From NCBI GenBank assembly GCA_002171615.1, contig NHEF01000014.1:142974-206973 (forward strand): a stretch of 64,000 bases of DNA, in the 5' to 3' direction. Shown piece after piece: positions 1-64,000 of this stretch. This DNA comes from Gammaproteobacteria bacterium TMED78 (GTDB lineage: Bacteria; Pseudomonadota; Gammaproteobacteria; Steroidobacterales; Rariloculaceae). The position numbers and the translations under genes are program-made. Each line of letters starts with the position of its first letter. The first letter of the stretch is position 1. The notes under the pieces were generated by a model that was not told where the DNA came from, ran no database searches, and saw nothing but the letters and a program-made list of their open reading frames with translations.

Positions 1-131
1 TTTATGACTCTTCCTGGTGTATCAAGCAGTCCTTCTCTATTAGGGTCATCTCCTATCCAAGAGAGTAATGTCTTTACAGCATCCTGCGCTTCTTTTTTAG
101 TAGGGCGGTCCACATTTTTTCCTTTTAACAT
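1..131 (-). CDS. folE: GTP cyclohydrolase I, N-terminal part (cut by window edge)
   Basis: GTP cyclohydrolase I converts GTP to 7,8-dihydroneopterin triphosphate, the first step of folate biosynthesis. Reading the reverse strand from an ATG at 131, the 43 visible codons give a family-typical N-terminus: a [15 protein letters not shown] segment, then [17 protein letters not shown], which matches the conserved start of FolE proteins. The remainder, including the zinc and GTP sites, lies outside the window. It is divergent from the xdhC-like gene, with 60 bases between the starts. FolE and MoaA both use GTP to make pterins, but the adjacency alone does not prove a functional link. Confidence 0.85.
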
Positions 132-191
132 TATGATTTTGAAGTTACATTATATATCTTATTAACTATTTTTTTAGTAAATTTAAAAGAA

Positions 192-1259
192 ATGACTATC
201 AAAAATATTATAGAAACATTCGATATCTGGAAAGAGAAAGAAAATCCAGTGGTCTTAGCTACTGTTTATGAGACATCTGGCTCTACATACTCCAAGGCAG
301 GGCAGAGAATAATTATTAACTCAGAAGGTGACTATCAAGGTCTTGTTAGCGGGGGATGTTTAGAGGGGGATATAGCAGAAAGGTCAAATTCAGTAATTAA
401 AGAAAATAAAACCGAAGTTATAACTTATGATATGAGAGATGATGCTGATGATATTTTTGGATTAGGTGTTGGTTGTAACGGGCTATTAAGAATTATATTA
501 CAGTCCTTAACCCCAGAAAAAAATTATGAGCCGCTAAATACAATCAATAAAGTTTTATATCAAGAGAGCAGAGGTCATGATGGCTTAGTTAAACTTCTAA
601 CCATTATTAATTCTAGTAAAAAAGGATTTTTTCCAGGAGATAATCTAATACTAGATAAAAATTCAGAAATTTTATACTCGTCTTTTTCTGAGCATTCAAA
701 AGAAAAGTATTTAATTGAACATGAAGAATTTCTACTAGAAGAAAAAAGTATTCTTAAGAATAGCAACTCGAATGAGATTTCAGTTTTGTGTACCCCGCTT
801 GTACCAATTCCAAAATTATTAATTTTAGGAGCTGGTCTTGACTCTTTGCCTATTATTGATATGGCATCAATATTAGGATGGCGTACAACAGTAGTAGATC
901 ATAGACCAGCTTATTTTGAAAAAAATAATTTTAGTAATGCAGAGGAAATATTATTGTTATCAAGCCCTAAAGAATTATCGAAAAAGTGTAAACTAGGATT
1001 ATTTGATGCAGTAGTAGTAATGAGTCACCATTTAGAGAGCGACCGGATATATTTAGATCAGCTTAAGGATATACAATTATCGTATTTAGGAGTACTAGGA
1101 CCATCTGATCGTAAAAATCGCTTAATTGAATCTATCGATAAAGGTAAAGATAATTTAAAGAATAAGTTAAAAGGGCCTGTAGGCTTATCTATTGGGGCAA
1201 ATTCTCCAGAGACTATCGCTCTTTCTTTGTTAGCTGAGATTTATACTAAGATAAATTAA
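192..1259 (+). CDS. XdhC/CoxI family protein (molybdenum cofactor insertion factor type)
   Basis: XdhC-family proteins bind mature molybdenum cofactor and help load it into xanthine-dehydrogenase-type enzymes. The 355-residue protein has the usual two parts: an N-terminal XdhC/CoxI domain with a SGGCLEG motif at residues 53-59 and GLGVGCNG at 90-97, and a C-terminal Rossmann-like domain starting near residue 208 (LLILGAGLDS, then DHRPAY). Its neighbours moeA, moa genes and a mocA-like gene make this reading consistent. No molybdoenzyme is encoded in the window, so the client is unknown. The ATG at 192 is the first in-frame start; no strong Shine-Dalgarno sequence is seen. Confidence 0.85.
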   Translation: MTIKNIIETFDIWKEKENPVVLATVYETSGSTYSKAGQRIIINSEGDYQGLVSGGCLEGDIAERSNSVIKENKTEVITYDMRDDADDIFGLGVGCNGLLRIILQSLTPEKNYEPLNTINKVLYQESRGHDGLVKLLTIINSSKKGFFPGDNLILDKNSEILYSSFSEHSKEKYLIEHEEFLLEEKSILKNSNSNEISVLCTPLVPIPKLLILGAGLDSLPIIDMASILGWRTTVVDHRPAYFEKNNFSNAEEILLLSSPKELSKKCKLGLFDAVVVMSHHLESDRIYLDQLKDIQLSYLGVLGPSDRKNRLIESIDKGKDNLKNKLKGPVGLSIGANSPETIALSLLAEIYTKIN

Positions 1260-1264
1260 TTAAT

Positions 1265-2464
1265 TTACCACCTATATAGATCAGCACTATAGCCTTTTTT
1301 AAATATCTTAGGTTCTTTTTTTAGTTCAGCAAAACCATCTGTATTTGCCAAAGAAATAAAGTCTCCTGAAGTATTAGTAGTAACCGGACTTCCTTTTATT
1401 ACACCATTTTTATCTATATTAGTTATTACTGGAACAAAATAAGTTAAATTTGGAGAAAAAACTACATTCTTTTTTAGAACTATTTTTTCAGGATGGAAAG
1501 GTTTAGTGCTAAGGGCATAATTTAAAGCAGGTATAATAAATCTATTCATGCAGACCATAGTTGATACTGGATTACCTGGAAGGGCAAATATTGGTTTAGA
1601 TTCTTTACTCATTCCAAACCACATTGGTCTTCCTGGGCGTTGGCTAATTCCATGAAAAACTAGATTTACTTTTAATTCTTTTAATATTCCAGGGACAAAA
1701 TCGTATCTTCCCATAGATACCCCTCCTGTGAGAATTATCATGTCATGGGTGCTATGTAACTTTATGATTTTCTCTAAAATTTTTTTACGCTTATCTTTAA
1801 TGATGTATCTTGAGACCTTACCAATTCTTCTAGCTGAAATACTTGCTTCTATTGCTCTATCATTAGCAGATCGTATTTGGAAAGAATTAGTTTTATCAGC
1901 TACTTCTACTAATTCATCGCCATTTGAAATAATTGCTATTTTTGGAATTTTTGCAACTGATAACTTGTTGTATCCTGCACTAGCTAGAATTGCTATTTCT
2001 GGTGATTTTAGAAAAATTCCTTTCTCTAGAACTTTTTTTCCTGACCTTATGTCCGATCCCTTTTTATGCGTGAACTGCCCTTTACGTAGAGATATATTAC
2101 CTAATATTTCTAATCTATTACCATTTCTTTGTGTCCTCTCAATAGGCACAACAGTATCTGCATTATCCGGTAAAACTGCACCAGTCATTACTTCAATCGA
2201 CTCTCCTGCATTTTTCAACTTTAAGGCTTTTCTTCCTGCTGGCTGACTTCCTTTAATCTCAAAAGATTTTAAACCTCTTTTCCAGTCGTTATAAGATATT
2301 GCAAATCCATCCATAGTTACCCTATCGTAAGGAGGATAATCTCTATCGATAAAGATATCTTCTCTTAGAGCTAATCCAATTGCACTATTTAGGCTTACCT
2401 TTTCGGCGGCTAAAAATTCAATATTTTCTAGAATTAATCTTTCTGCTTTAGCTACACTGATCAT
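1265..2464 (-). CDS. moeA: molybdopterin molybdenumtransferase MoeA
   Basis: MoeA inserts molybdate into adenylylated molybdopterin, the last general step of molybdenum cofactor synthesis. The 399-residue protein has the full-length family layout: MoeA N-terminal region with PPYDRVTMDGFAI (about 44-56) and GAVLPDNADTVVPIE (about 95-109), the MoCF-binding domain with TGGVSMGRYD (246-255), QRPGRP (about 275-280) and ALPGNP (294-299), and a C-terminal barrel. It converges on the xdhC-like gene with five bases between the stops. Its ATG at 2464 is divergent from the bactofilin gene. All expected motifs are present, so it is probably functional. Confidence 0.95.
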   Translation of the reverse strand: MISVAKAERLILENIEFLAAEKVSLNSAIGLALREDIFIDRDYPPYDRVTMDGFAISYNDWKRGLKSFEIKGSQPAGRKALKLKNAGESIEVMTGAVLPDNADTVVPIERTQRNGNRLEILGNISLRKGQFTHKKGSDIRSGKKVLEKGIFLKSPEIAILASAGYNKLSVAKIPKIAIISNGDELVEVADKTNSFQIRSANDRAIEASISARRIGKVSRYIIKDKRKKILEKIIKLHSTHDMIILTGGVSMGRYDFVPGILKELKVNLVFHGISQRPGRPMWFGMSKESKPIFALPGNPVSTMVCMNRFIIPALNYALSTKPFHPEKIVLKKNVVFSPNLTYFVPVITNIDKNGVIKGSPVTTNTSGDFISLANTDGFAELKKEPKIFKKGYSADLYRW

Positions 2465-2588
2465 TATTATTAGTTTATTTAATAAATACTCTCATAATTT
2501 GTTGCCACAATGCGTTATTTTCGCTATGTTGGTTAACCTTTTTTATAAAAATAACATTTAATTTGATTAAGATAAATAGGAGCTTATT

Positions 2589-3044
2589 GTGTTAGGAGAT
2601 AATAAAAAAATCAATGAAATTAAAAATGCCCCTGTTAACGGCTGTATGAATATTGGAGAAAGAGTTTTATTTAAGGGTAATGTTTTAAATGCAATATCAG
2701 TTAATATTGATGGTAGTTTTGAAGGAAAAATCGAAACCTCACATTTCATTTTAGGTAAAGAGGGATTTTTTAAAGGAGACATTACCGCTAATACTGCAAA
2801 TATAAAAGGCACTATTGATGGAACTATAACGGTTAAAGATAAGCTAAGCATTTCTGGAGAAGCGTCAATTAAGGGAAGTGTCATTTATAAGTCTATTTCT
2901 ATTTCTGATAAAGCAAAAATTGAAGGTACCTTAAAAATATACAAAGGATCAGATAATATCATTATTAAAGATGATCCGATTCTAGCAACAGAGAATACAA
3001 AAAGTGCAAAAACTAGAGTAGAGCCAAAAAAAGTTGCTATGTAG
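2589..3044 (+). CDS. bactofilin-family (polymer-forming) protein
   Basis: Bactofilins are small cytoskeletal proteins that self-assemble into filaments through a right-handed beta-helix. This 151-residue protein is mostly regularly spaced Gly/Ile/Val turns (for example INIDGSFEGKI and IKGTIDGTI), typical of the bactofilin domain at roughly residues 20-120, with a short, charged, disordered tail. I chose the GTG at 2589 because AGGAG lies about six bases upstream; the next in-frame ATG, at 2646, would cut into the domain edge. It heads a short forward run with a TPR protein and a TonB-C protein. The cellular role (shape, polarity) cannot be told from the sequence. Confidence 0.85.
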   Translation: MLGDNKKINEIKNAPVNGCMNIGERVLFKGNVLNAISVNIDGSFEGKIETSHFILGKEGFFKGDITANTANIKGTIDGTITVKDKLSISGEASIKGSVIYKSISISDKAKIEGTLKIYKGSDNIIIKDDPILATENTKSAKTRVEPKKVAM

Positions 3045-3053
3045 TTTTTTATT

Positions 3054-3554
3054 ATGCACCCTGTTAGTCTAATTTGTATAACTCTCACCATTCTTTTTTT
3101 TGGTATACAATCATCTTTTGCTCAATACACTTTAGACTCTAGAACTATAATTGGCTCTGGTAATGAATTTCTTTCTGCTGCCTCATTTGCAATTACTATG
3201 GGCCAATATGATGAAGGAATAAGATTAACCCACCTTGGTTTATCTAGATATCGTCCAAATCAGAATGATAAAGCAGCAGCTCTTTCAAATTTATGTGCAG
3301 CTCATGCAGCAAAAGGAGAGCCAGATACAGCGATACCTTTCTGTGATGAGTCAATGGGATTGAACCAAAGGAATTGGAGAGCTTTTATAAATAGAGCATA
3401 TTCTTTCTATTTAAAAAATATGCTTTCTGAGGCAACAAGCGATCTAGATTTTGCTGCCTCATTGAATCCTGATGCAAGGCAGGTTATTCAGCTTAGAGGG
3501 ATGATAAATGAAAGAGGTTTGCTCCCTAGGGTCATAATGGAGGATCACCAATAA
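3054..3554 (+). CDS. exported TPR-repeat protein
   Basis: The 166-residue protein starts with a convincing signal peptide (hydrophobic core, then SSFAQ, cleavage near residue 23). The rest looks like tetratricopeptide repeats: paired helices with AALSNLCAAHAAKGEPDTAI and then WRAFINRAYSFYLKNMLSEATSDLDFAASLNP. TPR proteins are binding scaffolds and no enzyme function is indicated. It lies nine bases after the bactofilin gene, and its stop overlaps the proposed start of the TonB-C-domain gene downstream, so the three are probably co-transcribed. The partner is unknown; the downstream secreted protein is the obvious candidate. Confidence 0.7.
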   Translation: MHPVSLICITLTILFFGIQSSFAQYTLDSRTIIGSGNEFLSAASFAITMGQYDEGIRLTHLGLSRYRPNQNDKAAALSNLCAAHAAKGEPDTAIPFCDESMGLNQRNWRAFINRAYSFYLKNMLSEATSDLDFAASLNPDARQVIQLRGMINERGLLPRVIMEDHQ

Positions 3555-4267
3555 ATAAGATAAATCTTTCTTATTTTTTTATTTTGCTAATATTATTTTC
3601 ATCTTCTTTATCTGCACAAAGAAGTGGATCAAATAGCATTAAGCTTCTTGATCCGATAGGAACATGGGACTGTATAGTCTATGGAGCTCCTGCTCTGGGA
3701 GATGAGAATTATATTTTTAGTTTCTCTAATGATTATTCTATTATGGCTTCAAAGAATATAGTTAATGAAGATAGAGTTTGGCAAAATATTTCTCCATGGG
3801 AAGTAAATGATACTGAAATTTTATTTTCTGACCAAAGAATGGGAAGAAATTTTAGAGGAAATCTCACCCGTTTTAATTTAGGAGGTGATTGGAGAACATC
3901 TAACTCAGTTGGGGGCTGGTGGTGTACAAGATCTGACGAAGAAGTTGACCGTAAGGTCTATAATGATATTAGTAGTTTTCAAGGAAGAGTTATTGTGCCT
4001 CTTATTCCTGAAATAATTATTACACCAGCATATCCTAGGCAAGCACATAGAGAAGCCTTGGAGGGAAGTGCTGTGATATGTTTTGAGGTTTTGCCAAATG
4101 GCGAGATCTATAATCCAGAGTTTCTTGAGCTATCTGACGAGATATTTAGAGCATCAAGTTTAGATGCCCTCATGAGTACAAAGTTCAAGCCTTGGGGACA
4201 TTTAGTTGAATTAGAAAGAAGACCGGCATGTAGGAGTTATCTTTATAGACTTGATTACGCATACTAA
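3551..4267 (+). CDS. exported protein with TonB C-terminal-like domain, probable ATA start
   Basis: The C-terminal 80 residues (AYPRQAHREALEGSAVICFEV, then a region ending FKPW) resemble the TonB C-terminal domain that contacts outer-membrane receptors. No proline-rich linker or transmembrane anchor is present, so this is not a standard TonB. The first usual start codon, TTG at 3584, leaves half a signal peptide. Reading back in frame to an ATA at 3551 restores a normal one (positively charged start, hydrophobic core, SLSAQ). GGAGGA at 3539-3544 sits six bases before that ATA, and the ATA overlaps the upstream stop by three bases. The start is inferred; the coding frame is certain. Confidence 0.65.
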   Translation: MNKINLSYFFILLILFSSSLSAQRSGSNSIKLLDPIGTWDCIVYGAPALGDENYIFSFSNDYSIMASKNIVNEDRVWQNISPWEVNDTEILFSDQRMGRNFRGNLTRFNLGGDWRTSNSVGGWWCTRSDEEVDRKVYNDISSFQGRVIVPLIPEIIITPAYPRQAHREALEGSAVICFEVLPNGEIYNPEFLELSDEIFRASSLDALMSTKFKPWGHLVELERRPACRSYLYRLDYAY

Positions 4268-4272
4268 ATGAA

Positions 4273-5334
4273 TTATGAATTTATTATTTCTAGCCATGGA
4301 TTGATTTCATTCAAAAAATCATTGTACGAATTAAGTATTTCCTCAAAGAGAGGATCGTTATTAGATAATTCTTCTAAAATAATCTCAGTATGCTTATTAA
4401 GCTCTGTCAGCACATCGTTAGGAAATTTCTTTATGATTACGTTATGTTCAGTTTTAAGAGTGTTTAATGCCTGTTGATTACGCATAGTAAATTCTGCTAA
4501 CAAGTAGCTATTTTCAGATAAGCAGGCAATCTCAATTATTTTTTGGAGATCTTTGGGTAAGGAGTAAAAAGCCTCGTTAGAGACTATTAATTCAAGTTGA
4601 CCTGATGGTTCTTGCCAACCAGGATAATAGTAGTATTTAGCTACTTGCTGAAGTCCCAGCGCCATATCATTGTAAGGCCCAACCCATTCTGTAGCGTCAA
4701 TTGCGCCAGTTTGTAGTGATGTAAAGATCTCCGAAGCCGGAAGATTAACTGGTAATACACCTACTTTTTGCATTACTTCTCCACCTAGACCAGGTATGCG
4801 CATTTTTAGACCAACTAAATCATCTGAAGAGTTTATTTCTCTATTAAACCAGCCACCCATCTGTTGCCCTGTGTTTCCCGCAGGAAAGGGTATAACACCC
4901 ATAGCTGAGTAAGCCTTTCTCCATAGCCTTAAGCCATCTGAATGAAAAAGCCAAGCATTAAAAATATCTGAAGTCATGCCAAAAGGTATTCCTCCATATA
5001 TTAAAGATGAAGGTATTTTACCTCTCCAGTAAACAGGAGCCGTATGGGCAATCTGAATTGTACTTCTGGAGACAGCATCTAAAACTTCGAATGCAGGTAC
5101 TAATTCACCTGCTGAAAATATTTCAATTTGTATACGCCCGCCAGATAGCTCTTCAATAGTTCTAGCTAAGCGATTTGCTGAAACACCATGCCCAGGAAAA
5201 TTAGGAGGCCAAGAAGTAGCCATTCTCCACCTAAATATTTCACTTTTTGGTAAAGATATTGAATCTTGATCATTCTTTGAGCAAGCAGCAATTGATCCTA
5301 GCCCGCCATAATATATAAAAGATCTTCTATCCAT
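4273..5334 (-). CDS. TRAP transporter substrate-binding protein (DctP family), Tat-type lipoprotein
   Basis: DctP-family proteins capture carboxylate-type substrates in the periplasm and pass them to a DctQM membrane pair. The 353-residue protein has a twin-arginine start (MDRRSF), then a lipobox-like SIAAC around residue 18, suggesting Tat export followed by lipid anchoring. The mature part carries family landmarks: WRMATSWPPNFPG, GGRIQIEIFSAGELVPAFEVLDAV and the substrate-carboxylate region KMRIPGLGGEVMQKVG, followed by GAIDATEWVGPYND. No dctQ or dctM gene is in the window, so the permease must be elsewhere or the protein works alone. The substrate cannot be assigned. Confidence 0.85.
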   Translation of the reverse strand: MDRRSFIYYGGLGSIAACSKNDQDSISLPKSEIFRWRMATSWPPNFPGHGVSANRLARTIEELSGGRIQIEIFSAGELVPAFEVLDAVSRSTIQIAHTAPVYWRGKIPSSLIYGGIPFGMTSDIFNAWLFHSDGLRLWRKAYSAMGVIPFPAGNTGQQMGGWFNREINSSDDLVGLKMRIPGLGGEVMQKVGVLPVNLPASEIFTSLQTGAIDATEWVGPYNDMALGLQQVAKYYYYPGWQEPSGQLELIVSNEAFYSLPKDLQKIIEIACLSENSYLLAEFTMRNQQALNTLKTEHNVIIKKFPNDVLTELNKHTEIILEELSNNDPLFEEILNSYNDFLNEINPWLEIINS

Positions 5335-5440
5335 AGGACTATTTTGCCTAGTATTATAAAATTACTCTAGTAGAGAGTTATATTTATACTTATTTATATT
5401 TGTTTTATAGTAATACTTATATTCTTAGAAGTATCAAATT

Positions 5441-7120
5441 ATGGATAAAAAACTTAAAAGAGGGACAAATTTTATACATCAAATTGTTTCAGTTGATGTA
5501 GATAAAAACTTGAATGATGGAAAAGTGCAAACTCGCTTTCCTCCTGAGCCAAATGGTTACTTACATATTGGTCATGCTAAAGCTCTGAGCTTATCTTTTG
5601 ATATTGCTTCTGAGTTTGAGGGCAGTTGTTTCCTTCGTTTTGACGATACCAATCCTGAGAAAGAGGAAGAAAAGTATATAGATGCCATTAAGGAAGACGT
5701 TCTTTGGCTTGGCTACTCTTGGGATAAGCTTACTTATACATCGGATTATTTTTCTAGATTGTATGATTTTGCTAAGCAGTTAATTTTAGACAATAAGGCT
5801 TATGTTGATAGCTTAAGCGCAGATAAGATTAAAGAATATCGAGGTACTTTAACCCTACCTGGTAAAGATAGTCCTTATAAGAATCGTTCTATAGAGGAAA
5901 ATGCCAATCTCTTTGAAGGTATGGCTAATGGTATTTTCGAAGAAGGGGAGCATGTGTTAAGAGCAAAAATTGATATGTCTTCAGCAAATATTAATCTTAG
6001 GGATCCCATCTTGTACCGAATAAAAAAGATTTCTCATCAAAGAACTAATCAAGATTGGTGTATATATCCAATGTATGATTTTGCACATACATTTTCAGAT
6101 TTGATTGAGGGTATTTCACACTCGTTATGCAGTTTAGAGTTTGAAGATCATAAACCTTTATATGAATGGTTTTTAGATCAAATTCCTATTAAAAATCGCC
6201 CTAAGCAAATTGAGTTCTCTAGACTAAATTTAATGTATACAGTTATGAGTAAAAGAAAACTGAAGACCTTAGTTGATTCTGGGCAAGTCAATGGTTGGGA
6301 TGATCCAAGGATGCCCACAATATCTGGAATGAGAAGGCGAGGCTATACGCCTAATTCAATTAGAGATTTTATATATAGGATAGGTGTTACTAAGAAAGAT
6401 AATACTATACAGCTAAGTAGCCTAGAAAATTGTGTTAGAGAGGATCTAGATGCTAAAAGTGAGAGACGGTTTGCTATATTAAGACCATTAAAGATTACTT
6501 TAGAGAACTATTCTGAAGATAAAGAAGAAGTACTTTTAGCACCTAATCATCCTAGCGATGAATCCCTCGGGACGAGAGAGATTATTTTCTCTAGGGAGAT
6601 ATATATTGAAGAGGATGACTTTATGGAGAATCCCCATAGCAAATTTTTTAGATTATCAATTAATTCAGAAGTAAGACTAAAGTATGGTTATATTATTAAG
6701 TGCAATAAAGTTATAAAAAATGAAAAGGGTAAGATTATTGAATTAGTTTGTTCCTATGATCCTGATACTAAAAGTGGATCAAGTGGCTCAAAGAGGAAGG
6801 TTAAAGGCACAATACACTGGATTTCATCAAAACATGCTATAAAAGCAGAAGTAGATTTATATGATAGATTGTTCAAAGAGCCTTTTCCTGAGGTAAATAA
6901 CTCTAATCTTTCTCAGTGTATTAATCCTGACTCTCTTGAAGTAATTAATAATGCTTTTCTGGAGCCATCGCTCGCTAGCGCAAAACCAGATCAGACCTTT
7001 CAGTTTGAGCGTTTAGGATTTTTTAAAATTGATATTAATAACAATAAAGAGAAGTTAGTTTTTTTAAGAATATTAAGTCTTAGGGACACTTGGTCCAAGA
7101 TTGAGAAGCAATCGCTATAA
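5441..7120 (+). CDS. glnS: glutaminyl-tRNA synthetase
   Basis: GlnRS charges tRNA-Gln with glutamine. The 559-residue length matches bacterial GlnRS (about 550). Class I signatures are present: PPEPNGYLHIGHAKA with HIGH at 42-45, FDDTNPEKE at 67-75, and the KMSKR-equivalent VMSKRKL near residue 267. The Asp-Asp-Thr-Asn-Pro stretch and the C-terminal double beta-barrel region (from about 340) separate GlnRS from GluRS. It stands alone between the TRAP binding protein and moaA. The start at 5441 has no clear Shine-Dalgarno sequence, but it gives the expected N-terminus. Confidence 0.96.
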   Translation: MDKKLKRGTNFIHQIVSVDVDKNLNDGKVQTRFPPEPNGYLHIGHAKALSLSFDIASEFEGSCFLRFDDTNPEKEEEKYIDAIKEDVLWLGYSWDKLTYTSDYFSRLYDFAKQLILDNKAYVDSLSADKIKEYRGTLTLPGKDSPYKNRSIEENANLFEGMANGIFEEGEHVLRAKIDMSSANINLRDPILYRIKKISHQRTNQDWCIYPMYDFAHTFSDLIEGISHSLCSLEFEDHKPLYEWFLDQIPIKNRPKQIEFSRLNLMYTVMSKRKLKTLVDSGQVNGWDDPRMPTISGMRRRGYTPNSIRDFIYRIGVTKKDNTIQLSSLENCVREDLDAKSERRFAILRPLKITLENYSEDKEEVLLAPNHPSDESLGTREIIFSREIYIEEDDFMENPHSKFFRLSINSEVRLKYGYIIKCNKVIKNEKGKIIELVCSYDPDTKSGSSGSKRKVKGTIHWISSKHAIKAEVDLYDRLFKEPFPEVNNSNLSQCINPDSLEVINNAFLEPSLASAKPDQTFQFERLGFFKIDINNNKEKLVFLRILSLRDTWSKIEKQSL

Positions 7121-7188
7121 GTTTATGTAGAAAAATTTTTATAGATATATAATATAATTTTCAGAATACATTCAGATGATTAATTTTT

Positions 7189-8235
7189 ATGAAAAATAAT
7201 ATTTCTAGTTTCAGCAAAATAGGTCAGATAACTGATAAATTCTCCAGACCACTTAGAGATCTTAGGATATCAGTAATTGATCGCTGTAATTTTAGATGTC
7301 CATACTGTATGCCATCTGATAAGTATGGTAAAAATCATCAGTTTATGCCAAAGAAAGATTGGCTATCAGCTGGAGAAATAAAGAGAATTGCTCAATTGTT
7401 TATGCAGTTGGGAGTCGAAAAGGTAAGATTAACTGGTGGTGAACCTCTCTTGAGGAAAGATATTTTAGATATTGTTTCTAATCTAAGCTCTCTACCAAAT
7501 CTAAATGATCTTGCTTTAACTACAAATGGCTCTTTTTTGGCAGATAAGGCTAAAGATCTCAAGGCTTTAGGTTTGGATAGAATAACTATTAGTTTAGATT
7601 CAATTGATAAAGGTATTTTTAGAGAGATGTCTGGAGGGAAGGGCAATCTAGATAATGTATTGAATGGGATTGAAGTTGCAAGAAAAGTTGGTTTAGGTCC
7701 AATTAAGTTGAATGTAGTTATCCAAAAAGAAGTAAATGATAGCTCAGTGCTTGATTTGCTAGATTATTTTAGAGGCACTGGTGTCATAGTAAGATTTATA
7801 GAGTTTATGGACGTTGGAACTCTAAATAATTGGAAGCTTGACCATGTAGTCTCATCAGCTGATTTATTAGAGATTATTTCTAGAAAGTGGAAGCTTGTTC
7901 CAGTAAAAAAGAATTATTTTGGTGAAGTAGCCCGAAGATATTCTTATCAGGATGGCCAAGGAGAGATTGGATTCATATCTTCTGTTTCAAAGCCTTTTTG
8001 TGGGGATTGTAATCGAGCGAGAATATCAGCAGATGGCACAATTTATACATGTTTATTTGCCTCAAAAGGTATGAATATAAGAAATTTTATGAGAAGCGGC
8101 TCAACTGATAATGATTTAATGAATATTCTCCAAAAGCAATGGAGAGAGAGAGTTGATAGATATAGCGAGCTTAGAAAAGATGTTGTAAAAAAGAAAAAAT
8201 TATCACGTATTGAAATGTATACAATGGGTGGTTAG
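7189..8235 (+). CDS. moaA: GTP 3',8-cyclase MoaA (radical SAM)
   Basis: MoaA catalyses the radical-SAM rearrangement of GTP to 3',8-cyclo-H2GTP, the first step of molybdenum cofactor synthesis. The 348-residue protein has the N-terminal radical-SAM cluster motif CNFRCPYC (Cys33, 37, 40), the SAM-binding LTGGEPLLR, and a C-terminal second-cluster motif with CGDCNRARIS and a later TCLF near residues 270-290. It ends in the conserved Gly-Gly needed for activity. Its stop overlaps the moaC GTG by one base, so moaA-C-D-E form one tight operon. No molybdenum-cofactor riboswitch is visible in the 68 bases upstream. Confidence 0.96.
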   Translation: MKNNISSFSKIGQITDKFSRPLRDLRISVIDRCNFRCPYCMPSDKYGKNHQFMPKKDWLSAGEIKRIAQLFMQLGVEKVRLTGGEPLLRKDILDIVSNLSSLPNLNDLALTTNGSFLADKAKDLKALGLDRITISLDSIDKGIFREMSGGKGNLDNVLNGIEVARKVGLGPIKLNVVIQKEVNDSSVLDLLDYFRGTGVIVRFIEFMDVGTLNNWKLDHVVSSADLLEIISRKWKLVPVKKNYFGEVARRYSYQDGQGEIGFISSVSKPFCGDCNRARISADGTIYTCLFASKGMNIRNFMRSGSTDNDLMNILQKQWRERVDRYSELRKDVVKKKKLSRIEMYTMGG

Positions 8236-8705
8236 TGTTAAATCATATTGACAAAAAAAATAAACCATCAATGGTCAATATTGGTTCTAAAGATGTAACT
8301 AAGAGGAGCGCTATAGCAAGCGCTTCTATTATTTTTCCTAAAAGTATAAATTTTAAATCTAAAGAACTCATCACAAAAAAAGGCCCTGTTATTGATACTG
8401 CAATAATAGCCGGAGTAATGGCAGCTAAAAAAACTCATGATTTAATACCTTTTTGCCATCCAGTGCAGATCGATAAATGTGATATAACTATTGAATGGGT
8501 TTCTGACTTAGAGATATTAATTAAATGTAGTGTCTCTTCTACATATAAGACTGGAGTAGAGATGGAGGCATTAACCGGAGCTTCAGTATCTGCATTAACA
8601 GTATATGACATGTGTAAAGCTTTATCTCATGAAATATTAATTAAAGATATTAAGCTTTTATCTAAGTCAGGTGGAAAAAGTAATTACCAGAGTGCTAATG
8701 ATTAA
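8235..8705 (+). CDS. moaC: cyclic pyranopterin monophosphate synthase MoaC
   Basis: MoaC turns the MoaA product into cyclic pyranopterin monophosphate. The 156-residue protein has the family's conserved blocks: MVNIGSKDVTKRSAIASA near the start, AKKTHDLIPFCHPV with the catalytic-region histidines, and VEMEALTGASVSALTVYDMCKA. It begins at a GTG that shares one base with the moaA stop, and its last eight bases overlap the moaD start. This tight packing implies translational coupling. Confidence 0.95.
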   Translation: MLNHIDKKNKPSMVNIGSKDVTKRSAIASASIIFPKSINFKSKELITKKGPVIDTAIIAGVMAAKKTHDLIPFCHPVQIDKCDITIEWVSDLEILIKCSVSSTYKTGVEMEALTGASVSALTVYDMCKALSHEILIKDIKLLSKSGGKSNYQSAND

Positions 8706-8940
8706 AGTAAGGGTAGAATATTTTGCTACATTTAAAGAGCAATCAGGATGTGATTTTGAAGAAATCGCAACAGAATTAAAATCAGTTATGCAGTTATTTG
8801 AATTTATTTCAAAAAAATATAATTTTTCTGATAGTGTAAAAAATTGTAAAGTAGCAATTAACGGAAATTTAGTTGATTGGAGCTCCAATATAAGCAAGGG
8901 TGATACTATATTTTTTTTCCCTCCAGTGGCAGGCGGATGA
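8698..8940 (+). CDS. moaD: molybdopterin synthase sulfur-carrier subunit MoaD
   Basis: MoaD is the ubiquitin-like small subunit of molybdopterin synthase; it carries sulfur as a thiocarboxylate on its C-terminal glycine. The 80-residue protein ends FFPPVAGG, the diagnostic double-glycine tail. I chose the ATG at 8698, which overlaps the moaC stop in ATGATTAA, because it gives the standard N-terminus (IKVRVEYFATF). A GTG at 8671 in the same frame would add nine residues reading through the moaC end. Its stop overlaps the moaE start. Confidence 0.92.
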   Translation: MIKVRVEYFATFKEQSGCDFEEIATELKSVMQLFEFISKKYNFSDSVKNCKVAINGNLVDWSSNISKGDTIFFFPPVAGG

Positions 8941-17393: not shown

Positions 17394-17915
17394 CTATTTA
17401 TTAATTAGATTTTTCTTATAAAATTTACTTCTTGCTATATAGTTTTTAGCATTCCATTTTATATGCTCTAACTCTTCTTCAGAGATTTTTCTAATTATTT
17501 TTGCTGGTGCCCCCACTATAAGTGAATTATCTGGAAAAATTTTATTTTCAGTTATCAGGCTATTTGCACCTACTAGACAATTATTGCCAATTGAAGCATT
17601 GCTTAAGATAGTTGTACCCATACCTATCAAAGTATCGGATCCAATCTTACATCCATGGATTGTAGCTGAGTGTCCAATACTAATATTATCTCCTAATCTT
17701 ACTGGTGACCCCTCATCAACATGAAGAACGGAATTATCTTGTATATTACATCCATCACCAATTGTAATCTCATCATTATCTGCTCTAATTACAACATTAA
17801 ACCAGATACTAATATTGCTACCTAGAGAAACTTTTCCAATTACCGCTGAGTTAGGAGCAATAAAAAAATTATCATCTTTTATCGTGACTTTATGCTCCCC
17901 AAGATCATATATCAT
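17394..17915 (-). CDS. gamma carbonic anhydrase-family hexapeptide-repeat protein (YrdA/PaaY type)
   Basis: The protein is a left-handed beta-helix with hexapeptide repeats (for example IGDGCNIQDNSVLHV and SIGHSATIHGCKIGSDTLIGMGTTIL); the spaced histidines match the zinc ligands of gamma carbonic anhydrases. Family members bind metal, and many have no proven carbonic anhydrase activity. I chose the ATG at 17915 (173 residues) because GGAGTG lies six bases upstream and the N-terminus MIYDLGEH is standard; a longer in-frame start at 17951 would overlap gpmA by 23 bases. It follows gpmA on the same strand. Confidence 0.85.
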   Translation of the reverse strand: MIYDLGEHKVTIKDDNFFIAPNSAVIGKVSLGSNISIWFNVVIRADNDEITIGDGCNIQDNSVLHVDEGSPVRLGDNISIGHSATIHGCKIGSDTLIGMGTTILSNASIGNNCLVGANSLITENKIFPDNSLIVGAPAKIIRKISEEELEHIKWNAKNYIARSKFYKKNLINK

Positions 17916-17928
17916 TTTTTCACTCCGT

Positions 17929-18684
17929 CTATTTTTTTGATTGTTGGGCAACTTCTTTGGTTGCTTCAGAAATTAATTTTTTATTTCCTAGATATTCAAC
18001 ACTTATAGGGCTAATATTTTTATCTAATTTATAATACCTTGGTACCCCTGTAGGAATATTAAATTCAGAGATTTCTTTATCAGAAATATTTTCTATAATT
18101 TTTGCTAAAGCTCTCAAACTATTTCCATGAGCAGTAATAATGATATTTTTACCTAGATTAAGCTCTGGAAGGATTGAGGTATTCCAACATTCTTTAACTC
18201 TTGAGAGTGTTTCTTTTAGGGATTCTGATCCAGGCAGTAGTGATCGATCTATTTGGTTATATTTAACATTATTTAAGGGATGTCTTGGGTCATCTTTAGA
18301 CATTTTAGGAGGAGCAATATCAAAGCTTCTTCTCCAAATATTCACTTGATTCTCGCCATATTTTTCTGTTGTTTCTAATTTGTTAAGTCCTTGAAGCGAA
18401 CCATAATGCCTTTCATTTAGCATCCATTCATTCTTTATAGGAATATGATCTAATTCCATTTCTTTTAGTATATAAAAAAGAGTATGTATTGCCCTTGACA
18501 GTACTGAAGTGAAGGCTAAATTGAACTTAAGTTTTCTATCTTTTAGGAGCTTTCCTGCATTCCTTGCCTCTTCTATACCCTTTTCAGTTAAATCAATATC
18601 ATGCCATCCTGTAAAAAGATTTTTACTGTTCCATTCACTCTGGCCATGTCTTATTAAAACTAGATCGCCAATTATCTTTTCCAT
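17929..18684 (-). CDS. gpmA: 2,3-bisphosphoglycerate-dependent phosphoglycerate mutase
   Basis: GpmA interconverts 3- and 2-phosphoglycerate in glycolysis and gluconeogenesis. The 251-residue protein has the phosphohistidine motif LIRHGQSEWNSKNLFTGWHD (residues 9-28), the conserved NERHYGSLQGLNK (about 89-101) and the second catalytic histidine in ITAHGNSLRALAK (about 187). Length equals the cofactor-dependent family. It lies in a reverse-strand run with zapE upstream (15-base gap) and the hexapeptide protein downstream. Confidence 0.96.
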   Translation of the reverse strand: MEKIIGDLVLIRHGQSEWNSKNLFTGWHDIDLTEKGIEEARNAGKLLKDRKLKFNLAFTSVLSRAIHTLFYILKEMELDHIPIKNEWMLNERHYGSLQGLNKLETTEKYGENQVNIWRRSFDIAPPKMSKDDPRHPLNNVKYNQIDRSLLPGSESLKETLSRVKECWNTSILPELNLGKNIIITAHGNSLRALAKIIENISDKEISEFNIPTGVPRYYKLDKNISPISVEYLGNKKLISEATKEVAQQSKK

Positions 18685-18699
18685 ATTTATTCCTTAAGA

Positions 18700-19776
18700 T
18701 TATTGTCTAAATGGCTTCGATAAATAATCATAACTCTGCATTTCATGAAGCCTACTAACTGTTCTTTTAAATTCTGCTTTTAGTTTACTTCCATCATATA
18801 ATTTTTCTATTTTTGCTTCAGCCGAAATTATAACTTTAATCTTTCTATCATAGAATTCATCTATTAATGCTATAAATCTCCTTGCTTGATTTTCATATTC
18901 TTGAGTAAAGATCGGGATATCTGAAATAATTACTGTTTTATAGCATTTTGCTATTTCAATATAATCGTTTTGACTTCTTGGACCATCACAAATATTTTTG
19001 AAATCAAACCAAATAACTGAGTCAGAGACTTTTTTAGTATTTATATCCCTTCCATTTATATTTATTTTATTGTTAATTTGGATTGTATTTGTTGCCAACT
19101 TACTAAAGTAGTTATTAAGTGTAATATTATTTTCTTCATTAATTGGGTACTGGTAAGTATTAGCTTTTTCTAAGAAATTTAATCTATAGTCATACTTAGA
19201 TTCAATAAGTACAGTTTTAGTATATTTTTTAATTTGAACTATTGCCGGAAGAAAGCTTTTCCTCTGAAGACCATTTAAATATAAGTTATCTGGTTTAATA
19301 TTAGATGTTATTATTAAAATCATTTTCTTAGCGAATAGTTTTTTAAAGAGGTTTCCGAGTATCATTGCGTCTGCTATATCTGATACGGAAAATTCATCAA
19401 AACAAATCACTTTATTTTTCTTTAATAAATTTTCTGCTACTAGATCAAGCGGATTTTTTTTATTCTTGAAACGATTAAGATCATTATGAACTAATGCCAT
19501 AAATCTATGAAAATGTAATCGTAATTTTTTTTTAATAGGTAAGGTATCGAAGAAGATATCCATAAGTAATGTTTTTCCTCTTCCAACATCTCCATAAAGA
19601 TATAACCCCTTAATAGACTTAGTATTAAAAATTCTTGAAATTCGATTAGTATTTTGGGTTTCTACTATTTGTTTATAGCATTTATTAAGGCTCTTTATCG
19701 CTTCTTCTTGAGCTAGATCCTTTACTATTAATCCCTTATCGATCTTATTTTGGTAATTTTCTAATGGAGTTATCAT
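18700..19776 (-). CDS. zapE: cell division ATPase ZapE (AFG1 family)
   Basis: ZapE is an AAA-type ATPase that associates with the divisome and destabilises FtsZ polymers. The 358-residue protein has the Walker A motif GDVGRGKTLLMD (about 58-69), followed by the characteristic FHRFMALVH, and Walker B VICFDEFSVSDIADAM (about 123-138), which is a hallmark of the AFG1/ZapE family. Later RRFIALIDEFYDRK is also typical. It overlaps the acetoacetyl-CoA ligase stop by four bases. Confidence 0.93.
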   Translation of the reverse strand: MITPLENYQNKIDKGLIVKDLAQEEAIKSLNKCYKQIVETQNTNRISRIFNTKSIKGLYLYGDVGRGKTLLMDIFFDTLPIKKKLRLHFHRFMALVHNDLNRFKNKKNPLDLVAENLLKKNKVICFDEFSVSDIADAMILGNLFKKLFAKKMILIITSNIKPDNLYLNGLQRKSFLPAIVQIKKYTKTVLIESKYDYRLNFLEKANTYQYPINEENNITLNNYFSKLATNTIQINNKININGRDINTKKVSDSVIWFDFKNICDGPRSQNDYIEIAKCYKTVIISDIPIFTQEYENQARRFIALIDEFYDRKIKVIISAEAKIEKLYDGSKLKAEFKRTVSRLHEMQSYDYLSKPFRQ

Positions 19777-21713
19777 ATTTCTAACTCTTTTAAGTTTTTA
19801 AAAAATACTAATACTTCTGGATTTGCTATTGAATCTATATTTTTAATAGTACGACCATGAATAAGTTCTTTAATAGCAATTTCAACTATTTTACCATTAA
19901 TTGTTTTAGGTAGCTCTGGACAAGCTATAATTTTTGAAGGAACATGTCTGGGAGACGCATTTTTTTTTAATTTTTTACATATAGTGTTTTTTAAATCAGT
20001 AGTCAATAAGTGACCTTGTCTTAGGTGAATGAATAGTATTATTCTAGTATCGTTTGCCCATTCCTGACCTACTGCTAGACATTCATTGACTTCTTTAAAT
20101 TTTTCTACAATTCTATATATTTCAGAGGTTCCAATTCTTACTCCTCCTGGATTTAAAATAGAGTCTGATCTCCCATGGATAATAATACCACCATTATCTG
20201 TAAGCTCAGCATAATCACCCTGATACCATTGATTATGAAATTTAGAGAAATAAGTTTTAAGATATTCTCTATTATTTCTATCTCCCCAGAAGCCAATAGG
20301 CATAGATGGGAATGGAGATCTACAAACTAACTCACCTTTTTTATTTTTTATAGAAACACCTTTTTCATCAACAACATCAACATCCATTCCTAGTGATATG
20401 CATTGAAGTTCGCCCTTATAAACTGGGAGCAAAGGATTACCAATTCCAAAGCAGGCTATAATATCAGTTCCACCACATATTGAAGAAAGTCTCAAATCTT
20501 TTTTAATTGATTTATAAACATAATCAAAGCTTGATGGAGCTAAAGGAGAGCCAGTAGATAATATACTCTCAAGAGAAGTTAAATTATTGGATTTTTTTGG
20601 AATATAGTTCTCTTTTTCTAAGGCAGATAGATATTTAGCACTTGTACCAAATATTTTTATATTTTCCTGATCAATGATTTCCCAGAGTCTACTTGTATTA
20701 GGATAGAATGGTGACCCATCAAATAGCAATATAGTAGCGTTAGAGGCAAGCCCACTTACCAACCAATTCCACATCATCCAACCACATGTTGTATAAAAAA
20801 AAATAATATCTTTAGGATTAATATCACAATGAAGTACATGCTCTTTTTTATGTTGTAGTAATGTACCGCCTACAGAATGAACAATGCATTTAGGTATACC
20901 TGTAGTTCCAGATGAAAATAAAATAAATAGAGGGTCAGAAAATTTAAGTTTTGTAAAAACTAGCTTTCCAGAATTAGTGATAGCTTCATTATAGGAGGTT
21001 ATTTTATTTTTGGTTTTTATATTTATTTCTTTTGATATAAGAGGAATAACTATTAAGTTTTTTATACTTCTAACATTTTTGTCTATAGTTTTAATTTTTT
21101 CTTTTATATCAAATTGTTTTCCATTATAAAAATAACCATCTACAGAAATTAATATTTTAGGTTTTATTTGTTTAAATCTATCTATTATTCCATCAGCTCC
21201 AAAATCAGGTGAGCATGAGGACCATATAGCACCAATAGATGAAGTTGAGAGCATAGCAATTACAGATTCTTCTGAATTAGTGACTATAGATGCAACCCTA
21301 TCTCCTTTTTTTATACCTAGGTCTTTAAGCGTCTGTGAAAAACTAGCAACTTTTTTCTTTAATGTTCTCCAGTCTATTCTTCTAACATCACCATTTTCAT
21401 TATAAGATACAATAGCAGTATGGTTAAAATTATTATTGAGTAAGTTTTCAGCATAATTTAGCGAGGCAGATTCAAACCATTTTGTTTCGAATAAATATTT
21501 ACCTTTTGTGATGATATTTTTTGGCTCAGAGAATGCTTTTATTTTTAAAAAATTCCATAATACTGACCAAAAGTGGCTAGGCTCTTCTATGCTCCATTCA
21601 AGTAAGCCTTTATAATTGTTAATTTTTATAAAATTTTTATTTAGGTTTAAAAAATTAGCCATATTAGATGCATTTGATTTTTTCTTATTTGGAGTCCAGA
21701 TAGGCTTATTCAT
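19773..21713 (-). CDS. acetoacetyl-CoA synthetase (acetoacetate--CoA ligase)
   Basis: This AMP-forming ligase activates acetoacetate. The 646-residue length and layout fit AACS: an N-terminal WTP-starting segment with EEPSHFWSVLWNFLKI, the phosphate-binding LFSSGTTGIPKCIVHS (about 270-285), the family-specific TTCGWMMWNWLVSGLA, the QGDYAELTDNGGIIIHGRSD hinge (about 515-535), and the catalytic lysine in KTINGKIVE near 607. It can feed ketone bodies or polyhydroxybutyrate breakdown products into acetyl-CoA. A general short-chain acyl ligase is the main alternative. It overlaps plsC by eight bases. Confidence 0.88.
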   Translation of the reverse strand: MNKPIWTPNKKKSNASNMANFLNLNKNFIKINNYKGLLEWSIEEPSHFWSVLWNFLKIKAFSEPKNIITKGKYLFETKWFESASLNYAENLLNNNFNHTAIVSYNENGDVRRIDWRTLKKKVASFSQTLKDLGIKKGDRVASIVTNSEESVIAMLSTSSIGAIWSSCSPDFGADGIIDRFKQIKPKILISVDGYFYNGKQFDIKEKIKTIDKNVRSIKNLIVIPLISKEINIKTKNKITSYNEAITNSGKLVFTKLKFSDPLFILFSSGTTGIPKCIVHSVGGTLLQHKKEHVLHCDINPKDIIFFYTTCGWMMWNWLVSGLASNATILLFDGSPFYPNTSRLWEIIDQENIKIFGTSAKYLSALEKENYIPKKSNNLTSLESILSTGSPLAPSSFDYVYKSIKKDLRLSSICGGTDIIACFGIGNPLLPVYKGELQCISLGMDVDVVDEKGVSIKNKKGELVCRSPFPSMPIGFWGDRNNREYLKTYFSKFHNQWYQGDYAELTDNGGIIIHGRSDSILNPGGVRIGTSEIYRIVEKFKEVNECLAVGQEWANDTRIILFIHLRQGHLLTTDLKNTICKKLKKNASPRHVPSKIIACPELPKTINGKIVEIAIKELIHGRTIKNIDSIANPEVLVFFKNLKELEI

Positions 21714-22443
21714 TATTTTTTCCTAGATCGGGCTCATCTAGAATATTAAGCATTAATTTTCTTGATATGTTTAAAATATCCTTAGTCTTTTCAAACTCCG
21801 CTGCTTTTATTGGATCACAAATATTGATTGAAATATTTCCCATTATTGGTAGCCACATACCAGATGATAATTTCTTTCTAGCTCCAATTATTACAACCGG
21901 TATTACTGGAATGTTAGCTTTTTTTGCTGCTGCAAATGCACCTGAATGAAATCTTTTTAAGCCTGGTTGTTGTGAAAAAGTACCCTCAGGAAATACAGCT
22001 AAAGAATCACCTGAATTAGCAGACTTAAAAAGGTGACGCATTGTTCTATTTTTTTCTAAGCTATTCTCCCTTTTTACAAATTCAGATCCAATAAGTTTTA
22101 ACATCAGTCCTATTAGAGGGACTTCAGACATTTCGGCTTTGATCAGAAATGTAAATTTGGCAGGAAGAATAGCTTTTAAAATAATACCATCAAGGTAGCT
22201 AGAATGATTTGCAACTACTACACATTGTTCGTCAGGAAGTCTATGTTTACTTATGAAATCTATTGATGTTCCTGATAAAAAAAGAAAGACTCTAGCGGCT
22301 AAGCTAGTTAATTTTCTCCTAATTTTTTTGTAAGGGAGGATAATAAGCAAAACTAGCAGTATTAAAAATACAAAAGTTAAGACTAGCCAAGAATATAGGC
22401 CATAAATAGTATTTAAAAAATATAGTAAGTTTAGTTTTTTCAA
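21706..22443 (-). CDS. plsC: 1-acylglycerol-3-phosphate acyltransferase (PlsC family)
   Basis: PlsC-type enzymes make phosphatidic acid from lysophosphatidic acid at the inner membrane. The 245-residue protein starts with a long hydrophobic helix (about residues 12-38). It has the catalytic NHSSYLDG (HX4D, about 78-85) and FPEGTFS (about 152-158), plus a later PVIPVVIIGA. It is the first gene of the reverse-strand run, so the run's promoter should lie in 22444-22545. Confidence 0.9.
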   Translation of the reverse strand: MKKLNLLYFLNTIYGLYSWLVLTFVFLILLVLLIILPYKKIRRKLTSLAARVFLFLSGTSIDFISKHRLPDEQCVVVANHSSYLDGIILKAILPAKFTFLIKAEMSEVPLIGLMLKLIGSEFVKRENSLEKNRTMRHLFKSANSGDSLAVFPEGTFSQQPGLKRFHSGAFAAAKKANIPVIPVVIIGARKKLSSGMWLPIMGNISINICDPIKAAEFEKTKDILNISRKLMLNILDEPDLGKNNE

Positions 22444-22545
22444 TAGCTTTTTATATTGTATTTAGAATTAGCAATAATATAGCTTTATTATTTTTCTTTC
22501 TATATATACATTTGTATATTAGGAGATAGATAATAAATGAAGATA

Positions 22546-22582
22546 ATAAAGTCTACTTATGGATAAAGTCTACTTATGGATA
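22546..22582. repeat. 17-base tandem duplication upstream of xerD
   Basis: The 17-base unit ATAAAGTCTACTTATGG occurs twice back to back (22546-22562 and 22563-22579), followed by a partial third ATA. The last copy contains an ATG (22576) that opens nine codons ending in TGA overlapping the xerD ATG (22602). It looks like a simple recent duplication. Confidence 0.9.
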
Positions 22583-22601
22583 GTAAAAAAAATAACAAAA
22601 A

Positions 22602-23516
22602 ATGAAAAGAAAAGCTATTCTGTTCGAAAATGATAAAGATATTATAGAACGTTTCCTTGATGCTATTTGGATGGAAAGAGGATTGTCTGAGAATACGTTA
22701 AGTGCATATAGAGCTGACTTAATTATCCTTATAAGACACCTATTTAAAAGAAAGATATATTTGATTGATGTCGATAAAAGTGACTTATTAGAATATCTTT
22801 CTGAGGAGCTTAGTAAAGGAAATCGACCAAAGTCTTCAGCTAGAAAAATTTCAACTTTCCGACAGTTTTTTAGATATCTTCTAAGAGAAAAATTAATTAA
22901 GGAAGACCCTACTTTACAGATAGATATGCCAAAAATAGGCAGGTACTTACCAGAAACTTTAACAGAAAAAGAAGTAGTGGCTCTTCTGAATCAACCAGAT
23001 CTCGAGAATCCTTTAGGCTCAAGAGATAAGGCTATGCTTGAGTTATTATATGCTACTGGAATTAGAGTCTCCGAATTGACCAATTTACAAGTAATTCAAG
23101 TAAACTTCAATCAACAAACCATTAGAATTATGGGCAAAGGAGACAGGGAAAGACTTGTGCCAATTGGAGATGAATCGGTTATTTGGCTTAAGAAATTTAT
23201 TGATTCAGATCGATTAAGAGTTTTAAATGGCCGTCAATCAGATTATCTTTTCCCAACAAGATCTAGCAAAAGTATGACTAGACAGGCTTTTTGGCATGTA
23301 ATTAAGAGATATGCAAAATTAGCTGGTATAAATAAAAGACTATCTCCACATACTTTGCGTCACGCTTTTGCAACTCATTTGCTCAATCATGGAGCAGATT
23401 TAAGAATAGTCCAGCTTTTATTAGGGCATAGCGATATTTCAACCACTCAAATATATACACATATAGCAAAAGAGCGAATGAAGGACCTTCACTCTAAGCA
23501 TCATCCAAGGGGCTAG
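22602..23516 (+). CDS. xerD: site-specific tyrosine recombinase XerD
   Basis: XerD acts with XerC at dif to resolve chromosome dimers. The 304-residue protein has the SAM-like N-terminal domain (about 10-95, LDAIWMERGLSENTLSAYRADL) and the full catalytic set: Arg in TGIRVSEL (about 150), Lys in MGKGDRERLVPI (about 173), HTLRHAFATHLL (His-x-x-Arg, about 247-250), His in LLGHSDISTTQ (about 273) and the nucleophilic Tyr in QIYTHI (about 282). No Shine-Dalgarno sequence is seen at 22602. The downstream neighbour dsbC matches the common gammaproteobacterial xerD-dsbC order. Confidence 0.94.
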   Translation: MKRKAILFENDKDIIERFLDAIWMERGLSENTLSAYRADLIILIRHLFKRKIYLIDVDKSDLLEYLSEELSKGNRPKSSARKISTFRQFFRYLLREKLIKEDPTLQIDMPKIGRYLPETLTEKEVVALLNQPDLENPLGSRDKAMLELLYATGIRVSELTNLQVIQVNFNQQTIRIMGKGDRERLVPIGDESVIWLKKFIDSDRLRVLNGRQSDYLFPTRSSKSMTRQAFWHVIKRYAKLAGINKRLSPHTLRHAFATHLLNHGADLRIVQLLLGHSDISTTQIYTHIAKERMKDLHSKHHPRG

Positions 23517-23575
23517 TTTGAATTTTACCTCTCTATATGCCAATATTAATGGGTGATCATATAGGAGACACATTA

Positions 23576-24307
23576 ATGTTTTGGTTTAAGCCAATTCTTT
23601 TCTTAGCATTTTTTTTTAATTCTTCCTTCGCTCAAGAGCAAGTTTCATTATCTAAGGAAGAGATAGCAAACTTATTTCCTGAGATTGACGTTTCTTCTGT
23701 TTCAGATAGTCCAATTAGCGGTATTTATGAAGTAGCGGTTAATTCTTCGGTTGCTTATATTACTCATGATGGCCGGTACGTTTTTCAGGGGGAGTTATTT
23801 GATCTTCATTTTAATATGAATTTAACCGAGACTAAAAGAGAAATGGTGAGAAGTGATTTGATATCAGCCGTTAATCAGGATCAGGCTATTATCTTTTCTC
23901 CAGCCATGGAAAAGATAAAGCACACAATAACTATTTTTACTGATTTAGACTGTGGTTATTGCCGTAAATTTCATGAAGAGATAAACGAAGTAAATGATTT
24001 AGGAATAAAGGTTCAATATTTATTTTATCCGAGGACTGGTCCAGATACTGATTCGTGGTACAAGGCTGAAAAAGTATGGTGTTCGGGTACTGCAGAGAGA
24101 AATATGCTACTAACAAAAGCAAAGCTTGGGGAGAGCTTACAACTAGAATCCTGCGATAGATCACCAGTATCTAATCATTATCAACTTGGTAGAAAGATTG
24201 GTGTAATGGGTACGCCAGCTATTTATTCGTCATCTGGTGCACATCTTGGCGGTTATTTATCTCCAGTGGAGTTAATTACAAAATTAGAGACACTATCTTA
24301 TGATTAA
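23576..24307 (+). CDS. dsbC: thiol:disulfide interchange protein DsbC
   Basis: DsbC is the periplasmic disulfide isomerase. From the ATG at 23576 (AGGAG eight bases upstream) the 243-residue protein has a signal peptide ending SSFAQ, an N-terminal dimerisation domain with SPISGIYEVAVNSSVAYITHDGRYVFQGELFDL, and a thioredoxin-fold domain with the active-site CGYC at about 125-128, the cis-proline segment MGTPAIY near 212, and a second cysteine pair (WCSG and ESCD). A longer frame from 23537 would add an implausible hydrophilic leader. It overlaps the next gene by eight bases. Confidence 0.93.
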   Translation: MFWFKPILFLAFFFNSSFAQEQVSLSKEEIANLFPEIDVSSVSDSPISGIYEVAVNSSVAYITHDGRYVFQGELFDLHFNMNLTETKREMVRSDLISAVNQDQAIIFSPAMEKIKHTITIFTDLDCGYCRKFHEEINEVNDLGIKVQYLFYPRTGPDTDSWYKAEKVWCSGTAERNMLLTKAKLGESLQLESCDRSPVSNHYQLGRKIGVMGTPAIYSSSGAHLGGYLSPVELITKLETLSYD

Positions 24308-25328
24308 TTTTTTTCTTAAATTTTTTATGTTTATTTTTTTGATGGGTTATTTTACTGGAGTTTCATTTTCTCATCATTCAGCTGCAGCATTTTATGATCT
24401 TGAGAATATGGTTGATATGGAGGGGCAGATAGTTTCATTTGATTGGAGAAATCCACATGTATTTCTTCAAGTAGCAATAAATAATTCTGATGGAGAAGAA
24501 GTTATTTGGGAAATGGAATCTGGTTCAATTAACACTCTTCAAAGATATGGTATAGATAGAGAAGATATAAAAATTGGTGAAAAAGTAAATATTGTAGGTG
24601 CACTATCAAGGCACGGGTTAGATGAGATGCTAGCGATAACTATTTCTTCAGAATCAATGGGTCTCGTTGCAGTTCACCCAAATATTGCTAAAAGATTTCT
24701 TTCTAGTGTGGAAGATCTAGAATCTTTAGCTTTCTCTTCGGAGGCCAAAGATAGCGCTGAAGAGAGCGCTAGAGGAATTTTTAAAGTCTGGACACCTGAA
24801 AGGAGGCCTAATACTAATTCTGGGAATATAAGCTGGCCATTAACTCCAGCCGCTCAACTATCTCAAGCTTCTTGGAACCCATTAATAGATGATCCAGCAC
24901 TCAAGTGCATTCCTCCCGGACTTCCTGCTGCTATGGACAATCCTTATCCAGTAGAATTTAGAGAAGAAGATGGCGCTATAGTTATGTATTTAGAGGAGTG
25001 GGATGGAAGAAGAGTTTTTAACTTAGATCAGCCCTTTCCTATCAGTGAGGAGTATAGCAGTATGGGATATTCTTTAGCTAGCTGGGCCGAGAACACACTT
25101 TTAGTTAAAACAACGAAAATAAATTATCCTTTTTTTGATGATAGAGGAACACCATTAAGTCTTGATGCCGAGATTTTAGAAGAATTTACTCTTAGTTCAG
25201 ATGAAAGTAATTTAGAATGGGTAGCAACTATTATTGATCCTGTTAACTTTACCGAACCAGTAATTCTAGAAGGCAATTGGATCTGGTTAGCTGGAGAATC
25301 TGTTGAGCCTTACAATTGTACTTTGTAG
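24300..25328 (+). CDS. DUF6152-family exported protein
   Basis: The 342-residue protein has a signal peptide ending VSFS, followed directly by the family's HHSAAAFYD start. An N-terminal domain with the marker FDWRNPHVFLQV (about 57-68) and an OB-like IGEKVNIVGAL follows; the second half has KCIPPGLPAAMDNPYPVEF and LEEWDGRRVF. The family has no assigned activity. A paralogue lies at 58724-59746 with the same landmarks (HHAVVGIFD, SWRNPHVHF, NCRSKGMPTIMEQPYPME). It overlaps dsbC in ATGATTAA and precedes an exported FAH-family gene by 30 bases, so all three are probably one transcript. Confidence 0.8.
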   Translation: MINFFLKFFMFIFLMGYFTGVSFSHHSAAAFYDLENMVDMEGQIVSFDWRNPHVFLQVAINNSDGEEVIWEMESGSINTLQRYGIDREDIKIGEKVNIVGALSRHGLDEMLAITISSESMGLVAVHPNIAKRFLSSVEDLESLAFSSEAKDSAEESARGIFKVWTPERRPNTNSGNISWPLTPAAQLSQASWNPLIDDPALKCIPPGLPAAMDNPYPVEFREEDGAIVMYLEEWDGRRVFNLDQPFPISEEYSSMGYSLASWAENTLLVKTTKINYPFFDDRGTPLSLDAEILEEFTLSSDESNLEWVATIIDPVNFTEPVILEGNWIWLAGESVEPYNCTL

Positions 25329-25358
25329 ACTTGATAATTTTTTATATGAGGAAATAAC

Positions 25359-26477
25359 ATGAAAAGCTTTTTAATAATATTTTTTTTATCATTCATTATC
25401 CCTTCCTTAGCTTATTCACAATCCAACACTTCGGTTGAACCATTTAAGCTAGGTACATTTAGCATTGATGGCAACAATACTTTAGGTATTGTACTTAGAG
25501 ATGAGTTTGTTATTGATCTTAATGCTGCCGATAATGCAATAAAGACTGGTTATGGCATTATTATGCCTAATGATATGAGATCATTAATTGAGAGATATGA
25601 TCATGGTTTAAAAGATGTTATTTATGCAATAGTGAGAAGTGTCATTCAGGAAGAAATGCTTGAAAATGATTCGTTGGACTTCATATATAATGTTGAAGAT
25701 ATAAAGACTCTAGCCCCTATAATGCCAGGAAAGATGCTCAATGCGGCAGTGAACTTTTATAGTCATGTTGAGGAGGCCAATACGCCTGAAGGCCAAAGAT
25801 TGGCAGCAGAGAGGAGGAGGGAGAATAGAGGTATTCCCTACCTATTTCTTAAGCCTATTGAGGGTGCAGTAATCGGTCAAGGAGACGCAGTTATCATCCC
25901 TTGGGGAAGAGATCGTATTGATTGGGAAGTTGAATTAGCAATTGTTATTGGTAGAGAAGCTAAGTATGTTTCTGCAGATAATGCTGCTGATTATATTTTT
26001 GGTTATATGGTAAGTTTAGATATTTCAGATCGAGGTGGGCGACCACCTAATTCTCGACCCGGATCAGATTGGTTTATAGGTAAAGGGCACGATACTTTTG
26101 CTCCTCTAGGCCCATGGATCGTCCCTAAAGAGTTTTATGGTGATCCAATGACAAGATTAGAGCAGGTTTTAGAGATAGATGGCCAGGTTATGCAAAGAGC
26201 AGGTCCAGGTGACATGATACACTCAATATACGAGCTTATTGAGTATGGTTCATCAATTATTACTCTCTACCCTGGCGATGTAATAAATAATGGGACTTCT
26301 GGTGGTACTGGAGCTGGTACATATTTGCGAGGAGAAACAAGATATTTACAACCAGGTCAAACTATAGAAGCTAGCATAGATGGGATAGGTACACTCGTAT
26401 TGCCAGTAGAGGGAGAATCTGAACCATCCCAGAGAACAGGTTCATATCTGCCTCCTGTAAGTAGCTATATAGATTAG
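25359..26477 (+). CDS. fumarylacetoacetate-hydrolase-family protein with signal peptide
   Basis: The FAH fold hydrolyses or decarboxylates beta-diketo acids. The 372-residue protein carries family motifs: GKMLNAAVNFYSHVEE (about 123-138), WEVELAIVIGREAKYV with the metal-binding acidic residues (about 190-205), GYMVSLDISDRGG, FIGKGHDTFAPLGPWIV and GTSGGTGAGT near the end. Unusually, it starts with a signal peptide (hydrophobic residues 3-18, then LAYSQ), placing it outside the cytoplasm, whereas most FAH proteins are cytosolic. GAGGAA lies about seven bases upstream of the ATG. Substrate unknown; a link with the DUF6152 protein upstream is inferred. Confidence 0.85.
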   Translation: MKSFLIIFFLSFIIPSLAYSQSNTSVEPFKLGTFSIDGNNTLGIVLRDEFVIDLNAADNAIKTGYGIIMPNDMRSLIERYDHGLKDVIYAIVRSVIQEEMLENDSLDFIYNVEDIKTLAPIMPGKMLNAAVNFYSHVEEANTPEGQRLAAERRRENRGIPYLFLKPIEGAVIGQGDAVIIPWGRDRIDWEVELAIVIGREAKYVSADNAADYIFGYMVSLDISDRGGRPPNSRPGSDWFIGKGHDTFAPLGPWIVPKEFYGDPMTRLEQVLEIDGQVMQRAGPGDMIHSIYELIEYGSSIITLYPGDVINNGTSGGTGAGTYLRGETRYLQPGQTIEASIDGIGTLVLPVEGESEPSQRTGSYLPPVSSYID

Positions 26478-26493
26478 ATTGTGTTTTTTATCT

Positions 26494-26579
26494 TGGTGCC
26501 GGGAGAGAGACTTGAACTCTCACTCTGTTGCCAGAACCGGATTTTGAGTCCGGCGCGTCTACCATTTCGCCATCCCGGC
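26494..26579 (-). tRNA. tRNA-Leu (anticodon CAA)
   Basis: On the reverse strand an 86-base tRNA folds with acceptor stem GCCGGGA/TCCCGGC, D-arm, anticodon stem CCGGA/TCCGG with loop CTCAAAA (anticodon CAA, reading UUG), a long class II variable arm as expected for leucine, and T-arm GAGAG-TTCAAGT-CTCTC. The CCA end is encoded (26494-26496). It sits against the direction of its neighbours. No integrase, att repeat or island is seen beside it. Confidence 0.96.
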
Positions 26580-26624
26580 ATATTCAAATTGTATTTTATC
26601 TTAATTGTAATCTAAAAATCACTA

Positions 26625-27650
26625 ATGAAGCTTAAAGAATTTGATTATAAACTTCCAGTTGAGTTGATAGCTCAAGAGCCAATAAGCAAAAGGACTAGTA
26701 GTAGGCTTTTAGTGCTTGATGGAAATAGTGGGCACTATCAAGATAAAAAATTTATAGATTTAATTGATATTTTAAGGCCTAGCGATCTTATCATTTTTAA
26801 TGATACAAAGGTTATTAAGGCTAGGCTATATGGCAGTAAAGAGACTGGGGGAAGAGTAGAGCTATTAGTTGAGAGAGTTGTTTCTAATCATCTAGTTCGA
26901 TGCCAAATAAAATTTAGTGGAAACCTTAGCGTAGGTTCAAAATTAATATTATCTTCAAATGAAATAGCTACAATCATTGAAAGGCATGATGGTATATTTT
27001 TTTTAAGTTTTGATTGTAATGCATATTTATTTATAGATAAGTTTGGCTCAATCCCACTTCCTCCTTATATTAAAAGAAAACCACATAAAGAAGATGCTAT
27101 AAGATATCAAACAGTTTATGCTAGAAATCAAGGCGCTATTGCGGCGCCTACCGCAGGATTGCATTTTACTAAAGAGTACTTAAGCCTTCTTGCTGAAAAT
27201 GGAATAGAATATGATTTTTTAACATTACATGTTGGAGCAGGCACTTTTTCTCCGATTAGGAGTGAAAACATTCTCGAACATAAGCTTCATGAAGAGAGAG
27301 TGATTATTTCTGATAATTTATGTAAAAAAATTATTGAGACTAAAAATAATAATGGAAGAATTATCGCCATTGGTACTACTTGTTTAAGGGCTCTTGAAAG
27401 CGCTTTAGCTTCTGGGTATGTTAAGGGATTCGATAATAAAACTAATTTATTTATTTATCCTGGTTATAAATTTAAAATAGTTGATGCAATGCTCACTAAT
27501 TTTCATTTACCCAAGTCATCTTTATTATTATTAGTCTCAGCCTTTGCTGGAAAAGAAAATATTCTTTCGGCATATAAGTATGCAATTCAGAAGAAATATC
27601 GATTTTTTAGTTACGGAGATGCTATGTTTATTACTTTAAAAAATAGTTAA
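26625..27650 (+). CDS. queA: S-adenosylmethionine:tRNA ribosyltransferase-isomerase
   Basis: QueA transfers and isomerises the ribosyl part of SAM onto preQ1 in tRNA, giving epoxyqueuosine. The 341-residue protein begins MKLKEFDYKLPVELIAQEP, a family signature, and contains FNDTKVIKARLYGSK, GAIAAPTAGLHFT (about 167-179), LHVGAGTFSPI and TNFHLPKSSLLLLVSAFAG. It is followed by tgt in the standard queA-tgt-yajC-secD-secF order. Confidence 0.96.
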   Translation: MKLKEFDYKLPVELIAQEPISKRTSSRLLVLDGNSGHYQDKKFIDLIDILRPSDLIIFNDTKVIKARLYGSKETGGRVELLVERVVSNHLVRCQIKFSGNLSVGSKLILSSNEIATIIERHDGIFFLSFDCNAYLFIDKFGSIPLPPYIKRKPHKEDAIRYQTVYARNQGAIAAPTAGLHFTKEYLSLLAENGIEYDFLTLHVGAGTFSPIRSENILEHKLHEERVIISDNLCKKIIETKNNNGRIIAIGTTCLRALESALASGYVKGFDNKTNLFIYPGYKFKIVDAMLTNFHLPKSSLLLLVSAFAGKENILSAYKYAIQKKYRFFSYGDAMFITLKNS

Positions 27651-27659
27651 TTATTGACT

Positions 27660-28778
27660 ATGAGATTCGAGCTTTTACACTCTCACAAAAATTCTAGATT
27701 AGGTAGATTAGTTTTTAATAGAGGTACTATTGATACACCAGCATTTATGCCAGTTGGTACCTATGGAAGCGTGAAGACAATGTCTTCTGAGGAGTTAAAT
27801 GGAATTGGCTATGAGATAATTTTAAGTAATACTTTTCATTTAATGCTTAGACCTGGAATGGAGGTAATAAGATCTCACCAAGGGCTTCATGACTTTATGA
27901 ACTGGAAGCGTCCAATATTAACCGATTCTGGTGGCTTTCAGGTATATAGTTTAAAATCTTTGACAAAAATTGATGAAGAGGGTGTAGAGTTTAGATCACC
28001 AGTAAATGGTGACCTGATAAAGCTTACACCAGAATTATCAATTTCAATTCAACATGATTTATCTTCTGATATTGTTATGGTTTTTGATGAGTGTACACCT
28101 TATCCAGTTTCAGAGAAGCATGCATTATCATCTATGGAGTTATCTTTAAGATGGGCCAAAAGAAGTATGGAATCTTTTAAAGCCTTAAAAAAAGATCAAC
28201 AAAGCGACTCTTCTTTATTTGGGATAATCCAGGGAGGTGTATATCCTAAATTGAGAGCCAAATGTTGCGAAGCTTTGAAAAAAATTGATTTTGATGGGTA
28301 TGCTTTGGGTGGTTTGGCGGTTGGTGAGACTGAAGAAGAAAGAATTAGAACATTGGAGGCTATAGGACCATATTTGCCAATTGATAAGCCTCGATATCTC
28401 ATGGGAGTAGGTACACCAATGGATATAATGAAGTCCGTTTTGCTAGGAATAGATATGTTTGACTGTGTTATACCTACTAGGCACGCAAGGAATGGACAGT
28501 TATTTACAAGCGAAGGAAGAATTAATTTGAAGAACAGTCGTTATAGGATGGACAAAAGTCCAGTAGATGAAAAATGTCTATGTATTACATGTCAAAATTA
28601 TACAAGGTCATATTTAAGTCACTTGCATAGATGTAATGAGATACTAGGTGCGCATTTATCGACTATCCATAATTTGCAATTCTACTACTCTTTAATGGCT
28701 GAGATTAGGCAGGCTATAAGCAAGGATTCTCTTGATAAATTGGTCGAAGAGTATCTAAGTCAAGGCAAAATTGATTAG
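27660..28778 (+). CDS. tgt: queuine tRNA-ribosyltransferase (tRNA-guanine transglycosylase)
   Basis: Tgt swaps guanine for preQ1 at the wobble position of GUN anticodons. The 372-residue protein starts at the ATG at 27660; a TTG six bases earlier is also possible. Key parts are [26 protein letters not shown] (catalytic-region Asp, about 88-99), [26 protein letters not shown], the second catalytic Asp in [18 protein letters not shown] (about 258-275), and the zinc ligands [17 protein letters not shown]. Confidence 0.96.
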
Positions 28779-28858
28779 ATTTTATGAAGTATTAAATTGA
28801 ATCTATTGAATCTGTGACATAATATGCATCTTGGTGTTAATAATATATATATAATAAT

Positions 28859-29182
28859 ATGGATTTTTTTATAAATAGTGCTTTTGCTCAAGGAGCTCAA
28901 GAGCCAAATCTTTTTACGAGCTTTTTACCTTTAATCATAATCTTTGCCCTTTTTTATTTTTTATTAATTAGGCCTCAAAATAAAAGACAAAAAGAGCATC
29001 GTCAGATGATAGATTCATTAAAGGTAGGTCAAGAGGTTGTTACTAGCGGTGGTGTTTTAGGAGAGGTCAAGGATGTTGGAGATCTTTGGGTAACGCTAGA
29101 GATAGGTGATAAGAATTCAATTAAAGTGCAAAAAAACACTATAGCAACATTAATGCCTAAAGATACTATTAAGAACGCTTAA
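28859..29182 (+). CDS. yajC: preprotein translocase subunit YajC
   Basis: YajC is a small single-span inner-membrane protein of the SecDF-YajC complex. The 107-residue protein has one transmembrane helix (about 22-40, ending YFLLIRPQNKRQKEH, a family signature), then the conserved SLKVGQEVVTSGGVLGEV. It lies between tgt and secD. Confidence 0.94.
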   Translation: MDFFINSAFAQGAQEPNLFTSFLPLIIIFALFYFLLIRPQNKRQKEHRQMIDSLKVGQEVVTSGGVLGEVKDVGDLWVTLEIGDKNSIKVQKNTIATLMPKDTIKNA

Positions 29183-29198
29183 TTAGAAAGATCAAGTT

Positions 29199-31064
29199 AT
29201 GAATCGATATCCTCTTTGGAAAAATATTTTAGTTTTATTAGTTGTGAGTCTTGGCGTTATTTTTGCTTTGCCCAATATTTATGGAGATGATCCAGCGCTT
29301 CAAATTACTACAGAAGATGGAAGTCCTATTTCTGTTTCTACTTTAGATTCAGTACAAGATGCATTGGAAGAGAATGAAATTAATTTTTTAGCTTCAGCTA
29401 TAGAAAGTGACGCGATTATAGTTAGGTTCCAAAACGTAGAATCACAGTTGTCAGCAGTTAGAGTTTTATCAGAATATTTACCTTATCATGTGGTAGCTCT
29501 TACTCTTGCTCCTAGAACCCCTGCTCTTCTTAAATATTTTGGCTTACAGCCAATGAGCTTGGGTTTAGATCTTAGAGGGGGTGTTCATTTTTTATATCAA
29601 GTTGATCTTGATACGGCAATAAATCAATATTTAACTAACTTTGAAGCAGATTTAAGGACTGATTTGAGAGAGGCAGGAATCAGAAACAGGATTAGAATTA
29701 ATCAGGATCAAATAGAGATTCCAATTATAGAAGATAGTCAATATGATTTAGCAGGAGAGGTAATTCGAAGATTAGATCCTTCTCTAGTTGTTACCACAGA
29801 AGACTTTGGAGAAGATAGGGGGTATTTAGTTTCACTTTCTAATACTCAGATTACCCAGCGGCAAAATTTTGCTATCCAGCAGAATACTATTACTCTAAGA
29901 AATAGAGTAAACGAATTAGGTGTAGCTGAGCCAATTGTTCAAAGACAAGGGCTTAATAGGATAGTTGTTCAATTGCCAGGTGTGCAAGATCCATCTCAGG
30001 CAGAAAGAATATTGGGAGCAACAGCTACTTTAGAATTTAGATTAGTTGATTTTGAGAATGATGCTTTCGCTGCTGATTCAAGTGGACGCGTGCCGCTTAA
30101 TTCAATTTTAAGGCTTAGAGAGGATGGCTCTCCTGTTTTACTAAGAAGAGATGTGATTGTATCGGGCGATCAATTGACTGATGCTAGTTTTGCTTATTCT
30201 CAAGGTGTACCAGCTGTATCAGTAAGGCTAAACAATCAAGGTGCAACTAGAATGTTAGAAACAACACAGGCAAATCTTAATAGACCTATGGCTGTTCTAT
30301 ATATAGAAGAGAAACCTGAGATTGTTAACCAAGATGGCGAAGAAATAATTATAAATACTAGAGAAGAGACTGTTATTAATACTGCTACAATACGCGGTGT
30401 TTTTTCAAGTAATTTCCAGATTACTGGGGTAACTCCCTTTGAAGGTCAGGATTTAGCTTTATTACTTAGAGCTGGAGCTCTAGCTACTCCGATAATAAAA
30501 GTTGAGGAGAGAACTATTGGTCCTAGTCTTGGACAAGATAATATTGATAAAGGAAAAGCTGCTGTAATAATAGGATTACTATTAGTTGTATTTTTTATGT
30601 CTATCTACTATAGAGTTTTTGGAGTAGTGGCCAATATAGCTCTTCTATTGAATCTAGTGCTTATCATTGCGCTTTTATCATTATTGCAAGCATCATTGAC
30701 TTTACCTGGTATTGCTGGAATTGTTTTAACTGTTGGTATGGCCGTAGATGCCAATGTATTAATTTTTGAGAGAATAAAAGAAGAGATTGCAAATAAAAAC
30801 TCTCCGCAAGCTAGCATAAGAGCTGGTTACGAGAAAGCTTTTTCAACTATCGCGGATGCAAATATTACAACTCTTATTGCTGCATTAGTACTTTTTTCAT
30901 TTGGTACAGGACCTATTAAAGGTTTTGCTGTAACCCTTGCTTTAGGAATTATTACTTCTATGTTTACAGCTATTATTGGAACTAGGGCCTTGGTAAATTT
31001 AATTTACGGATATAGATCACCTAAATCTTTATCTATAGGCAGCTTGAGAAGATATGCAAAATAA
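29199..31064 (+). CDS. secD: protein translocase subunit SecD
   Basis: SecD works with SecF to drive late stages of protein export with the proton gradient. The 621-residue protein has an N-terminal transmembrane helix, the motif LGLDLRGGVHFLYQVD (about 120-135), a large periplasmic P1 region including QNTITLRNRVNELGVAEPIVQRQG, and a C-terminal block of about five helices with GIAGIVLTVGMAVDANVLIFERIKEE (about 505-530), which carries the functional Asp. It overlaps secF by 11 bases. Confidence 0.97.
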   Translation: MNRYPLWKNILVLLVVSLGVIFALPNIYGDDPALQITTEDGSPISVSTLDSVQDALEENEINFLASAIESDAIIVRFQNVESQLSAVRVLSEYLPYHVVALTLAPRTPALLKYFGLQPMSLGLDLRGGVHFLYQVDLDTAINQYLTNFEADLRTDLREAGIRNRIRINQDQIEIPIIEDSQYDLAGEVIRRLDPSLVVTTEDFGEDRGYLVSLSNTQITQRQNFAIQQNTITLRNRVNELGVAEPIVQRQGLNRIVVQLPGVQDPSQAERILGATATLEFRLVDFENDAFAADSSGRVPLNSILRLREDGSPVLLRRDVIVSGDQLTDASFAYSQGVPAVSVRLNNQGATRMLETTQANLNRPMAVLYIEEKPEIVNQDGEEIIINTREETVINTATIRGVFSSNFQITGVTPFEGQDLALLLRAGALATPIIKVEERTIGPSLGQDNIDKGKAAVIIGLLLVVFFMSIYYRVFGVVANIALLLNLVLIIALLSLLQASLTLPGIAGIVLTVGMAVDANVLIFERIKEEIANKNSPQASIRAGYEKAFSTIADANITTLIAALVLFSFGTGPIKGFAVTLALGIITSMFTAIIGTRALVNLIYGYRSPKSLSIGSLRRYAK

Positions 31065-31974
31065 TCAAATAAAAATTAATTTTTTGTCTATTCGCAAACT
31101 TACATCTATAGTTTCATTAGCTTTAATAACTATATCTATTTTTTCTATATTCTTTAAGGGTTTAAATCTAGGTATAGATTTTACTGGCGGTCTTTTATTA
31201 GAAGTCAGTTATGACCAACAAGCTGATCTTGCTGAAATTAGATCAGCTTTGATTAATGGTGGTTTTGAGACTCCGCTTGTACAGAGCTTTGGAACAGCTT
31301 CTGATGTTTTAATAAGGTTATCACCACAGGCTCAAGATGGAGGAGTAGTTAGAGATCAGGCTCTAGAATTACTTTCTTCTCAGGACTCATCTGTTCAGCT
31401 AAGGCGTATAGAATTTGTTGGACCACAGGTTGGCGAGGACCTTACGGAGCAGGGCGGTATATCGATGCTTATTGCTTTAATTCTTATTTTTATTTATGTC
31501 ATGCTTCGATTTAGATGGAAATTTGCAGCAGGCACAATTTCTGCTCTTTTCCATGATTGTATTATAGTTCTGGGAGCTTTCTCTTTATTTGGACTAAGCT
31601 TTGATTTAACTGTTTTGGCGGCAATACTTGCAACAATAGGATATTCTTTGAATGATACGATAGTAGTATTCGATCGTATAAGAGAAAATTTTAGAGTTAT
31701 GAGGAGAGAGACTCCAATTAATATAATTAATTTTTCACTTAATCAAATTATTGGCCGAACAATTATCACTAGCTTAACTACTATGATTGTTTTATTTGCT
31801 TTATTTATTCTTGGAGGCGAGTCTGTATCAGGTTTTGCTAGAGCTCTAATTATAGGAGTATTTGTTGGTACCTATTCTTCCATATATATTGCTAGTACTT
31901 CTATCTTAGCCTTAAATATTACTGTAGAGGATCTCTTACCTCCCAAGAGAGAAGAAGAAGAAGATACCCCATAG
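31054..31974 (+). CDS. secF: protein translocase subunit SecF
   Basis: SecF pairs with SecD in the inner membrane. The 306-residue protein has the N-terminal GLNLGIDFTGGLLLEVSY, the VGPQVGEDLTEQGG junction (about 128-141), and six helices, with AAILATIGYSLNDTIVVFDRIRENFR near 188-213, the RND-like motif equivalent to SecD. It ends in an acidic tail. Its stop lies 11 bases from the convergent suhB stop. Confidence 0.97.
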   Translation: MQNNQIKINFLSIRKLTSIVSLALITISIFSIFFKGLNLGIDFTGGLLLEVSYDQQADLAEIRSALINGGFETPLVQSFGTASDVLIRLSPQAQDGGVVRDQALELLSSQDSSVQLRRIEFVGPQVGEDLTEQGGISMLIALILIFIYVMLRFRWKFAAGTISALFHDCIIVLGAFSLFGLSFDLTVLAAILATIGYSLNDTIVVFDRIRENFRVMRRETPINIINFSLNQIIGRTIITSLTTMIVLFALFILGGESVSGFARALIIGVFVGTYSSIYIASTSILALNITVEDLLPPKREEEEDTP

Positions 31975-31985
31975 AGTTTTTAAGT

Positions 31986-32762
31986 CTAGATAGTAATTTT
32001 TTCCAGAAGCTCACTGTGTATTTTAGGGTTGCCAGCTAAAATATTTCCATTTTCTAAGTAATCACTTTCACCAATGAGGTTTGTTATTATTCCACCTGCT
32101 TCTTTTATGATTAGTGCTCCTGCTGCTACATCCCATTTCCTAAGGCCAAATTCCCAAAAGCCGTCTACTCTTCCGCATGCTACATAGCATAAGTCTAAAG
32201 CTGCAGATCCGGGACGCCTTATTCCAGATGTGCTTTGAATAACATTTTTAAGCGTTTTTAAGTATTCATCTAGCTTATCTTTATTACTTCTGTAGGGAAA
32301 TCCTGTTGCTATAAGTGAATTTTTAAGACTATTTGTTTTACTGACTCTAATCTTATGACCATCTAATTGAGAGCCCTGTCCTTTTGAGGCACTAAAGATT
32401 TCTTGACGGAGTGGATCATACACGACGCCATGCTCAAGCTCATCATCCCTTGTTACGGCAATAGAGACACAAAAAACTGGAAATCCATGAATAAAATTAG
32501 TAGTCCCATCAATTGGATCAATTATCCATTGATATTCATTATCTCCTTGTTTTCCAAATTCTTCTCCTAGAATAGAATGATCTGGGAAGTGCTCATGGAT
32601 TATATTGATAATTGTTTTTTCTGCGATCTTATCAATTTCAGTAACATATTCATTATTACTTTTTTCACTAACACTAAGAGTTTCAAGATGATTAAGCTGT
32701 CTAATCATAATCTCTCCAGCTTCTCTAGCAGCTCTGATTGCTATATTTACCATTCCATGCAT
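31986..32762 (-). CDS. suhB: inositol-1-monophosphatase SuhB
   Basis: SuhB hydrolyses inositol monophosphate and, in enterics, also supports rRNA antitermination complexes. The 258-residue protein has HSILGEEFGKQG (about 64-75), the metal site WIIDPIDGTTNFIHGFPVF (about 80-98) and WDVAAGALIIKEAGG (about 207-221). The MHGMVNIAIRAAREAGE start closely parallels the enteric SuhB N-terminus. It is divergent from trmJ, as in many gammaproteobacteria. Confidence 0.95.
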   Translation of the reverse strand: MHGMVNIAIRAAREAGEIMIRQLNHLETLSVSEKSNNEYVTEIDKIAEKTIINIIHEHFPDHSILGEEFGKQGDNEYQWIIDPIDGTTNFIHGFPVFCVSIAVTRDDELEHGVVYDPLRQEIFSASKGQGSQLDGHKIRVSKTNSLKNSLIATGFPYRSNKDKLDEYLKTLKNVIQSTSGIRRPGSAALDLCYVACGRVDGFWEFGLRKWDVAAGALIIKEAGGIITNLIGESDYLENGNILAGNPKIHSELLEKITI

Positions 32763-32834
32763 AATCTATACTCTCTAGTGTTAATATCTAATTTTATAAC
32801 AGAAGAATAAAATACTCTTTAATTATTTTTAATT

Positions 32835-33557
32835 ATGAAATCTATTCGGATCATCTTAGTAGAAACGTCCCATCCTGGTAATGTAGGTGCTTCTGCTAGG
32901 GCCATGAAAACTATGGAGCAAGAAGAGCTTTATTTAGTTAATCCAAAGAATTTTCCATCTTCAGAAGCAATTGCAATGGCTTCTGGCGCTGATGATGTTT
33001 TACAAAATGCAGTTATTACCTCGACTCTTGAAGATGCTTTAACTGGTTGTAATTATGTTATAGGTGCTACCTCTAGAAGTAGAAGCCTTGGCTGGCCAAC
33101 ATTAGAGCCTCGTGAGTGCGTGGAGATGATTTCTAAAAAAATAGCCTCAAGCAAAGTAGCAGTTATTTTTGGACCAGAACATTCTGGTTTAAATAATGAG
33201 GATCTATCTCGTTGTAATTCAGTAATTAATATACCTTCTAATAAGTTATTTTCTTCTCTAAATCTAGCAATGGCTGTCCAGATAATCTGTTATGAATTAA
33301 AAATATATGTTGATAGAAAGAATACACCAAAAGGTATAGATTCTAGCAACCTTGCAACTTCAGAAGAACTAGAGGGGTTCCATAAGCATTTAGAAGGCCT
33401 ATTAGAGCACTCAGGATTTATGAAAAAGGAAAGATCAAAGCAGTTAAAATTAAGACTCAGGCGTTTATTTAATAGAGTGATACTTAAGAAACAGGAGATA
33501 AATATTTTACGTGGTATATTGGTGTCTTTAGATGCAAGAAATAAGTTAAAAAAATGA
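32835..33557 (+). CDS. trmJ: tRNA (cytidine/uridine-2'-O-)-methyltransferase TrmJ
   Basis: TrmJ methylates the 2'-OH at position 32 of several tRNAs. The 240-residue protein has the SPOUT N-terminal motif ETSHPGNVGASARAMKTM (about 10-27), YVIGATSRSR, the SAM-knot region VIFGPEHSGLNNEDLSRC (about 110-127) and IPSNKLFSSLNLAMAVQI, followed by a C-terminal helical extension typical of TrmJ. Its stop overlaps the iscS start by four bases. Confidence 0.94.
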   Translation: MKSIRIILVETSHPGNVGASARAMKTMEQEELYLVNPKNFPSSEAIAMASGADDVLQNAVITSTLEDALTGCNYVIGATSRSRSLGWPTLEPRECVEMISKKIASSKVAVIFGPEHSGLNNEDLSRCNSVINIPSNKLFSSLNLAMAVQIICYELKIYVDRKNTPKGIDSSNLATSEELEGFHKHLEGLLEHSGFMKKERSKQLKLRLRRLFNRVILKKQEINILRGILVSLDARNKLKK

Positions 33558-34705
33558 AAGAAGTTTATTTAGACTATGCAGCAACAACACCAGTGGATCC
33601 AAGAGTTGCTGATGTAATGAATGCCTGCTTAAGATTAGATGGTAATTTTGCTAATCCTTCATCTTCTCACCAATATGGTAAAGAGGCACATGCTATTATC
33701 GAGAAAGCTAGAAAAGAAGTTGCTAGAAAAATCATTAGTGACCCTAATAGAATTTATTTTACATCAGGTGCAACTGAGTCAAATAATATTGCAATTAAGG
33801 GGATAGTTAAAAAAGGAGATCATATAATCACTTCATTAACAGAGCACAAAGCTGTTTTGGATACAGTAAATTTTCTAGAAAAAAATGGTATTGATGTAAC
33901 TTATTTGAAGTGTGATTCGAAAGGGATTATAGACCCTTTAGAGGTTAAAAAGCATATAAAAAATAGTACTCGTCTTGTTTCAATTATGCATGTAAATAAT
34001 GAAATAGGGGTGGAGCAAGATATAAGAGAAATTGCGAAGTATTGTAACGAAAGTGAGGTTTTATTTCATGTAGATGCAGCACAATCAGCAGGTAAAGTTT
34101 TATTGAACCTTAAAGATTGGAATATTGATCTAGCATCAATAACCGCTCATAAGTGCTATGGACCTAAAGGTATCGGGGCAATATACGTGAAGGAAGGAAT
34201 TAGGGTTAATGGTTTATTTCACGGAGGTGACCAGGAGCATGGTTTGAGACCAGGTACTTTGCCTACTCATCAAATAGCCGGGATGGGTAAGGCTTATGAG
34301 CTTCTGAATGTAAAAGAAGAGTCTAAGAGGCTCAAAAAAATTAAAAATAAGTTATGGGAAGGCCTTAATAAGATTTCGGAAATAAGGCTAAATGGAGACC
34401 TTGAAAAAAGCTCCCCTCATGTTCTAAATATTACCTTCTTAGGAGTTGAGGGAGAGAGCCTTCGTTTAGCAATTTCTGATATTGCTATCTCAGCCGGATC
34501 TGCTTGTAATTCTGAATCAACTGAATCTTCTCATGTTTTAAGCATTTTAGGACTTAGCGAAACATTAGCGAATAGCTCTATTCGTTTTAGTTTTGGGAGA
34601 TTTACTAAATTTAGTGAAATTGATTATGTTATTGAAAGGATAAAGTTTGAAGTTAATAGACTAAGGAGTATTATGGGAAAAACTCCTAAATGGTGTCGGA
34701 GCTGA
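33554..34705 (+). CDS. iscS: cysteine desulfurase (IscS/NifS family)
   Basis: This PLP enzyme removes sulfur from cysteine for Fe-S clusters and tRNA thiolation. The 383-residue protein has the YLDYAATTPVDPRV start, HVDAAQSAGK (about 175-184), the PLP lysine in TAHKCYGPKGIGA (about 198-210) and the active-site cysteine loop SAGSACNSESTESSHVL (about 313-329). Length is about 20 residues shorter than enteric IscS. It is followed by an IscU-like gene and iscA, but iscR, hscA, hscB and fdx are not present here. Confidence 0.93.
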   Translation: MKEVYLDYAATTPVDPRVADVMNACLRLDGNFANPSSSHQYGKEAHAIIEKARKEVARKIISDPNRIYFTSGATESNNIAIKGIVKKGDHIITSLTEHKAVLDTVNFLEKNGIDVTYLKCDSKGIIDPLEVKKHIKNSTRLVSIMHVNNEIGVEQDIREIAKYCNESEVLFHVDAAQSAGKVLLNLKDWNIDLASITAHKCYGPKGIGAIYVKEGIRVNGLFHGGDQEHGLRPGTLPTHQIAGMGKAYELLNVKEESKRLKKIKNKLWEGLNKISEIRLNGDLEKSSPHVLNITFLGVEGESLRLAISDIAISAGSACNSESTESSHVLSILGLSETLANSSIRFSFGRFTKFSEIDYVIERIKFEVNRLRSIMGKTPKWCRS

Positions 34706-34730
34706 CCTTAAAAGCTAAATATTTTGAATT

Positions 34731-35105
34731 ATGATTTATAGTAGAGAAGTAATAAATGGATTCAAATTACTAGAGAAGGCGCCTAGCATATCTGATAAAA
34801 ATGAGTTTTTCTTTGAGGCAGAATCTGAGGATCGTTCGTTAGGCGTATGGGTTAAATGCCAAATGTTAATTGAAAAAGAAATAATTAAAGAAGTAAATTT
34901 TTTTATATTTGGGTGCCCAGATACTTTAGTAAGTGCTAATAAAATTAAATCAATTATTCAAAATCAGGCTATACATGATGTAAAATACATAGATATGCTT
35001 GGTATAAGAAAAAATTTGAATATTCCTGTAGAAAAAATGGGTAAAATATTAGTTATTGAAAATGCTTTTCAAGAGTGTTTGAAAGTATTTTTTTTAAAAA
35101 GATAA
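34731..35105 (+). CDS. degenerate IscU-like (NifU N-terminal fold) protein
   Basis: The 124-residue protein follows iscS by 25 bases and aligns along its length with IscU by eye: MIYSREVING matches the IscU start, and IIKEVNFFIFGCPDTLVSANKI matches the segment holding IscU's second cluster cysteine (Cys62 here). The first ligand (PACGD region) is replaced by SLGVW around residue 37, and the third (KIHC region) by EKMGK around 101-105. The HscA-binding LPPVK motif is IPVEK. Only one of three cysteine ligands remains, so scaffold activity as in IscU is doubtful. A regulatory or IscS-binding role is possible. The frame is intact, so it is not simply decayed. Confidence 0.7.
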   Translation: MIYSREVINGFKLLEKAPSISDKNEFFFEAESEDRSLGVWVKCQMLIEKEIIKEVNFFIFGCPDTLVSANKIKSIIQNQAIHDVKYIDMLGIRKNLNIPVEKMGKILVIENAFQECLKVFFLKR

Positions 35106-35117
35106 TTTAGGAAAACT

Positions 35118-35441
35118 ATGGCTATTTCTTTAACTACTGATGCGGCTAAAAGAGTAAAGTCCTATATTGAGAGAAGAGGACAGGGCCTAGGTTTGCGTTT
35201 AGGCGTAAGAAAAACAGGCTGTTCTGGTTTTGCCTACTTGATTGACTATGCAGATAAAATTAATTCAGATGATGTCATTTTTAAGGATCGCGGGATAAGT
35301 ATTTTTATTGATAAAGATGCTTTAAAAATGATAGATGGAACTGAAATAGATTTTGTGAAACATGGTATAAACGAAGCGTTTAAATTTCGTAATCCTAATA
35401 TAAAGGGAGAGTGCGGTTGCGGAGAAAGCTTTAATATTTAA
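35118..35441 (+). CDS. iscA: A-type iron-sulfur carrier protein (IscA family)
   Basis: A-type carriers hand Fe-S clusters or iron to target proteins. The 107-residue protein has GLRLGVRKTGCSGFAYL with the first conserved cysteine (about residue 35) and the C-terminal GECGCGESF with the other two (about 99 and 101). IscA, ErpA and SufA are hard to separate by eye; the place after iscS favours IscA. Shine-Dalgarno-like AGGAAAA precedes the ATG. Confidence 0.92.
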   Translation: MAISLTTDAAKRVKSYIERRGQGLGLRLGVRKTGCSGFAYLIDYADKINSDDVIFKDRGISIFIDKDALKMIDGTEIDFVKHGINEAFKFRNPNIKGECGCGESFNI

Positions 35442-35464
35442 ATATTATTTATTATAGGTGATAT

Positions 35465-35893
35465 ATGCAGGAATCTACTTTATCAATTATTAAACCAGAT
35501 GGTGTTGAAAAAAACCTTATTGGGCAAATATATAAAAGATTTGAAGATAGTGGTTTAAGAATATTAGCAGCAAGAATGATACACTTAACTAAGGAAGATG
35601 CAGAAGGTTTTTATGGAATACATTCAGGTAAGCCTTTTTTCTCGGATTTAGTAAGTTATATGACTTCTGGCCCAGTAATGGTTCAGGTTCTTTTTGGAGA
35701 AGATGCAATAAGTAAAAATCGAGAAATTATGGGAGCCACTAATCCTAAAGATGCAGAGAAAGGGACTATAAGAAGTGATTTTGCAGAGTCTATAGAAAGA
35801 AATATTGTACATGGCTCGGATGGACCTGAGACAGCAAACTCAGAAATAAGTTTTTTCTTTAAAAGAGAAGAAATTTGTCTTCCGACTATCTAA
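35465..35893 (+). CDS. ndk: nucleoside diphosphate kinase
   Basis: Ndk balances nucleoside triphosphates by transferring phosphate through a histidine. The 142-residue protein has [18 protein letters not shown] at the start, [18 protein letters not shown] (about 89-106) and the active-site histidine in ERNIVHGSD (about 111-119). Its last 19 bases overlap the rlmN start. Confidence 0.97.
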
Positions 35894-37005
35894 AAAAAAT
35901 ATACTACTCTTCTAAAGATAAGATTAATCTTATTGGCTTAGATTATGAGCAGCTGGTAGATTCCCTTTCTTTTTTTGGAGAAAAGAAATATAGAGCTAAT
36001 CAGATTATGTCTTGGCTGTATCAGAAAAACGTTTACGATATTGATTGCATGAGCAATATAAGTCTTTCTTTTAGACAGAAGCTTAAAGAATTTTTTTTTA
36101 TTAACCTTCCTTTAGTCAAGTCTATGATGAAATCTAAAGATGGGACTATTAAATGGATTATCGATGTTGGTTCTAAGCAATCTATAGAGTCAGTGTTTAT
36201 TCCGGAACTAGATAGAGGAACGCTTTGTGTTTCTTCCCAGGCAGGTTGTGCACTGGATTGCGCCTTCTGTAGCACTGGAAGTCAAGGCTTTAATAGAAAT
36301 CTAAAATCAAGTGAGATTCTTGGCCAGGTTTTGCTTGCTAAGAGCTTAATTGGTAAAGAGAAAAAAATAACTAATATTGTTTTCATGGGCATGGGGGAGC
36401 CATTAGCAAATTATAAAAATATTTTACCAGTAACAAAATTACTAGTAGATGATAGAGCTTTTGGACTTTCAAGAAGAAAAGTAACAATAAGTACTTCTGG
36501 TATTGTTCCTCAGATTAAAAAATTATCTAAAGATTGTAATGTAGCATTAGCTGTTTCACTCCATTCTGCAAATAATAGCGTAAGAGATAAAATAGTTCCT
36601 ATAAATAAAATTCATCCTATTGAGGAGCTTTTAGAAGCTTGTTGGCTTTATGCAGATTCTACAACCTCAAGACAGATTACCTTTGAGTATGTAATGTTAG
36701 ATGGAGTAAATGACTCAAAAAAGGAAGCCAAATCTCTTGTTAAGCTTTTGCAAAATAGACCTGCTAAGATAAATCTTATACCATTCAATAGTTTTCCTGG
36801 CACAAGATTTAGGTGTTCAGAAAAAAAAGTTATAAATCAGTTCTATAGTGAACTCAGATCAGCTGGCATAATTGCAACAATAAGAAAAACTAGGGGAGAT
36901 GATATAGATGCTGCTTGTGGACAACTATCAGGGGAGGTTAATGATCTTATTAGTAGAAGACTCAGTAATAGGCCTTTTCGACAAGATAGATACTCTAGTA
37001 GATAA
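35875..37005 (+). CDS. rlmN: 23S rRNA/tRNA adenine-C2 methyltransferase RlmN (radical SAM)
   Basis: RlmN methylates A2503 of 23S rRNA and A37 of some tRNAs. The 376-residue protein has the N-terminal helical domain ([33 protein letters not shown]), the radical-SAM cluster CALDCAFC (about 121-128), [11 protein letters not shown], and the mechanistic second cysteine in [10 protein letters not shown] (about 350). It starts at a TTG inside the ndk end; AGAGAAG lies just upstream. Gene order ndk-rlmN is common in gammaproteobacteria; the usual pilF is absent before rodZ. Confidence 0.94.
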
Positions 37006-37021
37006 TTGATGGTAAAAGGAT

Positions 37022-37945
37022 ATGGCAAAAAATGATATTTCTTCAAAATCTAGTAGTTCTAATACTATTGGAAGTATCTTAAAGAAAGCTAGAATAAAGA
37101 GAGAAACTAGCCTTGAGGATATTTCAACTTCTCTCAATATTGAGATAGAAAACCTTAGACAAATAGAAGAGGATAATTTTGAGTATTTTTCAGCTCCAGT
37201 TTTCTCCAAAGGCTACATTAGGAGCTATGCTTTAGAGTTAGGCTTAGAGCCTGAGCTTTTATTAGAGAAGTATCTAGAGCAAGTAGGTTCAGATAAGCCG
37301 CCAAATTTAATTAGCGCTAATAGAATACCTTCCTTATTAACCTATCCAAGAATTAATCTTAATTATGCAATTATTACTACTGCTACCTTGCTATTTATTT
37401 TATTAGTAGTTTATACACTTCCATTTAACCAAGATGATCATATTCAATCTGTTAGCTCGATTAGCACACCTACAGTTGAAATAGAGGGTTTGAGTAGTAA
37501 TGAATTTTCTTATAATGATGGGCTACAACTTGAGACTTTAGACAGCACTAATGAATCTAATCAAGATATAGCTCAGGGTGTTGAGCAAGAGCTTACCTCT
37601 TTAGTCGCTGAGGATAATAATACTAGTGCTTTAGTAGGAGAATTAGAGATTCTCGAAAGTTCCATAAGTACTCAAGAGTCAAATAACTCTATAGTTGATA
37701 TAGAGATCCTTTATCTAGAGGACTGTTGGGTAGAGGTGTATGATGGAAATAATAGACGTCTTCTTTATTATTTGGGAAGGGAAGGCGAAGAAATTAGGCT
37801 AGAAGCAATACCGCCTGTATCTTTCTTGCTTGGAAATTATGAAGGAGTAAAAGTGCTTATTGATAAAATTACTTATTTTATACCTGGTGACGCAAGAAGA
37901 GGTGATATTGCACAATTTTCAGTTCTTAATGAAGTAAAAGAGTAA
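37022..37945 (+). CDS. rodZ: RodZ-like helix-turn-helix membrane protein
   Basis: RodZ links MreB to the cell-wall elongation machinery. The 307-residue protein has a cytoplasmic XRE-type helix-turn-helix (about 17-85, ILKKARIKRETSLEDISTSLNIEIENLRQIEEDNF), one transmembrane helix (about 115-135), a long Ser/Asn/Glu-rich linker, and the periplasmic RodZ C-terminal domain (from about 225, DIEILYLEDCWVEVYDGNNRRLLYY). It precedes hisS by a single base; ispG, which usually lies between them, is absent. Confidence 0.9.
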   Translation: MAKNDISSKSSSSNTIGSILKKARIKRETSLEDISTSLNIEIENLRQIEEDNFEYFSAPVFSKGYIRSYALELGLEPELLLEKYLEQVGSDKPPNLISANRIPSLLTYPRINLNYAIITTATLLFILLVVYTLPFNQDDHIQSVSSISTPTVEIEGLSSNEFSYNDGLQLETLDSTNESNQDIAQGVEQELTSLVAEDNNTSALVGELEILESSISTQESNNSIVDIEILYLEDCWVEVYDGNNRRLLYYLGREGEEIRLEAIPPVSFLLGNYEGVKVLIDKITYFIPGDARRGDIAQFSVLNEVKE

Positions 37946-37946
37946 A

Positions 37947-39230
37947 ATGGAAAAGATATTGCAACCAATACGAGGGATGAGCGACATACTAGCCAATGAC
38001 ATACCTATTTGGAGTAGAGTAGAGAAAGTCTGCAAAGAAATATTTAAGCAGTATGGTTATCAAGAAATTAGAATACCTATTGTAGAGAAAGCAGATTTAT
38101 ATGAACGTTCAATTGGACAATCTACCGACATTATTGAGAAGGAGATGTATATATTTAAAGACAGAAATGGAGATAGTCTTGCCCTTAGACCTGAAGCAAC
38201 CGCAGGAGTTATTAGGGCTGGGTTAAGTAATGGAATATTTCATAATACCCAACAGAAACTTTGGTGTTCTGGACCAATGTTTAGACACGAGAGGCCACAA
38301 AAAGGACGATATAGGCAGTTCAATCAAGTAAGCGTTGAAGCGGTGGGCTTTCCTAGTGCTGAGATAGATGCAGAATTAATAGCTATCTCCTCTAGACTTT
38401 GGAAAAAACTAAAACTTGAAAGCCCTTTTCTCGAAATAAATTCTCTAGGATCATTCGAAGATAGGAAGCTTTACCGTAAGGATTTATTATCTTTTTTAAG
38501 TGCTCATAAAAATATAATGGATGATGAAACTTTATCTAGATTAGCTAAGAATCCTTTAAGAATATTAGATAGTAAAAATCCTGAAATTATAGATATTATT
38601 AAAAATGCTCCAAGATTAATTGATTATCTTGGCGAGACTTCGAAAAATCATTTTCAAAAACTTAAAGATTTATTAGACCAGATAAATATAAAATATTCTT
38701 TGAATGTAAATCTTGTTAGAGGATTGGATTATTATTCAAAAACAGTTTTTGAATGGAAAACAAATAAATTAGGATCACAGGACGCAATTTGTTCAGGTGG
38801 AAGATATGATGATCTAGTAGAACAATTAGGTGGAAGTGCTACTCCTGCTGTTGGATGGGCGCTTGGCATTGAGAGGGTAGTTAATTTAATTAAAGAGGAA
38901 TCAATAGACGTAAGAGAAGATTATCCTGATATATATTTAGCTATGGTAGGAGATCGTGCTCAAAACTATGGTTTTATTTTATCAGAATTATTAAGAGAAA
39001 AGATACCAACATTAAGACTATCTGTTGATTATCTTTTTGGTAGCTTAAAGTCACAATTAAGGAGAGCAGATAAAAGCTTTTCTCGTATTGCGTTAATTAT
39101 TGGTGATAATGAAATAGATCAAGGCGTAATTAGTGTTAAAATGCTAAGAGAAAAGACCGAGCAATTTGAACTCACAGAAGATAGGCTTGTGTCATGGCTT
39201 AAAAGTGAGGCATTATTTTTTAAGAAATAA
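37947..39230 (+). CDS. hisS: histidyl-tRNA synthetase
   Basis: HisRS charges tRNA-His. The 427-residue class II synthetase has RGMSDILANDIPIW at the N-terminus, motif 2 MFRHERPQKGRYRQFNQ (about 111-127), the histidine-specific LVRGLDYYSKTVFEW (about 256-270), motif 3 ATPAVGWALGIERV (about 298-311), and a C-terminal anticodon-binding domain. Confidence 0.97.
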   Translation: MEKILQPIRGMSDILANDIPIWSRVEKVCKEIFKQYGYQEIRIPIVEKADLYERSIGQSTDIIEKEMYIFKDRNGDSLALRPEATAGVIRAGLSNGIFHNTQQKLWCSGPMFRHERPQKGRYRQFNQVSVEAVGFPSAEIDAELIAISSRLWKKLKLESPFLEINSLGSFEDRKLYRKDLLSFLSAHKNIMDDETLSRLAKNPLRILDSKNPEIIDIIKNAPRLIDYLGETSKNHFQKLKDLLDQINIKYSLNVNLVRGLDYYSKTVFEWKTNKLGSQDAICSGGRYDDLVEQLGGSATPAVGWALGIERVVNLIKEESIDVREDYPDIYLAMVGDRAQNYGFILSELLREKIPTLRLSVDYLFGSLKSQLRRADKSFSRIALIIGDNEIDQGVISVKMLREKTEQFELTEDRLVSWLKSEALFFKK

Positions 39231-39253
39231 TTTTATAGAGAGGGTTATTTATT

Positions 39254-39889
39254 TTGGACGATTTTTTATCAGAGCAGGAACAGATAGATAGGGTTAGAGG
39301 CTGGCTAAGGTCTAATATCTTGCCAATAATTGGGGGAGTAGTCCTTGGCTTAGGTGTTCTTTTTGGTTGGGAGAGATTTGATAATTACAAGGCTGATCAG
39401 TCAATTGAGGCATCTACTCTTTATCAAGAGTTATCACTTTATGTTTTATCTGATAACGATGCTGAAGCAATTAGTATTTTTGAACAATTGAGAGATACTT
39501 ATGGTTCAAGTCCATATACAGATCAAGCAGCACTTCTTGTTGCTGTTATGTATTTAAATAATCAGAACTATAGGGGATCAATAGATTCATTGGAATATGT
39601 TATCGATAACGCTTCTGATGAATATCTTTCTATTATAGCTAGGTTTAGGTTGGCTAGAGTTTTTATGGAGCAGGGTCAGTTTGAGGATGCTGAGGCATTA
39701 TTAGATGAAGAGATATCGGGTGAGCTTGTAGGGCGGCTTAATGAATTGCGAGGTGATGTATATTCCGCTTTGAATAATATAGAGGCGGCTAGATTTGCAT
39801 ACACAGAAGCTTTAGCTAGTGATAGCCAATTGATAAATAGATCATTGATACAGATGAAGATGAATGATTTAGATATTAATATAAATTAA
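39254..39889 (+). CDS. yfgM: YfgM/RcsF-interacting TPR membrane protein (SecYEG accessory)
   Basis: YfgM is an inner-membrane protein with a periplasmic TPR-like domain that contacts SecYEG and PpiD. The 211-residue protein has the family's EQEQIDRVRGWLRSN start, one transmembrane helix (about 24-42), and a helical repeat region (NYRGSIDSLEYV, RFRLARVFMEQGQFEDAEALLDEE, NELRGDVYSALNNIEAARFAYTEAL). It starts at TTG with AGGG ten bases upstream. It sits in the conserved hisS-yfgM-bamB-der order. Confidence 0.9.
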   Translation: MDDFLSEQEQIDRVRGWLRSNILPIIGGVVLGLGVLFGWERFDNYKADQSIEASTLYQELSLYVLSDNDAEAISIFEQLRDTYGSSPYTDQAALLVAVMYLNNQNYRGSIDSLEYVIDNASDEYLSIIARFRLARVFMEQGQFEDAEALLDEEISGELVGRLNELRGDVYSALNNIEAARFAYTEALASDSQLINRSLIQMKMNDLDININ

Positions 39890-39922
39890 GGCCAAGATAG
39901 TATTCAATAGGATTATATTTTT

Positions 39923-41080
39923 ATGAAATTTAGTTTAATTATCTTTTTTTATACTATTTTACTTAGTGGATGTTCTTTTTTTGCCAACGATGAAGAAGAC
40001 CCTGTAGAGCCGCCAGCAGAATTAATAGATATCGATCAAGAGCTAGATATTAATAGAGTTTGGAGAACTAAAATTGGAAGTGGATCTTCTCGTTTACGCT
40101 TAGGGCTATCTCCATCTTCTGATGGAGATAATGTCTATGCAGGATCTTATGATGGTAGTATTTTAGCATTTGATATTAGAGAAGGCAGAAGAGTTTGGTC
40201 TAGAAATACAGACTATTCTTTATCTGCTGGACCGGCCTATCTAAATAATATATTAGCTTTCGGAACTAGTGATGGAGATTTGGTCTTATTTGATTCTGAT
40301 AGTGGTGAAGAGCTATGGAAAAAGAATATTGGTAGTGAAATATTAGCTTCTCCAGTAATGCAAAATAATATTATAGCAGTTAAAACGGTTGATGGAAGGA
40401 TTAGAGGATACTCAAGTTTAGATGGAAGGGAGCTATGGTCTATCCAACAAAATATTCCTGCACTTACAATTAGAGGAAATACAAAGCCAATTATTTCAGG
40501 TACTTATATTGTTGCTGGGTTTGATAATGGGAGGCTTGGTGCTTACGAGCTATTAAGTGGTGATACAGCTTGGGAAGTCCAGGTTATTTCTCCTTCAGGA
40601 TCTACTGAAATTGATAGATTAGTGGATATGAGTGCAGGACTTCAGATTGTTAGTGGTTTTGTCTTTGCTGCTGGTTATAATGGAAGAGCTGTTGCTGTTG
40701 ACCTTCAGACTGGACAGCTAATTTGGCAGCAAGAGGTATCAAGCTTAACAGGATTAGGTGTAGATTTTAGCTCTTTATATTTGACTGATGAGTTTAGTAA
40801 TATTTTTGCACTAGATAGAAGCAGTGGAGCTATTATTTGGCAGCAGAATGTATTTAGGTTAAGAGACTTAACAGCTCCTATCCCTTATTTAGGAAATTTA
40901 GTAGTTGGCGATTTAGAGGGTTTTATTCATTGGATTGATTCTAGGGACGGAAGAGTTATAGCAAGAGACAGAGTGGCAAATGAATCTATAGTTTCTTCAC
41001 CGTTAGTAGTTGGCGATAGAATTATTGTTCAGTCTGAGGGGGGCACCTTAGCGGCTTATTCTATTAGTTCAGCAAACTAG
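39923..41080 (+). CDS. bamB: outer-membrane assembly lipoprotein BamB
   Basis: BamB is a beta-propeller lipoprotein of the BAM complex that inserts outer-membrane barrels. The 385-residue protein has a lipoprotein signal with lipobox LLSGC (Cys18) and repeated propeller blades marked by GxxxAxDxxxGxxxW patterns, for example SILAFDIREGRRVWSR and LVLFDSDSGEELWKK, continuing to VVGDRIIVQSEGGTLAAYSI at the C-terminus. It is one of eight or so blades by eye. Confidence 0.95.
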   Translation: MKFSLIIFFYTILLSGCSFFANDEEDPVEPPAELIDIDQELDINRVWRTKIGSGSSRLRLGLSPSSDGDNVYAGSYDGSILAFDIREGRRVWSRNTDYSLSAGPAYLNNILAFGTSDGDLVLFDSDSGEELWKKNIGSEILASPVMQNNIIAVKTVDGRIRGYSSLDGRELWSIQQNIPALTIRGNTKPIISGTYIVAGFDNGRLGAYELLSGDTAWEVQVISPSGSTEIDRLVDMSAGLQIVSGFVFAAGYNGRAVAVDLQTGQLIWQQEVSSLTGLGVDFSSLYLTDEFSNIFALDRSSGAIIWQQNVFRLRDLTAPIPYLGNLVVGDLEGFIHWIDSRDGRVIARDRVANESIVSSPLVVGDRIIVQSEGGTLAAYSISSAN

Positions 41081-41091
41081 GATATAAAACT

Positions 41092-42477
41092 ATGTTACCC
41101 GCAATTGCTTTGGTGGGAAGGCCTAATGTAGGAAAGTCTACCATCTTTAACCAATTAACACATTCAAGAAATGCCCTTGTAGCTGATTATCCTGGACTTA
41201 CTAGAGATAGAAGGTATGGGATTGCTTCACATAATAAAAAAAAATTTATAATTATTGATACTGGAGGCTTGGTAGATGATAGCGATAGCCAGTTATCTCA
41301 ACTGGCTAAAGAGCAAACTAATATTGCTATCCAAGAGAGTAATATAATTATACTTGTAGTTGATCTTAAGGAAGGCTTAACTTCAAAGGATCAAGAGATA
41401 GCAAAAAATCTAAGGAAGTTAGGAAAACCTGTATTTATTGCAGTAAATAAATCTGAAGGAGAGGATCCTAGTATTGCCGAATCAGAATTTTTTAGTCTAG
41501 CTTTAGGGACGCCAGTAAGTATTACTGCGATTAATGGAAAAAGGATTAGTGTCCTACTAGATCATATTATTGCTGAATCAAATATAAGCTTTGATCAAGA
41601 CGAAGAAATACCAAGTGGACCGCATATTGCAGTAGTTGGCAGGCCAAATGTTGGAAAGTCAACTTTGATAAATAGATTGATTGGCGAGAAAAGGTTATTG
41701 ACCTCAAATGAGCCGGGAACGACTAGAGATAGCATCCTAGTACCATGCCAGAGAGGAAAGAATAATTTTATTCTAGTTGATACTGCCGGCATTAGAAGGA
41801 GATCTAAAGTAAATGAGAAGATAGAGAAGTTTAGTATAGTTCAGAGTTTAAACGCTATTGAAGATTCCGCTGTTGTTATTTTTCTCATAGATGCTCAAGA
41901 GAGCATTACTGATCAAGATTTACACCTTATTGGTTTAGTAATAGAAAGAGGTAGGGCTTTAACTATCGGAGTAAATAAATGGGATAATTTAGATCCTATA
42001 AAGAAGAGGCAAGTTAGTTCTGATATAACGAGAAAGTTAAGCTTTGCTGGTTTTTCGGACATTAATAATATTTCAGCGCTTCATGGTAGCGGCATTGATT
42101 CAGTTATAGCTTCAGCTTTAAGAGCTTATGATGATTCTAACAAGGAATTTAAAACATCTTTTCTGAATGAAATTTTATATAAAGCGCAGACTATACATCA
42201 ACCTCCCTTAGTTGCTGGTAGAAGAATACGTCTTAGTTATGCTCATCAAGGAGGAAGGAGGCCCCAGATAATTATTATTCATGGCAATAGGGTTAATCTG
42301 CTTCCTAGTCATTATAGACGTTTTCTTAATAATTTCTTTTGTAAGTGTCTCAGAATAAAAGGTGCACCAATAAGGATTGAGTTTAAAACTGGTCATAATC
42401 CCTATGCAGGTAAAAAAAATATATTAACTAAAAAACAGCTTATTAAAAGAAAAAGAATAATTCGTCATAAAAAATAA
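41092..42477 (+). CDS. der: ribosome biogenesis GTPase Der
   Basis: Der (EngA) has two consecutive GTPase domains and acts in 50S assembly. The 461-residue protein shows G1 motifs in both: GRPNVGKSTIFNQL (about 8-21) and GRPNVGKSTLINRL (about 183-196), each followed by its switch (DTGGL; DTAGI) and NKxD-type motifs (NKSE; NKWD). A C-terminal KH-like domain (about 360-440) ends in a lysine/arginine-rich tail. NKSE in the first domain departs from NKxD. Confidence 0.97.
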   Translation: MLPAIALVGRPNVGKSTIFNQLTHSRNALVADYPGLTRDRRYGIASHNKKKFIIIDTGGLVDDSDSQLSQLAKEQTNIAIQESNIIILVVDLKEGLTSKDQEIAKNLRKLGKPVFIAVNKSEGEDPSIAESEFFSLALGTPVSITAINGKRISVLLDHIIAESNISFDQDEEIPSGPHIAVVGRPNVGKSTLINRLIGEKRLLTSNEPGTTRDSILVPCQRGKNNFILVDTAGIRRRSKVNEKIEKFSIVQSLNAIEDSAVVIFLIDAQESITDQDLHLIGLVIERGRALTIGVNKWDNLDPIKKRQVSSDITRKLSFAGFSDINNISALHGSGIDSVIASALRAYDDSNKEFKTSFLNEILYKAQTIHQPPLVAGRRIRLSYAHQGGRRPQIIIIHGNRVNLLPSHYRRFLNNFFCKCLRIKGAPIRIEFKTGHNPYAGKKNILTKKQLIKRKRIIRHKK

Positions 42478-42500
42478 TTAGATAATTAAGAAAAAATAAC

Positions 42501-42533
42501 TATTGTTATAACAATAAGTTACAATTATTGTAA
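42501..42533. promoter_or_regulatory. two adjacent palindromes, candidate operator
   Basis: A perfect 16-base palindrome TATTGTTATAACAATA (42501-42516) is followed after two bases by a 15-base palindrome TTACAATTATTGTAA (42519-42533), sharing the core ATTGT/ACAAT. Centres are about 17.5 bases apart. They lie 35-67 bases before the metX-like start, in a spot suited to operator sites for a dimeric repressor. The surroundings are AT-rich, so chance palindromes remain possible. Confidence 0.45.
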
Positions 42534-42567
42534 TTTAAATATTAAAATATCCTTTTAGGTTTGTGTT

Positions 42568-43662
42568 ATGTCTGAAAATAAAATCTATTTCACCTTAGAT
42601 GAGGATTTCCAAATGCATCGTGGGGGTTTTTTGTTAAATCCAACTATTGCATATGAAACATGGGGTGAGCTTAATAATCAGAAAGATAATGCTGTTTTTA
42701 TTTTTACAGGCCTTTCGCCCTCTTCCCATGCAGCATCTTCAAAAAAAGACCCAAGAGAGGGTTGGTGGGAAGGTATTATTGGTCCTAAGAAAAGTATTGA
42801 TACAGAAAAATTCTTTGTTATATGTATGAATTCATTGGGTAGTTGCTTTGGTTCAACAGGACCCTCTTCAGTCAATCCAAAAACTAATGATAAATATAGA
42901 ATGACTTTTCCTATTTTGTCATTAGAGGATATAGCAAGAGCTGGTATGAAATTAATAAATCATCTTCAAATAGAATCACTTCATACGAATGTAGGGCCAT
43001 CAATTGGCGGAATGTCTTCGATAGCATTTGAATTACTATTTCCAGGATTTACAAAAAATCTCATTCTCATTTCAACAGGACCTCATTCAATATCTTTTAC
43101 TATTGCTTTACGATCACTTCAAAGAGAGATGATATATTCTGATCCAGAATGGAATAATGGTAATTATCATGACTCACAACTTCCCTTAAAAGGGATGAAA
43201 TTAGCTAGAAAGCTAGGAATGATGACATATAGATCTTCAGATGAGTGGTTAGAGAGATTTTCAAGAGAAAAAATTAGTAAAACGAGTATCAATAGCATCC
43301 TATCTCCGAGTTTTCAAATAGAATCATATCTTGATCATAATGCAGACAAGTTTACATCTAGCTTCGATCCAAATGCTTATTTATATTTATCTAAGGCAAG
43401 TGATTTATTTGATGCTTGTGATTATGGTAACTCGCTTGATGATTCAATAAATAAAATTAGTGCTAGTAGAGTTGGTATTATTGGGGTTAAATCAGATTTT
43501 CTATTTCCTGTCTATCAGCAACGACAATTGGTAGATATTTTTAAAAGGTCAGGAAAGTTAGTTGAATATTTAGAACTTAATTCTATTCAAGGCCATGATT
43601 CTTTTTTAGTTGATATAGATAAATTTAGTTCAGCTATAAAATCTTTTTTTAAAATATTTTAA
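42568..43662 (+). CDS. MetX-family O-acyltransferase, possibly L-serine O-succinyltransferase
   Basis: The 364-residue alpha/beta-hydrolase-fold acyltransferase has the nucleophile elbow GPSIGGMS (Ser about 145), an aspartate in GVKSDFLFPV (about 312) and histidine in GHDSFLVD (about 345). Compared with the second MetX homologue at 56994-58037, it has GLSPSSHA instead of LTGDCNAD and a MNSLGSCFGSTGPSS block that I associate with the Xanthomonas-type group shown to make O-succinylserine for cysteine synthesis. It stands apart from metY. Homoserine O-acyltransferase is the alternative. RBS is weak; its stop overlaps the convergent xseA stop by four bases. Confidence 0.8.
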   Translation: MSENKIYFTLDEDFQMHRGGFLLNPTIAYETWGELNNQKDNAVFIFTGLSPSSHAASSKKDPREGWWEGIIGPKKSIDTEKFFVICMNSLGSCFGSTGPSSVNPKTNDKYRMTFPILSLEDIARAGMKLINHLQIESLHTNVGPSIGGMSSIAFELLFPGFTKNLILISTGPHSISFTIALRSLQREMIYSDPEWNNGNYHDSQLPLKGMKLARKLGMMTYRSSDEWLERFSREKISKTSINSILSPSFQIESYLDHNADKFTSSFDPNAYLYLSKASDLFDACDYGNSLDDSINKISASRVGIIGVKSDFLFPVYQQRQLVDIFKRSGKLVEYLELNSIQGHDSFLVDIDKFSSAIKSFFKIF

Positions 43663-45044
43663 TTCTTAATCTTTTTAACTTTTGCAGTGATTTCTCCTTT
43701 TGATAAAATAAGGTTAATATCTGACCCAATAGATAAATGATTAGAATTAGTGACTATTGTATTATCTTTCGTAGAAGAAACAATTGCATATCCTCTATCT
43801 AAAGTTGCTAGAGGGCTGACAGTTTTCAAAGTTTTTTCTGCTAATTTTATTCTTGTAGATTTTTTATTTAGTATTTCTAATATAGATTTATGTAAACTAT
43901 TGTTAATCCATTTAAAATTTTCTTTGAGCCTAAGTATATTTTTTTTTGGACTTATATTTTTTAAATTCGATATAGCCTTGTCAATCCTTCTTAAGTTTAT
44001 TTCAAGCTTATTTAATATGCCAACCCTAGAACGATTTTCAAGATCATCTATTCTTTGAGAGAATTGCCTTATTTGGTATCCTGGATAGCCCCTTTTTAAT
44101 CTATGAACAAGATTCGAGTAGAAAGTATTTATCATGTTTAATTTTATTTTAATAATTTTTGATAATATTTTAGATTGATTATTTATAAAATGGATAAGAT
44201 CTTTAGATTCTGGGGTAATTAATTCTGCTGCTCCAGATGGAGTTGGAGCCCTTTTATCAGCTACAAAATCAGCAATAGTAGAATCTACTTCATGACCAAC
44301 TCCTACGATAATCGGAATATTTATTTTTGCAATAGCTCTAGCGACAACCTCTTCGTTAAATGACCAGAGATCTTCTATTGATCCACCGCCTCTTGTGAGA
44401 ATTAGTACATCACACTCTTTTCTGGAATCAGCAGTTTCTAATGCCCCAACTATTTCGTTGATAGAATCTTTTCCTTGTACTGAGGTAGGGTAAATAATTA
44501 TAGGTATAAGAGGAAACCTTCTTTTTAGAATTGATAATACGTCTTTAATTGCTGCTCCGGTAGGAGAGGTGATAATGCCTATTTTATTAGGAATTATAGG
44601 AAATTTCTTTTTTTTCTCCTCATCAAATAAGCCTTCTGCATTTAATCTTTTCTTTAATTCCTCATATTTTTTTCTTAATAGGCCTTCTCCTGATTCTTCA
44701 ATATGATCAACAATAACTTGGAACTCTCCTCTAACTTCATAGAGACTGATCTTTCCCCTAACTAATATTTGCATACCGTCTTCTAAAGGAAAGCTAATTG
44801 ATCTAGAATTTTGTCTAAACATAGCGCAACGAACTTGAGAATTTGAATCTTTTAAGCTCCAGTAAAAGTGTCCGGAGGAAGGAGTTGCTAAATTCGAAAT
44901 CTCTCCTTCTATCCAGATCTCATTAAATTTTTTTTCAAGTAGTTGCCTAGCTTTTCTATTAAGTGAAGAAACTGTATATATTTCTTGATCAATAGACTTA
45001 GAAGTACCATTTATAGTTTCTTTATCCATATTGTTAGTATACAT
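43659..45044 (-). CDS. xseA: exodeoxyribonuclease VII large subunit
   Basis: XseA with XseB degrades single-stranded DNA. The 461-residue protein has an N-terminal OB-fold (YTVSSLNRKARQLLEKKFNEIWIEGEISNL), the catalytic-domain motifs GIITSPTGAAIKDVLSIL (about 156-173), ILTRGGGSIEDLWSFNEE (about 219-236) and GVGHEVDSTIADFVADKRAPTPSGAAE (about 248-274), then a long coiled-coil and the C-terminal TLDRGYAIV. A second ATG at 45029 is equally possible as start. It is divergent from guaB, as is usual. Confidence 0.95.
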   Translation of the reverse strand: MYTNNMDKETINGTSKSIDQEIYTVSSLNRKARQLLEKKFNEIWIEGEISNLATPSSGHFYWSLKDSNSQVRCAMFRQNSRSISFPLEDGMQILVRGKISLYEVRGEFQVIVDHIEESGEGLLRKKYEELKKRLNAEGLFDEEKKKKFPIIPNKIGIITSPTGAAIKDVLSILKRRFPLIPIIIYPTSVQGKDSINEIVGALETADSRKECDVLILTRGGGSIEDLWSFNEEVVARAIAKINIPIIVGVGHEVDSTIADFVADKRAPTPSGAAELITPESKDLIHFINNQSKILSKIIKIKLNMINTFYSNLVHRLKRGYPGYQIRQFSQRIDDLENRSRVGILNKLEINLRRIDKAISNLKNISPKKNILRLKENFKWINNSLHKSILEILNKKSTRIKLAEKTLKTVSPLATLDRGYAIVSSTKDNTIVTNSNHLSIGSDINLILSKGEITAKVKKIKN

Positions 45045-45129
45045 AACATAATTAGTTTATCTTTAAATTACGAAAAAAATTAAAAAAAAGTTAATTCCTT
45101 AATGCATTATTCGAAATAGATTAGTAGAA

Positions 45130-45135
45130 TATAAT
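45130..45135 (+). promoter_or_regulatory. candidate -10 element upstream of guaB
   Basis: A perfect TATAAT lies 15 bases before the guaB ATG, with GGAG between them (45141-45144). At 17-18 bases upstream only a poor -35 match (TTATTC) is seen. The -10 would leave a very short leader. It is plausible but unproven in AT-rich DNA. Confidence 0.3.
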
Positions 45136-45146
45136 CTTTGGAGTAG

Positions 45147-46616
<1,470 letters not shown>

Positions 46617-46619
46617 ATA

Positions 46620-48197
46620 ATTAAAGATATTAATCAGAACAAGTCGCCTGATAGCTCTAGGATTTTAATTCTTGATTATGGCTCACAATATACTCAGCTA
46701 ATTGCACGAAGAGTCAGAGAATCTGGTGTTTATAGTGAAATTTATTCTTGTGATGTTGAGATAGATAAAATAAAAGACTATAACCCTTCGGGTATAATTC
46801 TTTCTGGTGGGCCAGAATCTATAGTTGATAAAAACTCTCCCGAGATACCTGATATTGTTTTAAAGCTCGAAGTACCTATTCTTGGTATTTGTTATGGAAT
46901 GCAAGCTATGGCAGGTAAATTGGGTGGTAAAGTATCAAAAAGCTCATTTAGGGAATTTGGCTACCAAGAAGTAAATTTAGTTCAAGACTGTCCTTTATTA
47001 AAAAATCTGGAAACTAATAAATCAGCAATTAAAACCTGGACTAGTCATGGCGATAGAGTAGAGAGTATCCCAGAAAATTTTTCTATATTTGCCTCATCAT
47101 CTAATGCACCTATTGCTGGTATGATGGATTTAGAAAAAAAATATTTTGGGCTTCAATTTCATCCTGAGGTTACTCATACAGAATTTGGGAAAGAAATAAT
47201 TGAAAACTTTGTTAATGATATTTGTAGATGCCCAAAAATATGGTTAGCTGAAAATATTATCAAAGATCATATTGAAAAAATAAAAAGAACTGTAGGCTCT
47301 GAAAAGGTATTACTTGGTTTATCTGGAGGGGTTGACTCGTCTGTTGTCGCGGTTTTGCTGAATGAAGCTATTGGCGATCAATTAACTTGTGTTTTTGTTG
47401 ATAATGGCCTATTACGATTAAATGAAGGTGATGCGGTTGTAGATATGTTTAATAAAAATTTAGGTGTTAAGGTTATTAGAGTAGATGCACAGGATAAATT
47501 TTTCACTGCATTATCAGGCGTAGATGATCCTGAGCAAAAAAGAAAAATTATTGGTAAAACCTTTATAGACGTCTTTAATCGTGAAGCATCTAAAATTAAA
47601 AATGTTCATTGGCTTGCGCAAGGTACTATTTATCCTGATGTTATTGAGTCTGCTGATAGCTCAACTGGTAAAGCTCATGTAATTAAGTCACACCATAATG
47701 TAGGTGGTCTACCTAAAGATATGAAATTAAAATTAATAGAGCCTCTAAGAAACCTCTTTAAAGATGAAGTACGTAAAATTGGGATCGAGTTAGGACTTAA
47801 TCAAAAAATAGTAAATCGCCATCCTTTCCCCGGACCGGGACTAGGCGTAAGAATTTTAGGTGAAGTACATAAAGAATATGCTGATATTTTAAGAAAAGCA
47901 GACGCTGTTTTTATAGAAGAATTAGAGAGGCAAGGCCTTTATGATCAGGTCAGCCAGGCATTTGCAGTTTTTTTACCAGTGAGATCAGTTGGGGTTATGG
48001 GTGATGGACGATCTTATGACTATGTGATTGCATTAAGAGCGGTTGAGACAGTTGATTTTATGACTGCAAAATGGTCAAAGCTACCCTTTGAATTTTTAGA
48101 TTATGTTTCTACTAGGATTATGAATGAGGTATCAGGAGTATCTAGAGTAACTTATGATATCTCAAGTAAGCCTCCATCAACTATTGAGTGGGAATAA
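46620..48197 (+). CDS. guaA: GMP synthase (glutamine-hydrolysing), probable ATT start
   Basis: GuaA aminates XMP to GMP. Read back from the stop, the frame is open to the guaB TAA and encodes a complete protein: [19 protein letters not shown] at the start of the glutaminase domain, nucleophile Cys in [11 protein letters not shown] (about 91), the glutaminase His and Glu in FHPEVTHTE, the ATP-binding [13 protein letters not shown] (about 232-244), and the C-terminal [20 protein letters not shown]. There is no ATG, GTG, TTG or CTG until 46899, which lies beyond the catalytic cysteine. ATT at 46620, with GGAG six bases upstream (46610-46613), gives 525 residues, the usual length. ATA at 46617 is an alternative. 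Confidence 0.9.
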
Positions 48198-48201
48198 GAG
48201 T

Positions 48202-48539
48202 ATGGAGAACCTATTTTCTTATGGAACTTTAAGACAGAAAAATGTTCAGAGAGAAACTTTTGGTCGTACTCTTGAAGGGTTTAAAGATACCCTTTTAGGA
48301 TACTCCCTTAAGGATATAGAGATTATAGATAAGCTTGTTCTTAAGGCTAGTAAAAAAAAATTTCATCCTATCCTTGTTTTACTAATAATAAAAAAGATAA
48401 AGTAGATGGAACTGTATTTAAAATTACTTCAGCTGAACTTTTAAAGGCTGATAGTTATGAGGTTGATGATTATATGAGGGTAGAAGTAATATTAAGATCA
48501 GGTATAAGTAGTTGGGTTTATATTAGTAAAAATGATTAG
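48202..48539 (+). pseudogene. AIG2-like (gamma-glutamylcyclotransferase-fold) gene with a frameshift
   Basis: The reading frame from ATG 48202 begins MENLFSYGTLRQKNVQRETFG, typical of the AIG2/GGCT-like family, and runs to KKKFHPILVL before stopping at 48403-48405. The family's second half (KKDKVDGTVFKI, ELLKADSYEVDDYMRVEV) continues in the next frame to TAG 48537-48539. Restoring one base near 48373-48376 joins both halves into a normal protein. A nine-A run at 48352-48360 lies just before. It may be a real loss-of-function mutation, a sequencing indel, or a slippage site. Read as one gene it would be about 112 residues. Confidence 0.75.
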
Positions 48540-49098
48540 AGAATTATCAAATTTTAATGTTTTTTTGTTTGTATTTTTTATGTTTAATAGTGCTATGGCA
48601 TACGAAGAATTAAATTATGAAGTTGTTTATCAAGCAGAATCATACGAGATAAGATTTTATGATGAGAGGCTTGTTATTCAGACAAAATATATAAATGAAA
48701 ATAATGGCTTTATGAAGTTATTTGATTATATTTCTGGATCAAATAATAAATCTATTAAAATAGATATGACTTCACCTGTTACCCAATCTAATAATGGCAG
48801 TGAGACGGTAATGCAATTCTATTTACCTAGTCAACTTGATAAGTCTAATATACCTATTCCCAAAGATGATAATGTAGAGATTCTAAACCTTGAATCGGGT
48901 TATTTTGCAGTTATAAGATATTCTGGTCGAGCATCTGATAAAAATTTTTATAGACATTCAGATATATTAAAAAATGAGCTTATAAATGATAATATTAGTC
49001 CTATTGGGGCACCAATTAAGGCAACTTTTAATGGACCTTTCACTCTTCCTTTTTTAAGAAGAAATGAGGCAATGTACATAGTAAATTGGGAAGAATAA
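48532..49098 (+). CDS. SOUL heme-binding family protein, exported
   Basis: SOUL/HBP proteins bind heme or related tetrapyrroles. The 188-residue protein has a signal peptide (ending SAMA, residue 22), then the domain from YEVVYQAESYEIRFYDERL through KIDMTSPVTQS (about 80-90), GYFAVIRYSGRASDKNF and GPFTLPFLRRNEAMYIVNW near the end, all family features. Its ATG overlaps the end of the AIG2-like second half, and its stop overlaps the arsC-like start in TAATG. Confidence 0.88.
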   Translation: MIRELSNFNVFLFVFFMFNSAMAYEELNYEVVYQAESYEIRFYDERLVIQTKYINENNGFMKLFDYISGSNNKSIKIDMTSPVTQSNNGSETVMQFYLPSQLDKSNIPIPKDDNVEILNLESGYFAVIRYSGRASDKNFYRHSDILKNELINDNISPIGAPIKATFNGPFTLPFLRRNEAMYIVNWEE

Positions 49099-49448
49099 TG
49101 AGTAAAATAGTAATATATCATAATCCTAGATGTAGTAAGTCTCGAAGTGCTTTACAGCTACTTAAAGAGAAAAATTTAGATCCTGAAGTTTTTCTTTATT
49201 TAGAAGAAGTTTTAAGTCGAGCGCAAATTAAAAGCTTGATTGAAAAGCTTAATATCCCTATCAGAGACATGTTAAGAAAAGGTGAAGAGGACTATAAGAA
49301 GAATAATTTAAATGATGAAAATATTAGTGATGAAAAGCTGATAAATTTTATGATTAAGTTTCCAAAAATAATAGAGCGACCTATTATCATTAAAGGAAAT
49401 AAGGCTATTATTGGGCGTCCACCTGAGAATATTTTTGAGTTGATTTAA
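49098..49448 (+). CDS. ArsC-family (arsenate reductase/Spx-like) protein
   Basis: The 116-residue thioredoxin-fold protein has the arsenate-reductase family active-site start IYHNPRCSKSRSALQLL with a single cysteine (about residue 12) and the conserved ERPIIIKGNKAIIGRPPENI near 94-113. Family members reduce arsenate with glutaredoxin, but many YfgD-like members have no proven role. I chose the ATG at 49098 over an in-frame start 12 bases earlier that extends into the SOUL gene. No other arsenic genes are nearby. Confidence 0.85.
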   Translation: MSKIVIYHNPRCSKSRSALQLLKEKNLDPEVFLYLEEVLSRAQIKSLIEKLNIPIRDMLRKGEEDYKKNNLNDENISDEKLINFMIKFPKIIERPIIIKGNKAIIGRPPENIFELI

Positions 49449-49454
49449 TTACGA

Positions 49455-49955
49455 ATGAGTTTCTCTGAATCTTTCAAGCCTATGCTTACACCAAAAGAGA
49501 TGCTACAGAAAGGTATCTTCGGCGGTACTTATTTTTATGAATTAATTGATTATAGAGAGTTTCCTAAAGAATGGTTTGATGGGCTAAATAAAGATTATTA
49601 TTGCTCTGCTAGATATAATAAAGAAATTAATTTTTTTAGAATAAGGTCAGGTCAAAATCAACAAGAGTGGGAAGAAAAAGGATGGATACATAAAGATGAC
49701 CCAAGGGGTTGGTTTGAATGGTACTGTAAATTTTATCTAGGTCGTAGACATGAGGACGACCATAGGCAGATAAAAAGATGGTTAGCTTTTTGTGGTCCTA
49801 ATGGGCGATGGCGTAATATCATTTATAAAAAAATTCAACTAGCTGGTTGTGATGTAGATTGTAGTATGCAGGTTAGTAAAAGGATTCAACAATCTCTTTT
49901 ACATTGGTCTTATATTGTGAATATTGAAGACTATCAAATATGGAAGCAAAAATAA
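49455..49955 (+). CDS. conserved protein of unknown function
   Basis: I do not recognise a named family with certainty. The 166-residue protein has no signal peptide or membrane helix. It is rich in Trp, Tyr and Phe, with MLQKGIFGGTYFYELIDYREFPKEWF, then SGQNQQEWEEKGWIHKDDPRGWFEWYCKFYLGRRHEDDHRQIKRW and WRNIIYKKIQLAGCDVDCSMQVSKRIQQSLLHW. The many Asp, His and Arg residues in the middle could form a metal or nucleic-acid site, but this is a guess. It starts six bases after the arsC-like gene and overlaps the next gene by 16 bases, so it is part of a forward run. Confidence 0.65.
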   Translation: MSFSESFKPMLTPKEMLQKGIFGGTYFYELIDYREFPKEWFDGLNKDYYCSARYNKEINFFRIRSGQNQQEWEEKGWIHKDDPRGWFEWYCKFYLGRRHEDDHRQIKRWLAFCGPNGRWRNIIYKKIQLAGCDVDCSMQVSKRIQQSLLHWSYIVNIEDYQIWKQK

Positions 49956-50824
49956 TAAAAATAATATTTACTTTCTTTTTAGCATCTCTTGTTTGTTCTT
50001 GTAGTTTAAACAGTAGACATTTTCTTACTTTAGATGATTTGTTAAGAGGAGATTTTTTAGATTTTCAGCACAATAATATTACTAGGGAATATATTATTCA
50101 TATACCTGATGAATTGCCTAAAAATCCACCGATGGTTTTAATGTTGCATCATTACTATGGTAGGGCAGAGCAAGTGATGTGGTATCTACAAATGAATGAA
50201 ATTGCTGAATTAAATAAATTTATTGTAGTCTATCCTCAGGGCTTAAGAGATGATTATGGTGTTCTTCATTGGAATTCAGGAACAACTGCTAGTCAGGTAG
50301 ATGATATTGGGTATCTTGAAGAACTAACTAAGTTTATTCAATTTAAATATTCAATTAATCCAGATAGAACATTTATTGGGGGTATATCTAATGGGGGCTT
50401 TATGGCCTATAAAATTGCTTGTGAAAAAACTGAAATGTTCAAAGCCATGGCCTCTGTGATTGGAACAATGAGTAAATATTCATGGGATAGCTGCTCTCCG
50501 TCACAGCCAATCTCAGTACTCCAGATATCAAGCTTAGATGATGATGTTGTTCCTATAAATGGTATTGAGCAGAATGAGTGGGGATGGGGAGGAGCGCCAG
50601 AAATGGATATTATAATTAATTTTTGGAAAGATTTTAATCAAGCTAATGATGGATACCAAGCTAATATTAATGATTTTACTCAGGGTTTTTATTATAAAGG
50701 TGGTATAAATAACTCACAGGTCTGGTATTACAAAGTTGACGAACTTGGACATGATTTACCAAAAGAGAATAAACATGGTATAAATGTTGCAGATAAGCTT
50801 TGGGAGTTTTTTAGTCAATTTTAG
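49940..50824 (+). CDS. PHB-depolymerase/feruloyl-esterase-like lipoprotein
   Basis: The 294-residue protein has a lipoprotein signal with the box SLVCSC (Cys about 19-21) and an alpha/beta-hydrolase domain of the polyhydroxybutyrate depolymerase/LpqC type: PMVLMLHHYYGRAEQV (about 64-79), the nucleophile elbow GGISNGGFMAYKIA (Ser about 151), a later Asp region SSLDDDVVPING and a terminal-region His (ELGHDLP). The substrate may be a polyester, acylated sugar or similar ester outside the inner membrane. The start overlaps the preceding gene. Confidence 0.82.
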   Translation: MEAKIIKIIFTFFLASLVCSCSLNSRHFLTLDDLLRGDFLDFQHNNITREYIIHIPDELPKNPPMVLMLHHYYGRAEQVMWYLQMNEIAELNKFIVVYPQGLRDDYGVLHWNSGTTASQVDDIGYLEELTKFIQFKYSINPDRTFIGGISNGGFMAYKIACEKTEMFKAMASVIGTMSKYSWDSCSPSQPISVLQISSLDDDVVPINGIEQNEWGWGGAPEMDIIINFWKDFNQANDGYQANINDFTQGFYYKGGINNSQVWYYKVDELGHDLPKENKHGINVADKLWEFFSQF

Positions 50825-50835
50825 AGGAGGTTTTT

Positions 50836-52146
50836 ATGAAAAGTAAAAGTATAGGAATCTTAACCGTTATTATTGTTTTGGTAGTTTTTTTTAATTGGTA
50901 CTCAAATAACTTAATACAAGCACAGTCCCCTTTAACTTATACTTTTGACCCTACTTGGCCAAAAGCACTTCCTAATAATTGGAAGATGGGTGGTGTTACT
51001 GGTCTTGCAGTAGATAACAATGATAATGTTTGGGTTTATAACCGTCCTAATGATCTTACTTCTATTGAATTGCATGCTGAAGTAAATAATTTAACTGATA
51101 ATGGGCCTCAGCCCCTTGCATTGTGTTGTGTTAGGCCTCCTTCAATGATTATGTTTAATAGAGAAGGAGTTGTGATTCAGAGCTTTGATGCCCCTCAAGG
51201 CCATGGAATGGATGTTGATAATGAAGGTTTTGTTTATCTAGGGCAAGATACCGTAAGAAAGTACGACCCAGTTCAGGGCGCTCTTGTTGCAGAGGTTAAG
51301 CGAACACCAGAAAGAGAAAATGGAGGAAGAGTTGGCTTACCAATTAATCAAGAGAGAACTCTTGGTATTGGCGGCAGAGGCCCAGTTGCTAATTTTATAA
51401 GAGTAGCTGGAGAAGAAGAAACATCTCCTGATCCTGACGTTGAAGCTATGGAGATTGCTAGAGTTAGGGCTTTTCGAGAAAAATACCCCCCAGAAACTCC
51501 AATGATAGTGGGTGGTATAGAGGAAATTAGAATAATTGAGTCTGATAATGAAATGTATGTTGCTGATAACTATCTTGGTGGCCGAGTGCTAGTTTTTGCT
51601 TTAGATACATTTAATTTTAAGCGGGGATGGGGTGCTTATGGTAAGCCATTATCTGAGATAAGTATTGATGATAGTGATCACTATTATGAGCCTAATGGAG
51701 AAATGCCAATAGATTTTGCAGGACATTTGACTATCAATGTCTCTAATGATGGTCTTGTTTATGCTGCAGATAGAAATGCTAATCGGATTCATGTTACTAC
51801 AAAGGATGGAGAATTTTTAAAGGAATTTGTCCTGATGCCTAGTACAGGCGTAGGAGGGTCTACTGGAGGAGTTGCTTTTTCTCCAGATCCAGAACAAAAG
51901 TACCTTTATATATCAGACTTAACAAACAATAGAATTTGGTTTTTACTAAGAGCTACTGGTGAATTGGTTCAACAAATGGGTCATATGGGCGAGAATGGAG
52001 GACAGTTTTTTGGACTACATATGATTGATGTTGATTCAGAGGGAAATATTTATACTGGTGAGGTTTTTCAAGGCGAGAGAGCTCAAAGATTTGTTCCATC
52101 TAACTCTTTAAAGGGAGAGTTATTATTACAACTTGAAGATATTTGA
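50836..52146 (+). CDS. NHL-repeat six-bladed beta-propeller protein with N-terminal anchor
   Basis: The 436-residue protein begins with a signal or anchor helix (about 6-24) and then has NHL-like propeller repeats such as GVTGLAVDNNDNVWVYNR, GHGMDVDNEGFVYLGQD, LTINVSNDGLVYAADRNANRIHV and HMIDVDSEGNIYTGEV. The arrangement resembles peptidyl-alpha-hydroxyglycine amidating-lyase-like propellers, but catalytic identity is not clear. A strong GAGGAGG-type Shine-Dalgarno sequence (50825-50831) precedes the ATG. It overlaps the ogt-like frame at its 3' end. Confidence 0.82.
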   Translation: MKSKSIGILTVIIVLVVFFNWYSNNLIQAQSPLTYTFDPTWPKALPNNWKMGGVTGLAVDNNDNVWVYNRPNDLTSIELHAEVNNLTDNGPQPLALCCVRPPSMIMFNREGVVIQSFDAPQGHGMDVDNEGFVYLGQDTVRKYDPVQGALVAEVKRTPERENGGRVGLPINQERTLGIGGRGPVANFIRVAGEEETSPDPDVEAMEIARVRAFREKYPPETPMIVGGIEEIRIIESDNEMYVADNYLGGRVLVFALDTFNFKRGWGAYGKPLSEISIDDSDHYYEPNGEMPIDFAGHLTINVSNDGLVYAADRNANRIHVTTKDGEFLKEFVLMPSTGVGGSTGGVAFSPDPEQKYLYISDLTNNRIWFLLRATGELVQQMGHMGENGGQFFGLHMIDVDSEGNIYTGEVFQGERAQRFVPSNSLKGELLLQLEDI

Positions 52147-52429
52147 TGGATATATTGTGATTTTAATTGGTACAGAGTTTCAGATAAAGGTTTGGAATGA
52201 AATAATTAATATTCCTATAGGTCAAACTAGATCCTACAAGGATATAGCAGTTGCTATTGGATCTCCTAAGTCTGCGAGAGCTGTGGCAAATGCTTGTGGA
52301 AAAAATCCTTTATCATCAGTTATACCTTGCCATAGAGTTGTTTGTTCTGATGGGTCTCTAGGGGGGTATAGTTTAAAGGGTGGAATTAGTAAAAAAAAAT
52401 CTTTATTAATGAAGGAAAAGTGCAAGTAG
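52133..52429 (+). CDS. ogt: methylated-DNA--[protein]-cysteine S-methyltransferase, C-terminal-domain-only form
   Basis: The 98-residue frame holds the DNA-binding/catalytic domain of O6-alkylguanine-DNA methyltransferase: GTEFQIKVWNEIINIPIGQTRSYKDIA, the Arg finger region SPKSARAVANACGKNPL, and the active-site PCHRVV with the methyl-acceptor cysteine. The N-terminal ribonuclease-like domain is absent. The cysteine distinguishes it from inactive ATL proteins. The true start may be GTG at 52157 (GATGGA upstream) rather than TTG 52133. It overlaps the NHL gene and tadA. Confidence 0.87.
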   Translation: MKIFDGYIVILIGTEFQIKVWNEIINIPIGQTRSYKDIAVAIGSPKSARAVANACGKNPLSSVIPCHRVVCSDGSLGGYSLKGGISKKKSLLMKEKCK

Positions 52430-52866
52430 ATCTAATGAAAGAGGCTTTTAGTTATGCTAAAAAGTCAATGCAACTAGGTGAGGTTCCAGTTGGGGCAATT
52501 TTAGTTGATTCAGATAAAAAAATTATTGCTGGTTCTGGGAATTCTATGATTAGCTCTTCTGATCCAACAGCTCATGCAGAAATTAATGTACTTAGGTTAG
52601 CTGGAAAGATTTTAAAAAATTATAGATTACTTGATACAACCTTGTATGTGACATTAGAGCCATGCTCAATGTGTGCAAGTGCTCTAGTACATGCAAGAGT
52701 TTCAAAAATTATTTATGGCACTTCAGATAAAATAGCTGGTGCTTGCGGCTCTGTTTTTAATTTAGTAAATAACAAAAACTTAAATCACTCTATAGAGGTT
52801 CATTCTGGGGTATTAGAAGATGAGTGTAGAAAAATACTTAAAACTTTTTTTAGCGCTCGACGTTAA
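52420..52866 (+). CDS. tadA: tRNA-specific adenosine deaminase
   Basis: TadA converts A34 to inosine in tRNA-Arg. The 148-residue protein has the zinc/deaminase motifs THAEIN-type HAE (about 56-58) and PCSMCASALVHARV (about 86-99), with GEVPVGAILV upstream. I took the GTG at 52420, which has AAGGA upstream; ATG at 52435 is an alternative. Its stop overlaps the convergent mltF stop by four bases, the usual tadA/mltF arrangement. Confidence 0.95.
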   Translation: MQVDLMKEAFSYAKKSMQLGEVPVGAILVDSDKKIIAGSGNSMISSSDPTAHAEINVLRLAGKILKNYRLLDTTLYVTLEPCSMCASALVHARVSKIIYGTSDKIAGACGSVFNLVNNKNLNHSIEVHSGVLEDECRKILKTFFSARR

Positions 52867-54269
52867 GGTGCCTCATTACTTACTAGAAGGTCTTTAACAG
52901 GGATCAACTCTTTTTCATTAGCGGTAAGCCATTTTAGAGTATTATAATATTTTTTAATATTTGCTACGTAATTTACTGGCTCTTCTCCCCTCGCGTATCC
53001 CCTAGAGGTATATTTAAACCAATTTGAATCACTGAGTAATGGGAGGTGTTTTTTTACATCATTCCATGAATCTGGGTTCATATCTTGTGACTCTGTAATA
53101 ATTCTTGCATCTTCTAAGTGCCCCAGTCCTACATTATATGCTGCTAGAGCAAACCATGTTCTATCAGGATCACTAATTCTTTTAGGAAGCCTATTTATTA
53201 AATGATCATAATATTTAGATCCCCCGATAATACTTTCTTCTGGGTTGATTCTATTATTTATACCCATCATTTTCGCAGTATCTAGAGTTAGCATCATTAA
53301 TCCCCTAACTCCAGTAGGAGATACAGCTCTATAATTCCAATGTGATTCCTGATAAGACAGGGCAGCCAGAAGCATCCAGTCTAAATTTTCATATTTTTTT
53401 GCTTCACGCTCAAACAGATCTCTATATTTTGGTAATCTTTCTTTATAATGATTTAAGAAAACTCGAGAGTCAAAATAATTAAATTCTTTTTCTGGTATAA
53501 AATAATACTTATCTAAAATTTTATTTAATTTCCCTGAATTATTTATAGTATTAAAATAGTCAGAAATACTATTACTCAGAGAAAGATCTTTTGTTTTAGG
53601 GAGGACCCAAGCAATAGGCATTTTATCTCCTATTGAGAAAGCCACTTCAGTTTCTGGATAAGCAAGTTGAATTGAGCTAAATGCATTTGAGCCTACAATT
53701 GTATAATCTAATTTACCATCAGTAATTTTCTGAAGAAGTGCTTCTGTACTTGAGTAGTGGCCTTCCTGCCATTTTAAATTAGGATATTTTAATTTATTAT
53801 CTTCAAGTAGTTGAACATATGCTGAACCAGCGAGTATCTCTAGCCTTCCCTCAGATAGATCATCTAATGATCTTGGCCTTGATGTATTACGTTTAAATAC
53901 TACTTGATGATTAGTTTGAAAATATGGAACGCTGAACTGAATTATCTGATTATGAAGATTATTGACTGTTAAATTAGCAGCTCCCACATGGGCTTGACCA
54001 TTGGTTATATCTGAAAAAATTGTATTAAAATTTTCTGATGTAGATATGTCTAGCTCGACTCCAATATAGTCTGCGTATCCCTTAGCTAATTCATATTCTA
54101 TTCCATAAAAGTTTCCACTATATTCATAAAAAGTAGATGGAGTATTGGTGGTCACAACCTTAAATAGACCAGAATTAATTATATTTTGGAGTAAAGTAGG
54201 AGGGGGAGGGGTAACGTTCGAGCAAGTCGATAAGAAGCATAACACAGCTAATCCTATTAAACGGTTCAG
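52863..54269 (-). CDS. mltF: membrane-bound lytic murein transglycosylase F, probable CTG start
   Basis: MltF cleaves peptidoglycan. The protein has an N-terminal periplasmic-binding-protein-like domain (about 30-260) and a C-terminal SLT domain with catalytic Glu in LSYQESHWNYRAVSPTGVRGLMMLT and AAYNVGLGHLEDA. From the usual start, GTG at 54245, the lipoprotein signal is only nine residues long. Starting at CTG 54269 gives MNRLIGLAVLCFLSTC, a normal lipobox signal, with AGGGG six bases upstream (54276-54280). I therefore prefer the CTG, giving 468 residues. It is divergent from the TRAP binding protein. Confidence 0.88.
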   Translation of the reverse strand: MNRLIGLAVLCFLSTCSNVTPPPPTLLQNIINSGLFKVVTTNTPSTFYEYSGNFYGIEYELAKGYADYIGVELDISTSENFNTIFSDITNGQAHVGAANLTVNNLHNQIIQFSVPYFQTNHQVVFKRNTSRPRSLDDLSEGRLEILAGSAYVQLLEDNKLKYPNLKWQEGHYSSTEALLQKITDGKLDYTIVGSNAFSSIQLAYPETEVAFSIGDKMPIAWVLPKTKDLSLSNSISDYFNTINNSGKLNKILDKYYFIPEKEFNYFDSRVFLNHYKERLPKYRDLFEREAKKYENLDWMLLAALSYQESHWNYRAVSPTGVRGLMMLTLDTAKMMGINNRINPEESIIGGSKYYDHLINRLPKRISDPDRTWFALAAYNVGLGHLEDARIITESQDMNPDSWNDVKKHLPLLSDSNWFKYTSRGYARGEEPVNYVANIKKYYNTLKWLTANEKELIPVKDLLVSNEAP

Positions 54270-54438
54270 ACTGTTCCCCTACTTTAAGAAGTAAATGCTA
54301 TTATACTAGAATTAGACTAATAGTTGTCACTAGATTTTAGTTATAAATTTAATAAATGGCTTACCTTAGCTATTTTTTAATAAATCTTTAAGTGTAAAGT
54401 TATACTATTTTTCGCAGAATTAAAGGAGGTTATATTGT

Positions 54439-55479
54439 ATGAGTTATAAATATTTACAAATTTTATCGAGTATTTTATTTCTTTTTCTTCTTAGCTGTAC
54501 GCAAGGCATGGATCAAAATATGGAAACAAATCAAAACGCACCTCTCTCAGCTATAGGTGAGCCAATTCAGATAATTATGGGTGGTTATGGACCATCCACA
54601 ACTGGTTTTAGTTTAGCTTTAAAACAAGTAGGAGATCGCTTAGAAGCAAGATTTGGTGATCAAGTAGAAATAAAGTATGTCTATAATATTATGGATTTAG
54701 GCTACCCAGCTTCAGATATACTATGGTTAGTTGAAAATGGCCTTATTACTATTGGTTATCAATCTAGTAGCTATATGTCAGCTAAAGTTCCAGAATTAGG
54801 TATAGCTGATTTACCTTTTATTTTTTCAAATACAGAAGAAGCTAGGGAAGCTGTAGATGGTGCTTTTGGCGATATGATGGCAGAAAGCTTAGAAGCAAAA
54901 ATGAATTACCGAATTCTAGGCTTCTTTGAGAATGGTTTTAGGCATATCTCTAATAGAGTGAGACCAGTCAGTCTGCCAAGTGACCTCTCTGGTTTAAATA
55001 TTAGGGTTTTGCCAAGTGAGGTACACAAAAGGACATTTGAGCTTTTAGGAGCTGAACCTGAAATTATGGACCTAACTCAAGTTATAGCTCGGGTTAAAGC
55101 TGGAGAAATAGATGCGCAGGAGAACCCTTTTGCAAATACTGTAACTTATGGTGTTCATAATTTTCATAAATTTCATACTGAGACAAATCATTTTTATATT
55201 TCAAGACCAATATTTGCTCACCAACAGTCATTCGATGCTTGGCCAAAAGAATTACAAGATGAGATTCGTTTAGCTTTTAATGATGCTGTAGTTTTTCAAA
55301 GAGATCTTCATATACAAGAAGAGATAGACTCAGAGACAGCCATAGAAGAGGCTGGGGGCTCAATAATTAGAATATCAGAGTCTGAGAAACAAGCATTTAT
55401 TGATGCTGTAGCTCCAATTTATGAAGAAGCTAGGTCTAAATATAGCCAGGAATTATTAAGTCTAGTTGGAATTGAGTAA
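54439..55479 (+). CDS. TRAP transporter substrate-binding lipoprotein (DctP family)
   Basis: The 346-residue protein has a lipoprotein signal with lipobox LLSC (about residue 20) and the DctP fold: LKQVGDRLEARFGDQVEIKYVYNI, IADLPFIFSNTEEAREAVDG, FENGFRHISNRVRPV and a ligand-site DLSGLNIRVLPSEVHKRTFELLGAEP. A strong AAGGAGG Shine-Dalgarno (54422-54428) precedes the ATG by about ten bases. No dctQ or dctM gene is nearby. It shares only the family fold with the protein at 4273-5334. It precedes metY by 189 bases; a shared role is not evident. Confidence 0.87.
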   Translation: MSYKYLQILSSILFLFLLSCTQGMDQNMETNQNAPLSAIGEPIQIIMGGYGPSTTGFSLALKQVGDRLEARFGDQVEIKYVYNIMDLGYPASDILWLVENGLITIGYQSSSYMSAKVPELGIADLPFIFSNTEEAREAVDGAFGDMMAESLEAKMNYRILGFFENGFRHISNRVRPVSLPSDLSGLNIRVLPSEVHKRTFELLGAEPEIMDLTQVIARVKAGEIDAQENPFANTVTYGVHNFHKFHTETNHFYISRPIFAHQQSFDAWPKELQDEIRLAFNDAVVFQRDLHIQEEIDSETAIEEAGGSIIRISESEKQAFIDAVAPIYEEARSKYSQELLSLVGIE

Positions 55480-55668
55480 TGAACTTATTCTAAGCGAATA
55501 CTATAGACCTGCTAAGCTATCATGTAATGATTTTTTATCATATGTTGGCGAGAAAAAAATTCTATATGCAAAAAAGTTATAACTAATGGCACTAAAGTTA
55601 CAAAATGTAATAATATTCAATGATATCATCCTGCTTCTTAATAATTATATAACAAATGGAGAATAACA

Positions 55669-56949
55669 TTGAAGCTAGAAACTCAATGCATACATGCTGG
55701 TTCAGCGCCTGATAGCGCTACTAATTCTAGAGCGATTCCTATCTACAGGACTGCTGCCTTTCAGTTTAATAATACTGAGCATGCAGCTAATCTTTTTGCT
55801 TTAAAAGAGTTAGGTAATATTTATTCAAGATTAATGAATCCAACGCAGGACGCTCTTGAACAAAGAGTGGCAGCACTTGAAGGAGGAGCAGCAGCGCTGG
55901 CTCTAGCCTCTGGCACAGCAGCAATATTTAATTCTATAAATAATATTTGTCAGGCTGGTGATGAAATCGTTTCAGCTGATAATCTCTATGGCGGAACATT
56001 TACTATGTTTAATGATATTCTGCCGAAATTTGGTATAAAGACTAATTTTGTAGATCCAAATGTTCCTGAAAATTTTGCATCTGCAATTACTCCTAATACA
56101 AAGGCTCTATTCTGTGAAACTTTATCAAATCCTGCTTGTGATATTGCCGATATTGAGGCAATTTCTGATATTGCAAAGGCACACGGCATTCCATTAATTG
56201 TTGATGCAACTTTTACAACTCCTGTTCTCCAGCGCTCAATAGATTTTGGTGCTAATATAGTGGTTAATTCATTAACTAAATGGATGGGAGGATCAGGCAC
56301 AGGCATTGGTGGGATAGTGATTGATTCTGGAAAATTTAATTGGAAGGGAGATAAGTTTCCATTGATGAATGAACCAGAATCTAGTTACCATGGGGTTCGT
56401 TGGGCACATGATTTGCCAGATATGCTAGCACCTGTTGCTTATGCTATTAGGATGCGTGTTATTCCTTTGAGAAATCTTGGTGCTTGTATTTCTCCTGATA
56501 ATGCATGGATTTTTGCTCAAGGCTTAGAAACACTTCCTCTTAGAATGCAAAAGCATTGTGAAAATGCTAAAGCAGTTGCGGAATACCTTAAGGATAATAA
56601 GCAAGTTGAATGGGTAAGATTTCCAGGATTACCTGATGATCCATCCCATGCTTTGAATGAAAAATACTTAAGTGGCCTTGGTGGACCAATGGTGGTTTTT
56701 GGAATAAAAGGTGGACTTGAGGCAGGTAAGAGCTTCATTGAGGGAGTTAGTATGTTTAGCCATTTAGCTAATGTAGGAGATGCAAAGAGCTTAGCTATTC
56801 ATCCAGCTACTACTACTCATTCACAACTAACCCCTGATCAACAAGGAGATGCCGGTATTTCTCCCGAGTTAGTAAGATTATCAGTTGGTATTGAGCATAT
56901 TGATGATATTATTGAGGATATAGATAAAGGTCTTGCTGCTGCGAAATAA
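55669..56949 (+). CDS. metY: O-acetylhomoserine sulfhydrylase
   Basis: MetY makes homocysteine from O-acetylhomoserine and sulfide. The 426-residue PLP enzyme begins KLETQCIHAG, has RLMNPTQDALEQRVAALEGGAAALALASGTAAI (about 54-86) and the PLP lysine in SLTKWMGGSGTGIGG (about 200-214). Cys/Met-metabolism family length fits MetY rather than cystathionine gamma-synthase (about 380). The start is TTG with GGAG nine bases upstream. It is followed 44 bases later by metX, giving a complete direct sulfhydrylation route. No SAM riboswitch is visible upstream. Confidence 0.92.
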   Translation: MKLETQCIHAGSAPDSATNSRAIPIYRTAAFQFNNTEHAANLFALKELGNIYSRLMNPTQDALEQRVAALEGGAAALALASGTAAIFNSINNICQAGDEIVSADNLYGGTFTMFNDILPKFGIKTNFVDPNVPENFASAITPNTKALFCETLSNPACDIADIEAISDIAKAHGIPLIVDATFTTPVLQRSIDFGANIVVNSLTKWMGGSGTGIGGIVIDSGKFNWKGDKFPLMNEPESSYHGVRWAHDLPDMLAPVAYAIRMRVIPLRNLGACISPDNAWIFAQGLETLPLRMQKHCENAKAVAEYLKDNKQVEWVRFPGLPDDPSHALNEKYLSGLGGPMVVFGIKGGLEAGKSFIEGVSMFSHLANVGDAKSLAIHPATTTHSQLTPDQQGDAGISPELVRLSVGIEHIDDIIEDIDKGLAAAK

Positions 56950-56993
56950 GTACTGCAAGAGCATCAATGTTTCAATATAGCTGAGGGTTAATT

Positions 56994-58037
56994 ATGACGC
57001 ATAGCGTTACCTCTTTTCCTCAATTTGTTTTGGAGGATGGAACTGTACTATCAGATCCTCCAGTTGCCTATAAAACATGGGGCAAGTTAAATAATAGCGC
57101 AGATAATGCTGTTATTATTTGTCATGCTTTAACTGGTGACTGCAATGCTGATAGCTGGTGGTCTCACTTGGTTGGTCCAGGTAAATCGATAGATACAAAT
57201 AAATTTTTCGTAGTATGTGCAAATACTATTGCATCACCCTATGGAACCGTTTCTCCAATAACAACAAACCCTGAAACAGGCTCTAAATACGGTAAAAATT
57301 TTCCTATTTCTTCGATTAGGGATACTGTAAATTTACACAAAAAGCTTTTAGATAAGTTAGGTGTAAAAGGCGTAGCTTTTTGTATTGGTGGGTCTATGGG
57401 GGGAATGCAGGCTTTAGAGTGGTCTTTCTTCGAGGACTTTGTTAAAGGTTTAATTATTATTGGCACTAGTGGAAGACACTCTGCTTGGTGCATAGCTTGG
57501 AGCGAGACACAAAGGCAAGCAATTTATAAGGATCCAAACTGGAAAGATGGAAGCTATTCTTCTGATTCAGGCCCAGATGCTGGTCTTGCAATAGCGAGGA
57601 TGATAGCTATGATTTCTTATCGTTCATTTGAATCTTTTGGCAAAAGGTTTGGTAGAGAGAAGGCCAAGCAAGGAAGCGATCAATTATTTTCAGTTGAAAC
57701 TTACTTGCATCACCATGGAGATAAATTAGTAGATCGTTTTGATGCCAATTGCTATGTTAGACTAACACAGTCGATGGATAAGCATGATATTTCAAGAGAA
57801 AGAGGAAACTATTTCGATGTATTATCCCAGATCAAACAACCGGCACTTATTGTAGGTATAGATACAGATATTTTATATCCTTTGTCTGAGCAAAAAGAAT
57901 TGGCAGATCATATGCCAAATGCTACGCTGGAAAGACTTTCATATCATCATGGCCATGACTCTTTTTTGATAGAGCTTGAGAATGTTAACGATAAGATAAG
58001 TAAGTGGATTGAAAAAAAATTACCGTATAAGTTTTAA
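56994..58037 (+). CDS. metX: homoserine O-acetyltransferase
   Basis: MetX acylates homoserine for methionine synthesis. The 347-residue protein has the classic elements: HALTGDCNAD (about 42-51), CANTIASPYGTVSP, nucleophile elbow GGSMGGMQALEWS (Ser about 136), the Asp in GIDTDILYP (about 303) and His in HGHDSFLIE (about 330). Its place next to metY supports homoserine as acceptor. Whether acetyl- or succinyl-CoA is the donor cannot be settled by eye. This is the orthodox MetX of the window; 42568-43662 is divergent. Confidence 0.93.
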   Translation: MTHSVTSFPQFVLEDGTVLSDPPVAYKTWGKLNNSADNAVIICHALTGDCNADSWWSHLVGPGKSIDTNKFFVVCANTIASPYGTVSPITTNPETGSKYGKNFPISSIRDTVNLHKKLLDKLGVKGVAFCIGGSMGGMQALEWSFFEDFVKGLIIIGTSGRHSAWCIAWSETQRQAIYKDPNWKDGSYSSDSGPDAGLAIARMIAMISYRSFESFGKRFGREKAKQGSDQLFSVETYLHHHGDKLVDRFDANCYVRLTQSMDKHDISRERGNYFDVLSQIKQPALIVGIDTDILYPLSEQKELADHMPNATLERLSYHHGHDSFLIELENVNDKISKWIEKKLPYKF

Positions 58038-58065
58038 TAAATTAATTTTTTGAGTTATAGTTCAG

Positions 58066-58083
58066 CCTACGAGGTCTAGTAGG
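58066..58083 (+). promoter_or_regulatory. small hairpin over the SLT lipoprotein ribosome binding site
   Basis: CCTAC (58066-58070) and GTAGG (58079-58083) form a 5-bp stem whose 3' arm holds most of the AGGA before the TTG start at 58091. It could slow translation initiation; it has no T-run of a terminator. By eye only. Confidence 0.3.
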
Positions 58084-58090
58084 ATTATTT

Positions 58091-58693
58091 TTGTATAAGA
58101 TTTTTGGAATTTTTTCTATTTTTTTTCTAGCAAGTTGTGCTACAGCGCCCCCTTCTTCTCCGAATAATTTGTGTGGAATCTTTGATGAGTATCCTCGTTG
58201 GTATCGAGCTTCTGTAGCTACTGAAGAGAAATGGGGGTTACTCCCAGAAGTTGGTTTGAGTTTTATTTTTAGGGAATCAAGTTTTCAATCTGATGCTAAG
58301 CCTCCTAGATATTATTTTCTTGGTTTTATTCCTTGGGGTAGGACTTCTAGTGCTTATGGCTATGCACAAATTACAGATCAAGCATGGCAGGATTACACTG
58401 ACGATACAGGCTCTAGTTGGTTTAAGCGAAGAAATGATTTTGAAGATGCGATGGATTTTATTGGTTGGTACAACGATAGAACTAATAGAGTTCTAGGGAT
58501 CAATAAAAATGATGCATATAATCTTTATCTGGTTTATTACGAGGGATTAGGTGGCTATCGCACTGGTAATTGGCGAACTAATGAAGATGTAAAAAGATAT
58601 GCTAGAGAGGTTCAAGAAAGGACTGCTTATTATGGAGAACAACTATCAAGTTGTCGAAGTAGCTTAAAGTCTTATCCTTGGCAGATTTTTTAG
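58091..58693 (+). CDS. lytic-transglycosylase-like lipoprotein (SLT domain)
   Basis: The 200-residue protein has a lipoprotein signal with lipobox FLASC (about residue 16), then an SLT-type lysozyme domain: WGLLPEVGLSFIFRESSFQSDAKPP carries the presumed catalytic Glu (about 60), followed by SSAYGYAQITDQAWQDY and NLYLVYYEGLGGYRTGNW. It probably cleaves peptidoglycan from the outer membrane. The start is TTG with AGGA six bases upstream. It lies 53 bases after metX. Confidence 0.85.
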   Translation: MYKIFGIFSIFFLASCATAPPSSPNNLCGIFDEYPRWYRASVATEEKWGLLPEVGLSFIFRESSFQSDAKPPRYYFLGFIPWGRTSSAYGYAQITDQAWQDYTDDTGSSWFKRRNDFEDAMDFIGWYNDRTNRVLGINKNDAYNLYLVYYEGLGGYRTGNWRTNEDVKRYAREVQERTAYYGEQLSSCRSSLKSYPWQIF

Positions 58694-58723
58694 TTAAGAA
58701 TCTAAAAAAATTAAATTATATAT

Positions 58724-59746
58724 TTAAGAAACACAATTAAAGACTTGAACTTCATTTTCTGGATACCATAACCAATGTTTATTTTCTTCTGAGCCTAATA
58801 CAATAGAGGTTGTAAGGTTTATTGGATCGTTGACATGCATCCTATAATCTAGACGACTTCCATCTTCTACTAAAGTAAAATATTCGATCATTTCAGCTTG
58901 ATCACTTAAAGGAATACCACCCCTATTTAAATAACCCCAATTTACATTTGATGTTTCAACTATAAGTACTCTTCCTTCCCATCTTCCATAAGATTTTCCT
59001 AGTAGGGTTTTCTCTTCATTAGAAGAATCTTTATTCTCAGTCATAATAATTTTACGGATAGTGTTATACTCTTCTAGATGAATAGAAATATTTCCGTCAT
59101 TTAATTGTAAAATTTCCATTGGATAAGGCTGCTCCATAATAGTAGGCATACCTTTTGATCTACAATTAGCAGTTATATCATCAATAATAGGATCAAAATT
59201 ATTAAGTGATTTTCTTGCACTTTGAGTTAAGGGATATTCAGTTAGCCATAGACCGGTACCAGCAGTAATAGCAGTGCTCCATACTCTAAAGATACCTTTT
59301 TCAGGTGCTGAGCTATCACCAGGCCTTTCTAATTGAGATAATCCAATTATGGACTGATTTTGAAAAACTGTAGTAGAAACATTTTCGAGAACAATTTCAG
59401 AGCCATCAGGCAAGAGTATATTTCTGACGTATATTTCATTAGTACCAGCCCTATGAGGATTACCAGCAACACTTATTTCATCACCTATTTTAATAAAATC
59501 GCTTGATATTTTTCTTCTTCTTAGCGTACTTAATGATGTAATTTCTACATCCCAAATTTGAGCTCTACCATCATCGCTAACCGTTTCAATGGCAAAATGA
59601 ACATGTGGGTTTCTCCATGAAACATCAACTACTCTTCCCTCTAATATTAATTGAATGTCCTGATCAAAGATACCTACAACTGCATGGTGAGAGAGTAAGT
59701 TAGGAGAAAAGAGGAGTATAATTATTTTAAAACAAAGTTTTTTCAT
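58724..59746 (-). CDS. DUF6152-family exported protein (second copy)
   Basis: From ATG 59746 the 340-residue protein has a signal peptide ending NLLS, then HHAVVGIFD and the family marker VSWRNPHVHFAIE, with NCRSKGMPTIMEQPYPMEI and HLEEYNTIRK in the second half. It is a paralogue of 24300-25328. A longer start at 59770 would lie within the T-tract of the upstream terminator, so I chose 59746. The gene lies 74 bases after the large TonB-dependent receptor on the same strand, but a terminator separates them. Function unknown. Confidence 0.8.
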   Translation of the reverse strand: MKKLCFKIIILLFSPNLLSHHAVVGIFDQDIQLILEGRVVDVSWRNPHVHFAIETVSDDGRAQIWDVEITSLSTLRRRKISSDFIKIGDEISVAGNPHRAGTNEIYVRNILLPDGSEIVLENVSTTVFQNQSIIGLSQLERPGDSSAPEKGIFRVWSTAITAGTGLWLTEYPLTQSARKSLNNFDPIIDDITANCRSKGMPTIMEQPYPMEILQLNDGNISIHLEEYNTIRKIIMTENKDSSNEEKTLLGKSYGRWEGRVLIVETSNVNWGYLNRGGIPLSDQAEMIEYFTLVEDGSRLDYRMHVNDPINLTTSIVLGSEENKHWLWYPENEVQVFNCVS

Positions 59747-59761
59747 AATAAGATTCTCAAA

Positions 59762-59798
59762 AAAAACCACCTACAGATGATAATAGTAGGTGGTTTTT
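59762..59798 (-). terminator. rho-independent terminator of the large TonB-dependent receptor gene
   Basis: A 13-base perfect inverted repeat (AAAAACCACCTAC at 59762-59774 and its complement at 59786-59798) with an 11-base loop. On the reverse strand the stem is followed by an eight-T run, the standard intrinsic terminator form. It lies 22 bases after the receptor stop and 15 bases before the DUF6152 start. Confidence 0.9.
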
Positions 59799-59820
59799 AT
59801 TTCTATAAAAATTAAAGGAA

Positions 59821-62424
59821 TTAGAAATTCTTCCTCATATTAATTCCCCAAGTTCTTGGCTCTCTTGGGTATGTTCCTAATTTACCATCCTGCAAAGGGG
59901 CATCAAAAACAGTACCATGCCAGAATGTATTAGTAGCATTTCTAACCCATAACATGTAATCAATACCAGATGGCGTTGAAAGCATCGCCCTTAAGTTAAC
60001 TAGGGCAACGTCTTGTTGTAATGCTAGAGGATCATTATTATTATGCATCATCATATCGGAATAATTACTAAACTCTGCCCCTAGAGTAATATTTGTTCCA
60101 TCAGAATAGTTATAATGTTTAGCAACATTCAAAACACTAAAAAGTTTTGATACACCACCAACTCTTCCACCAGATCTATTACAATAACCATCTGTGGCAA
60201 AATCAGTAGCATCTGGTTGAATACCTGAATGGAAAATACTTGCTATTTGACAGTTACCTTTTGCAAAATCTTTAAAACTTGCATCTGTGTAAGCCATAGC
60301 CAAAGATACAGTTAATGAATCACTTGGAAGCCACATCATTTCTATTTCTGCTCCATTTACTTCTACTTTACCCGCACTTTGTAAGTTAAATGCAGTACCA
60401 GTAAAAGTATTTGTTTGTAGACCTTTAACACTCATATCATAGAGAGCAATATTAAGTCTCATATTGGCAAAATCTTTCTTCATACCAACTTCCCAAGTTT
60501 CAGTTTCCTCTGCACCAAAAGATGTATCAAAACCAGTATCTATACGATCGGTATTGGTTCCACCCGCTTTATATCCGGTGCTGAAAGAACCGTAATACAT
60601 AGTTTGATCATTAGGTGTAAAAGTTAAACCAATATCACCTGTAGTTTTATTATCATCAAAATTAGTTTGAATCATGTCTCTTGGGCAAAGCCTAGGTGAG
60701 ACAGAGCAATTAGCCCAGCCTGGCAAAAACAAGACATTTAAAGCAGGAATATATGGCACAGGGTCCATTGCTGCATAAACTGAGTTATAAGTACCAGTTG
60801 CTGGGTTAGTTGCAGCACCTGCCATTCCCCCAGCCGCTTTTATAGCTTGTGCACCTAATATGCCTGCAGCTGCTTTAATTGCATCTATATTTACCATTGA
60901 TTTATGCGGAGTATACATAGTTTCAGAAAATTCACTAATCATGCTTTTGTGTTCAGTCGTATTTCTTATTCCGAAGTTAAAAGTTATCTCATCACTTAAA
61001 TCTAAATCTATTTTTGCAAATATTGCATGATTTCTATGATCTTGATAGGCAAAATCCTGAATTACATTGCCTGGAACCATATGGGCCGCTAGAGAAGTAG
61101 GAAGTGATAGAGAGTAAGCAGCATTCGCAAAACCAAGGACTCCAGGACTTACTCCAGCTATTAGTGCTCCTAATACATCTGGAGAAACGCCTTTAGTATA
61201 AGGACCAATCCCAGTACCTTGTGATAAGTAGTCTTCACTATTAAATGTTTGGTCAGAGAAGTAAGCACCTAAAATATAATTAAATCCATCATCTCTATTA
61301 CTAGCTAATCTAAACTCTTGAGCAAAACTAGATTGTTTAGCGCCATAAGTTCTATTTGCTATATTTGCACTTGTGAAATCAACATCAAAAGTATCATTAG
61401 TAGTGAACTCTCGGTAACCTGATAAGGAGGTAAATGTGTGGTAATCCATTTCGTTTATTACCTCAATTGATATTCCTCTATCAATAGCTATTGACTTAGG
61501 AAGCTGATCAAAACCCATTTCTAGATTTGAAGCAGTACCAGTTTCAAAAACCAATCCTCCTAGTGCTTTTACAATTGCATCAGTTCCAGGTATTGCAGCA
61601 CCACCCGCAGCTGTTCTGTTTTGAGCTTTCAAACTATCTACCAGTCCTACAACAGCGCAACAATTTTCTTCTATGCTAGAATGATCTAGTATAGTTCTAA
61701 CTGATAAAGAGTCAGTAGGAGTATAAAGAAATTGTTGTCTTATGCCAGATCTACCTCTATCAGAAACAAACTCACCTTGTTGGTTAGTAACTTTACCCCA
61801 TCCATCTCTGGCAGTTCCAAAGTAAGTAGTTCTTGATGCAACATTATCTGAAAGACTAGCGTTAAAAGCACCACTTAAAGTTTGTAAATTATAGTCACCA
61901 AAAGATAGCTGCATAAAACCATTTTGTTCGTGAGAAGGAGCAACTGTTCTAAGAAGTACAGCACCTGATGAGCTATTTTTACCAAATAGCGTTCCCTGGG
62001 GGCCTCTTAAAACTTCTACTGCCTCAATATCAACCAATTCATTTATCATAGAGCTTTGTCTTGATCGATAAACGCCATCTACATAAAGACCCACTGATGA
62101 TTCTAGGCCAAAGTTTTGTGCACCGGTACCCACACCTCTAATGGTAAAATTACCAGTGCTAGAGCTTTGGTTACCACTGATGATAAGACTTGGAGCACTA
62201 AGCTGAAGGTCGTAAACATCCTTGATTGCATTTTCATTTAAAAAATCTCCAGTAAAAGCGGATACTGCTAACGGAACATCCTGAAGATTTTGTTCTCTTT
62301 TTTGAGCAGTAACAATAATCTCTTCTAACATTTGAGCCTGAATTGTTGTTGAGGCAAATGAAAACAGAATAGAAATTATGATAAAGCTAAATTTCTTAAA
62401 TAAGAATTCTTTTAAAAATGACAT
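59821..62424 (-). CDS. large TonB-dependent outer-membrane receptor
   Basis: The 867-residue protein has a signal peptide ending TIQAQ (about residue 31), a TonB box LEEIIVTAQKREQNLQDVPLAV, a plug with VDIEAVEVLRGPQGTLFGKNSSSGAVLLRT (about 125-155), and a barrel ending in RKNF. The barrel has two unusual Ala/Gly/Pro-rich insertions: near 400-440 with repeated GVSPDVLG/GVSPGVLG units, and near 515-550 with AIKAAAGILG/AIKAAGGMAG repeats, likely in extracellular loops. Family members of this CirA-like/FecA-unrelated type import diverse compounds. The substrate is unknown. GGGGAGA lies upstream of the ATG. Confidence 0.9.
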   Translation of the reverse strand: MSFLKEFLFKKFSFIIISILFSFASTTIQAQMLEEIIVTAQKREQNLQDVPLAVSAFTGDFLNENAIKDVYDLQLSAPSLIISGNQSSSTGNFTIRGVGTGAQNFGLESSVGLYVDGVYRSRQSSMINELVDIEAVEVLRGPQGTLFGKNSSSGAVLLRTVAPSHEQNGFMQLSFGDYNLQTLSGAFNASLSDNVASRTTYFGTARDGWGKVTNQQGEFVSDRGRSGIRQQFLYTPTDSLSVRTILDHSSIEENCCAVVGLVDSLKAQNRTAAGGAAIPGTDAIVKALGGLVFETGTASNLEMGFDQLPKSIAIDRGISIEVINEMDYHTFTSLSGYREFTTNDTFDVDFTSANIANRTYGAKQSSFAQEFRLASNRDDGFNYILGAYFSDQTFNSEDYLSQGTGIGPYTKGVSPDVLGALIAGVSPGVLGFANAAYSLSLPTSLAAHMVPGNVIQDFAYQDHRNHAIFAKIDLDLSDEITFNFGIRNTTEHKSMISEFSETMYTPHKSMVNIDAIKAAAGILGAQAIKAAGGMAGAATNPATGTYNSVYAAMDPVPYIPALNVLFLPGWANCSVSPRLCPRDMIQTNFDDNKTTGDIGLTFTPNDQTMYYGSFSTGYKAGGTNTDRIDTGFDTSFGAEETETWEVGMKKDFANMRLNIALYDMSVKGLQTNTFTGTAFNLQSAGKVEVNGAEIEMMWLPSDSLTVSLAMAYTDASFKDFAKGNCQIASIFHSGIQPDATDFATDGYCNRSGGRVGGVSKLFSVLNVAKHYNYSDGTNITLGAEFSNYSDMMMHNNNDPLALQQDVALVNLRAMLSTPSGIDYMLWVRNATNTFWHGTVFDAPLQDGKLGTYPREPRTWGINMRKNF

Positions 62425-62557
62425 TAATATCTCCCCTAAGAATCTATATTATATTAATCAATAGTTATTATTAATGATGTATGATTGATGAATATTAAGC
62501 TTTTCTTTATTTTTTAGCGAGATTTTAAAATTTTTTTTTGTTGTTTTAAAGCAAAAA

Positions 62558-62574
62558 TAGATAAATTTTATCTA
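62558..62574 (-). terminator. AT-rich hairpin, possible crcB terminator
   Basis: TAGATAA and TTATCTA (62558-62564, 62568-62574) form a 7-bp stem with a three-base loop. On the reverse strand it is followed by TTTTTG, and it begins 24 bases after the crcB stop. The stem is weak because it is A/T only apart from one pair in each arm. Confidence 0.45.
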
Positions 62575-62597
62575 AAAAATTGAGTCAATATATAGAT

Positions 62598-62984
62598 TTA
62601 TGTGCTTTTTATGAGTGAAGCAAAGAAATAGCCAATAAAAATAGCCACAAGGCAAAAAATAACTGAAAATATGATATTTCCGAACATATTTAGCCATTCC
62701 CCGTTTTTCAAAAGTTGAAAGCTTTCTAAACTAAATGCGGAAAAAGTTGTATACCCGCCACAAAAACCTATCATTAGTAAAGCTCGTAAATCATTCGATA
62801 GAATTTTTTGATCAAGTTGAGCGAAGTAGGCAAGACATCCTATCAAAAAACAGCCCAGTACATTAACTAGAATTGTACCCCAAGGAATCATCGTTAGTAG
62901 TATTTTGTCAAGAAAGCTAGAGCACCAATGACGAGCTATACCTCCTAGCGCACTCCCTATACCTATCAAAAGATAAGAATTCAA
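62598..62984 (-). CDS. crcB: fluoride exporter CrcB/FluC
   Basis: FluC is a dual-topology fluoride channel that works as a dimer. The 128-residue protein has four hydrophobic helices and the family motifs GGIARHWCSS (about 14-23), GTILVNVLGCFLIGCLAYF (about 36-54, with the conserved Asn) and GFCGGYTTFSAFSLES (about 73-88, the Phe-box region). The start is TTG with AGGAG upstream. A single copy suggests a homodimer. No fluoride riboswitch is seen before it. It is divergent from dld. Confidence 0.92.
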   Translation of the reverse strand: MNSYLLIGIGSALGGIARHWCSSFLDKILLTMIPWGTILVNVLGCFLIGCLAYFAQLDQKILSNDLRALLMIGFCGGYTTFSAFSLESFQLLKNGEWLNMFGNIIFSVIFCLVAIFIGYFFASLIKST

Positions 62985-63099
62985 TCTGTCTCCTGAATTT
63001 TAATTAATTTTATTTATTACTTTATTATTAAATCTTATTAATATAGTAACTGCAACTTTAAGTATAATTCTATTTTTATAAATATAGGCTAGATGTTTA

Positions 63100-64000
63100 A
63101 TGATTAAAGAAACTTTATCTAATTATTCCGAATTAGTTTATATCTTAAAAATGATTGTAGGCCAGTCTTTCATTTTGACAAAGATTTCTGAGATAAAGCC
63201 TTATTCGCAAGGTATTAGGTTTGGTTCTGGAGGGGCCTTAGCTGTTATTAAGCCAGGAACTTTATTGGAGATTTGGAAAGTAGTTGAAGCTTGTAATGAA
63301 GCAGGTACTGCAATTATTATGCAAGCAGCAAATACTGGTTTAACCGGCGGATCAACTCCTGATGGAAATAATTATGATCGTCCTGTTGTAATTATTAATA
63401 CTATGCGGATGAGTCAGATTCATTTGATTGATAGTGCTAATCAAGTTGTTGCTTTTCCTGGAAGTACCTTATTTGATTTAGAAGAGAGGCTGGCAAAGTA
63501 TGGTCGTCAAACACATTCTGTAATTGGCTCTTCATGTATAGGAGCTTCTATTATTGGGGGTGTTTGTAATAATTCTGGAGGCGCCCTAGTTCAGCGGGGT
63601 CCGGCATATACTGAGCTTTCGTTATTTGCTCACATTGATGAAGCCCGAAAATTATCATTGGTTAATAATCTAGGTATTAACCTAGGAGATACTACAGAAG
63701 AAATACTAACTAACCTTGAGCAAAAAAATTATACTGAAGAGGACATAAAGCCCTCAAAAAAAATTGCTTCGGATAATGAATATCAACAGATTGTTAGAGA
63801 TATCAATTCTAGTAGGCCAGCAAGGTACAATAATGATCCTCGACTATTACATGAAGCATCAGGCTGTGCTGGAAAGTTAGTTGTTTTTGCTGTTCGCCTA
63901 GATACTTTTCCTAAAGCAATAAATGAGAGGGTTTTTTATATTGGCACAAATACTCCAAAAGTAATGACCAAAATTCGACATGATATATTATCGACTTTTA
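63100..64000 (+). CDS. dld: quinone-dependent D-lactate dehydrogenase, N-terminal part (cut by window edge)
   Basis: Dld oxidises D-lactate to pyruvate and reduces quinone at the inner membrane. The ATG at 63100 opens a frame that stays open to the window end (300 codons). The FAD-binding domain is clear: GQSFILTKISEIKPYSQGIRFGSGGALAVIKPG, MQAANTGLTGGSTPDGNNYDR, HSVIGSSCIGASIIGGVCNNSGGALVQRGPAYTELSLFA, ASGCAGKLVVFAVRLDTFP and FYIGTNTPKVMTKIRHDIL, all close to the enteric Dld pattern. The C-terminal part is outside the window. Confidence 0.95.
   Translation, partial: MIKETLSNYSELVYILKMIVGQSFILTKISEIKPYSQGIRFGSGGALAVIKPGTLLEIWKVVEACNEAGTAIIMQAANTGLTGGSTPDGNNYDRPVVIINTMRMSQIHLIDSANQVVAFPGSTLFDLEERLAKYGRQTHSVIGSSCIGASIIGGVCNNSGGALVQRGPAYTELSLFAHIDEARKLSLVNNLGINLGDTTEEILTNLEQKNYTEEDIKPSKKIASDNEYQQIVRDINSSRPARYNNDPRLLHEASGCAGKLVVFAVRLDTFPKAINERVFYIGTNTPKVMTKIRHDILSTF

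Follow-up and report, generated by a model that had tools for sequence, protein, structure and literature searches.

We identified a family of IscU-derived proteins, here called IscU*, in which the ligands of the iron-sulfur cluster scaffold are gone. Its members have probably been kept as dedicated partners of the cysteine desulfurase IscS after cluster assembly switched from ISC to SUF, in most lineages taking persulfide on a single remaining cysteine, Cys62. The representative described here is encoded in a 64,000-nucleotide stretch of Rariloculaceae DNA (the window). We found no published description of the family or of IscS-IscU* fusions in a search of literature available without subscription.

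An IscU-derived protein encoded between iscS and iscA

Few proteins in living organisms are conserved as strongly as IscU, and its three cysteines are regarded as diagnostic. In the window, an intact reading frame with iscS on one side and iscA on the other lies in an unbroken run of genes, trmJ-iscS-IscU*-iscA-ndk-rlmN-rodZ (37022)-hisS (37947), which, judged by the gene order of E. coli, we take to be the ancestral gammaproteobacterial isc position:

32835..33557, + strand: trmJ-type SpoU tRNA methyltransferase gene, overlapping the start of iscS; in the relative L120 it is fused to IscS-IscU*
33554..34705, + strand: iscS, cysteine desulfurase; catalytic SAGSAC loop present, C-terminal tail missing
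34731..35105, + strand: IscU*, IscU-derived, scaffold ligands gone; 124 aa, with Cys62 as its lone IscU-type cysteine in the motif G-C-P
35118..35441, + strand: iscA, A-type carrier; 152.9 bits against NF007049 (below the cut-off of 181), above the TIGR00049 subfamily cut-off
35465..35893, + strand: ndk, conserved next gene downstream; marker of the ancestral isc position
35875..37005, + strand: rlmN-like radical SAM gene, a conserved downstream neighbour

The Pfam family NifU_N covers IscU* residues 3–121 above its cut-off (E 2.9e-7), but the score against the IscU equivalog TIGR01999 (35.1 bits) falls far below the cut-off of 192.4. An AlphaFold2 model with 50 homologues in the input was predicted with high confidence (pLDDT 91.7, pTM 0.84). 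The closest solved structures are IscU/ISCU chains (TM 0.80–0.89), many of them from complexes with Nfs1 or IscS, and SufU structures rank behind them (TM ~0.7). Compared with IscU (E. coli IscU, human ISCU), the protein shares the fold, the length, the position next to iscS and the residues Tyr3, Gly38, Cys63 and Lys103, but differs in C37->L, D39->V, H105-C106->G-K and LPPVK->IPVEK, and has a proline instead of a glycine after Cys63. Cys63 of E. coli, which corresponds to Cys62 in the window, is thus the sole survivor of the three ligand cysteines. IscU* matched neither the SufU equivalog TIGR01994 nor the SufE family PF02657. In the window's own family, a near-invariant cysteine also lies close to the C-terminus of IscU* (Cys116 in the window).

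A preliminary description of the locus had reported a full-length, in-frame IscU relative in the iscS-iscU-iscA slot, with its first and third ligand cysteines and its LPPVK motif changed; the intact frame, the NifU_N match, the IscU fold and the alignment with IscU all agree with it, and structure prediction places the protein nearer to IscU than to SufU. It had also noted that iscR, hscBA and fdx are absent. We likewise found no iscR, hscB, hscA, fdx or iscX at the isc locus of the window, and HscA is missing from the genome as well. The description further suggested that the protein might bind IscS and accept persulfide on Cys62, or act as a regulator; these putative functions gain indirect support from the natural fusions to IscS, the preserved contact residues and the purifying selection described below, and are weakened by the loss of Cys62 in three lineages. 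The spread of the family over an entire order and the parallel degeneration of IscS go beyond what it had noted.

Distribution and conservation of the family

For comparison, we used 97 relatives from the same order, 68 of them of good quality, and a sample of 369 genomes from the class. A profile built from 50 family members matched 94 of the 97 relatives and all 68 good-quality genomes; the isc-locus count is 93 of 97, as the match in G064, which sits in the suf operon of that genome, was left out. The relatives that lack IscU* are incomplete MAGs. The relatives include Ca. Rariloculus versatilis, probably from the same family as the window, as well as Steroidobacteraceae and Woeseiaceae MAGs, and the order trmJ-iscS-IscU*-(iscA)-ndk-rlmN is found in every locus with sufficient flank. 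Outside the order, IscU* is present in five families of the class sample (L037/L045, L038, L040, L041 and L061). A search with a narrower homologue alignment returned 30 named loci. Members of f15 (L098, L100 and L101) lack iscA between IscU* and ndk, so IscU* does not need an adjacent iscA.

Sequence comparisons between 88 homologues and 24 true IscU proteins of the class revealed that Cys37 is present in none of the former and in all of the latter, Cys106 in 3 versus 24, and Cys63 in 77 versus 24. A proline directly follows Cys63 in 86 of the 88 homologues, a position occupied by glycine in all true IscU proteins, and no second Cys, His or Asp is conserved at the ligand positions of the 88. 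The same losses thus recur across families of the order, and a local sequencing error as their cause can be ruled out. The three homologues that retain Cys106 (L109, L133 and L125, from f7 and f16) were identified by inspection and, from their sequences, look like intermediates.

The tree is compatible with a single origin of IscU*, with few columns and long branches leaving its root undecided. IscU* branches are long relative to those of IscU, indicating fast evolution. The domain is under purifying selection: dN/dS (NG86) between close pairs ranges from 0.10 to 0.64, with values of 0.10, 0.33 and 0.37 for pairs that lack Cys62.

Three further IscU-type genes were noted. L043 (G365, family f20; ~1477-1905, minus strand) encodes a degenerate IscU that has lost Cys37 and Cys63 (GNVP) and kept Cys106; it groups beside true IscU, which points to an independent loss in another gammaproteobacterial family. 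True IscU matches in G084 and G078 were set aside. The former (L132, G084:C28:86000-98000) is a complete three-cysteine IscU at 6921-7292 on an apparent phage contig in the bin of a relative, judged by eye from ribonucleotide reductase-like, exonuclease-like and GIY-YIG-like ORFs. The latter (L131, G078:C115) comes from a relative in which IscU* is present too; its contig is short, and the gene represents either contamination or gain.

Cluster assembly by SUF

The window genome (1.57 Mb in 28 contigs, 98.8% complete) carries a complete operon of sufR-like, sufB, sufC, sufD, sufS, sufU and sufT genes on another contig (C6), as confirmed by NCBIfam equivalogs. The encoded SufU scores above the TIGR01994 cut-off, keeps its three cysteines and lies beside SufS. 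It is the only NifU_N protein of the genome besides IscU*, which rules out a second true IscU. The earlier suggestion that cluster assembly may depend on Suf elsewhere in the genome is therefore well founded, and of the two things to be searched for, a second true IscU and a Suf operon, only the latter exists. SufB is present in all 68 good-quality relatives. HscA was not found above the cut-off in any of the 97 relatives, the window genome included; the near matches have the size of DnaK or MreB. SufE occurs in 37 of the 97 relatives, is absent from the window's family and was not found in the window genome.

Changes in IscS and IscS-IscU* fusions

IscS has changed together with its neighbour. 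In all 26 IscS proteins encoded beside a true IscU, the segment after the catalytic cysteine is 77 residues long and closes with SPLWEMYK...W..H, whereas 46 of the 49 unfused IscS proteins beside IscU* have only 58–70 residues there and lack this tail; a hand count gave 66 for the window IscS. In E. coli IscS, deletion of residues 376–404 abolishes IscU binding (PMC2854127). With the docking tail gone, free IscU* would bind IscS by another contact, if at all, and its binding is not assured. Many IscS proteins of the window's family (34670-34705 in the window; L065-L072) end in [AT]PxWC, and thus possibly have an extra C-terminal cysteine.

The IscS-contacting positions known from the complex of the E. 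coli proteins (PMC2854127) are better preserved in IscU* than the protein as a whole (41% identical and 59% similar, versus 24% and 38% overall). These better-preserved positions are Y3, F/Y11, G38, K/R42, Y/F61, G62 and K103, most clearly Y3, the aromatic residue at 11, G38, G62 and K103, and the ligands except C63 are gone. At the level of sequence, this pattern fits a protein that has lost its scaffold and HscA-related functions and would have retained its IscS-facing surface.

In several lineages, the two proteins are joined. IscS and IscU* form a single frame in L026, L080, L094, L095, L121, L037 and seven f12 genomes, and L120:120-2516 (G030) encodes TrmJ, IscS and IscU* in one frame of 799 codons. 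As GC-rich relatives contain long frames, a fusion was counted only if IscS and IscU* share the frame. The fusions fall into at least three groups of the tree, with IscU* at the C-terminus of IscS, in the place of the lost tail. An AlphaFold2 model of the L095 fusion (pLDDT 95.0, pTM 0.91), in which the IscU* domain makes up 110 of 494 residues, has a pTM above that expected for loose placement, a weak hint that the domain has a defined position on IscS in this protein.

The remaining cysteine and sulfur relay

According to work cited in PMC2854127, Cys63 of E. coli IscU can form a disulfide with Cys328 of IscS. The equivalent Cys62 of IscU* is gone in three lineages: f12 (fused; GPP/GPS), f14 (free; G-N/S-P) and L041 (GDP). 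Because dN/dS remains below 1 despite this loss, the domain has a cysteine-independent role at least in these lineages.

Among the 97 relatives, 17 have TusA and four have TusE, and the window genome has neither; by comparison, the class sample has TusA in 291 of its 369 genomes. MnmA scores above the cut-off in 91 of the 97 relatives. With TusA and TusE mostly missing and MnmA near-universal, IscS must feed MnmA without the relay used in E. coli, a gap that IscU* could fill. Simple substitution of TusA by IscU* is unproven, however. Families f12 and f14 have neither Cys62 nor TusA, which means that thiolation can do without a Cys62 relay in these two lineages. Beyond the order, genomes with IscU* do have TusA, which makes its absence an order-level trait. 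Given both observations, co-occurrence cannot decide the matter.

A proposed role for IscU* and its alternatives

In the explanation that we consider probable, the isc operon was pared down to iscS-IscU*-iscA once cluster assembly had passed to SUF (SufBCDS with SufU), and IscU* would have stopped building clusters and remained as a dedicated IscS partner. In most lineages, it would accept persulfide from IscS on Cys62 and, in this form, activate IscS or direct it toward sulfur users other than Fe-S clusters, the likeliest being tRNA 2-thiolation by MnmA because the Tus proteins are absent. In lineages that later lost Cys62, a docking or regulatory role alone would remain. An extended form of this proposal, that IscU became an IscS sulfur-transfer subunit throughout the order, replacing the Tus relay, while the interface was jointly rebuilt by tail loss and then repeated fusion, is possible but doubtful.

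A different emphasis would make IscU* a purely structural or allosteric subunit that keeps the tail-less IscS stable or adjusts the activity of the enzyme, with the chemistry of Cys62 inessential. The purifying selection on domains of three lineages without Cys62 and the fusion of IscU* to IscS where the tail was lost are consistent with this, and there is a precedent in the degenerate A-type domain of NfuA, which is missing a ligand cysteine and is needed for targeting (PMC8593673). Among the 88 diverse sequences, the 77 outside these lineages nevertheless have an invariant Cys62 despite a low mean similarity, which is hard to explain without chemistry, and we regard a purely structural role as unlikely. 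Considerably less probable is that IscU* has remained a scaffold or carrier of clusters by an unusual route, for example as a Cys62-bridged dimer that also uses other ligands or IscA. Such a role would account for the retained gene order with iscA in most lineages and for the Cys106 of the three f7 and f16 homologues, but it is difficult to reconcile with the lack of a second conserved Cys, His or Asp ligand, the loss of D39 and H105, the absence of HscA, the presence of Suf with SufU and the f15 loci without iscA.

That IscU* is a decaying, functionless relic of iscU, as its fast evolution and long branches might indicate, is highly improbable given that every good-quality genome of the order has an intact gene, and that the family has acquired new conserved residues such as the proline after Cys62, shows dN/dS below 1 and was fused repeatedly. 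It is scarcely credible, finally, that IscU* belongs to the SUF pathway as a SufU or SufE that has diverged. The related fold of SufU and the single cysteine, as in SufE, are outweighed by the genome's own SufU beside SufS, the missing SufE match, the position of IscU* next to IscS rather than SufS and a fold closer to IscU.

Comparison with known systems

The probable role of IscU* as a persulfide-accepting IscS partner resembles those of several known proteins. SufU has the IscU fold and, like IscU* in its proposed role, accepts sulfur from a cysteine desulfurase without serving as a scaffold, but it has three cysteines forming a Zn site and partners with SufS. The core fold of SufE and CsdE is IscU-like. 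They share the single-cysteine logic of transpersulfuration, whereas IscU* has no PF02657 match, lies on the side of IscS rather than SufS and clearly descends from IscU. TusA takes persulfide from IscS for tRNA thiolation, which would be the function left vacant here, but has an unrelated fold, a different binding place on IscS and no sequence match to IscU*. The NfuA domain is also a former Fe-S domain with dead ligands that is kept for interaction, although in another family and pathway. As in the window genome, Mycobacterium tuberculosis makes clusters by SUF and has kept iscS, which stands alone in its truncated ISC operon; there, iscU is gone, while here it has been kept in altered form.

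Taken together, IscU* shows the fate of an ISC system once SUF takes over. Across tens of genera, a NifU_N match alone would mislabel the protein as an IscU/NifU scaffold, and such a match is insufficient to infer ISC. Natural single-cysteine and cysteine-free IscU domains could help to study IscS binding apart from persulfide transfer and from cluster assembly, and the supply of tRNA thiolation by IscS without TusA becomes testable.
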